Below are positions 1 through 64,000 of a stretch of 64,000 bases of DNA, one piece after another. The stretch is taken from NCBI RefSeq assembly GCF_023343835.1, contig NC_064444.1, positions 8,609,219 to 8,673,218 of the forward strand, written 5' to 3'. This DNA is from Lagopus muta. Its lineage: Eukaryota; Chordata; Aves; Galliformes; Phasianidae. The notes beneath the pieces are model-generated. The model was not told the DNA's origin. It saw only the letters and a list, made by a program, of their open reading frames with translations, and searched no databases. The position numbers and the translations under genes are program-made. Each line of letters starts with the position of its first letter. Position 1 is the stretch's first letter.

Positions 1-3000
1 CTGATTTGGAAACCTGCAGAGAAGGCGCTGACAGTTCCTTGCCAGTTTTGTTCTTATTGTTAGAAAGAAGACCAACCTTGAGAATCTTGAGGGCTTGAGG
101 ATGTTCCTAGGCTGTATGCTGTGTTAATGTGTATGTTACGTAGGTGGGATATGTTTCAGCATTTAAACCTTATGCTGAGAGAGAGGCTTCAGGTATCTCC
201 TGCATGTGTCAGTATTTCAGCTAAATTTACAAGTGATGGACTTGCCTGCAACAATATTGAAGCAAAATATGTTTCGTACTAACAGTGAAAATGCACTGAT
301 GTTGGTGCTTCTCATCTTCTGTAGTCATTTGTACCTCTATGGATGGGCTCTTTACTTTAGCTTTGCATTGAGATCAGTTATAGCCTAAGAAGCACAATAA
401 TGCATCAAATTTGAGTTCATGCCTATACCTCTCACTAGCGATTTACTTAGAATGTTTAAGAAATATTACCACTCTCTTTTAACAGCTGATGGGAATGAAA
501 CCCTGTTTTCTTGACTGTAGAGCAAGGGTGTGAAATAGACAACAAGCAAATATACTGTTCAGAGAGATCATGATGGTTTAACTCAGTGAATTGTCCTAAT
601 GTGAACACTGTCGTTTTTTCTCTTCCAGTATTTTAATGCAGCATTGCTTAATCTTTCAAAATAAAATGCACTTTGAAGTCATTCCTCCAGGTTTTGTTTC
701 AGCATGTGCATTGACACTGCTAAGTGTCTTCTGTATTCTATGCTAGAGGTAGTTGTCTTTATGATCCAAATCAAGCTTTTCCTTAGTTCATGTGCCAGTT
801 TTCATGTAGTGGAGAATTTCTGTTCATAGCTTAAGCAATCAGGTGACGTTCAGTAAATGCTCATTTAATAGCATTGTTGGAATCATCTGCTTTGACATGC
901 AGCAGCTTAGTCAAAGACTTTGTCTCTTTTCTCTGGAGCAAGATAAATGGGAAATCCAGCAACATTCTCCAGTATCATTCTGGGGAGTAGCATTAGTGAA
1001 GTATCTGACTCAATACAATATATTCCCATTCACAGGAAACCAGAAACTGGACATTCAAGAGTTAATATTTGGAACAGGAATAAGATTCAGAAAAAAGCAC
1101 TGGGAAAACATTTAAGATAAATGTTGGCAATCTGGCAGAAAGTTCTGGAGCACTGCATTTCTTCACCTATTTTTTTCTTTATTCTGGAGGGTTTTTGTTA
1201 CAAATTGTAGAGAATGACAAGCACCCATTAAAACTCATTTAGCTCTCAAAGTATTAATTCTTCTACTGCAATGGCATGAAGTAACTTTTGCCTCTCTTGC
1301 AAACATATGGAAATGTACTGTAAGCCCTTTACAACATCTACAATACAAAGAATACTGCTGTTAAAAACCACCTTCTGAGACTGGTGCAAAGCAGCATGAC
1401 CAGTGAAAACCAAATGAGGCAAATCTATTGAAAAAAGCATGATGTTGATGGCAGCTAAGAATTTCAAATGAAAAAAAAAAAGCTTTTCAAGATTAATCAA
1501 GGGTCTTATTCTTCAGCTTAGATCTCGTTCTCATCAGTATAATAAGCCAGAGTTCAGTGGTGTTACTCCTGATTTATAACAACGTGAAAGGAAAAGAGTA
1601 CCAAATAGGTCACATTCTCTGCTGACTTTTGCTTTGTGTGATGACTGTCTGACATCTGTGCTAACATTAAAAGACTTCCTTTTTCATTTAGGAGCTTTTT
1701 ATACCATTTGTACTTGCTGTGTAGGGGAGATGAAAATTAATTGCAGTCTAAATTAAATCCCTTTGAGGTGCATTTATACATGACTAAGAGGACTTCTAAA
1801 AATATGCTAACGTTATAGAAGTGTGTTTTGTAAGAAGAATGTTTCAGTATGTTTGCACATAAAGGTCATCTATAGATTGTGTGCCTTTACAGGATCACCT
1901 CAAGAAAATAGCCTGTTATCTTGTCTGTCATCACTTCAGTCTTTGTCTGTAATGTATTAACGGTCTAAAATAACTTTTTATTTCTTTCTAATGCACACAT
2001 TTTCCCCTGCACTGTAGGACCATTTGAAAAGTAAAATATGTTAGAGGCTGCACCTAATTCTGCACCTCTGTGATATTAATAGGCTGCAAGCAGACATAGA
2101 ACTAATTTAGTAGACTTTTGTCATGATGCTGGGCAAATCTCCGTAGTTTACCTATTCAGAATTTTCCCCAAGTCTGGCACATCCTTTGCGTGCCACTTAA
2201 AGCATTAGAGCTTATGTGGTGCAACAGTGACCAAAAAGTGCCTTCTCAGATACCACAAGAATTCATAGTAATGAGATACACTGAAACAACTCCTGTTATA
2301 GAACTGAGAATCAGGAGTTTAGCCCTTATTTTCCATTCCATGATATCTTAATGCTCACCTGAAGGTGTCATTTTCTTTCTGTTCCTGACCTTTCCTCTTA
2401 AATCTTCAGGAAACTTTTTCTCCATTTTTCCAAAACTAGAATCATTTTAACATGAAGACTTTCAATACCCAACCAGCTTAAAACAGTGGTTTAACAAGGT
2501 TAAACATTCTCACCCTCCACGAAAGTCCTGAATCATCTCAATCACCTCTACTTTCTACTGTCTCCTTCTGACTTTGGTTAGGCAATAACATTTGCTGTTC
2601 AAAAATACGTTATCTATAGAACTAATGATAGAGCAATCCATGTTTCTAAAATAGTCTCCTTTTAGTCTGCTTATCTCTTCCCTGACATTTCTTACCGAGC
2701 ATCAGTGAGCAGGCAGTTCTGTACTGACATCTGAAAGCTACTCTACAGCAGCAGTGTGTAAAAGGCTATGGAACAAGAGGTCACATGGTTTCTATATTTT
2801 ATCTGTTTACTGTGCTCATAATGCCAAATGGCAAGTTAAAAGAATGCCCTAATCCCAGAGAGTAATGCGTGATATTTCTCCTTTCCACATGTGATTGTCT
2901 TTGTGGAAGGAAGGCATTTCATACTTGTTCTTTTAATATTCAGTTCTAGTCTTCTCTCTGGGAGCAACAATAATTACTGAAACGTGCAGTACAAACAGTA

Positions 3001-6000
3001 TGTGAGATATAAATTAGATTATTTTTAGAAATGTGTGATAAGATTAACAGATGTGAATCCTAAAACATTTGAATGTTGGAGAAAAAGGAATATGTTTTTT
3101 AGAAAAGTGTTGGGGAGATTGGTGTTACCTTGCTACTTCTGGTAAGAGTGGCAGGGAAAACATTCTAACCACTGGCATGTGGTTATTTTTGTATTTCACT
3201 GCTGCTGCTCTGATTATGGAATCCAGTTCTGAATACTCACCTTTATCTTATGCAATTACTGAGTTCTAAATGTGTTTTTTTAATACACATGCTGGTACTG
3301 CAGCTGTAGGAAAGTATCTCGTAGTTGTTACTAATAAAGGGCATCTGATGTTTGGATTTTCTATTTAAAATGCTAGTGGAAAATATAAATTGAGGTGTGG
3401 AGATAAGCTTCCCCTGTTGCTCCTATTCTCTGTAGCCAAATGTGGCCTGAATGAGTGCTGGGGAAGGTGTCTGACTCAGTATGAGTACCCACACACGTTC
3501 AGTCCAGTTATGGGATGGATCGTTCCATGTGACTGTGTGATGAGAATGCTCAGCATTTTAAAAAGGTGCCCACGAAGTTGTCACTGTAAGATAGGTAAAC
3601 CCCCATGTTTTCTTTTCCAGTTCTGTAATTAGCCATCGAGTACGAGTATTTATTGCACCTGAGAAGGTAGGAAGTAAGACACAAGATCTTACATGACTTA
3701 AATCTTACAGAAATTGCCTTCCTGGCCATGTAACCCATATTCTTTAATTTGCAAATTTTGGTAAAGTGGTATTAGCTGATAATGCAGGCTTAATTTTCTG
3801 TGATAATTATTTTATCTCCATTTCTTTAATTAGCATTATTTTCTATGCTTTTTCTTCTGCCAGACACTCACTTGCTGATACCTGCTCAAGATGTTTCTAA
3901 AAGATCAAGGCTGTTAAGTCCTTCCTTTCTCTTGTTTCCAAGTACAGTGCTTAAGCTCTAACATACAGCAAATACACTACAAACACAAAAGAAGAGGGGC
4001 ATGTAAATGTAAAAGACTTGAACAAAATGAACATTGATCAAAATAAAAACTTTATGGCTGTTCTATAAGTAATACTAGCTTAAGGCTTTAGTCTGTATTT
4101 GATGGCTGAAGTATTTGCAGAAATAAATGCATCTGTAAGTTACTATAAAAAGATTAATTGGCATCAAAATGCCATTTGACCTATTGCTGAAGAAAGTTCC
4201 ACTACTATTTTCTGAGTAGCTCTTTAAAGAATGTCGAAAATATATCTGTAAATACTTTTTCATATTAATTTTATACTCATTAAGCTGCACATAACTTGAC
4301 TCTGTGCGTGCAATTGAGCAGTTTTATACTCCAAACACACTTGTCACATTCCTAAATCTCCTTAGAAATGTTTGCTGAATTACTGCTCTCTGAAAAGTAG
4401 AACAGTTGTACCTGGACCATGTTGTATGCTCATTAATTCAGAAAGTATCAAGTGAGGAATAGGATACTAAGACTGAAAATAAAGTTACAGCACCAGTTGC
4501 GCAAACCTGGACTTTATCAGTATTGAATTTAAGGGTCCTAGCTGGTGATGCAAAGTGCAGCGGCAATAAAATGGAAGTGCTCTGTTCAAAGTCAATTTAA
4601 GTACAGAGTAATGAGCTGCTGAAGCACCTATTAAATGGCAGATGGTGCTTATGGCTGGGATGGAGAACGACTGCGTTTGTTACTCTAATAGAGGACAGTT
4701 ACTGAAGTCAGAGAGGTTGTTAGGAATTAAGAGGCAAATTTAGCATCAGTGACATTTGTTTTGGTTGAGTGCTCCATGATGGGATTGAGCTGGAGCACAG
4801 TATTTATGTTAAAAGGACTTTGGCTTAATTTTCTTTAATAATTATGACAACTCCCTCCGTAATGTCTTTGTGCCTAACAAGATCACAAAATATATACTCC
4901 CTGATGATAGATTACTGTGAATCTGTGTCTGTGTGCTCACCTGACGAGTCTGAACATTTGGGTTCAGCTGGCCCTTGCTGAGAGCTTATTTTGTTCAAAG
5001 AAGCTGGATTTAAGAGTTGCCCCTGATCTTAACCCAGTCCTACCCAGTGTCCTTGGTGCAGATCAGTCAGTATTGTCTGGCTAAACTGAGGAGCTGCAGA
5101 TTTGCCATTTCATAGGATGGATGGAAATGGAGGGAGAAAAGAGTTAGATAACCCACAATGTAGAGTGTGCAGTGCTCCCAGGCCTCCTTTCCATTGCACT
5201 TTGTTTTATCTACATGAGCAGACACATCTGTGAAATCAACTGGTTAGATGGTGTTTGATATTCTGCATAAGAATTTTAAAAGGTAAAGACTTGGATTCCA
5301 TATATTTCAGTCTGATCTCACAGCAACATAAGTTTGATTAAATATGGTAACTCTTGATTTAGGCCGTGAATCACCCACTTTCTTAAGAAGGTATCCAGTT
5401 TTAGTCACACGAGTAAGACAAACACTCATAGGAAGATGATGACTTACATACTCTAAGTCAAGCACGCCTTTAGAAACTGTGGTTAACTGGATGTTTGAAC
5501 ACGTGGACTGAGATGATATCTAAGAATATCATCTTGAGTATCTTTATGTTCAATAATAATCTAATGGTTCTTATTGAAAGGGGCGTTTCATATTTAAAAT
5601 GGAGAATAGCTAAGCGCAGGTTCGTGCTTAAAACGAAAATCTTACTTTACACGGAATCACAGTGTATAAATCACATTAAGATTTCCTTAATTTAATTTCC
5701 TTAATTGAATACTAATGATATAAATATAAATATTTTTTTACTACATTTAACTGACAATAAATTTACCATGACAAGGAGATCCAACAGTAGGTGAAGGGTT
5801 TTGATTTTTCCTATTATAATTTATCAGTGTCATCCCAACGTCTTTTAAACAGATTATTCTGATGAAAAAATATTAGTTTATGCAAACAGAAAAGTAATGC
5901 AGCAGTGGGATTCTCAGTACCAAAAGGGAGCAATATTAAATTTGCCTTTAATGAAGCTCTCTATCCATTATAGTTTTGATACATTCTTTAATGCACATCA

Positions 6001-9000
6001 ACCTGTACAGAAGGGCTCTAATCACAAAACACGTTTAGAACTGTAATAAAGTAGTGCTGAGAAATTCTGCTGTGGATCTTCAAAATGCTGTTCTCAGATC
6101 TGATGATACCTTTGAGGGGAAGATTTATCAGTGAATTGGCTTATCTGTCCCTTCCCCAGTGGCTTGAGCTGCACGAGCTACGTACACGCCTGGGCAAAGA
6201 GGTGGGATGAATGAGCTGGAGGTCAGCATTCCAAATCCCCTGGCATATGCTTAATTTCCTAAATTAAAGTTGTTCTTTGAACTCCTTAATGCTCATCAGA
6301 AACACAAGCACGTGATTGCACTCTTTGGTGTGGAAGCATTCCTGTGGCAGGAGCGTAATGCATTTGCAGGGCTGACCTGTGCTCTGTTTTTAATCAAATA
6401 AAATGAAAGATTTTTCCACAGTGTTGTTGTTGATTGCCTACCAAATATAGAAACTTAGTTTAGTCTGTAGTCATTTAAATATTCAAGATATTGGAAACAA
6501 AAATAATCAGGAGAGCGTTACTGCATTCATTTTAATTTCTCTGTCTGAATGCATCCATCTGTCAGAACAGTCTTGTGCAAAATGAACAAGAAATAGAAGT
6601 TTGAATTCTTGTTATGCATAGCTCGCCAATTTTTGTGAAATCTACTTAATTTTTTTTGAAATATTTCCCCTTTTATGCCTCTTCAAGTTATGTCTTTATT
6701 GACAAAGAAAATTAATATCTTTGCTATGATCAGATCTAAGGGAAAACTCTTAGCGGCTTCAACATGATTAGCATTTAACCCATTGTATTTGCAAGCAGAG
6801 CTGGGCAGGAAACCATTTTCCCACATGGTTTTTGGAGGAATGCTTTTTTTGTTTCCTCTTATCTGTAGCCTCAGAACACTGTTTCCACTAGGAAATATGG
6901 GGAAACGGAGTGGGAGTAAAAGGGGATCTCATAAAGCAATGATTCTGAAGTTAGATACATATCAATCTGTGTTTGAAGATACACTTTTTTTTTTTTTACT
7001 AAATTGCAATGGCTCTGAATTAACAAAAACATATATAAAAATGTAACACGTTGACATTTTGTCTCCTTGTTGCATCCTCCCACTCAGTGGACATTTTAGA
7101 ACATTTTGCTTTGGAGACTTAAAAATTCCTGAGACAAACTTGAGTCTCTTCTCCCATACTGTAGATCTACAGAGAAGGCTCCTGATATTTCAGCACAAAA
7201 GGAAAAAGCACATGTGGGCATATGAAAGACAGAGAAGCCCTTGGCAGGGTGGGATTATGTTACACCAGAGATGTATCTTCACAGGTTTTTAATAATTCAA
7301 CCCATAAGATGCTCAAGCCTTCCTCCCCCGAAAAAAGAAAAGAAAAAAAGCTCATCCTTATAACCAAAGCTTGGCATACAGGAGGAGGACGCAGTGCTGC
7401 TGTGCTGCAACTTCATAGAATCTCATATGGATCTAATAGGGACACTTCCCACAATTACTGTCAGCCTTAATCTTCACCACAGTTTCATGAGCTAAGTTGT
7501 ATGAAAATTAAGAAATATCTTTTACTTGGTCCTTTGAAGTTTATGTAGTCTACATTTTAAACTTACTGTGTTCTGAAAGCTATGTTCTTACTTTTTCAGT
7601 GGAAGTGAAATTCCATCTTAATCATCCCAAAGGGTGGAATGTTAAGCAAAATATCTGCTACTCCTCTGATAAAATTGCACAGTTTAGACTGATGTGTTAG
7701 AATTCTTTTCTTTGGAAATCTGTTTCTTAGCACCGTGCTGCTCAGTAATGCTTCTCTATCCATGTGACATTAATTGAGCTTAGTGCTTCAGTGATTGTCT
7801 TCTTTAATTGGTGAACTGTAAGCACTAAGAACGTTCCAAAACAGCAGAGTTGATTATTGCATTCGCCCTTGTTCCACGATCTGTGGGGTTTTTTGCTATT
7901 GTTTTGTTTCCTAAGTTAGGTAAAATAAATCATACTGGAAGAATTGCTTGGCTTTGCTTTTCATCTGTCTGGAGAACTGTTCTATGCTTGTTCATCTTTT
8001 TGTCACAATGTGCCTGTTGGATGGAAATTGCCCTGCAATTATTTTGTTTTCAGAATCTATTTCTGCTTCTGCAAACATACCATACATTTTCATGACATGA
8101 CATAGATACCAAATTCTGTTTCTGTTTTCCCAATATTATAGCAAGAACACAATTCCAAACCAACAGCTTTTTAAATATTTATTCAATCTTAGGCTTCAGT
8201 GTACCTTTCTGGCATTAAGCATTAAGTGATTGTGTTTCCAAAACAGGGCCTACATCTGCTAACTCCATAAAACAGCAGGATTTGTCCTGTGTTCTCAATA
8301 GCAGTAATAAGTAATACTCTGTTGAAAAGAGAAAGATAAAGCTGGGTATCCATTTAGCAATGGAGGCCCTGTTCTTTCTTGGTCATACTGATAGGGATGT
8401 AGATAAGTAGAATGAAGAGTTTCAGCTTTTTTTTTTTCTTTTTTTTCCCTGGTAATCCTTGCAGGAAATTCTAGGGGTAAGCATACAGTTAGTGTTCTTC
8501 ATCCATTATTCAACAAGTGACCCTAATAAGCCATTTTCAATGTCCATTGTATGTTTTCCAGATTTGAAGGATTTTGGCAGCTTTTCTCACAGAGATACAA
8601 CTAAATTCAAGGCTTAATAAAGAAAACTAAAACTGGATCACTTCAGCAAACCAACTTCAGCAGGGTTTATTCCTTGAAAGAGATGGGATTTCTCTGGATT
8701 ATGTTAGTACCAGTCAATGTTTTAATAAAACCTCTATCCTGCTGTTGGGAAAGTAAGCTTTACAATCAGTAAATTAAAAATAGCCCTTTGTTTTTGGGGG
8801 AGGTGGGAGAGGAAGTGAGGAGGTGATGCTTTGTGATGCAGGAAGTTTCCCGCTCAGCATGGAAGCAGCTCAGAGACAAGTGTTGTTTCGTTCCTCCACT
8901 GTTTCCCCTCCCTTTCTGTATTTTGTTCTCCCTCTGCATTTACCCTGGCTGTTGCATCTGTAGAGGATAACTGCAGGCAGCAGAGTGTGATCCAAAAGTC

Positions 9001-12000
9001 CACAATGCAGGTCATTTCTGGCCTGTGCGTGATCTCCATCCCCTATCTGCAGTTTCAGAAGAGACTGAAGGAAAGTCAGAGATGATTTTGTGAACGTTCC
9101 AGTCCAACCCTTGAATGAAAAGCTGCATATAGATGTCATTTGAACACTTTCCTTTTGTTTGGGTTCTTGATGTGACTTTTGTGAGTGTTGATGTAGGATC
9201 AGTCTTCATGTGACATCCAAAGTAAAAAATCATAAAAACAAACTAAGTGAAATCAAAATAAGCTTAGTTTCATAAATATAATTTTAACTTTGATTGTTGC
9301 TACTGGACAAACCTCTTCCAGCATAAAAAGAAAAGTCCAGTGTGCCTGAGTGCTTTCAAAACTCTTAAAAACAAACCTACAAACTTTCTGATGTTCAGTA
9401 TTCAGGAGAATATTAAAAATGTTTGTCTGGTCAAGAAAGACCTGGATTCAATGCCCGGAATGCTAAAATTTGCCTTTACAGTATTCACAACGTACAACTC
9501 CTGTCAAAATTTCTCTGTGGTTTGTTCCTTTGGGCTGAACATCTGCTCGACATCATACTCCATATGAGAACTGTATTAGCAGATGTTTAAGCACAGTCTT
9601 GCAACAAGAAATGAAAAAGCTCTAAAGCAAGTGAAACAACTAATTGCTACAGTACTCACCGTAAAGGCTGGAGATGTCCTTACCTGTGCTGATGGGAAGG
9701 CCGGGTGAGAGCAGTGTGAGTTTAAGGGGTCACAGTCCAAGCCAACAGAAATGAGGCAGAAATTCAGCCAGCTCTCAAATTCTCTGATTTCTCCATCTTG
9801 CTCTTGTAGGCAAGAACATTACTTTGGGAGCAAAATAATAAAGACATGCTAATTAATTACCTTGTAATTAAAATTGAGCCAATTACTAGTCAAATCAAGT
9901 TCTGTAACAATTATCTAAGAATTTAATTTACAAGTCATTTTATGAAGGCTGAATATAAAATTAATTAGAAAGATCTTAATGCTTTTTAGTTTTGAACATA
10001 GTTTTAGAATAAAAGATGTGCTGTTGCCTAGAACCCTTGAGACCTATCTAAAAAGAATTGCATGTTCTGCTAATGATGAATCTGAGCCTATGGAAGGTAC
10101 ACTGATGTGTGTTTGTACCCTTAGTTTTTGTTCTTGAGGATCTGGCTGTTCAAAGTTCTGCTCTGCTACTGGAATAGCTCTGCTTTTGAATAAAGTTAAG
10201 CAGACAGGCATGGATACTTCAGCTCTCCGGTATCTTGAAAAACAGAGAGTGAATAAAAGACGGATCTGCAGTCTGTCTACTGCTTATTTCTGTGCTTAGT
10301 TCGCTTTTCTGCTATAGCTTTGATTTTTAGTATTATCTTTTGAATTACTGTGTAAGAGAAAAAAAACCCACAAAACCAGTTCTGCAGGTAATGGTTGCAT
10401 GTAAATGCATTGGTTGTGCGTTTATGGTGAACATGTGAACTCAGTGCCTTCACTTGTGTTACAAGCAAAAACTTACGTTGGTAACAATAAAAATGTAGCC
10501 TAGTGTTGTAGTTTCTGGTTTGTCTGCTTTGCAGTTTCTTAGGGGCAATGACTGTAGGTCTGTTGCAGGTGTCAAGAGCAACACAGAAAATACTTATTCC
10601 TAATAAAGTTTGATGAGTTCTGATTTCTTTTTGTTATAATTAGGTTATGCACTGTGAGCTGTAAACCCTGCATAGAATAGATAGTTAAAAGGCAGAAGAC
10701 CATACACAACAATATAGCCTCTGAGATTTCCATTGGGAAAATGACCATAGGATAAAAATGAAAGGCAGCTGTCAGATTGTATAAGTTTTTTGTTTTTGTT
10801 TTTTTCCTCCCACAAACAGATCAGTTAAAAACCTTGCATTCCTTTTTGCCTTGCAAATGCAGTAGTACCCCTGACATTCAAGGAGAGAGTAGTTTAATTT
10901 ATTTAATTTGCTATGCTGTCTTACTCAGGGACTTATGTGCAGCAAAATCTGACATTTTTATCTAGACCATATTATGTAAAGTAATGAGCTGGGAGACCAG
11001 GTTCATGTTATGGCTGTTGACAGCTGATGTTTTTCAGTAAGCCATGCAGCAGCAGACGTTCCCAGCATTCTGCTGAGCCACTGCTGCAAGGGTGACAATG
11101 TGTAACAGTGGAGGTTGGAAAGATAAAATTGAAGTTGACATGAAAAGCGTGTGACAAAGGAGCCCTATAACTGGGGTGCCTCTAACTGGGAAATCTGTGA
11201 GAAAGTTGTTCAGCATTCTTTTTATTGAAGATTAAGTAGATGAACACTTCTCAAAATTTCCAGTGGAAGGCTCGTAGTGAACAGGAACCATTGCAAGTCT
11301 GCATGGTTTTAAAATTTACTGTACATTCTAATTCAGTTTAGATCTATTTCTACTGCTTTGTGCTTTTTGTGCCCTTGAAATGCAAGGCTAATAAACAGGG
11401 TATGATCTCTTGCAGGTACCTCTGTAGTGTAAAATGCACTAAATTGTTGTTGCCCAATACCTATGATAATGTGATAGCTGCAATTAGAAACACAGAGATT
11501 GTTCTTGTTGAGAGGCCCTGAATCAATAAGTGGTGTTGACTTTATAGTGAGTTCAGCAAGCTATGTTGGAGCCAAGAAGCATGCAGCAAAGTGAAGCAGC
11601 GTCAGCATTAGTTATGTCCAGTGCTATTTGCAGCTTTTCTAGATCATCACTTCACTTAGAAACTTATGGGAATACAGGCCAGAGCACAGGAGTTATGTGC
11701 TCATTGTGACCTAGCCAGCTTAATTAACATGGCTGCATTTCCTACAGCATGGAGCTCCTGAAAGCTCTCTGTTAAGCATAATGCGTTACAATAATCCATT
11801 TTAGGGTGACAAAAACTTCTATTCTTCTGCCAAGATGTCTACTGAATTGAAAATCATCATTCCTAAGGCAGGGGTCACAACTTTCAGTGGCACTGCAAGC
11901 CATACAAAAGTGTAATTATTTGTGCTAGTGTAATGAGGGTGATGAAAGTAGAACTTACTGCCAAAAAGCTTTTTACATGTTGTCTGTACTGTTCTGAGTA

Positions 12001-15000
12001 GGAGCAACTTCTGATTCTGCATTGGCTCTCCAAAGCCTGCCCTTTCTTCAGCTGTTGTTTTGGGCCTTTGAGAAGCTTATTTTAAGAGGACGAGAAAATT
12101 CTTATCTTCAAATGGATTCTGTTGATTTCTGTCTCTGAATCTATTTTAGTTCAGATTAATATCTTCTTCAGATCCTGTGATAAAGCTTGGAAATAATAGA
12201 AAAAACTCAGTAAGGGCCTAATTGGTTTCCAGTGATTCGTTCAAAGAACACATTTAAAAATCATGAAATAAAAGAAAAAAAGGAGAACAAGAGAGCAAGG
12301 GGAGTCTTTGGAACATGTATTGCCCATTTTACCTGGTTGCCGGGGTATTTTCATGGTACATATATAATAGCAAGGTAATTGTTGGTGAAGAACTTGGTGT
12401 GAAAGGAAATTCCTTAGCCTGCTTTCTACCTGCCAGTGCTGCAATTCGTGGTGCAATTTTAAGTTAACAGTGGTGTTCCCATTTGGGTTCTGAACAGTGG
12501 GTTAGAACTGAATGATATTATGAATTTAAATGATATGCACTTCATTCTCTTTTTATCTCTTACTTCTCTATTCAACATCCATGTCATAGAGCACAAAGAC
12601 AGCTGACGTTGTTTGCAATTTGAATTTTTAGACATTTATAACTTCAGGAGTAACAGAGATCAGATGTTCCTTTATCCAAACAGGGAGCCAAATTGCCCAT
12701 GATAATGCTAGAGATGACTCTTATAAATTAAATGGCAGCCCTGGAATGTACAGATGTGATGCAAATCAAGATTCATGTTGTACGTGCAGTCAGTCTGTAC
12801 ATTGTCCCTGGAAAAAAATAAGAGAAGTAAAGCAAATTTCAACATAAATATTATCCCACTTTTCTTAAGCTACCTCTTAGTGATTTTTTATCCTTCACTC
12901 AATTCTTATTCACTGTCAACTCACTATGCTTTCTTTTTCAGTAAAGAACAGTTGTGTTATGCAACGTTACTATGTAGATCCTGGCCTGGTTTTGTAGATC
13001 TATTTTGAGAAAATACATCTGAATAAAACTACATTTTTGGTGATGCTATGTCTTCCCCCAGCAGTTTACATTCCATCTCTATTTATATGACTCAGTTTTA
13101 CACTTTATGTTTTTGGCAGATGGAGGAATGATTTTCTTCACATTTTTGTGAAGAGTTGAACAGCGAAGAGTTTTAGAGAAGCTATTTTAAAAATAACAGG
13201 CAGAGGAGTCTTTGATTTGTTTATCTCATGTATGCATCACATATAAAATGCAACGTCCTTCCACTGCAGATGATAATAATTAGAGTTGTTCCAAATGGAT
13301 TTATGCCAACACAAAATCCTCTATCACGATCAGCTGTAACAGGAACCTCAGCTGGCAGTAGCAGTGAAAGCAATAAAGATTAAATGACTGTGTGATCTGT
13401 CCCTCCAAATTAAAACTGATGTGTGCTGGCAAAAAAATAAGAGAACTCATACCAATGTTACCTCTGACGCTTGTTTCTGTTCTGGTAAAATGAGAGAAAA
13501 TGCTGTTGTCTGGAACTCCCGGTATGTTTCACCTGATTCAGATTCACCCCCATTAGTGATTAGAATCTGAGTATCCATCCCAAATTACTAAAGCCCACAG
13601 GTGACTGTCAAAGGCTTGAAGATAGGAAAAACCTTTTGAAGAATGTTGATTTTTGGAGGCATTTGGCAGTTAGATGCCAGTTGCTGTTTGCATGTATACT
13701 TTCAAAAAATCCCCTTGGAAATTGCATTAAATTATATGCTAGAAATTATTATTGGTCAGGGTAGAAAATCTTCCATGAGCTACAGAAACTCTGCAAAATA
13801 ATATTCATGGCAATGCTTCCTTAGTATGGAATATGATACTGTTCTAGAGCAGGTTATTATCAAAGCTGTAATAACATCAAACCCTCCCCATATTCATGAA
13901 CTATTGCTGAATTATACAAAAAAACTTTATAGAAACAAACAAATGAGAAAAAAAACAATGCAGTGAGGATTTGAAAAGTGTTTTATTGTATAATGTCAAC
14001 TGTTTGAATACAGTACAAATGAGCCTATGTTTTTTTCAGATGATTCAGTTTATTGTCTCACAGTGGCCTATATGACACTACTCTAAAATCCAAATTCTTT
14101 CCCACAGCTTATATGAACCTCTAGAAATGTACTAAACACGAATCATTTTTATGCTTTAGAGTTGTCCAAACATCATCTTTTGAATTCAGAAACACAGGAA
14201 AAAATCTGTTTTGTAGGTCAGAGTCTGCAAAAAAGCACAGCTGTTAACCATGACCTTGGGGACGCTTTGCAGCTGCGGTTGTGTCGCAACATCTTTGTAA
14301 CACGTTGCACTTTGTGAAAAGACACGGCTCGATCTCTGGATTTATATCACCTTCCTTGTATTTATTACTGACAATTAAATCTTGAAAGTCAATCCAGATG
14401 AAGTGCCAATTCTCTCCCAGTCATTCTGAAAACATAGGACAACTAAAAGGCAAAAGCTTTGCAAACACACAGGGAGCTACACAAAGTTTTGTTAGCAGCT
14501 TTAATATAAACATAAACGGTATGTGTCAGATTTATGCACATCAGTTTGGACACTTTTGCAGCAAGGTTTCCCGACTCGGTCATTTTCTTTGATGTTGAAA
14601 GATAAAAGCTTCTGTGTAAGTAGACATCTGATGCCATGCTCTTGACCGTGGTTAGACATTCCAGGGATAATAGTGTGCCAGAAAGCAAGGCTAGTGAAAA
14701 AAGGCCAAATCCAAGTAAGAAGTATCATCAGGTAAACGTAAGCTCTGGCTGCAGGGCAGAATCACTTGCTTTGGACCTCGCTCAGGTCACAAAGCAAACA
14801 CCTCTCTTCACAAGAAAACTAATATGACCTGTTAGCAGCAACATATACTGAAGCCAATAGCTAGCTGCCCCAGCAGCACATCAGGAGGCTAAGCCCATGC
14901 GGAGTTGTTTGTTCAAGTTCAGGGAAGCTCACACTGAGGTGTAACAGCTGATGCTATTTGTCTGCTGCATGGGAAGGGCTAGCCTCTGTAAGATCATGCA

Positions 15001-15926
15001 AAGAACCCCCAGTCAGTGGAACAATCTCTTTAAATAGCTAGACTTAGCTAAGGGGAGTGGAAAGAGAGGGAACTTGTGTTTTATTGACAGTGAGAACTGA
15101 GCTTATGGAAGAATTTAAAGATAATGCATCCTTTATAGAGGAATTTATAAAGCATATGCAGTCAGCCTAATTTATTTGCTAAGGCATGACTGATGTTTAA
15201 ATTCATGAATAGTAAATTGGTAAAAGTCAGGGTAACACATTAATTATAACACAGGACTTGAAAACTGTGGCGGTGCTGCAGGCCACAGTAGCCCACAGCT
15301 GGAGTCTTTCAGAACTCTTTCAGACAGTCTTGCCAGGCTTCTTTGAAATTCCCAAAGCCACTGAAAGGTATTTACAGGCTTGGGAGTAGATGAGAAAATT
15401 ACATTGCTCCCAAAAAAGGAAAACAAAGAAATGAGAAACAAGATGCAAACAACAAGCAACAACAAAAACACACATTTTCTCATTGGCTTTCATACAGGCC
15501 TTCAAACCTGGAGAGGTTTGAAGAGTAAGAGTACTGAAAAGAGTACTTGGAGAGTAAGAAACTGAACATTACAGGTTTCAATTCACCAGCATGGACAAAA
15601 ACCTAACAAACTAAAGATATTATTTAGAGGTCTGCTTCTGCTAAAGCTGACAAGAGTAACAGGTTGAAGATGAGCCATAACATCAAGATACGCCTTTCCA
15701 ATGCCAGCTGCTGTAATAGGGTATTCATAAGAGCAGGAATTCCTTAAAAGAACTGTCTGCTGAAGAACAGGACAGAGTATTCCTGATTCCTTTCATTCCA
15801 GAACTGCAATACACATGTCTGCATAGATCACTTGCAGTCTGTAATTAATGTTTTATACAGTGAAAAAAGGGATCACTATAAAAATACTGCTCTGTCATTC
15901 TTTATCCATACTATGAAAAAAGCACA
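1..15926. other. AT-rich intergenic region, no gene recognised
   Basis: No open frame here exceeds about 90 codons, and none reads like a known protein or carries a convincing run of splice-bounded exons on either strand. The base composition is AT-rich, with short homopolymer runs such as the T-rich stretch near 8430-8450. No CR1 tail, tRNA or microsatellite array stood out. The stretch lies beyond the 3' end of RRAD. Distal regulatory elements could be present, but nothing in the sequence identifies them. Confidence 0.6.
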
Positions 15927-15927
15927 G

Positions 15928-15956
15928 TTTATTATAACAGGAAATAATACTTTATT
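15928..15956 (-). promoter_or_regulatory. RRAD: Candidate RRAD polyadenylation signals
   Basis: Two AATAAA hexamers lie on the minus strand, at 15956-15951 and 15933-15928, about 600 nt past the RRAD stop codon. They are the first good pair seen downstream and would give a 3' UTR of roughly 0.6 kb. Closer non-canonical signals cannot be excluded. Confidence 0.5.
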
Positions 15957-16052
15957 ATAAAATCTGCATGTAAACAAGTAACAAATTAATTGAATAACAG
16001 GTAATGGAAGTGCAAATTAACTTCATAAACTGATATCTGTTCCATATTTAAC

Positions 16053-16068
16053 TATATATATATATATA
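16053..16068. repeat. Short (TA)n microsatellite
   Basis: Eight TA units in a row, in the likely RRAD 3' UTR. Confidence 0.85.
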
Positions 16069-16550
16069 AATATGTTTTCCTTCCATTCTAATGTGGTTCT
16101 ATTTCCTCCCATCCCACATTTAAATTTAAAAAGATTTATCATTGCTTACTTTATACTAAAAAGAGTGTACGAGCCTGCGTACAAGTTTAAATTTTGCTCT
16201 GCAAACGAGGCAAGTCTGTGGTGACACTTATCATCCTTTCTTATCTTTGCATCTCTGGTATCCACAGGAGAAGAGGATGTATGCAACATATATACATAGT
16301 GAAAATGTGGGCATGTCAAGCCACTTAATTAAAGTTAGTTCATTTACTTGTATATATTGAAACAAACCATTCATCAATGAAGCCAACATTGTAAGGTAAC
16401 TTCCAGACTTGCTTGTGCACCTTAAGGCAGTAATGAGAGTCTCAATTGATAAGTCATTGTTTTATCACCATGAGGGTCATCCATGTACTTCTCAACAGCC
16501 AAATGCTTGTTCACCTCCAACATGGCAACATCTGACCTTGCTGGAAGCTT

Positions 16551-19422
16551 CTAAAGCACAGATAAGTCATGGCAAGATTTAGATTTTGCTTTGAAAGCCA
16601 TCTTCTTGTTATTCTTTGCCACAATTCTCCCAAGAAATCGCTTTGCCTTTTTGCCTATGCTTTCTCTTCTTTTTGTGTTGGCCATTCTCCTGGCGTTGTC
16701 TTCTTTACTGTCTTTGCGAAGTCTGATTTGCCGAACAATACCTTCAAACAGGTCCTTGACATTATGATGAAGAGCAGCTGAGGTCTCAATGAACTTGCAG
16801 TCAAACACAACAGCACAGGCCCGTCCCTCTGAATGGAAAGAAAAGGGAGATGAGTGGAGACTGACATTTTCTCTTCATATGTTCTAGCAGGAAAAAAATG
16901 GGTTAGCTTAAAAAGAAAGTGTCTTCAACACCAAAGAGCTTTATTACACAGCAGTAAATTATATTTGCAGTCCTGGTTTTGTCCCCTTACTTTTCACTCT
17001 TTTGTTGTGGTGTGTTCAGAAATCTCACTTGACCAGCAATGCTGACTGTAAGGCAAAAATAGCCCTATAGGTAGACCATTCCACTATCATTTAAGATCTG
17101 TAGCTGATTTAAGGGAGGGACTTGATGCATGCTTGCTGTTCAATAGGAGAGACAGCGAGGTACAGAAAGAAGAGCTAGTTGCTGCTTCTTGTGGAAGTTA
17201 TTGAGCAATCAAAACCTCAGCCTTGCTGTAAGAAGTGAGAGTCTTCCACATCAGGCACAGATGAAGCTGATGCAGGTCAAAAGGTCAGGTCGGTATATAA
17301 ATTACAGCAGAGACCATAATGTTGCCAACTAATGGATTTGATTAGGACGGCATTCAAAACAGACAGTGCTGTGTCCCCAGTGTTCCAGGGGTAAACATGT
17401 AACCCTGGAACATTGCTGCATAGCAAGTTTCCATGTCCACCTCGTGGCCAGTAATGACAAAGCTGCCATCCTGAGTAAAACAATGTCACTTCTAGGACAG
17501 GTGAACTATGCACTGCCACCAGCCTGCAAAGAATGAGAATCTCCTGATGAACTCCAGTCAATTCCCTGAGCAGGCATTTAACACAAGAAGTATGCCAGAA
17601 CCAGACAGCAAGAAATGGTTCTTCAGCACCAAGACCACTATTCTTCCCAGGGGAAGGAAAAATAAATTTTAAATACATGAAATCAATACTTGGCAGTTGT
17701 TACTGTACTCAGTTGCTGAAATGCACAATGGAACAGAAAATTCTCACTGACCACAGCTGTGGATGACATACAAAAAGCCTGTATGAGCCTAGTGTCTCCA
17801 CCTCACCTCAAACGTGATGGAATCACTTCTAGAGGATTGGGCTGTACTGTTACTGTGGGATCACCATCAAAGACTGCCTGGCTTCTATGACGTGGCACTC
17901 CTGTCCCTTATGTAGGCTATCAAATCTTGAGACTAGCAACTGTGCAGTAAAACTCCACAGCTTCAGCCTTGTAGCTCTGAAGCTGTGTGCTTCCTGTACT
18001 GCAGTTCAGAGCCCAGCTCTATGTATGAGTCTTCCCTCAGTTTTCCATGGTCCCCAGTGTGAACCAGCTGGCTTGATTTCTCTGGTGTGCCTCCAGTCAT
18101 ACATTTTTCTACCTCAAACCCGGACCAGCTCTGTTGATTACGATCCTCTGCTGCCTTTGCTAGTAATAATTTAGACATTCTTATATAAATGAATAGTTTC
18201 TTACCATCGACTGAGACTTCCCGAGACCTGACCAGGTCACTCTTATTGCCCACAAGAATAATAGGAATGTCTTCTGTTTGTCTTGCTCTTCTTAGTTGGA
18301 TCCTTAGTTCAGAGGCTTTTTCAAAACTAACTTTGTCTGTCACTGAATAGACAATGATGTAGGCATCTCCCATCTTCATGCAGTGGTTCTGGAGCCATTG
18401 GCTGTCATCCTAAAACAAAAGGAGGCAAATAGATTTACTGCATTGAAAAAGATATTTGACACTGTCTAGTTAACGATTTAAGTATTGTGAACACCTGAAA
18501 GATACTTTTGTTAGCTTTATCTATTTACAAACAGCAAAAGTAAACCAGCCTACAAGAAGTTTTCTTAAAATCTTACTGTTTCTAGAAATAATACCAGGTC
18601 TGCACCAATCGGATCATCAGTCTCTAATTTTACAGGAATTCCCCAGGGCTGCCAATGTAAGCTTTATTCAAAGCACTGAGGGATTCGCAGCCCAAGCCTA
18701 GCCTAGCTTCTGAACTGCTTATCTAGCTACGAGAAATAATTGCAAAGCAGAATAAAGGCAGCATGATTTCCTTTCAATGCTATGCATCCGACAATAAGTA
18801 GCCAGACAGAGCCGTTCCATCGCTACATGTTTTTGGAGTAAACCGCCGACTGCTCCATAAAGAAAAAGTATCTTCGAGCTGCAAGTACCTGTTCCCAGAT
18901 ATCGAACACCACGAGAGACGCTTCTTCTCCATCGACCATAATCGATCTGTCGTACGTGTTTCCTGGAGGAAAGACAGTGCTCGTTAAAGCGCCGTCACCC
19001 CGCGCCCGGCCGCCCACCGCGCCCGTGCCGCTCCGGACTGGGAGCCTCGCACCGCCCGCGCCCTCACCGGCTTCCTCCGCCTCCGCGCCGTCCTCTACGC
19101 CGCCGAAGATGCGGGCCAGGCTGGTCTTGCCGACGCCGTGTTCGCCCAGCAGGATCACCTTGTAGAGGCTGCTGTCCGAGTCGCTGCCCGAGGAGATGAC
19201 GGAGTCGGAGGAGTCGGAGGCCCAGCTCTCCCGGTGCGCCTCGCCGGGGCTGTACGAGGTGCAGCGCACCAGGCCCGACAGCTCGTCCTGCGGCAGGGCG
19301 GCCCGCAGGTCCCGCTCGTCCACCGGCATGCTGCGCCGGTGCAGGTGCTGGTGTGCGGAGAAAGGCATGCTGCCGCGCCGCTTGTCCAGGTAGCGCAGCT
19401 TGTCTCCGCGGTTCAGAGTCAT
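16551..19422 (-). CDS. RRAD: RRAD, RGK-family GTP-binding protein RAD
   Basis: Four coding exons on the minus strand: 19422-19068, 18962-18889, 18409-18205 and 16828-16551. All introns are GT-AG, phases agree, and the sum is 912 nt (303 aa; human RAD is about 308). RAD is a Ras-like protein of the RGK group that binds the beta subunit of voltage-gated calcium channels and reduces their current; it also binds calmodulin and 14-3-3. Visible are the N-terminal HRRSMPVDERDL block (about residues 28-39), a Ser/Asp-rich stretch (68-85), the P-loop GEHGVGKT (93-100), the family's unusual G3 motif DIWEQ in place of DTAGQ (139-143), NKSD (198-201), ETSA (226-229) and the terminal RGK signature KSKSCHDLSVL (293-303). 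The long basic C-terminal extension before the signature fits membrane and calmodulin binding. The start is the first ATG after the 5' UTR acceptor and matches the conserved MTLN beginning. Nothing looks broken. Confidence 0.97.
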
Positions 19423-19434
19423 GGGGACGCCGGG

Positions 19435-19523
19435 CTGCGAACGTGGAGGAAAGAAGAGCCGTCAGAGCCCCGCGCTCCGGTCCCGCGCCGCCGGGGAGCG
19501 CCGCCGGATCCCGCTCGCCTTAC
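19435..19523 (-). other. RRAD: Intron within the RRAD 5' UTR
   Basis: On the minus strand a good donor (GAG|GTAAGG, intron from 19523) and an acceptor (TTCGCAG, ending 19435) frame an 89-nt GC-rich intron that ends 12 nt before the start codon. This makes a short non-coding first exon, consistent with the five-exon layout I recall for mammalian RRAD. Transcript data would be needed to confirm it. Confidence 0.6.
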
Positions 19524-19586
19524 CTCGCCGCACGGAGGGAAGCCGGGAGGGATTCCCCGCGAATGCCGCTGCCGTCGCCGCCTCGC

Positions 19587-19598
19587 CTCTATTTATGG
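19587..19598 (-). promoter_or_regulatory. RRAD: Candidate RRAD TATA box
   Basis: The minus strand reads CCATAAATAGAG inside otherwise very GC-rich DNA. The ATAAATAG core is TATA-like and would place transcription start near 19560, just before the non-coding exon. With its leading CC it also resembles a degenerate CArG box, plausible for a muscle-expressed gene. This is motif reading only. Confidence 0.5.
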
Positions 19599-19924
19599 CT
19601 GTGCCGCCCGGCCCTCCCCGCCGTGACGCGCGCCGCGCGGCTGCCTGCCGGCGCCCGTGGGCTGCCGCGTCCGCCCACGGAGCCTCAGCGCGCGGCGAAG
19701 CGGCACGGCGCGGCGGGGGCGGGGAGCCCGGCGCGGGGAGCCCCGGCGGGGGCAGGCCCCCCCTCGCGCCCCCTCCTCCCCAGAAGGAGCCGCCGGTGCC
19801 CTCCGCGACGGGAAGGGAGGGGAACCCCGCGTCGGAGGGAACCCCGGCCGTGCCCGGCCCCGCCTGGGCTTTGCTTTCCCGAGGCTGCGCTGAGGGAAAA
19901 CTGAACACGGGGCTGGCGATGTAC

Positions 19925-22084
19925 GCGGGTCTCCTCGGCTCGTGGTGCCCTATGCCGTGGCTCAGGAGCCGTACTGTCTACAGTATTGTTGGGAAGAACG
20001 TTTGCAAGCGTGCAAAATTGTCATAGCTTCGTGCTTGGATTACTTAATGTTCAGGAGAGGGTGCGGGGAGAAGCCCCCGTGCTAGATGCTGTGACGGCAC
20101 GATACAAACGCTTGCTGCGTGCCGCGTTAACGGTTTCAGAAGCTGATTTAAAACATAAAGGTCAAATTCTTCCCTCGATTTCACCTGAGCAGCAAAAGTG
20201 AGGCTGTGAAGGTTTTATCTTAAGTAGCACAGTCATTACCGTGTGATCAAGTGAGGAAAGGGCCGAGCAGATAGCTACGCTGGCGTGCTGAATGGCTCAC
20301 CGCAGCACCGTGCACACAGTTTATTGTTTTCTTAGCAACCGCGACGCGGTGGACATCTTACAGCCAAAATAGCCCTGGCTCCAGCTCCCAGAAGATTACA
20401 GCCTGGTCAGTGCGGGAAAATCCCTGTGACTTGGTGTAGGGACCGTTGCCATCAGATTAGTGAATGCTTAAGGTAATAAATCAGCTGCTGAAATAAGGTT
20501 AAAGAAGGCAAGGAGATAGGGAGCTGATGGAAAGTAATAAATGGACGTAGAAATCAGGTAAAGGAAAGAAGGTCTCTGGGCTGAGCTGAGCAGTTGCATG
20601 GACAATAAAATACTACACAGCAACTGAGAAACATCTTTTCCTTATAATGTCCACTTTGTGAGGCTACTCAACTGCGACAAGAGAAACACATAACTGCTCT
20701 AAAGGGTCTGGCTCCAGGAAATAGATGTTTTTTTTCCTATGAAAGCAAGTGCATGTTTTCTTATTTTCAGGAGCTAATTATAACTCCAGTCCATGCTCTT
20801 GGGATGGCTTTGACCGCTTTGCCCTGATAACTGCAGTTTAAAGTGTTAATGTGGCAGTTAAAGATCACGGAGTGCTTGCAGCGCTCTCAGCCTGTCCCTC
20901 AGAACAGCACCGAAATAGCCGCGTCAGTTCCAATCGTCAGTCTGGTTGTTAGAAGCGGTGAGTGCTTCAGTGAAATGAACAGAACACATTGCCGTGGTTT
21001 ACATTTTAAATCATATTTAAACAAATTAGCAATAGCATTTGAAATGCATGTTGGTTACTTAATTTGGATAATCCGAAATCTAGCAAACCGCATCAATTAA
21101 TCTGTGTTTTTACGCAGCCAAGTAGGTAAATATACTTCCAGAAATGTTTTTTCTTCAGTTAACTTTTAAAAAACTGAATATTTCTGCCAAAAATTCTCAC
21201 CTGGAAATACTGAGTGGTTTAATGAATTTTTTGGACCAGTCCGTCCTGCTGGCTTCACTGTGTGTCAGGGCCAAATTTTAAAAGCTGGAATATAAAGTGG
21301 GGATATTTTATTTCTTTTCTGTGTGTAAGAAGGAAAATCTGGGGGGCATCAGAACTAAAGATACTGTGCTGCTTCTGTGGCATGTGTAGCATTACTGATC
21401 GAAACCTAGCTAAGAAACAAGAGCCATTTTTTATTCCAACTCTTTTGATGAATATCGTGAATGTTTTAATGATGTAAATGCAAGATAGAGCCCTCACAAC
21501 CAAAACTAAAAATAAAACTAACAAAACAACAAAAAGAACAAGAAAGGCATATGAAAATGCTAAATAAAGACTTTAAAAGAACAGCATTTCAGCAGGAAGA
21601 GTGTTTGAAAATAGAAAATACCTTACAAAAGTTCAGGACCACGTGGCAAATGTTTTGTTTTGTGCCAGCAGCCAGGTACAAGGAATGAATTAATGGTTAC
21701 AGAATACCATCACAGTTACAGGATACTACTGGGATCTGGCACTGGGTTCTGTGAATCATCCTTCAGCAGAAAGTGAGATGGCCTTGGATTAGGTCCCTGA
21801 GGCTTCACTTATTCCTAGAGGGATGACTGCAAGTCATCTGGAGGAGTGCGGTGCCAAGGCGGTTAGGGCTGTTCTTACTGTGTAGAACCAGAGAGGGAGG
21901 GATCACAGGGGTCACGTAGCTGCTTTATCTCCCTTGATCCTAATAGATCCAGCTATTTTGTGAAGTTGGAAGGAATTAACAGATAATTCAGGTTCATCAC
22001 TTGAGACATGTAACATGCTCCTTCACACAGCATGTAATTCTGTTTGTTATTCGCTATTGCTATGTATATATATTCCTGCACATT
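19925..22084. other. Intergenic DNA upstream of RRAD, nothing recognised
   Basis: The RRAD CpG island grades into ordinary AT-rich sequence. No coding-like frame, repeat family or RNA gene was recognised. Confidence 0.55.
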
Positions 22085-22137
22085 CCTGGATGATCTTGAA
22101 GGTCTTTTCCAACCTTGGTGATTCTATGATTCTATGG
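22085..22137 (+). mobile_element. CR1 LINE 3' tail fragment
   Basis: The sequence reads GGATGATCTTGAAGGTC and then TTTTCCAACCTTGG, ending in ATTCTATG repeats. This is the characteristic 3' terminus of avian CR1 elements. Only about 50 bp remain recognisable. Confidence 0.85.
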
Positions 22138-23032
22138 TACTGCAGCACGTAATGATTTTGGTGGGATGCATCTGAGACTACACAGACCCAAGAAGCTGAT
22201 TTAAATTTCTTTGATGGACTTTCAGACCCTCTCCTTTATCACCTGCCCTCCATTTCCACTAACACAAGATTCTACTTCTAACAAATAGTAACTAATTTAT
22301 TTTTATGTAAAAGAAACCCTAATGTCTTGTTTTTCTATTTTTATTTTCCACTGAACTAGCTGCTGCTGGTCTAAGGTATGCTTTAATTAAAGAGTGCTTC
22401 TGTCACATACTGTACTTCATATTTTTAGTAAGCCTAGTGTTCATTATATATTGAAACGGAAACAGGAAATTTTACATAGAGCCAGGCCTGGAGTCTATCA
22501 GTGCTGAAGGTAAAGGTCTGCTCCAGCCTGCATGGTAGATTGGAAGTACTCCGAATTGAGGTTATCACTGTAGCAGTGCTACCATCTGTGGTTCATGAGT
22601 CCCAGGTGGTTCTTGAGCCGTTCAGTGTTTATTCCCTGCAGCAGCCACATCATAGCGAGCAGCAGAGCTGCAGTCAAGGACCACTGTCTATCCAGGTCCT
22701 CAGTGTGTGAGGAGGGAATAAGTTTCAATGAAAGCAACAAGCAAATTCTGCTGAGGCCAGAAGCACTGGGTTGTCCTTGGTGCCAGGCACCCAGTTTAAT
22801 TCCATTCTAACTACCAGAGTGTTGTGGGATCCTGGAGGAACCACTGGAGTCTCTGATTTTTGAATCAATCCAAAATATTCACTTTGTATGTAAGCTCTCT
22901 AAAAACGGATAACATTTTGCTTCGTTTAGTTTCCCTTCATCCTTGTACAATTTTCATTTTTATTATTTCAATTGCCCTTTATTTAAGGTGCCTTTTCTTT
23001 GTTTACGGTTGTTAACTGTCCAGTCTCTTTGT

Positions 23033-23105
23033 ATCCCTCTCCCACGCCTCTCCTCTTTCCTTTCTCCTCATTCTTTCTTCTTCTTCCTTTCCTTCTTTTT
23101 CCCAT
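23033..23105 (+). repeat. Polypyrimidine tract
   Basis: Roughly 70 nt consisting almost entirely of C and T (imperfect CTTT/CTTC units). It is a low-complexity tract and not in a splice context I recognise. Confidence 0.8.
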
Positions 23106-26100
23106 TAATTCTGTAGCTTTTGAGAAGCATTAGTATGCGTTTTTAGTGCACTCTCTTGGCCTCAGTACTTTTCATCATATGGAAGATGTAAAACATGCAG
23201 TATGATCCTGTAGTTCTAGTTATTTGTTACTGTGATAATAAAGCTTGTGCTTGGTGTTTCTTTTTGCTATGCTAGATGTGGAGTGCATTTTGTTTAAATG
23301 ACAAGCACGACTTTGCAGGGGGTGCAGTCAGAACACATAAGAACACATAAATTGGTATCTACGCACTTTCCCTTCAGATTTTCAGGTGGAAAAGCAGAAT
23401 TTTGGAGGAAGAATAAACTGTGATTCTACCTCATCAGTGTTTATTCAAGGTTAAATGCCATGTTATAAATTGCATTTATAATTTTTACATCAAATGATTA
23501 TTTCCACTGAATTCTAGCTTTTGTTTTAGTTGTTGTCTTACATTGGAATAGTTTCCCACTTGTTATAAATAATAGAAGTATTCTGAAAAGACCGAAGACT
23601 GGATAAGCAGAGTGAGGCTTGGGAAAGTATTGTTCTCAGTTTGGCTCTATGCTGGAAGCTGTGTGTTTCTCTTCTTCTTACTTTTCAAGTCATCTGCACT
23701 GCCTCAAGTCTAATTAATCAGCCATTATGTGGGTGAAGTTATTTCTACACAAACTGCAGAGATATCCACAAAGGTCTGTTCTTGCCAAGTTACAGGAAGC
23801 ATTACTCCTGCAGAAGCCTGAGTCTGGCTACCTCCCAAATACCTAGACTAAAAAAGAAATAGCAGCTGTTATTATTATTTTAATTACAGAACTGAGAAAC
23901 TTAGGCCAGTGGGAGAAGAGACAGAAGCAGTGGTAGGAAATGTGGTTTGCATTACTTTTTTAACATAAGCAAGATAAAAACAGCTACAGGGAAATGAAGA
24001 AAATACTTTTTCTTTATCCTGCTCTTTGTACAATAGTGCACACATGGCCTAATTTTTTTTTTCTCTGCACATCCCTGTGATTTTACACACACTAATATTG
24101 TGTGCTGAACAGATACGCACACCTGGTTCTTTTTGTGTGTTTTACATACATAAGTATTAGGCCTTTCATGTAGTATATGGTATATTGCATTACCTTGCCG
24201 TTAATCTGCAGTGGTGCAAGAGTAGACTGCAGTTTGAACTGTACAAATGGTTGTATCAACAGTGGAGCTTTCAGTCTTAGCATTGATTCCTTTGTCTGCA
24301 AGCCCAATGAATGCTTCATCTGTACTGAACCTGCATTTACACATTCCCAAGGCAGGGCCTTCCCTTCGGCCAAGGAGCCGTGCTTATTCTCATAATTACT
24401 CTTGCATTTAACACAGCTGATGTCTTTTACTGGGTAGAGGTAGCCATGTGCTGGGGCTGCAACAGTGAGATGTGAGAAATGCAAGCTTTGGGGTCAGTGG
24501 AAAACAACATAGTGTAGAGAGCTCACTTCTAGTGGCAGGGGGAAAACACAAAGAGAAACCTAAATAAACCCAGTTATTATATCTGTAAAATTAATCCCAA
24601 CTTGGTTCCTGTAGCAGAAATGCTGAGTCACAGCCTGAAGCAGTGATTGAGCACCTGGTGGGAAGGCAGGGCCAACCCAGGGGAGCTCCGTGCATGCAGT
24701 GCACCTGAGTGACCAGAAGGGATGGAGCCAGGATGCAGCCCTTCCCAGCCCTCATTTAAGGGTTGGCAGTGGGGATGAGGGTTTCTTGCTGGAGATCCCT
24801 GCCTGTCTGAGGCCTTCTGAAGGTAAACAGATTCTTTCCTTTGTTTCTGTGCCCGCTGCTGAGGAAGTCCTCACTTGCTGCAGCCCAGGACCTTGCTGCT
24901 CTGCTGCCACTGCTGAGCTTTCTGTCCTGTTACAGTTCCTTTCACAGTTACTTAGTTTCCTTCCAGCTCCAGACCAGAAATTCTAAAGCTCACCCATCAG
25001 GACTACAAAAAAATATGGTATTGTTTGTATTTTTAAATGTAGAAGCATAGAATGGATGAACTTTAAATCTGTTCCTTTTGGAGTAAATACCTCTGTCTTT
25101 CTTAAATGAAAGAGTGTAAAAAATAATTTGGGATAGGACTGATTGGAAATGTGCTTTGTGTCCCCGCTGTCCTGAATTTCTCACTGCTTTGAGTAATCTC
25201 AAAAGCTTCCAGTACTGTATGATCTTCATGATAGCTGAGCCAGGTGAATCACCCGTCTGAAAAAAAAAGTTGCACAAGTGGCGTATCTAATTTCATTTTT
25301 CCCTATACAGTTCATAGCCCCTTTTTGACAAAGTGCGCCACAGTACCAAGAAATTACCCTGTTCCAATATACTGGGGAAGAGATGGGCCGTCCATCCGTG
25401 GCTGGAATGCTAAATATCTTGTTACAATTCCTGTGGGATGTATACTCTTCAGTGTGGATTTCAGAGACCCCTTTCACAAAATATCTGGAAGTCTGATACT
25501 GTGAAAAAGCTTCTGAATTTACACATTGCAACAGAAGCTGGTTTAAAGAGCGTGCAAAGTAAATGGCTGGTTGTCCTACTGAGAGGTACGTAGTGGTAAG
25601 GAAGCAATTTGCAATGTAAGATTTATCATTTACCAGCAGTAGCTCTTGGCAAGGGGAATGAATCTATTTACAATAACAAATTAAAGGAGTTGTACTGGGT
25701 CAGACTCAACTTACATCCAGTTTCCAGCAGTCAGCAGCTGATATCTGAAGAACTGCCAGTAAGGACATGATAAGCAGTTAAAACTGCACCCGTATGCCTG
25801 CTATGTATTCCCACTGTTCAGAGGCTGCTGATGCATTTTTTTTTTCTATATGTATTTCTAATTGCTTTTAAGCCATGTAGAATTTTTATAACCTGCAACA
25901 CCCCCCTGTTACTGTATTGTAAAGTAAGAGTGTAATTTTTTCCTGCATACGCATAATGATTTTATATTTTCCTTCAGAAATTGCCTCTCAGCTGAGAAAT
26001 CTCATGTATTCAGTCACTCATGTAAACCTTTTGCTTAATTACTCTTCTCTGAATATTTCCTACTTCCAATACATCTTTTTAGAAGTGAGGGGACCAGAAA

Positions 26101-29100
26101 TGCAGATTATTCAAATTGCAGGTCACTGTGGATTTATGAGTTGGGAAGAGATACTTTCTAATTTTGTTTAGACCTGAAAATTCCTAGCATCTACTTACTC
26201 TTTTTCAATTAAGCATTAAGTAACATTTTCACAGACCTACTGTAGTTCTCTTTTGTTGAGGAACTAATGTTTAATAGCCAGGAAATTGGGTAGAAAACAG
26301 CCTAAAGCTGCCCATGGCAACCCACAGAACCCATTTATTCAATATGCCCACAGAAGAAAGTCTTCAAAAGTTGCTTGTTGGCAGGCATCTTCCACTTAGT
26401 ACTGCAGAAAAGTCACAGACACTTGTAGAAGGAAAAGCATATTTGTAAGGGAATACTTTTCTGCAGCAAGAGATTACAGTGAGGGTGCCATGAGCGTGGC
26501 AGACTGCATCAGGGATGAAGCATTAGTTACGTTCGGTACACTACAGAGGTATCAAGAAGACTTGGGGATATGGAGGCTTAAAATCTGGATTATATCTAAG
26601 TAGTGAATAATCCCAAATAAAATCACTGTATTACAGATGCTTCCATGGATGTGGCAGGTGAACAAAGAAAAGTGTCCTTGCAATGAAAACCCCAAAGTAG
26701 GAGCAGGCCTGTGGTCCTCTCTGGAAATAAACAACACACTTGCCATGCTGAGTCATGTAGATCTGTCACCAAAGAAAAGAGGTAAGGCAGAAATTTATAA
26801 TGTTAGTGACCATGTGAAGTGAAACTTTAACTGTGCTGCCCTCTTCTGTGTATAAGATCAGGAAAAGGACATGAATTTTTAAATCTATATTTTCTTACAC
26901 AGAAATATAGTTTTGTGTCTGAATGTGCATTTTATAATGCTTAGAGTAGCTGCATCTTGTATGAGGCTTCTGGTAGGGACTGATGGTGACCAGTCGTAAA
27001 ACACAGCTGCCCTTTTGCTTTAGGTAGTGAAACCTGATCTTGTTTACCATGTAGGGATAACTCAGTTTCCTTTTCACTTCAATGTGGAAAAAGCTTGAAG
27101 CCAAGGAAAAAACTCTCACTCCTGGAAAAGATTTATGAATTTGAATTAGAAAGGCTTTACGCTTCTTTGTAACCTGGTGCAGAATGTATGGTTGTCTTCT
27201 CCTGTGGTGAGTGATCTCATGGAATCATTAATGTAAAATGTGTAGGAATTTCCATGTGAAAGATTCTATCATCTGTTCCAGGAGAAACCCAGAATTTGTA
27301 TGGCTGGAATGCACTTCTGTATAACAACAGTAAAAGGCTTTCTTGTAAGTGTCTCATTTTCTGCTTTGCCTCTGCTGCTATTTAGGATAATCCTATGAAG
27401 ACCTCCAACATGCTTATGGTAAAGATAAACTAGAATTGCATGGACTTTGTTATTCTCACTTGTCAAAATTCTTTCTAGTCTTTCTCTTGGGAAAAACAGT
27501 AATAATAATAAATTTCATTGTATGTCATTTTCTCTCCAAAGGTGTAAAATGATCAGCCCTAACTAGAGCAAGTGAAATCAAAACTCCAGTGCTAAAATTC
27601 ATTCAGTCCTGGCTAGTCCCATATCAACCTATATCTAACTAAACCCAAATTGTTTTCAGTGAAGCAGATAAGATGAATGGAAGAAAACCAATTTCTTACT
27701 ACTCTCAGGTGAATACCTTGGTAGCACAGCCAGTGAATACCATGTACTGGAATCTTTGGAGAGGCAGCAGCAAGCTGTGTTGCTGGTCATGCTGGGAAAA
27801 TGCCTGAGAATTATTGCTCGTGCCCTCAATCTCTACATGTCTCATGCCTGGGGGCAGAGTTCCCTGTTAGAGTTGTCTTTGACAGATATATTACAATAAA
27901 AATCTTTGGGTCTTAGGCATTTTAAGAGGCCAGTCTTAATTTTCTAAATAATCAAAGCTACCTATATTCAAAGAAGAACTTGGTGATCACCCCTTTGCTA
28001 ATGAAATTCAGCAGTCTCTGCCTTTCATGGCATTTTTCCTGTTCCACAGTTTTGGAAATGAGTGCAGAATCAGGCCTTGACAGCCTTTTCCCTTCTCCAA
28101 GCTTACTCATAGCAGTAATTAGCATTAAAGAGGTTTCACGTCAAAAGCAGCAAGTCTGTGATTTCACTTCCTGCTCACTCATCCAGGGCTATGAGGTGGA
28201 AATGATCTTTATTCAACAATTAATTTAAAAACAAAACAAAACAAAAACCCACCATGATGAGTATAGTAAACAGCATTTCTTCAAAGGCTCTTCACATTCA
28301 CTCTACCCTCTGCATAATCCTTCTTTCATAATCTTTACCAAAGAAAGGGCTATATATTTGCATTACTCCTCTGCTCAAGCACATCAGCACCACCAGAATA
28401 ATTTAGATGAACTACAGCCTTCTAAGGTAACAGCAGCATGTAGCTAGGCAACCAAAAAGAATATAGTATTTTTTCAGGAAGGAGGGCTTTCCTAGATGAT
28501 CTCATACGGATGCAGTGCTCTTTCCCTTATAAGAAGAAAACTGCTCATTGGAAAAATGAGTCTATCATCCTGTCATCATCAAGTCATATCGATGTATAGG
28601 CTTCTGTTGATGAACTGGCAAAGAAAATAACGATGCATTGTATGCCGTGTCTATTTATTTCTCTATATTTGTTAAATATTTGTAATTTCATTTATGAAGG
28701 CTAAAAAACTGAAATGATTTTATGGCAGATTTCATTAACCACAATCCTAATTAGAATTGAATGCTTCAATAATTACTAAGTCAGCTGAAATAAATTGTGT
28801 GTCACTTCAGTAGGAATTGTCAGCACTGAAAAGGAGATTTTGCTAGTGGAGGAGGCACCTGGTTATGTGTCCTGTCTATGTAGTGACAGAATGGTTGTGA
28901 GTGGTGCACACTGGTTTTATGAGTCTGAAGGGGTTCAGGTAAGGGAAAACAAAAAAAAATTGATCAGGACTAACAGGGGCAGCACAGGCACTATTTGCCT
29001 TCGTACCCCAAGCAGACAGGCAGGACTAGCACCTCCCCATCTGACAGGCGCAGTCACCTGCTGGGTGAGGACAAAGTGGGAACTCTGGATAAAAACGTTT

Positions 29101-29167
29101 GCCCGATACTCAGTAGCGCTTGTGCTGGTAGGATCGCAGGACAGCCGCTGACCCCCGTGAAATCATA

Positions 29168-29183
29168 GCACCATCTGCTGGGG
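29168..29183 (-). promoter_or_regulatory. CTCF-like binding motif
   Basis: The minus strand reads CCCCAGCAGATGGTGC, which fits the CTCF core CCASYAGRKGGC with one mismatch (T for the last C). It lies between the RRAD and CIAO2B/esterase domains, where an insulator would be plausible. Identified by motif only. Confidence 0.35.
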
Positions 29184-32100
29184 TAATGCACACCGCGCAT
29201 CGTTACAACCCGTGATCACATCTGAAGCTGTAAGCTGGTATTACTTTCAGCTATCCCATTTCTCTGTGTATCCTTTTCTGCATCACGCTGAGAATTTGTC
29301 TGTACCTTAACTTTATTTGGCTTGCAGAGCTGCCAGACCTTGTTTCACAGCTTGAGTGCAGCGATGCAGTCTGTGGCTGGGACACATCTCACACAGCAGT
29401 GCCAGGAGACCCAGCCAGGAAAACATCTTCCATGCAGCAGGGCAGTGCCTCTCCAGTTGTCCCTGTTTGTGGCAGCACAGGATCTGTGCATTGCTGCTTC
29501 TGTGGTACAGACCTGAATGCAGCTGATCAGGCATTACATCAGTCTTGGCAGCTTTCACACATGTACTTCCTCTCTTTGGCATGTTACTTTATTTGTATAT
29601 TCCAGAGTCTGTTCTGTGGGATTGTTTCCATTCTCTCTAGCTTGACCGAGCCACAATTCATCCTGTGTTGTCTTTTTCATCTTATCTTTCTTTGTGCTGA
29701 AACAGGAATTGTTCCATTAGGCATGCAAAAAAAAAACCCAACAACAACAACAAAAAAAACCACCCCAATATGTTTGCAGTCAGTAAAAGGCCCAAGCAGC
29801 TTTGAAGAGGATGAAGACCACAATATTCACAACAAAGTCCCTGCAGTTTTAAGGTTCAATAGAACATATTGCGAGCATTGAACTTGTATGATACATAGCT
29901 GATGTGTACAGATTAAAGCTAATACAATGTTTACTTTTCATTTGTAAAATTAAACAACTCAAATTTTTGCTAGGAATGGCCCAATATTCTTGTTACTAAC
30001 AATAACAACTATACAAATATGACAAGGCTTCATCGCTTATATGCTTATAAAACAGGAGGAAAAAAAAGAGTATGTTGGCATTAACCAATTTTTTCATGCA
30101 AGCATTGCAAACATCAGGGTTGATTTATTTGTTACTTTGCAGAAGTGATGAAAACAAACACTGCTGCTTAGGCACCTTCACAATCCTAAGACAGATCATG
30201 TGCCAGCTCTTCCATGAGCAAAATATAGAGAACTGAAGCTGTTGGGCATCCTGGTGTTAAGCAAACTGCTGACATTGTACTGAGGTTATTTTAGTCAAAA
30301 CCAAGTGAGAGGCATCTGATGGGAACTCAGATGAGATTAATTGGGTAGATTAAAGAAAAAAAAAAGCTACAATAAAACATCATCCCAAGAAAAATCAAAA
30401 TGGAGAGAACCACATACAGACAAGAGAGCTTGGCAGTCCTGGAAGACTTGCTGGTCTCTGAGGTTTTCCTGCTAGGCTGTGTAGGCACAACTGCTGTCCA
30501 CACTCACTGGCTGTTGCACTCCTTTCCAAAATCATGAGTACATCTCCGTTGGTCAAATTAAAGCATTAATTCTACATAGGTAATTGTTGTTGTCTCTTCT
30601 CTCTTGTTGCTTTTTGTGGGGAATGGACTTGGACTTAATGACAGTGAGACAACAAAGGCTTTCCTGTTTCCTGCTGCACTGTGAGGGAACTATGGGATGG
30701 GTTGTGTAATGACCCAGAAAGAAGGGCGGAGGGAAAACAAATCCAGGGCAGCACAGTGAGGTGTAGTATGGCCCTGCTATTTTCTTCTCTTTCTCTTATG
30801 CCTTCCCAAAACTCTTAAGATAGCAGCTGCTCTCCACTGCCATGTTACATTTATTCCACTGACTTGATGGAAATTAACTTTTGTCCTGCTCTCTCCTTCT
30901 AGCCCTGAGTGAGAGCTGAACTAATGGCAGGATTCAGAGACTTGAATCCAAGAGCACAGCCTTGTCAACTGAAACTTGTGTGTGCTGCAACAACTCGTGA
31001 AAAGCACTGAAATTGAAGAAGCTACTTGCAAATTATGCTGCTGCTCTGATGCATTTGTACATCAAGGTGGGATAGCAGGGTCTCCAACGGTTCAACCAAC
31101 CAGGATGTCCTTGTGACTGTAGACAGTGCTGTTCCTCTCACCACAAAGTTAAGCAATGGAGGTAACCTGCCACAGGATGCAAAAGCTCCTTACAGGTAAA
31201 ACATAAAAGAAATGCATGAACAGATGTTAAGAAATATGTAGAAAGTTTATAGAACTCAGTAGCATATATTCTGCAACTACTGAAACACTGAACAAAACGA
31301 GGGCTTTTGCTTCTTGTGTTTTGTGAAAATGTTATTTTCAGCATTTTCCTGAATGAAAAAAAAAGTCGTATGTTTTCTATTAAACATTGCTGGTAAATGG
31401 TTGTGAAATATACCAGCAGATTTAAACATTCTAGTCATAGCTTCAATTTCCTTTCTTTTTCCTCCTCTTTTTTGGTATTTTCCATAGAAACATTTGAAAG
31501 ATTTTGCTATATTAATTTTGTTTTAAGGAAAAAACTTGTGTGCTTACTCAGTCTGTATTTATGCCAAACAGTGCATTTCATGAGGGGGGAAGAGTGGTAC
31601 ACCTATCTGCTTGACAGGCTAGAGGGAAATGTTTTTAACAACTATAAAAAAAACTACTGTAAAGCGTGTTATAAATCAATGCTCCCAAGGGAGATTCTTA
31701 TCAAAGCACTTAGTTGTTACAAACACATCAATCTTAAGTACAGTTGGAAAACTAAAATAACTTCTTTTTTAATTAACTGTTGCCAACGTGTAGCACACAT
31801 CACTCCATGCAAGGAAACACAAGAAATATTGTCCACTGAAATGCCAAGCTCTTCTTGTCACTTCTTCCAGGAAGAGATCAGTAACATTTCTGGATACGAA
31901 ACCGCTGAGCTGCTTTGTAGCCACTGATAGTGAATTTGGGAGTTTGAGTCTTCAGAAGTTGCAGATACTGGGCAGCAATGACAGCACGAGAGTAGCTAGA
32001 AAGAAGTCTGTTTCCTCCCAGGAAGTAGATGTGTGCGTGCAGGCCCGAGTATGTGCAGAGCAGCAGAGCCTGAGCCACACAAACTGTGTTGGTCTGCTGG

Positions 32101-33729
32101 CTCAAACACAAGGCAGGTTACTCCAGCATGCAACACAGCCAGCGACCCTAGAGAGGTTTTGTCACAGTGTTTGTAGATTAAGAGGAATTAACGCCATTCA
32201 GTCCTCCTGGAGGACTCTTCTCAGAGCCTAGGAGTGTGAAACAGATGTCTGCTTCTGGCATTTTTCCTGGACTTGAATGCGACTGTATTCCATGCAGCTG
32301 CTCTAAAGAGCCATATTTTGATGAAATGTGTCCTATTACAAAGCACTGGAGAGACTAAAGTTAGGGGGCTTTTTTGAGGGGGGAGGAAATGGGGAAAGAG
32401 CAGTCTGTGAAGAAACACTTGTAACAAATTAATGTTTTCTTCTCCCACTTACTCTTCGTACATCAGGCCCTAGATGGGGATCATTAAAGCTGGAAGATTT
32501 TTGCTGAAAGAGGCAGAACATCAGCATTCAGAAAGTACTCAAGCTGAGGGAGCCCATACAGAAGGAGCTGCGATCTTCAGCCCAGTAACAACGGTTTGTC
32601 CCTTCTGTTGTTTCTCTCACCTAATTAATGTAACTTCCACATCATTTAAAGAAACATACCAGATCCAAAGGTATGAAATTAACCATTCTTAAGTAGCAGG
32701 AGTCAGACCTTGGTTTGACACTGTAATAAAGTCCCTTTACTGAAAACTCACCTCTGAAATATGTACTATGAACAACCTAACCACATACTGTTGCTTCTCT
32801 GAAAAAGTAAGCAGTGCAAAGTGCACCCATAGGATTACTGCGTAACATGGCTTGTAAGACAAGTGCTAACATCCAATAAATTATTTGTTACTATGTAGTG
32901 GTGAATGCTAAGAAGCAGATTAAATAAAGTATAATTTACTAATTCCTTCTCTGTTTCATACATAGGTTAAAGCACATCAAACATCTGTTTGCAGCCTACT
33001 CATCTTTCTATTACCCCCCATATTTGCATTCCTGTCTTCCACAAAATCTGGAAGGACAAGTTTCATTTTACTATTAAAAATAAAAAAAAACCAAATCAAT
33101 ATCAAGCATATTGCTTATGAGTTGCTTTTACATACTGCCAGAGCTGAAGTGGTGCAAAGGCTGGCAGTGTCAGGACTGATCAGTTCAGTGATTAGGCCTG
33201 AGAGACAAAGAGCATATTAGCAGGTGTGTCAATCTACTCCTTTATTAGCATTAATTTTACACAAATATTATTTTTATTTCCAGTTTCATTCAAACATCAA
33301 ACCAAACGCTCATTATTCGAAGGATGCTAATCAAATAAGCAAATAAACGCTGCTGAAGAGTTGGCCTTCTACAGAAGCTCTGTGCATACTGGGTGAGTAA
33401 TTTCTAAAATGAGTAGATTTGGATTTGCTGCTGTTCTGTTTTCTTGTATATGTGAACTTCACCATTTCACTTGGTTTACCACTGCCTTAGTTTCCTGGCA
33501 ACACAGACTAGCCTGTTCCAGCAGGCTGTGGTGTCTACATAATGTCCTTCATAAGGTTTACTGTTTCTGAAATAGCATCTGAGATTATCCAATACAAAAT
33601 ACTGAAACGTAAAGCATCACTATCACACATCTAACTAACAAACAAAAAAAAACCCAACCAAGAACTCTATACTAATTACTCTGTAAATAACTGATAAACG
33701 TACTACATAGCTGATACATAATTGTATAT

Positions 33730-34626
33730 ATCAGTTTGCTGATGATACGAAGTTGGGAGGATTGGCTGACATGCCTGAAGGCTGTGTTGCCATTCAGCAA
33801 GACCTGGACAGGCTGGAGAGCTGGGCAGAAAAAAACCGGATGAGGTTTAACAAAAGCAAGTGTAGAGTCTTGCATCTGGGGAGGAATAATGCCATGCACC
33901 AGTACAGGTTGGGGGATGACCTGCTGGAGGGGAGCTCTGCGGAGAGGGACCTGGGTGTCCTGGTGGATGACAGGTTGGCCATGAGCCAGCAGTGTGCCCT
34001 TGTGGCCAAAAAGGCCAATGGCTTACTGGGGTGCATTAAAAAGAGCGTGGCCAGCAGGTCAAAGGAGGTGATCCTCCCCCTCTACTCTGCCCTGGTAAGG
34101 CCTCATCTGGAGTACTGCGTCCAGTTCTGGGCTCCCCAGTACAAAACAGACAGGGATCTCTTGGAAAGAGTCCAGCGGAGGGCCACAAAGATGTAAAGGG
34201 CCTGGAGCATCTCCCCTATGAAGAAAGGCTGAGTGAACTGGGTCTGTTCAGCCTTGAGAAAAGAAGACTGAGAGGGGACCTGATCCAGGTCTATAAGTAT
34301 CTAAGGTGTGGGGGGCAGAATGGCGAGGCCGGACTCTTTTCAGTGGTGAGTGGAGACAGGACAAGGGGAAATGGCCAGAAACTGCAGCACAGGAAGTTCT
34401 GCACCAATGTGCGCAAGAACTTCTTTACAGTGAGGTGACGGAGCACTGGAACAGGCTGCCCAGGGAGGTGGTGGAGTCTCCTTCTCTGGAGATGTTCAAG
34501 ACCTGCCTGGATGCCGACCTGTGCGACCTGCTGTAGGGAACCTGCTTTGGCAGGGGGGTTGGACTTGATGATCTCTGGAGGTCCCTTCCAACCCCTACAA
34601 TTCTGTGATTCTGTGATTCTGTGATA
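33730..34626 (+). mobile_element. 5'-truncated CR1 LINE (end of RT plus 3' UTR)
   Basis: The element opens exactly at the reverse-transcriptase FADD motif (FADDTKLGG), which is followed by the CR1 blocks [41 protein letters not shown] and WAPQYK up to about 34196. The 3' UTR follows, ending in three ATTCTGTG units. The frame is open from the truncation point to a stop at 34194, but the usual continuation past RRATKM is out of frame, so the copy is dead. Truncation at the 5' end is the normal outcome of CR1 insertion. It lies about 1 kb past the CIAO2B 3' end. Confidence 0.95.
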
Positions 34627-35536
34627 ATATTGTACGTCTGCACCAAAATACCTGTCAGAACTATTACAAGCTGTTATTTTTCCAGTATTAGAAACAACTC
34701 TTAAGAAAGTTCAAATTAATAATGGAATTCTATCTGAATGAATTTTTATGCCACTAATCCCTACAGTTCAAATGCCATGTTTCGCAGACCAGAAGCGCAG
34801 GCTAAATATCACTGCTAAACCTGTATATGTTTAAAGCAACATATAGTGAAATCACTATATGTTTGTGAAATCACTAAGTTTGACACAGCTGTCAAACTCT
34901 ACCAGGAAAGGTTTTCAGCAGAGTAGCTGGATCACTTCAACTGAAAACTACCAAAGACTCCCTCCTGTCAGGAGGGAGGAAGGAAAACAGAAAACAAAGA
35001 AACAAAAACCTCCTCAAAGATACTGCATTTGATACAAGTGATGAGTAAGGAAAAGCAAGTCACATTTTATACATATCTAAAGAGCCCTCCATACTGGCTG
35101 TTTAGATTAACATAATAATATTGATAAATTAGATGATTTAAAATTGCTTACAGTTATTGCCACAAATGTTTTACAATTTGGCACACAGGAATTTGTAGAA
35201 ATCTTGATGTTTGAAGGAAAAACTGTGTTAGTCCAAAATAATCATACGAGTATAAAGATTTTAACTGCTACTTAACTTGGTATACTTGTGAAACCCCAGT
35301 GCGCAAACTCCACTTCTAAAATGCAGTCTATAACTAGTCTTTAGACAGTAAGAAACCTGTTAAAAACAAGTTCAACCAAATCTTTTTTAAAAGTTCAGAA
35401 CAAAAATCACAGCAGTGCAATAATTAACAAACGGAAAAAGCCAATTTACATCACAGCTTTATAGCTACCAGCAAGCTAATTTTCTCCATGCTTTTTATTT
35501 TTTTGAAGAAGTAATGGAACACTTCTTTAAGGTAGT
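34627..35536. other. Intergenic DNA downstream of CIAO2B, nothing recognised
   Basis: AT-rich sequence between the CR1 copy and the CIAO2B polyadenylation signal, with no frame, repeat or RNA gene that I can support. Confidence 0.6.
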
Positions 35537-35542
35537 TTTATT
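35537..35542 (-). promoter_or_regulatory. CIAO2B: CIAO2B polyadenylation signal
   Basis: AATAAA on the minus strand, 87 nt after the CIAO2B stop codon, giving a short 3' UTR. Another AATAAA-like A-rich run lies near 35500. Confidence 0.65.
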
Positions 35543-35628
35543 TTGCTCATAGATACATGTAGCATTAGCAACACCACTTATATACAAAATTAATACAGCA
35601 GAATACTAATGGTTTCCTGATCAGGCAA

Positions 35629-36985
35629 TTATGATCTAGCAGACAAACACTGATTTACCACTTCCAGTAAGTGAGAGTTTTCCAAAGCAGCTGCTACACG
35701 TTCTTTATCAGCAAGCTGTTTGTTAACTGCACAGAAAAAAATACCACAAGGAACTGGTCAAAATATTGGTACAAGAGGTCTTTTTAGAAGCACTTTACTG
35801 TGAGACTAATAGTCTCAGTGTTGCTGTGGTACTCAGCTAAAATAACTCCACAGATGCTAACTATATCACAAAGCTGTGGTCTAAAGTCAAAGACGGCACA
35901 TTAGCAGATCTCAAACCAGTAAGTTATTTATAATTCAGCAGCAGGAAGTTATGCATGTGTATGTGTAACAGGAGAGGAAATTTACCTCCTGCCTCCCCCC
36001 TCTTTCTGTGCCTTCCAGGTAAAGCAATGACTATTTGACAGCACAGGCTATCCAAGGAAACATTTCATCTAAGACACTGAGTACTTCTAAGTTTTGTTAT
36101 TACACATTCCTGTTCTGTAACATCTCCCAGAAGGGGCTGGTTTGTGTACAGTCCCAGATGTTAAACAGCTGATCTGCAGGTGGAGGAATCTATCTTCTCT
36201 CTAATTTTTGGATTAATAAAAGAAAACCACACAACAGAGCAATAAAACACTTACCTGCATGTTCAGAGGCATGTGTTCCTGGTGTTATATGAACATCCAT
36301 CTTAAAAAGTATGGAGAAAGAAAAAGGAGACAAGTCAACAAAACACTGGAAGCTCAAAGTATTTAATTAAGAAAACAGCAAAACAAAGCAACAACAAAAG
36401 ACATTCCTGGCACGGACAGATGCTGTACCAGCAAGAATAAAACCAAGCCCAAAAGAACACCACATTTCCACCTGCATAAGCCTCCTTCAGGCAGAGGGCT
36501 AAAGCACTGCCATCTCCTTCTGTGCCCTCATGCCTTCACACCACAACCCCAATCAGCTGCGATGCCACCAGCACAGAACTGCAGCTCTGCTCTGCTAGTT
36601 TAGTTCCTTCCTCAGCCTGGAGCGTTTCCCTCCTCCATAATGTGGAGCAAAAAGTTTTAGTTGCTTCTGAACACCATCCATCTCTTCTGCTTTCCAGAGT
36701 GACTTTACTACTCACCTTAAACCTCTCGGGCAGTGATCTGATCAGTTTCACTTTTATGGACAGGCCGATTAGCGTTGCCATGCTGCAGTGCGGGATGGTG
36801 GGTGTGAACTCCACTGCCACGGTGCTCTCGGCATCGTTCACCTGTTGGAAAACAAACCAACAGGTTTGTTGCCGTGCCCTGCCTGCAGCGCTCCATGCAC
36901 AGCACTGCTCGGGTTTTCTTTGCTGAGGGCTTAAAGCACTATGTTTAAATGCAGTAAATTCACATAATACACTTCTTTTCACGGT

Positions 36986-37021
<36 letters not shown>

Positions 37022-37366
37022 TGAACAAACAAAGAGGAGAAACAACAACAACAACAGCAAAAATAAGATAGTCTCACTTTAACTCGAACTTGCTCGACGA
37101 CATTCAGCTCCTCCAGGGTCAGAGGATGCTCGGGGTCGTTAATGGAGCGGATGAGATGTGCGGCGTTAAGGAAAGCGGGACGGAGGCCGCCCCCCCCTAC
37201 CCCCGCCCGCCCTCCCTGCCGGCAGGATATCGAAGATCTCCCGGTCGTCGATGGAGTCGGGCAGCTCGTCGTCCTCCTCCCGCGCCGTCACGGGCCGCTC
37301 CCCCGAGCGGCGGTAGATGAGCGGGTTAGCGTTCTCCAGCGGCACGCCGCCGCCCGGGCCCACCAT
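35629..37366 (-). CDS. CIAO2B: CIAO2B (MIP18/FAM96B), cytosolic Fe-S assembly component
   Basis: Five coding exons on the minus strand: 37366-37231, 37157-37078, 36841-36716, 36300-36255 and 35726-35629. They sum to 486 nt (161 aa; human 163). CIAO2B works with CIAO1 and MMS19 in the CIA targeting complex, which delivers iron-sulfur clusters to cytosolic and nuclear enzymes such as DNA polymerases and helicases. The start MVGPGGG is followed by [18 protein letters not shown] (11-28), the acidic [10 protein letters not shown] segment, [20 protein letters not shown] (52-71) and the core [20 protein letters not shown] with the conserved, reactive Cys at 91. The C-terminus is [10 protein letters not shown]. 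Introns 2-4 are GT-AG; intron 1 is not (see separate entry). The start sits in a CpG island and the orientation is divergent to the esterases, as in the human CIAO2B-CES2 pair. Confidence 0.97.
36989..37017. repeat. Poly(A)/poly(T) run of 29 nt
   Basis: Uninterrupted A run on the plus strand, lying as poly-T in CIAO2B intron 2. It is likely to vary in length and to be error-prone in sequencing. Confidence 0.9.
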
Positions 37367-37570
37367 GGCTGCGATGCCGGCGGGGCGGAAGGAGCCCGGA
37401 CGCGATTCGCCGCCGGACCGGGCGGGGAGCTTTGGTGCGGAGTGCTCCCCCGTGGGCGAGCGGTGGAACGGCACCGAAGCCGTGAGCAGCCGTGCGGAGG
37501 GCTGGCGTGTCGGCGTGGTGCTGAGCCCGGCAGGGGGAGGAGCTGTGCGGGGCTACGAGGAGTTCGGTGC
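37080..37570. promoter_or_regulatory. CIAO2B: CpG island at the CIAO2B 5' end
   Basis: CpG-dense, GC-rich DNA spanning CIAO2B exons 1-2 and about 200 nt upstream. No clear TATA box was seen, as is typical of a housekeeping promoter. The island could fire both ways, but the nearest plus-strand esterase exon begins 2.7 kb further on. Confidence 0.8.
37158..37230 (-). other. CIAO2B: U12-type AT-AC intron (CIAO2B intron 1)
   Basis: Reading the minus strand, exon 1 ends TTC-G and the intron opens with ATATCCT, the U12 5' splice consensus. Near its end lies TTCCTTAAC (37173-37165), a perfect U12 branch-site consensus, and the intron ends CGCCGCAC. Joining G to AT restores Asp in IFDLIRSIND, the expected family sequence. 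No GT donor in the region gives that protein. The intron is only 73 nt and ends in AC, with 8 nt between the branch adenosine and the splice site. It would be removed by the minor spliceosome. Confidence 0.9.
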
Positions 37571-38302
37571 TGGGGAGGGTGGGGGAGAGTTGGGTTATGT
37601 TTTGCTTAAAGCAATGTCTTTCGTCTTTGAGTTAATTTGAAAAAGCAAACTGCGTGTAAAAAAAAAATCACGTTGTTACAGTAAGTGGAGCGATCGGGGC
37701 TGTAGCGATGTTTTACAGCGCAGCTTCATTCACCCCTTGGTCTTAGGAGTTAGGCATTGACTTCTGTGTAAACACGCAGTATCTTGCTTCAGCTTCTCAG
37801 CCATATATTTGATTACTTATCACACAAAAAAAAGATTTGTTATCACAAAAAAGAAACGATTGGTTTTTGTTGTTATCTCTCGAGTGACAGCTTGCTGGCT
37901 GCCTCGAGGTACGGTTATGGGTAATGAAACACCGGTCGCCCGAGCCGCCCTGCTGGCAGCCGGCAGAAATAAAAGCTTTACTCCTGTGTTACTCGCGACA
38001 GACGCTTGTATAAGCAGCCCCGGCACAGCTGTGCCCGCGCACTGGGCAGCCGTTTGATCCCTGTCGCTGCTGCGGGATGCGGGTTGTGTACCAGGAGCTT
38101 TTCTGTGTGTGACTTGTAACGGTTGGCTCTGAATGGAACGGCAGCTTCAGTGCGCTTTCTGTTGGTATTGTTGCTGTGATAAACAGTTCTTTCAATTCAG
38201 AGCACTAATAAAAGTGAAAAAATGTTTATTTTCTTAGATCACTGAAAATTAAGTAGCAATCTATCTACTTGCTAATATGTCTGATACTGATTTTGTTCAC
38301 AG

Positions 38303-38950
38303 AGAAGAGGGAGAAAAAGGATAAGGAGGTGATGACTCAAGCTGATGAGGTGAGTGAGGGCTGATAAGGTGGGATAGCCTAGAGCTCATTTGAGCTGCTA
38401 GGTCTCACTTCCTGTTTTGGTATTTTGAGGAGGAACTATTTACAGTGAAAAAAGCATCTAAAGAAGAACCAAATGACAAATCTCAAGACAGGGTGAATTT
38501 ACATGATTGCCCATCTGTTATGGAGAAGATGGCTCTGCAGTATCTCTATTTTGGAGGTGAATGAAGTGAAAGCAGTGCAGCAGACCCTGGAGCAGTATGC
38601 TTTCCAACTGAGTTCTGGTGACATTGTTCATTTGGGAGATGTAAAATGAATCAAAGGTGGAGAAACACAGATCCATTATGTAGTGTTCTGCCTGCTGAAA
38701 ACTGGGAGCTAGTGGAGCAGGCTAAACTTGTAGATCCAACTGTGAAGAAGACCTTGAGGCTTATCTGTTTAAGGCCAGTTACTTGCTTTGAGTGTTGTCA
38801 TGCTCCTATGGACTACAGAATTTTTTGAGATTTCTCAGCCAAAAGGGGAAAACTGGGCAGTTTTGGATAGCCAGCTTATTTCCACCATAGGAAGCTATTT
38901 TGTAGTGAAGGAGTGGTTGTGGTCTTTTCCTTGTCTTTTGAGGGAAGTAC
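38303..38950 (+). pseudogene. Unrecognised degenerate coding-like segment
   Basis: Stretches of protein-like reading occur in all three plus frames, interrupted by stops and frame changes. Examples are EKREKKDKEVMTQADE next to an acceptor-like and donor-like pair (about 38302 and 38351), ELFTVKKASKEEPNDKSQ near 38440, QQTLEQYAFQLSSGDIVHLGD near 38580-38640 and AENWELVEQAKLVDPTVKKT near 38695. The codon-like quality without introns suggests a decayed processed copy or remnant exons. I do not recognise the parent gene, and chance is not excluded. Confidence 0.3.
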
Positions 38951-40288
38951 ATGTACCATAAGGTGTTGGCCTTGCTTTCTAACCTACACTGAAGCTTCTC
39001 TGTTGCCTTGTGCAGTCACAGAAAAGATGTTGTAATCTGGCCCTCAGCTTTAATATCCCATTTATTTTTAAATATGCAAAAGGGTTAAAAAACTAATTTG
39101 GAAGTTGGAGGCCAGTTCTTGAAGAAAAGCACACATACTATGCTAATTGTGGTGCAGATATGCTAGCACTTGTTAAACCTTTGCAATAACTAAGCTTCCT
39201 TTCTTCCTTTCTTCCCAGTTATTTGTAATCTGCAAACACTTTTTGTTGTGTTTGTTTACAGGAATTTTAGTCAGTAGCTCTGAAACTCTTTAAAATTTCA
39301 CTGCTTTGTAGCACTTAAAAGATTCAAAATATGAAGTAGTAAATATTTAAATGGAAATTGAGGTGTGTATAGGATTGTAGAAGTAAAAGCAGATTAACTA
39401 GGATAAGACCTTTCGTTGTTCACAGTTGATGCTGGGCCAAATCATCCATCATCAGGATCAGGTAATGACAGGTATGTTACACTAAGAGATTGTATTTGTT
39501 CTCCATTTCAGTTACAGCCCTGAAAGTGCTTAATGCAGTGCATTTTCAGAAGGGAATTCAGCTGTGCTCCCTACTGAGAGCACAGTCAGCAGAGGCCTTT
39601 GTACCAGTGTCTTCCACATAAAAAAAAGAAAATAATCTGGAATCCAACTTAGGAGAAAAATTGCTCCTCAAACCCAGATTTCTTTGCTTTGTATCTTGGT
39701 TTGTAGTTTAACATTCACCACTTGTGGAACAGAAGGTGAGATGCAAGGTCTTTGATTTTGATTTTTGATATATATATTCTTTAACTGCTGATGGGGAAGC
39801 TACTGCACTAATAAATTACAGGGTAGTAGTTTTCAAGAGCAGTACCTCTCTTCTATTTGTATTAGCAATCTGCAAAAGAATCCTAATAAGCTTAATGCAA
39901 AAGTGACTTTTTAATGAAACCATCTTGAGATGTTTTTATGAAAATAATAAAAGGGTTTGTTTAATAAAAGGATATTGTTTTATTGAATGGTAAACTTAGA
40001 AGATATTGATGATTTTGTCTGTTACCGTTTGTTCTGAAATTGTTTTTAAGATTTATTATCTTGCAGAGTGTGTAAACTGTGCCCTACCTAGCTCCTACTG
40101 TCATAAACAGAGCCAGCTGTGGAAGTTTTTGGTGAGGGGAGTGTCATTGCACATAAGTAAAATGAAAACTGAACAAAATTGAACAAGGTGAAATCTTCAA
40201 AATAAATTGTTTCCTTAAGAAAGCCTCAGTGAAAAATCTGATAATTATGAAAATGCAGATTAATTCTTCTGGCTTATGTGCTACTTAG
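38951..40288. other. Region upstream of the first esterase copy, no exon 1 found
   Basis: I looked here for a signal-peptide exon and TATA box equivalent to those of the second esterase and found neither. The sequence is AT-rich, without recognised repeats. Confidence 0.5.
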
Positions 40289-45881
<5,593 letters not shown>

Positions 45882-46206
45882 TTTACTGTCTAAACATGCA
45901 TAATAGGCATAGTATTTAGGATCGCAAAAGGAATTATGTAAAATACTTTTGAGGACAAAATAACGTGTCCCTTCCTTTCACCTTTTCTTTGCAGTTCTCC
46001 TATTTACCCTTATTGGCTGTAATTAGGGCAGTGGATCGATTTCCACTTTGTGACCCTTTGCTTTTCCCTCAGTTCCCTCTGTGTCCACAAGAGAAGCCTC
46101 CCCTATTAATACAGTTAACAGATCTGTCTGCTCCTCAGGCTTTGCTGCAGCTTTGCCATTGCTGAGGAAGAATCTGGCAGCAATGTTGTGTTAATCGAGT
46201 TCAATC

Positions 46207-46212
46207 AATAAA
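46207..46212 (+). promoter_or_regulatory. Polyadenylation signal after the decayed esterase
   Basis: AATAAA about 325 nt past the stop of the last exon at 45881, in a context repeated exactly in the duplicated arm. Confidence 0.5.
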
Positions 46213-47601
46213 GAGGTGTTTTGCAAGTAAAACTGTCTTTCTCGTGTCAGAGATACGTGTGATGCTCCTGAGGTTTTGGTCTGATTCACACACAGAAATG
46301 TCCTCTGAGCTTTTTAAGGACAGTTCTGTTGTGTGACTGAGTTTTACAACTGAGATAGCAGTACATTTCTGACGGTTGCAGTACCTCGTCTGGAGCAGTG
46401 GTGCAGTGCTGGACTTCAGATTGCTCGTAGATCTTAGGAAAGGAGAGAAACAGTCTCCGCTGCCCTGAGCTTCTTTCTCTTTAATGAGCAACAACTGCCT
46501 CAGAAGGATCAGGCGTGGTAGCATTAGCTTTGTGCTTTCTGTGTTTTCCATGGTGCTTTATTTACACGGCGCTCTAGGCTGCGCTCTGTGCCGTCTCTCA
46601 GTCCCAGTGTCTCTTAGCACTGGGTCACAGGCCTTCATTGCTGGCACTGGAGAGAGACTTCATTTACCGGAATTACTCCAGCGCCCATTTCAGCTTGGAC
46701 TGCCAAGAACAAGCCTGGATCGCAGCATTTCAGCATTGCTTCTCATGTGTTACTCTGAGGCTGCTCCAGCTGTGCCAGCCGTCTTGCTGACCATTCTGCT
46801 ACCTTCCAGCAGCATGGTGCAGCTATGTGGAAGGTATGGGCGCTGCTCCTTTCTTTCCTTCCCTTGCCTGTCTTTAATCTCCCTTCTGTAGCTCTGCAGG
46901 AATGTAAGATTGTTCCCAGCTTCTCATATCCTACTGTTACTCTCCGGCCATCTCTTCTTTCTGAATTAAAATAAAACAACAAACACCTAAATAAGGAAGC
47001 GACCCCTCTTTAAATACAGATTTCTGAACATTTCTACCCTATAGAGTTGAATCCAAATGTCTTTGTGGGCTCTCTTTTAGCTATGTGCCCATAAACATGA
47101 GGCTTGTCTCTATTTTTCAGCGATTGAAATCAAGACAGGTAGCAGTGCATTAGGGTGCAGGAGGCATTGTTCACTGATTGAACGTAAACTGCAAAATGCT
47201 CTCCATTAAAATGAAATGCCAGGCAGCATCCAAGAATTCCACTTCCCAGGTATGTAGCACTGTTTCCAGATTCCACTATTTTAGTTTATGCCACTTAGAG
47301 TAAGGGTCTCCACATTTGCAGACGTCTAAGTCCAGTTGCTAGATCCTTCGGCCTGGTAGGCTTGGTAGCCAAGGTGGTAAAGATCTAGGTCCAATCTGTT
47401 TATTTTATTACGTGAGTGAGATCAGCAGAGTGTACAGATAGCGTTTGCACAAGGAGTAATTTCAGCATGGCAGCTACCTTTGGCTTCAAGTTGGATATCG
47501 ATGTGGATGTGGATGTAGGGCTGAGACATTTTGCAGGATGTGCACATGAGCAGAAAAAAGAGAGTGCAACTGTGAATACAGAAGATATACTGAAATATTT
47601 G

Positions 47602-47715
47602 TGGTGCTTAAGGACGTGGTTTAGTAAGCATGGTGGTCATGGATTGATGGTTGGACAAGATCAATTTCGTAGTGTTCTCCAACCTGAACAGTTCTATGAT
47701 TTTATGATTTTCTAT
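47602..47715 (+). mobile_element. Short CR1-type 3' end insertion
   Basis: The segment reads GTGCTTAAGGACGTGGTTTAG, then GGTTGGACAAGAT, TTCTCCAACCTGAACAG and ATTCTATG-like units, a common avian CR1-related 3' end. The equivalent place in the duplicated arm (about 63180) lacks it, so it inserted after the duplication or was lost from the other arm. Confidence 0.7.
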
Positions 47716-48905
47716 GTGGATCTTGACGAAACCTGTGTTTCTGTGCAAACTGATGTTAGGCCAATTTTCTTGGCATGAACTGTATTGAAGCAATTAAAAA
47801 AAAAAGTCTCTCAAGGAACATCTATGTAAACCAAAAATAGACTAAAATGAAGCTAATGCCCACATTGCCTTTGAACTGCCAGCTGTTTGCTCTCTGTGCA
47901 GTCCACTTTAGTTTTTCACATTTTCCTACATGAGCTGTAAATCACACCTGTGCAGACATGAACAGAGCATTAGCACACAGGACCATTATGTGCTTAATAC
48001 ACTATGTAGAACTGTCCTAATCACTGGGTTTAGGGCATGTGGAACTGAAAAAGAGTGAGTGATTTTAAAGGCATATTTACAAAACAGGAATCCTAGGGCA
48101 AGATCTGCTGACATTTGTTAAAAAAAAAATAAATCAAATCAAAGCCTGAGCTTGGAAAAAAAACCTCAAATGCTGTCAGACTGTCACAGCAGATTGGTAA
48201 TCTATTTCTATTCAGTGTTTTGTTACTTTTCTTTCATGTCATGCTCAAGGATAAGTGTGAGCTCACGTGGAAGTAAAGCCTCCTCATGTTTCAGTGGGAT
48301 TAAAAGCGTTCCTACCACTCAAATTGTTGCATACGGTTCCTGTACTGCAGTTGTGGAGAAAACCTCTCTTAGCTGTTGCAGAACTCGTGTATGGTGAGAT
48401 ACCAGCCAAACATTTCTGAATGCACAGGACTGAGTGGCGGGTGGAGCGCTGACCCTGCAGGAAAAGCTAGGATCTTTCCTGTACTGCTTTTGTCAAGAAG
48501 TGTGCATGAGTAGGAGAGTTTTCCGGGTCTGTTCTCTGTGTAGTGAAAGTAAGTGCTGACTTAATTGTTAAAGACGGCAATGGTAACGGTTCTGCAGCAG
48601 CAAGAATCTGCTGGTGTTCTGAGGACTGCTTCCAGTGCTTCTTTAAGCAAATCCCTGCTGCGTGAAGTGCTGTGAAGAGCAGTTATAAAGAGCCCTGGGC
48701 AGCTGGTGTGAGACTTGTGGGGCCGTTCTGCACAGCCCAAGGTTCGCCTATTCCCATGTACAGATAAGCTGCATTACGCTCCCCTTGGAGCAGTGCCATG
48801 CTGTCATGGCAGTTGTTCAAGGCTGGTCCCGGCCGATTCGGTTCACAGCTTGAGCACTGCTTTCCTTATCCCTGTTTGCATTGCGCAACAGCTTTACTGG
48901 CAGAG

Positions 48906-48912
48906 TATAAAG
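48906..48912 (+). promoter_or_regulatory. TATA box of the intact esterase gene
   Basis: TATAAAG lies 65 nt before the start codon, in the usual position for a start of transcription near 48935-48940. An HNF1-like palindrome (CTTAATTGTTAAA, 48560-48572) lies about 350 nt further upstream and is repeated in the duplicated arm at 63970-63982. Confidence 0.7.
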
Positions 48913-48970
48913 GCAGCGCACAGAGTCGATCAGGGTGTGAGTAGGCTGCAGAGTGGCAACTGAGAAGAAC

Positions 48971-51900
48971 ATGCTGCTGTCCGTGATCCTCACCGCCGGG
49001 CTCACAGCACTCGTAGCTACTGGTAAGCTTCCAAAATGTTTTTCACTGTTGCCTGCTGCGAGGAGTTAGAGTGCGTGTGCAGTTTGCTTACCCATGGCAG
49101 TCCCAGCTCAAAGGAGGCCTGAAGTCCCAACCCTGCTGCACAGAGCTGAGGTCTGAACAGCAAAGAGCTCTTTGTTTCTTTCTCTGGTCTGCTTTCAGGC
49201 ATTTTCCCCTTTTTTTTTTTTTCTTTGGTCTCATTTTTTTTTCACGTGCAGCTAGCAAAACTAAATTCCTATTGCAATATTTTGTCTGCTGAGTCAGAGA
49301 CTCCAATATGCCGTGTTTGTTGTTTGACTCTGATAAATTTCCCTCTGAGATTAAAGTAAATCTTACCTGAATGTTTGTGCCATTTGTGCATGCGTGCCAG
49401 ACTGTTTTCAGGTATGGTAGAAGGTGTTTTCTGTTTGTCTGTAGGGTCTATCGAGATTCCCAAGTGTGTTTTGTGCACTCACAGATCCTTTCCTAAATCA
49501 GGAAATGCCTTTTCTTTATGAGGGCAATCCGGTGGACTTTTAAGTAACAACAATCCTCACCCGGTTAGTGATGGGTGTGGAGAGTAAGCACGTTACATGC
49601 TGCAGGCACGGTGTAGCTGAGAGAGATCATAGCTGGGAGCACTATCAGAATGGAGGCTGAACTTCAGTCAGCTCACAGAATCACAGAATCACCCGGGTTG
49701 GAAGGGACCTCAAGGATCATGTAGTTCCAACCCCCCTGCCTAGCAGGGCCACCAAACATACACATTCAGATCAGGTTGCCCAGGACCCCGTCCAACCTGG
49801 CCTTAAACACGTCCAAGGACGGGGCATCCACAACCTCCCTGGGCAGCCCGTTCCAGGGCCTAACCTCTCTCCTAGTAAAGAACTTCCCCCTAACATCCAA
49901 CCTAAATCTTCCCTCCTTCAACTTGGATCCATTTCCCCTAGTCTGCTCTAGCAATTAGCGTTTGTTGAAGGCTTGTTTTTGAAAAGGAGTTATTGAAACC
50001 AAGAGCAGGTGTGCATTCAGGTAGGCAAAGCTCTTAGAAAGCTGTCAGTTGCTCACTAGGAGGCCATTCCGTGATGTGATGTTGTGCACGCACCCCCCAG
50101 GGCAAAAAGCAGAGCAGCCAGAAGTGGTGACCAAATACGGCACTGCCCGAGGATACCAAATCAAAGTTGATGCGGCTGAGAGGAGCGTAAATGTCTTTCT
50201 GGGACTTCCTTTTGCTAAGCCTCCTGTTGGACCACTGAGGTTTTCTGAGCCCCAGCCTCCTGAGCCATGGCAAGGTGTCAGAGATGCCACTTCCTACCCA
50301 CCAATGTAAGTAAAGCAGGAAGAAAAGCTTTTATGTTCCCCATCATTTTTTTATGTTCTCACTGATTTCATATTACCTGCAGTTTGAGGATGCTGATACG
50401 CAGGCTGATCAAAAGTAAAAAAAAATATTAGAGAAAGACAGAGTTCCCAGTGAGTCACATGCTTGATTGATCATGTATGAAACACACATCTGTTGTAATC
50501 TATTTTTTAATTGTTTTACTCCACTTGTATTACTGCTCTTTTAACTGCTTCTAGCCTAATCCCCATAATTGCAATATAAAATCTACTGAAGCTATATGTT
50601 AATTAATTTGCAATATAATTGAAGAACTTATAGCTGTATCAGTCTGCTAGTATTCTGTAAGGTTTTGCAATACGTAAAATTACATCTGTTTTCAAAATGT
50701 ACTGCTCTAGACTCTGGCCCCTTTTTGCACATCTCATGCCAACTCAACTGGAGAAAATGTTAAAAAACACTGTATGTTTCCGATGCCAGCACTATAGAAA
50801 TGTACTGAACTTTTCTTTTTTTTTTGCTAGAAATACAAACATTTTCGACATACAGCTGTGAATTTTTTTTTATCTCTATTGATTTTTATTTCTCTTATTT
50901 TTTCAGGTGTCTACAGGATAAAGTAACAGGACAGTTTTTTTCAGATGTTATTACTAATAGAAAAGAAAAAGTTCGTCTCCAGGTGTCTGAAGATTGCTTA
51001 TACCTGAATATATATACACCTGTTTCTACAAAAACACAGGAGAAGCTGCCGGTAAGGAAAATCAGTACAAAACCTCTAGCAGGCTCGATGGCTTCTGTGA
51101 TTTGATGTGACAGATTGAGCCTGACCTTGAATCTTCTAACAGCTTCCTGAGGATGACAGTACTGTACTGCAAACTTGCAACCTGTACAGTATGTGGACTT
51201 ACTGGCACAGTTTTTAACGATTGACAAATAAAATCTTACTGGTTTTTTACTTAGGCAGTGTTTGATTTCCTGCAGGGCACTGGTAAAATTCAGGTATTTA
51301 ATGAAATCAGTGTGTGTTGTGAGGCTGCCAGCCTCCAATTTGAAAGACATTGACCATTTGTGAAATGTAACCTGAAGGACTCATGAGTGAAGCAGCAGAA
51401 ACAAGGGTTTTCAGTCTGTGTCACAGGGAGCTTTTCCCTGTGCTGAACTGTTTCTGTTTGTTCCCATTCCAGGTCTTTGTATGGATCCATGGGGGTGGAT
51501 TAGTTTTTGGAGCAGCATCATCCTATGATGGCTCAGCATTAGCAGCCTTTGACAACGTGGTTGTTGTGGCAATTCAGTACAGATTGGGTATAGCTGGATA
51601 CTTTAGGTAAGACAGGCTGTCTTCAATTTTGATAAACGATTTCTAATGTTATGCATGGAAATCCTTTGTGGAAAGGCCTGTGGAGTACTTGCTTTGGCAA
51701 ATAAACTCTGTTTCTTAATTACCCATGCAGCAGTTGGGAGCAACTTACAAGTCCCAGGTCTGCTTCAGAGACTGCTGTGGCTTGATTGCTGGCCTGATCT
51801 CAACCCTTTTCAAGCCAATTCTTTTTCAGTTACGTAGAGAGGCTCCTTCACAGCTGATTCCTTGTCCTGCACACTGTATTTATCTGAGTGTTGTTTTTTT

Positions 51901-54900
51901 CCACATCAGGCATTTAAAGAAGTCTGTTCTTTCTTTCTAGCACTGGGGATAGGCATGCTCGTGGTAACTGGGGGTATTTGGACCAAGTGGCAGCTCTTCA
52001 GTGGATTCAGGAAAATATCATACACTTTGGAGGAGACCCGGGATCTGTCACCATCTGTGGTGAATCTGCAGGGGGAATCAGTGTATCTGCTCTGGTAAGT
52101 TCACCACAGGCAGGAATGTTTATTATTTGAGAAAGAAACCCACTGTCCACGATCACTCTCAGTACATTAATGAAAAATCAGTGAGAAAACGTGGGTGGCT
52201 TTTGGGTAAAGCACACATCACCTCAGTCTGATACACAGCTGATAACAGTGCAGCTTCTGGCTGTTGAAAGTGTTCTTTTTGTACCCAGATGATGTCGCTT
52301 AGAATCCCAGATGTCGTTTGTCCTCTTCAAATTTGAATGTCCGTTTGCTCCCGACTTCTCTCTTAGAGCTGTATTTTCCCCTTCTGCAGCACAGCCAGTC
52401 TGTTGGACATCTGTGTACCTGATTCATACCTGGCTTGCAGTGTTGTTCCCTGAAGTCTTGTAAGCAAAGCTTTATGGGAGGGGAAGGGCAGGCGTGGATT
52501 TATCCCTGTTAATGCTGCCAGAGACCTTTGCACAGCAGAACTCTGATCAGAGGCCACAGAGTAACACTCGGGTGACATTTTTTTCAAAAAAGGCAGTTTC
52601 TGATATTGAAGTCCTGTGTCATGAATAGAATGCATTTCCAGTAATGCCTGTTCTTGTTTCTGGATGCTGCTGCTTTTTTCCAGGTCTTATCTCCACTGGC
52701 AAAGGGCTTGTTCCACAAGGCCATTTCAGAGAGTGGTACTACAATTAGGGCTTTATTCACTGAAAAGCCTGAGAAGGAAGCACAGGTGGGTATTTTGCGG
52801 CATATTTAATGTTTGAGATAGTCTTGAACGTCTTAAATGCTTTATTCCAAAAAGTGGATCTAGATTTTTTTTTTTCTTGTGGAATTTCAACCACCTTCAT
52901 TAGAGACAGGATTCCTGTTTGCAGTAATACACGCTGGGTGATACTTTGCTTTCCAAGTACTCAAATATTCCCAGATGTCTGAGTGAAAGCAGAATATCGA
53001 GGAAGCAGAGGGAGAAGGCAGTGAATGAGTATGAAATGTACAGGAGTATACTGTCTTCAGAAAAAGTTGAGCTGCTGTTTTTGACAGGAAAATGGTACCA
53101 AATCCAAATACTGTTCTCTTTCCCTTCCGCCTGGTGCCCGATGTGCTCAAAGGAACAAAACTTTATTTAGCCTGGTTATAATTAAAAAGAAGAGCCCAAT
53201 TCAACCCAATTTGTCACGTGTAAGAAACAATCTCCAAGAGCTTTGTTTTGCTAATCTGGGATGTAAAAGAGGCAGCGTTGCAATGAAAAAGTTCTTCCTT
53301 ATGTCTAATCTATACCTCCTCTGATACTACTTGCAGCCATTACCCCGTGTGCTGCTCGTTGCCTAGGAGAAGAGGCCAAATCCCTCTTCACTACAGCCTC
53401 CCTTCAGGAAGTTGCAGAGTGCTATGAGGTCTCCCCTGAGCCTCCTCTTCTCCAGACTGAACAATCCCAGCTCCCTCAGCTGCTCCTCATAAGACTTGTG
53501 CTCCAGACCCCTCACCAGTTTCGTTGCCCCTCTCTGGACACGCTCCAGGACCTCATCATCTTTCCTGTAGTAAGGGGCCCAAAACTGAACGCAGTACTCA
53601 AGTTGCGGCCTCACCAGTGCTGAGTAGAGGGGGATGATCACCTCCCTGCTCCTGCTGGCCATACTATTTCTAATGCAGGCCAGGATGCTGTTGGCCCTCT
53701 TGGCCACCTGGGCACACTGCTGGCTCATGTTCAGCCGAGCATCAACCAACACCCCCAGGTCCTTCTCTTCTTCACAATCATCCAGCCACTCATCCCCAAG
53801 CCTGTAACGCTGCATGGGGTTGTGCCCAAGGTGCAGGACCCGACACTTGGCCTTGTTGAACCTCATCCTATTCATCTCAGCCCAGTGATCCAGCCTGTCT
53901 AAATCCCTCTGAAGGGCCGCCCTACCCTCAGGCAGATCGACACCACCTCCCAGCTTGTTGTCATCTTCAAACTTACTGAGGGTGCACTCAATCTTCTCAT
54001 CTAGGTCATCAATAAAGATATTAAACAAGATAGGCCCCAGTACTGAGCCCTGGAGGACACCACTTGAAAGGGGCACCAGCTGGACTTAACTCCATTCACC
54101 ACTACCCACTGGGCATGGCCCTCTAGCCAGTTCCTTACCCAAAGAAGTATATACCTGTTCAGACCATGGGCAGCCAGTTTCCCCAGAAGAAGCCTGTGAG
54201 AGATTGTGTCAAAGGCTTTGCTGAAGTCTAGGTAGACTGCATCTACAGCCCTTCCCTCATCTACCAGACTGGTCACCCAGTCATAGAAGGAGATGAGGTT
54301 GATCAAGCATGACCCGCCTTTCACTAACCCATGCTGGCTGGGCCTGATCCTCTGGACAGTGCACACATGCCGTGCAGTCTCATCCAAGATGATTTGCTCC
54401 ATAACTTTCCCTGGTACTGAATTCAGGCTAACAGGCCTATAGTTCCACAGATCCTCCTTACAGCCCTTCTTGAAGATGGGAGTCACATCGGCAAGCCTCC
54501 AATCCTCTGGGACCTCACCAGTTAACCAGGAGTGCTGATAGATGACCGAGAACGGCTCAGAAATCACTCCTGCCAGCTCCCTCAGCACCCAAGGGTGCAG
54601 CCCATCCGGTCCCATGGACTTGTGACAGTCCAGATGGAGGAGAAGCTCTCTGACTGTCTCCACGTGAATCGCTGGGGGCATATTCTGAGCAGCATCCCAG
54701 ATTTCCAGATCAAGGCATAAAAAGCCCAGATAACTGATCTGGCTATTAAAGGCAGATGTAAAGCCAGACCTCAGCCCTTCTCCTTGTCCTCAGTGGACAC
54801 ATTCCCTGCTGCATCAAGCATAGATGAGAATTATCTTTGGTTCTTCTTTTGCCATTGATATATTTATAAAAGGGTTTTTTATTGCCTTTTACTGCAGCGG

Positions 54901-57900
54901 CCAACCTGAGTTCAAGTTGGGCTTTCGCCATCCTAACTTCCTCCCTGCATACCTTAGCTACTTCTTTGTAATCACCCCAAGAAGCCTGCCCCTTCTTCCA
55001 GAGCAGACTGTGACTTATTATTATTGATTGCAGAGAATTGCTGCTGCATCTGGCTGTGAGAAATCCAGTTCTGCCGCTCTGGTTGAATGCTTAAGAGGAA
55101 AAACAGAGGAAGAGATAGAACAGATAATTCTAAAAATGGTAGGTGAAATTATACCTTGTATATGAGGGGCCTTTCAAATTTGATCATAACAGAGCATGCT
55201 GTACATGTCCTGTAATATTAAGAGAACTTGAAGAATATCTAACATCTGTCCCTTCTTTATGTTTTCAGGATATGACAGCATTGCAGCTATGCCATACCTC
55301 ACCTGAGAACTGTGAACAGGTTCGTTCTCTTTAACTCTGTATGGGCATTGAGCTACACGTGTCTCACTGTCAGGTTCTGTCAAGGGAAGAGACAAGAGTA
55401 TGAGAATCACAGTTTCTCCTGGAGAGCCTGAACATTACTTAACATCACAATTTTGTCCTTCTCTAAATTTCTTACTACAATTCTGGTTATCCTGTTACTT
55501 TGCAGTTCCAATGTAGAAGTTAGATTTTCTCTAACCTCTCCGTTCATTCGTACCAGGACATTTCTAACTAAGAGGAGATGTAAATTAACAATAACCTACA
55601 TTTCACAAGTATTTAAACACAATGCTAATCTTTGCAAATCTTCTCTGGTTCAAAGCATTGGTTGTGGAAAACAAAGAGAGCTTGAATACTACTATTCTTA
55701 TATTTTCACTTGATGCGTTCATTTGCTGAAGCCTTGACTTTGTTTCTTTGTTTTTTTTCAGGCTTCCATGTTCATCAGTTCATGTGTGGATGGTGTTTTT
55801 TTCCCAAAGAGTCCCAGGCAATTACTGTCTGAAAAAGCAATCAATCCAGTCCCATACATAATAGGAGTGAATAACTGTGAATTTGGATGGGTAATTCCTA
55901 AAGTAAGAGACTTTCAATGGCATTGTTCAGATATGATTTTGTATGTAAGATTTCCTCATAAATGTGTATTCTCTTTTTTATGCAGATGATGAAATTTCCT
56001 GATTTTACAGACGGTCTGGACAAAGAAGTTGCCCGTCAAGTATTACAGAGCTCGTTTGTATTATCATTTGAGGTGAGAGACCATGTCTAGAATGTAGTGG
56101 AATGTTGTGCTGCAGAACTGAGGCTACAGAGAAACACTCAGATGACATTTTTTCAAAAACGGCAGTTTCTGATATTAATATTCTATGTCAGTGATCAGAA
56201 TGCTATTTCATCGTGGGGATAATTCCATATTCACATTTCGTATTGCTAATAGTGATGGATCAACATGGAAGATACTCCAAATCTCTATCCTACATGCCCC
56301 ACCTTTCAAAAAGGAATGCAGTGGAAATCCAGAAGCAATGCAGGCAGCTAAACACAGGTCCCATGACATTCAAGATGCACTAGGTTATCCAAGATACGCG
56401 TTCTACCAGCAGATGTGACACAACTCCTACAGAACATACGAGCCTTTCTGAAGCTTCACATGGAGAATAGAAAGGACACCTGGGGATGCCTAAAATGGCA
56501 CCAGGAGACCTGCATGTAGACAGGGGAGGTTTTGCTTCCCTGTGTTTTACAAAGCTCTCAGCTTTCTGGTTGCTTTGTGCTCTCCTGAAACCACGAAACT
56601 TGAAAAATTGCAGATTAATAGGTTAGAATTAAGAAGTTGATAAACATAGCCAGTACTTGTAAAGGGCCATGTAGAGCCATAGGAATCTATCATAATCTGG
56701 GAATGGCAGAGCCCAGGGTTTTTCTGAAAGGGAGTAAGTAATGGCCGTCTGCAGCAAGAAATGGATCTTATGCAATCCAGCAGGATTTCATTTCTCTTAC
56801 GAGGGTTGTTTCCCCAGAAGGAAGAACAGAGGACCGTATCCATCTCTTAGCATCACCACTTGCTCTATATTTAGAGGCATTTGAGAGCATCCTTTTGGAT
56901 CTTGCAAATCTCTTCTCCCAAAGAACATCCATGTTAGGTAAAGGTGCACCACTGTGAACTGTGAGCTCTGCTTGGACGCAGCAGGGGATTTTTTCTGAAA
57001 GATGGTGATGTTTGGAGTCCAGCCAGGGAGACGCAGGTGGCACTCTCAGTTTACACTGTTACTCCTTTTAGGGTGGGTTCTCATCATGAAAAGTACCTTT
57101 CTTGTTCATTCCAGGGTATTTCTTCTCACATTGTTGATCTTGTATTCAATGAATACATTGGGAAAGCAGAGAGCCGTGCTCAGGTGCGAGATGGCCTTCT
57201 TGATGCAATAGGAGATCACATGTTTGTTTTCTCTGCCATTGAAGTGGCTAGGTACCACAGAGGTGAGTTTCCAGTTCAGCATCTATTCAAACAAATGTTG
57301 TCTTCCATTCTTGAGTGTGTCTGTGGACTTTATGTATGCGTCACACTTTGCTATCAGAAGATCTGCTAGTGTTTTGATTTTGTCAATTTAGCTTTGGTGA
57401 AAGTTCATCATCATTGTTGACTGGCATTTGCAATACGAGCATTCTTGCGTTCAATTTTATTTTCTGTTAGATGCTGGCCACCCAGTCTACTTCTATGAAT
57501 TTCAACATCGACCAAGCACAGCCTCAGGCGTCGTTCCAGAGTTTGTAAAAGCAGATCATGCAGATGAGATTGCCTTTGTCTTTGGAAGGCCATTCTTAGC
57601 AGGTGATGTATCTGTGCTTGCTAAACAATTCTTTTAAAATCAACACTGTTATTAATTTCTCTCACCTGAGGACTTTCAGAATAGAATTTCGCTTAGTAAC
57701 ACTGGAATCAAAATAAGCTGGTTTTTTTTCTGTTTTTGGTAATAGTTACTTGTCATTAATGAATTCATCTGCTCTGCTCACATAGAACTTCCACAGCCCA
57801 GAGTAACAAGTAGGTTCATAGAATGGTGTGGACTGGAAGGGTCCCTTAGAGATGATCTTGTCCACAGCCCCTTTGAACTGGTTACAGTGTATTGGAATTG

Positions 57901-58610
57901 ACTGGACTGCTGTTTTTTGATATTGATTTTTGAATATTGCCATTTCTTCTCTCACTTTGCAGGGAATGCTACGGAAGGAGAAAGTAAACTTAGCAGAACT
58001 GTTATGAAGTACTGGACTAACTTTGCTAGAAACGGGTGAGATCCGTAGCGCTAACTACAGCTCAAGTTTTGTCTGTGCTGCCTGAAGCGTAGCAGCAGCA
58101 TGGTAGTTCCTGTCAATGTGGCAGAGTTTAAGATAAGTACTGAAACAAATAGTTTCTCTTCTTGACGATTGCAAGAAGAACTCTGGAAACGAACACTCAA
58201 TCCCAAACAAAATCCAAGAGCTTTTTGTATCTGCAGTGGAGGATTAGATCCCCGAGTAAGGGCAAACATCATTACGTGTTTGCTGTTCCAGTGATGAGCG
58301 TTTTGATAAAAACATCCATCTGTTCAGCTACTAGAATCGTGCAATCTGAGCTCCTGTTAGTCTTCTGAAACCACCTCAGGTTGAGAAGTCAGAGCACAAC
58401 GGAGAGGTAACTTTTCATTTTTGTGCTTCCAGAAATCCCAATGGGGAAGGCTTGGTGCATTGGCCTCAGTATGGTCTGGATGAAAGATACCTGGAAATAG
58501 ACCTCATACAAAAGGCAGCAAAGAAACTGAAAGAAGACAAAATGGAGTTTTGGGTACAGCTCACAGAACAGATGAGGAGTGAAAGAAGGCGAGAGCACAC
58601 AGATTTGTGA
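48971..58610 (+). CDS. Carboxylesterase, medium-chain fatty acyl-CoA hydrolase-like
   Basis: Fourteen coding exons: 48971-49022, 50101-50305, 50907-51051, 51473-51606, 51941-52094, 52684-52785, 55034-55138, 55269-55319, 55762-55902, 55986-56072, 57115-57262, 57471-57602, 57963-58035, 58433-58610. All are GT-AG, phases agree, and the total is 568 aa (551 without exon 8). Residues 1-18 are a signal peptide. Oxyanion loop HGGG 140-143, nucleophile Ser221 in GESAGG, Glu356 in NNCEFGW and His471 in ADHADE form the carboxylesterase triad. Likely disulfides are C87-C116 and C272-C283. The C-terminus HTDL is an ER-retention type. From memory it is very close to the duck medium-chain S-acyl hydrolase (thioesterase B), which hydrolyses acyl-CoA thioesters and esters and is abundant in the uropygial gland. 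It belongs to the CES2/3/4A group by position, so I give no symbol. CR1 copies lie in introns 1, 6 and 12. The first ATG follows the TATA box by 65 nt. Confidence 0.95.
49673..49953 (-). mobile_element. CR1 LINE 3' end in esterase intron 1
   Basis: The plus strand reads CACAGAATCACAGAATCACC, then GGTTGGAAGGGACCT, GTTCCAACCCCC, CAGGTTGCCCAGG and GGGCATCCACAACCTCCC. This is the reverse complement of a CR1 3' region of about 280 bp with its ATTCTGTG tail at 49673. Truncated at its 5' end. Confidence 0.93.
52553..52640 (+). repeat. Copy 1 of an unclassified ~90-bp intronic repeat
   Basis: Shares the block CACAGAGTAACACTCGGGTG and the following GACATTTTTTTCAAAAAA-GGCAGTTTCTGATATT with 56120-56205, with several mismatches. 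It lies in esterase intron 6. The family is unknown to me; this may be a local duplication within the gene. Confidence 0.7.
53280..55010 (-). mobile_element. CR1 LINE with RT, antisense in esterase intron 6
   Basis: On the minus strand, coding blocks run in order. First comes the pre-RT segment [20 protein letters not shown] (near 54930). The RT starts with [55 protein letters not shown] and [13 protein letters not shown] (54681-54001), then continues in another frame with [20 protein letters not shown], the catalytic motif as FEDD instead of FADD, and [15 protein letters not shown] to about 53363. The frame change and the altered motif show a dead copy. The usual CR1 3' terminus is missing near 53280, so it has also lost its 3' end, unlike typical 5'-truncated copies. 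Its other edge stops about 20 nt before the exon 7 acceptor. Confidence 0.93.
55269..55319 (+). other. Esterase exon 8, likely cassette exon
   Basis: A 51-nt, phase-0 exon encoding [17 protein letters not shown], with acceptor TTTTCAG and a weak donor CAG|GTTCGT. Mammalian carboxylesterases have a small exon at this place. The duck enzyme, as I recall it (LKMPPMFIS), has no residues here, so inclusion may be optional. Skipping keeps the frame. Confidence 0.6.
56120..56205 (+). repeat. Copy 2 of the unclassified ~90-bp intronic repeat
   Basis: Intron 10 counterpart of the 52553-52640 segment, in the same orientation. Similarity fades at both ends. Confidence 0.7.
57814..57872 (-). mobile_element. 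CR1 tail fragment in esterase intron 12
   Basis: TTCATAGAATGGTGTGGACT followed by GGAAGGGTCCCTTAGAGATGATCTTG matches the reverse complement of a CR1 3' terminus. About 60 bp remain. Confidence 0.8.
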
Positions 58611-58801
58611 GAGCTGCAGAGGATACATTTTCCTTTTACAGTCTGAAGTAAGGTCAACAGCAATTTGTCAGAATGCCGATTTTAACCTTGACTTTCTAAC
58701 TCACTAATGTGTAGTTTGTTGTCATGATCGCAGGAAAACTACCCTTGATTCTCTCCCTCAGTGAACAGAGAGTTTCAGGGGAAGTGCAAGATGCTCATGG
58801 A

Positions 58802-58807
58802 AATAAA
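58802..58807 (+). promoter_or_regulatory. Polyadenylation signal of the intact esterase
   Basis: AATAAA 192 nt past the stop codon and just ahead of a CR1 fragment, giving a short 3' UTR. Confidence 0.55.
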
Positions 58808-58860
58808 AATCAGTGATGAAGCAAGCGGGGGAAAAAAAAGTCTCTCAGGTTCAAACAGAC

Positions 58861-59053
58861 CCGAGAGGGTGGTGGCACACAGGAACAGGTTGCCCAAGGA
58901 GGTTGTGGATGCCCCATCCCTGGAGGCATTCAAGGCCAGGCTGGATTGGGCTCTGGGAAGCCTGGTCCAGGTGACCCTGCACATAGCAGGGGGGTTGAAA
59001 CTAGATGATCATTGTGGTCCCTTTCAACCCAGGCCATTCTGTGATTCTGTGGT
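58861..59053 (+). mobile_element. CR1 LINE 3' end downstream of the esterase
   Basis: Reads GGAACAGGTTGCCCAAGGAG, GGATGCCCCATCCCTGGAGG, GGCCAGGCTGGATTGGGCT and GGGGGGTTGAAACTAGATGATC, ending in ATTCTGTG units. A 5'-truncated CR1 of about 190 bp in sense orientation to the gene. Confidence 0.93.
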
Positions 59054-60086
59054 GTCCAAGGGAATATTGTCAAATATATTGAAATGTACAAGAAGTTATG
59101 TTTACTGAATATGTCATAGATGTCACAGAATGTTGTCAGTTCCTTCTGCTCTTCCTTTCTGAGAGTGTCCTTGGTTGTCATTCTTCCAGCCCTCCTGTGA
59201 GGGTAAGAGCATCCGTCACAAACCAGCCGTGGGATCACAAGTGTTTTCCTGTTCTGTAAACTGTTACAAATACTGGAGCTGCAGGCAGAACGTTCAGCTG
59301 CAAGCTGGAACAGTGGCTGCCTCTAAATTTGACTTGTTTGGCTTTTCTTGTAAGTGTATGTGCTATGGTAGGCCTACAGGGTAAGAAATTATACCTCAGG
59401 ATTCATTTATCAAATACTCTCACAGCACTGGCATTATTCAGTATTGCTCCTTCCATTTTCTTCATATTACAGTGCACACATTAGCGGTGAGATGAAAATA
59501 CAACCCTTACTCTTGTTTGAATTTGTTCGGTATTACTTTACTGTATTCTCCCTTCTTTATCACATGCCGTTTGCTGTTTCTGAAGCACAGGAAGTTCTAT
59601 ATGATTGATTGAATTGATTGATTAAAGCTGTAGTGGGAGATGAGTGGGGTAGTAAAGCAGCAGGAAATCTTCCCCCTGCCCTTTGCTTGAGGTATTTCAA
59701 GTAATGCGTCCTCTTTTCTGAGAAATCTGACTGGCTTTCAGGCTGCAGAGAACGGGTTGCAGTCTGTTTGGCTGAGTGTCCCAGCTTGTGTTCATTAGGG
59801 TAAGGCTGGAACTCCACTGTTTCATTTTCAGCATGAAGATTTAAAAACTGGGTTAATGCATGGTTGTCCCATCTTTTGGCTAGCCTGAGCCACACTGAGC
59901 CAGTTGGAATTGCCACGGGCTGCATAGAAAATATACAATGAACGTAATGCATATAAGTAAAAAAACCTTCCACTGCTATGTATTTTTCATTAAAACATCA
60001 AATATAGAGGGGAACAAAGGCATCAAACAAGAGGGATGTTTGACTGTGCTGTTGTGCAACTAATGCATCATGCAGGTGTAACGTAC

Positions 60087-60142
60087 GTGTAACTGCATCT
60101 AAGGGAACATTCTTGCAAGGTTGAAGCATGGAATTCCATCCT
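60087..60142 (+). repeat. Extra copy of a 56-bp segment found again at 60508-60564
   Basis: GTAACTGCATCTAAGGGAAC and TTGAAGCATGGAATTCCATCC occur here and, slightly changed, 421 bp downstream. The left arm has the segment only once (45301-45358). The extra copy is more diverged from the left arm than the downstream one. Confidence 0.75.
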
Positions 60143-60908
60143 TGAGATATATCAAGTTTTCTCTACACTTTTTCTTCTTTTATTACTGTCGTTTTCACAG
60201 TAGTTCATAGTCTGTTTCAAAGTCTGTGCCAGCTGAATTATTTCCTTTTACTGCCGTGATCTTTGAGCAGTCTAGCTGTGCTGTAAAAAGCATGAATTAA
60301 TCTGTTACCGGAGTCTTTTGATTTAGCTTACATTTTGCATCTACTTTTTAATATCCTTATTATAATATTACTTATAATATCCTGCTCTTAGAGGTCAACT
60401 AGGGAAGGCTGTACACTTCTCTTCCTTTTTTCTCAAATTTACAAGGAAAGCACTGTAATAGCAGATATTCCTTGTGATATGTTGAGGTGTATTTACATCT
60501 GGTCATACATGTAACTGATTCTAAGGGAATATTCTCGAAACTTTGAAGCATGGAATTCCATCCTCTTGTATCAGAAAGAAGAAACCTTTGCCTTGTCATG
60601 CTCAGAGCAGAGAATTTCAGTCCCACAAAGCTGGGATGAGATCTATGGAACTAAACGACGTGGCCTGCTTCCTCAGTTGTAGTGGCACTCAGGAGACAAG
60701 GGTTTGTTTATTGATTTATTGGTTGTGCTTCTGGTTTCCTGGAAGGATGCAGGCAAATCCTTTCACTTCCTCGGACCTCAGTTCCACTGCCTGTAGAATA
60801 ATTATGCTGATCTTGTTCGTCAGCGGTCCTGAAATCTTCTCTTGATGATTTCTGGATTGCTAAATTGCAAATTTCAGGCTTTTTCTCTTTCTTTCTTACT
60901 GTTTACAG

Positions 60909-61098
60909 GAATCCTAATGGGGAAGGCCTGGCTGAATGGCCATTGCGTAATCTAAATGAAGAATGCTTGGAGATAAATCTAAGACAAAGGAAAGCCAGAA
61001 AGCTGAAGGAGAAGAAGGGAGACTTCTGGGAAAAGGTGATGTTTGAAAAGCCAACTAGGAAAAGAATGGGAAACAAGAAAGCTCATCTAGAGCTATAA
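60909..61098 (+). pseudogene. Duplicated esterase terminal exon (orphan, open)
   Basis: Second copy of the decayed gene's last exon, encoding 62 residues from NPNGEGLAEWP to NKKAHLEL, identical in translation to the copy at 45692-45881. It has a good acceptor (TTTACAG) and starts in the phase left by exon 13 of the intact gene (GG|G). No other exon of its own gene is recognisable upstream; the duplication begins inside the preceding exon. It is either a passive remnant or an alternative last exon for the intact esterase 2.3 kb upstream, which would swap the HTDL tail for HLEL. Confidence 0.8.
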
Positions 61099-61423
61099 TT
61101 TACTGTCTAAACATGCATAATAGGCATAGTATTTAGGATCGCAAAAGGAATTATGTAAAATACTTTTGAGGACAAAATAACGTGTCCCTTCCGTTCACCT
61201 TTTCTTTGCAGTTCTCCTATTTACCCTTATTCGCTGTAATTAGGGCAGTGGATCGATTTCCACTTTGTGACCCTTTGCTTTTCCCTCAGTTCCCTCTGTG
61301 TCCACAAGAGAAGCCTCCCCTATTAATACAGTTAACAGATCTGTCTGCTCCTCAGGCTTTGCTGCAGCTTTGCCATTGCTGAGGAAGAATCTGGCAGCAA
61401 TGTTGTGTTAATCGAGTTCAATC

Positions 61424-61429
61424 AATAAA
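61424..61429 (+). promoter_or_regulatory. Polyadenylation signal after the duplicated terminal exon
   Basis: AATAAA in the same context and at the same distance as the signal at 46207-46212. Confidence 0.5.
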
Positions 61430-62185
61430 GAGGTGTTTTGCAAGTAAAACTGTCTTTCTCGTGTCAGAGATACGTGTGATGCCCCTGAGGTTTTGGTCTG
61501 ATTCACACACAGAAATGTCCTCTGAGCTTTTTAAGGACAGTTCTGTTGTGTGACTGAGTTTTACAACTGAGATAGCAGTACATTTCTGACGGTTGCAGTA
61601 CCTCGTCTGGAGCAGTGGTGCAGTGCTGGACTTCAGATTGCTCGTAGATCTTAGGAAAGGAGAGAAACAGTCTCCGCTGCCCTGAGCTTCTTTCTTTTTA
61701 ATGAGCAACAACTGCCTCAGAAGGATCAGGCGTGGTAGCATTAGCTTTGTGCTTTCTGTGTTTTCCATGGTGCTTTATTTACACGGCGCTCTAGGCTGCG
61801 CTCTGTGCCGTCTCTCAGTCCCAGGGTCTCTTAGCACTGGGTCACAGGCCTTCATTGCTGGCACTGGAGAGAGACTTCATTTACCGGAATTACTCCAGCG
61901 CCCATTTCAGCTTGGACTGCCAAGAACAAGCCTGGATCGCAGCATTTCAGCATTGCTTCTCATGTGTTACTCTGAGGCTGCTCCAGCTGTGCCAGCCGTC
62001 TTGCTGACCATTCTGCTACCTTCCAGCAGCATGGTGCAGCTATGTGGAAGGTATGGGCGCTGCTCCTTTCTTTCCTTCCCTTGCCTGTCTTTAATCTCCC
62101 TTCTGTAGCTCTGCAGGAATGTAGGATTGTTCCCAGCTTCTCATATCCTACTGTTACTCTCTGGCCATCTCTTCTTTCTGAATTA

Positions 62186-62585
62186 CTTGACTGCAGAAAA
62201 CATGGCAGAGTTCCAAATCTCTTTCTTCCCAAATCCTGTGGGCAGTCAAGACTTAAGAGATCAGGTTAGTGTGTTAGCACAACCACTGTTTTGGTTAAGT
62301 GGCCCCGTCCCTTGTCCTTTGTTAAAGTATTTTGTGAGGGGGAAATGATCTTGATGGATTTTCCTTTCACGCACTCTTCCCTGTAGGAGCTGTACTCCTG
62401 CTTTTAAAAGGAGAACACCAGCAGCATTGTATGTAGATGCACAGAATATATGCTCGTGTTGTGTGTGCATGCAGAGAAGTGCAGAGGAACTCACTTCTTA
62501 CATGGAAACAAACTGTTCTCGCTGCATTTATTCTTTCCCAGAGGCTGAGTTAAAAAAAAAAAACAAAAAAACAAAAAAAACCCAC
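62186..62585. other. ~400-bp segment present only in the right arm
   Basis: Compared with the left arm near 46965, the right arm carries about 400 extra bp ending in an A-rich run (62549-62583, A tracts broken by C). Both junctions share TTA before A-rich DNA, fitting a deletion from the left arm by short homology, or an insertion here. No repeat family recognised. Confidence 0.65.
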
Positions 62586-63675
62586 CCAAATGAGGAAGCG
62601 ACCCTGCTTTAAATGCAGATTTCTGAACATTTCTACCCTATAGAGTTGAATGCAAATGTCTTTGTGGGCTCTCTTTTAGCTATGTGCCCATAAACATGAG
62701 GTTTGTCTCTATTTTTCAGCGATTGAAATCAAGACAGGTAGCAGTGCATTAGGGTGCAGGAGGCATTGTTCACTGATTGAACGTAAACTGCAAAATGCTC
62801 TCCATTAAAATGAAATGCCAGGCAGCATCCAAGAATTCCACTTCCCAGGTATGTAGCACTGTTTCCAGATTCCACTAGTTTAGTTTATGCCACTTAGAGT
62901 AAGGGTCTCCACATTTGCAGACGTCTAAGTCCAGTTGCTAGATCCTTCGGCCTGGTAGGCTTGGTAGCCAAGGTGGTAAAGATCTAGGTCCAATCTGTTT
63001 ATTTTATTACGTGAGTGAGATCAGCAGAGTGTACAGATAGCGTTTGCACAAGGAGTAATTTCAGCATGGCAGCTACCTTTGGCTTCAAGTTGGATATCAT
63101 CTTCTTTATGGATGGGATGAAAATGGGGTAGGGGTTCAGACACTTTGCAGAATGTGCACATGAGCAGAAAAAAGGGAGTGCAGCAGAGAAAGGTGGAAGA
63201 GTAAAGTTAGAAAGGCAGAATAGTGAATGAAGGGGAACTGTGCCCAGTCACTCCCTGGGCGTTCCAGTTTAGTTTCCCACGTTTGCCCACATGCGTTGGG
63301 TGTGGAGTAAAGCATCGTTTCTGAATACATGAACAGAGCTTTAGCACATGGGACTACTGTGTGCTTAAGACATTGTGTAGAACTACTCTAATACTGGATT
63401 TGGGGCACACGGAGCTGAAAAAAAGTGAGTCACTAAAATAATCTACAGAAATGCTGTCTCTGACAACTGAGAATTATTTTCATGACATGTGATTACAAAA
63501 CAGGCTTACTAGGGAAAGATCTATTGACACTGGCCAAAAAAAAAGGAGAAAAAAGAGAAAAAAAAAGAGCCAGGAAAAGAGTCAGAGCCTGGAAACAAAA
63601 ATCAAACACAGCCACCTAGTTACAGAATGGCAATCTACTTCTATTCAGCATTTCTTACTGACAGATGCGAGTTCA

Positions 63676-64000
63676 CATGGAAGTAAAGCCTCCTCATGTT
63701 TCAGTGGGATTAAAAGCGTTCCTACCACTCAAATTGTTGCATACGGCTCCTGTACTGCAGCTGTGGAGAAAGCCTGTCTTAGCTGTTGCAAAACTCGTGT
63801 ATGGTGAGATACCAGCCAAACATTTCTGAATGCACAGGACTGAGTGGCGGGTGGAGCGCTGACCCTGCAGGAAAAGCTAGGATCTTTCCTGTACTGCTTT
63901 TGTCAAGAAGTGTGCGTGAGTAGGAGAGTTTTCCGGGTCTGTTCTCTGTGTAGTGAAAGTAAGTGCTGACTTAATTGTTAAAGACGGCAATGGTAACGGT
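63676..64000 (+). promoter_or_regulatory. Distal promoter copy for an esterase gene beyond the window
   Basis: Nearly identical to 48264-48590, the DNA ending about 380 bp before the start codon of the intact esterase. If collinearity holds, a TATA box should lie near 64316 and a start codon near 64381, just outside the window. Confidence 0.7.

Follow-up and report, generated by a model that had tools for sequence, protein, structure and literature searches.

Intron 1 of Lagopus muta CIAO2B as a probable minor-class (U12-type) AT-AC intron

The first intron of the CIAO2B gene of Lagopus muta is, with a probability that we put at about 95%, a conserved minor-class (U12-type) intron with AT-AC ends, orthologous to intron 1 of human FAM96B. 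It lies in the 64,000-nucleotide stretch of contig NC_064444.1 that was analysed as a whole and is called the window here (Table 1). Of the known intron classes, only U12-type AT-AC agrees with the protein as well as with the motifs, and the family protein is given by the AT-AC cut alone among these classes. The intron is not new as such, because a U12-type intron is already established at this place in the human orthologue.

The CIAO2B locus and the splice joins

The coding region of CIAO2B is complete on the minus strand, with five exons between 35629 and 37366 that encode 161 residues. Chains of galla-2, which we take to be the fly CIAO2B, align with 156 of the 161 residues of the spliced protein (236.7 bits, E 9.7e-70), while FAM96A chains match the same protein more weakly (134.5 bits). 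The FeS_assembly_P domain (PF01883) is present at 46.7 bits. Both the closer similarity to CIAO2B/galla-2 than to CIAO2A and the presence of this domain point to membership in the CIAO2B (MIP18) family.

Table 1. Features of CIAO2B and of the first intron of CIAO2A. Positions are those of the window, except for CIAO2A.
Feature	Position	Strand	Length	Remarks
CIAO2B exon 1, coding part	37231..37366	-	136 nt from ATG	ends ...GAG ATC TTC G
CIAO2B intron 1	37158..37230	-	73 nt	AT-AC, phase 1
U12-type 5' splice site ATATCCT	37224..37230	-		7/9 consensus bases over ATATCCTGC
G-run stretch fitting a four-run quadruplex pattern	37190..37216	-		intron positions 15-41; pattern only
Branch motif TTCCTTAAC	37165..37173	-		intron positions 58-66
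Intron 1, 3' terminal AC	37158..37159	-
CIAO2B exon 2	37078..37157	-	80 nt
CIAO2B intron 2	36842..37077	-	236 nt	GT-AG
CIAO2B exon 3	36716..36841	-	126 nt
CIAO2B intron 3	36301..36715	-	415 nt	GT-AG
CIAO2B exon 4	36255..36300	-	46 nt
CIAO2B intron 4	35727..36254	-	528 nt	GT-AG
CIAO2B exon 5 through stop codon	35629..35726	-	98 nt
CIAO2A intron 1	C13:651046-651568		523 nt	GT-AG, starts GTGACTGG

Intron 1 splits the Asp codon of the sequence REIFDLIRS after its first base. Joins from the ATG to the end of exon 2 with a donor at least 30 nt past the ATG and an intron of at least 20 nt were tried (n = 26,335); 7,948 of them were open and in frame, and joins were scored against a stretch of galla-2. 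The top score of 218 belongs to the AT-AC cut, together with two slides (TA-CA and AT-AT) from which the same mRNA results, so that a cut with AT and AC as terminal dinucleotides yields the correct protein. Shifting the 73-nt cut by a few bases lowers the score to 211-216 and alters one residue.

A competing explanation would place the exon ends elsewhere, around an intron with GT-AG or GC-AG ends, or would start the gene with a different first exon. Nothing of weight speaks for it: of the joins tried from the ATG to the exon 2 end, 6 of the 20 GT-AG and 40 of the 166 GC-AG leave the frame open, but the best scores in the two sets are 125 and 163, respectively, against 218, and none gives the family protein within these limits. 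The amino end of galla-2 is matched by exon 1 itself, which argues against another first exon, and we regard this explanation as very unlikely. An earlier note on this DNA had proposed an AT-AC intron of 73 nt, and its coordinates proved exact on the minus strand. Its claim that GT-AG and GC-AG ends are unworkable and that AT-AC ends restore the family sequence likewise holds over this span, and the GT-AG join giving the conserved protein that it had named as counter-evidence did not emerge from the 20 joins.

Could the gene instead contain an assembly error, or be a pseudogene that merely appears to be spliced? The intron is rich in G runs and is therefore difficult to read. However, the five exons all have open frames and follow one another in the right order, and three of the introns are ordinary. 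When the genome (1.03 Gb, 165 contigs) was searched with the CIAO2B protein, seven places were found (nine candidates scored), namely the five exons at the locus and two places on the contig that carries CIAO2A, and no second CIAO2B copy was among the places listed. Such an artefact is thus extremely improbable. A six-frame Pfam search of the whole genome for FeS_assembly_P gave nothing above threshold, probably because the domain is divided among exons, which the protein query did find.

The window has other contents. Downstream of CIAO2B and on its strand (-), Ras-family exons (PF00071) are located at 16554-16874 and 17966-18409; by synteny with human 16q22 they are presumably those of RRAD. 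Open frames at 33711-34193 (+), for which no Pfam match was found, and at 53366-54789 (-) resemble pieces of reverse transcriptase, and we take them to be CR1-type LINEs. Two further stretches on the plus strand, 45317-46888 and 60525-62105, lie about 15.2 kb apart and have nearly identical ORF starts (GNILE.., ASF.LMSNNCLRRIRRG..), which suggests a segmental duplication or a repeat.

U12 signals and the minor-spliceosome RNAs

Intron 1 opens with ATATCCTGCC, which begins ATATCCT, and closes with TTTCCTTAACGCCGCAC, which ends in CAC. At its start stands a U12-type 5' splice site of the form (R)TATCCTTT; compared with the consensus ATATCCTTT, used as printed in the part of PMC2846911 drawn on here, it deviates at +8 and +9. 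Near the 3' end, the branch motif agrees with TCCTTAAC at 9 of 9 positions and ends 7 nt before exon 2. The pair of signals described in the earlier note, ATATCCT at the 5' end and a U12 branch site, is thereby borne out. Its distance of 8 nt from the branch site is right for the second A of the motif, but these 8 nt include the terminal AC rather than preceding it, and for the first A the distance is 9 nt. This spacing of 8-9 nt is tight, falling below the optimum of 11-13 nt given in the available text of PMC3584512, and together with the two deviations from the 5' site consensus it counts against the U12-type reading.

In the window, [A/G]TATCC followed 20-130 nt downstream by TTCCTTAAC occurs once; of 150 windows simulated with a first-order Markov model, one contained the same arrangement. 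If the cut is taken as given by the protein and the base composition as that of the intron itself, ATATCCT at the start and TTCCTTAAC in the last 40 nt would coincide with a probability of about 2e-11. Elsewhere in the window, at 29268-29327 (+), there is a second U12-like set, GTATCCTTTT followed by TACCTTAACT and then AG, a possible GT-AG intron of 60 nt. The open frame around it has no Pfam match, a comparable pair was present in 2 of 150 simulated windows, and the set is possibly due to chance.

The class cannot be told from AT-AC ends alone (PMC3584512, in the portion cited above), and introns with such ends are also removed by the major spliceosome, as in sodium channel genes. For intron 1 of CIAO2B we consider a major-class (U2-type) origin highly improbable. 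The U2-type AT-AC introns of sodium channels all have a G at +5, as stated in the accessible part of PMC2831892, whereas intron 1 has a C; moreover, it carries a full U12 branch motif near its 3' end, and the human counterpart depends on U6atac, according to the sections of PMC4010461 at hand.

Genes for the minor-spliceosome RNAs U12 (149.7 bits), U11 (106.6 bits) and U6atac (five matches, the best at 132 bits) are present in the same genome; in the 64,000-nt window Rfam gave 0 matches at gathering scores. The GUAAGGAA of the U12 gene is the exact complement of UUCCUUAC, that is, of the branch motif minus one A. In a U12-type reaction, U11 would bind ATATCCT, to be replaced by U6atac, and GUAAGGAA of U12 would pair with UUCCUU(A)AC; the one A left bulged would be the nucleophile. 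Removal of the intron would join G/AT and so restore the Asp codon of REIFDLIRS. We infer that the same intron ends are used in Lagopus muta RNA.

Intron length, folding and retention

If intron 1 were retained, translation would run into a stop within the intron, so that no CIAO2B would be made from the transcript, which would be open to nonsense-mediated decay; such decay may follow. The stop in the retained frame is a TAA at 37168-37166, within the branch motif, and exon 2 ends 88 nt further on.

The G+C content of the intron is 74%. Its predicted fold (-41 kcal/mol, z -1.81) is matched in stability by 10 of 200 shuffled sequences and pairs the TTCCTT of the branch motif while leaving AAC open. 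This pairing could weaken splicing and is a further point against the U12-type reading. The high G+C content, the fold and the G-run pattern are suggestive, but no more than suggestive, of a slow intron.

The earlier note had placed 73 nt near the lower working limit, which is untrue of the class, as the minor introns of Blastocystis have a mean length of just under 42 nt (PMC10639083, available text). The genome was also searched for short U12-like introns with the pattern RTATCCTT, 25-55 nt, TTCCTTAAC, which yielded 18 matches, while the reversed control pattern yielded 20, hence no enrichment. All 18 were inspected for two features, an AC or AG within 25 nt that could serve as the intron end and a joined frame that stays open across flanks of 90 nt, where stops close to the outer edges were tolerated. 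Six had no fitting end and five had an open frame (L010, L012, L013, L024 and L027). L024 (C15:9198557, 66 nt, GT-AG), the one match examined further, has flanks in which no clear coding sequence was seen. Because other short U12 introns were not confirmed among the 18 matches, no length limit can be set from the Lagopus muta genome. Intron 1 of CIAO2B is a compact natural test case of how short and G-rich a vertebrate AT-AC intron can be.

Comparison with CIAO2A, human FAM96B and other bird introns

The protein search of the genome located the exons of CIAO2A on contig C13. The first intron of CIAO2A interrupts the aligned Asp codon (EVY-D-IIR versus EIF-D-LIR) in the same phase (G/AT) as that of CIAO2B, but it is a GT-AG intron of 523 nt with a pyrimidine-rich end, and none of the four patterns searched for the U12 branch motif was found in it, in contrast to the short AT-AC intron of CIAO2B. 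In this one genome, the likeliest explanation appears to be a shared ancestral intron whose class changed in one of the two genes; two separate insertions at the same codon are less likely. The expected direction of such a change is from U12 to U2, and AT-AC introns undergo it less often than GT-AG introns do (PMC2831892, in the part available).

Could the two sister iron-sulfur targeting factors then be gated by different spliceosomes? This would be the case if the intron predated the split of CIAO2A and CIAO2B and one copy had switched class. In birds, the intron of CIAO2B would in addition be a retention-prone brake: falling minor-spliceosome activity would cause retention of intron 1 and slow the output of bird CIAO2B. 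The brake is suggested by the very short, G-run-rich intron and its tight branch-to-end spacing; the combination as a whole we consider doubtful.

In human cells, FAM96B intron 1 served as a control and substrate of the minor spliceosome in work from 2014 (PMC4010461; here and below, the sections at hand). A U6atac morpholino raised the unspliced form and lowered the spliced product, whereas retention of the intron did not increase under a U4 morpholino. For human cells, the connection of CIAO2B with minor-spliceosome activity that the earlier note suggested is therefore on record. Whether the intron is catalogued, which that note could not say, is answered for human, where it is known as FAM96B intron 1. 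In literature searches, FAM96B paired with U12 led to PMC4010461 alone, and paired with minor spliceosome to the same paper and a breast-cancer paper (PMC12564160); no paper was found for CIAO2B with U12 or with minor intron, or for FAM96A with U12.

The reverse primer for the unspliced form in PMC4010461 reads ATCTTCGATATCCGCCGCT when reverse-complemented, and the window has ATCTTCGATATCCTGCCGG. The junction ATCTTCG/ATATCC and the AT start seem to be common to human and bird, provided that ATATCC in the primer is human intron sequence, as we infer; at the 5' end of the intron, the comparison with human that had been proposed beforehand thus gives agreement. At +7 the printed primer implies a G in human, whereas the window has a T. 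Conservation in chicken extends to about 94% of human minor introns (PMC10639083, which cites earlier work), and AT-AC introns make up 18% of the U12-type introns in chicken (Table 2 of PMC7367187) and 26% in human (same source, both in the text available). From these figures an AT-AC intron in bird CIAO2B is to be expected.

With the U12-type AT-AC introns of birds, intron 1 of CIAO2B has in common the AT-AC ends, the U12 5' splice site, the branch motif and a short gap from branch site to intron end; it differs in that this gap is shorter than the 11-13 nt optimum. Judged by sequence, this iron-sulfur assembly gene has kept in a bird the minor-class intron known from human, with the same junction and the same AT start.
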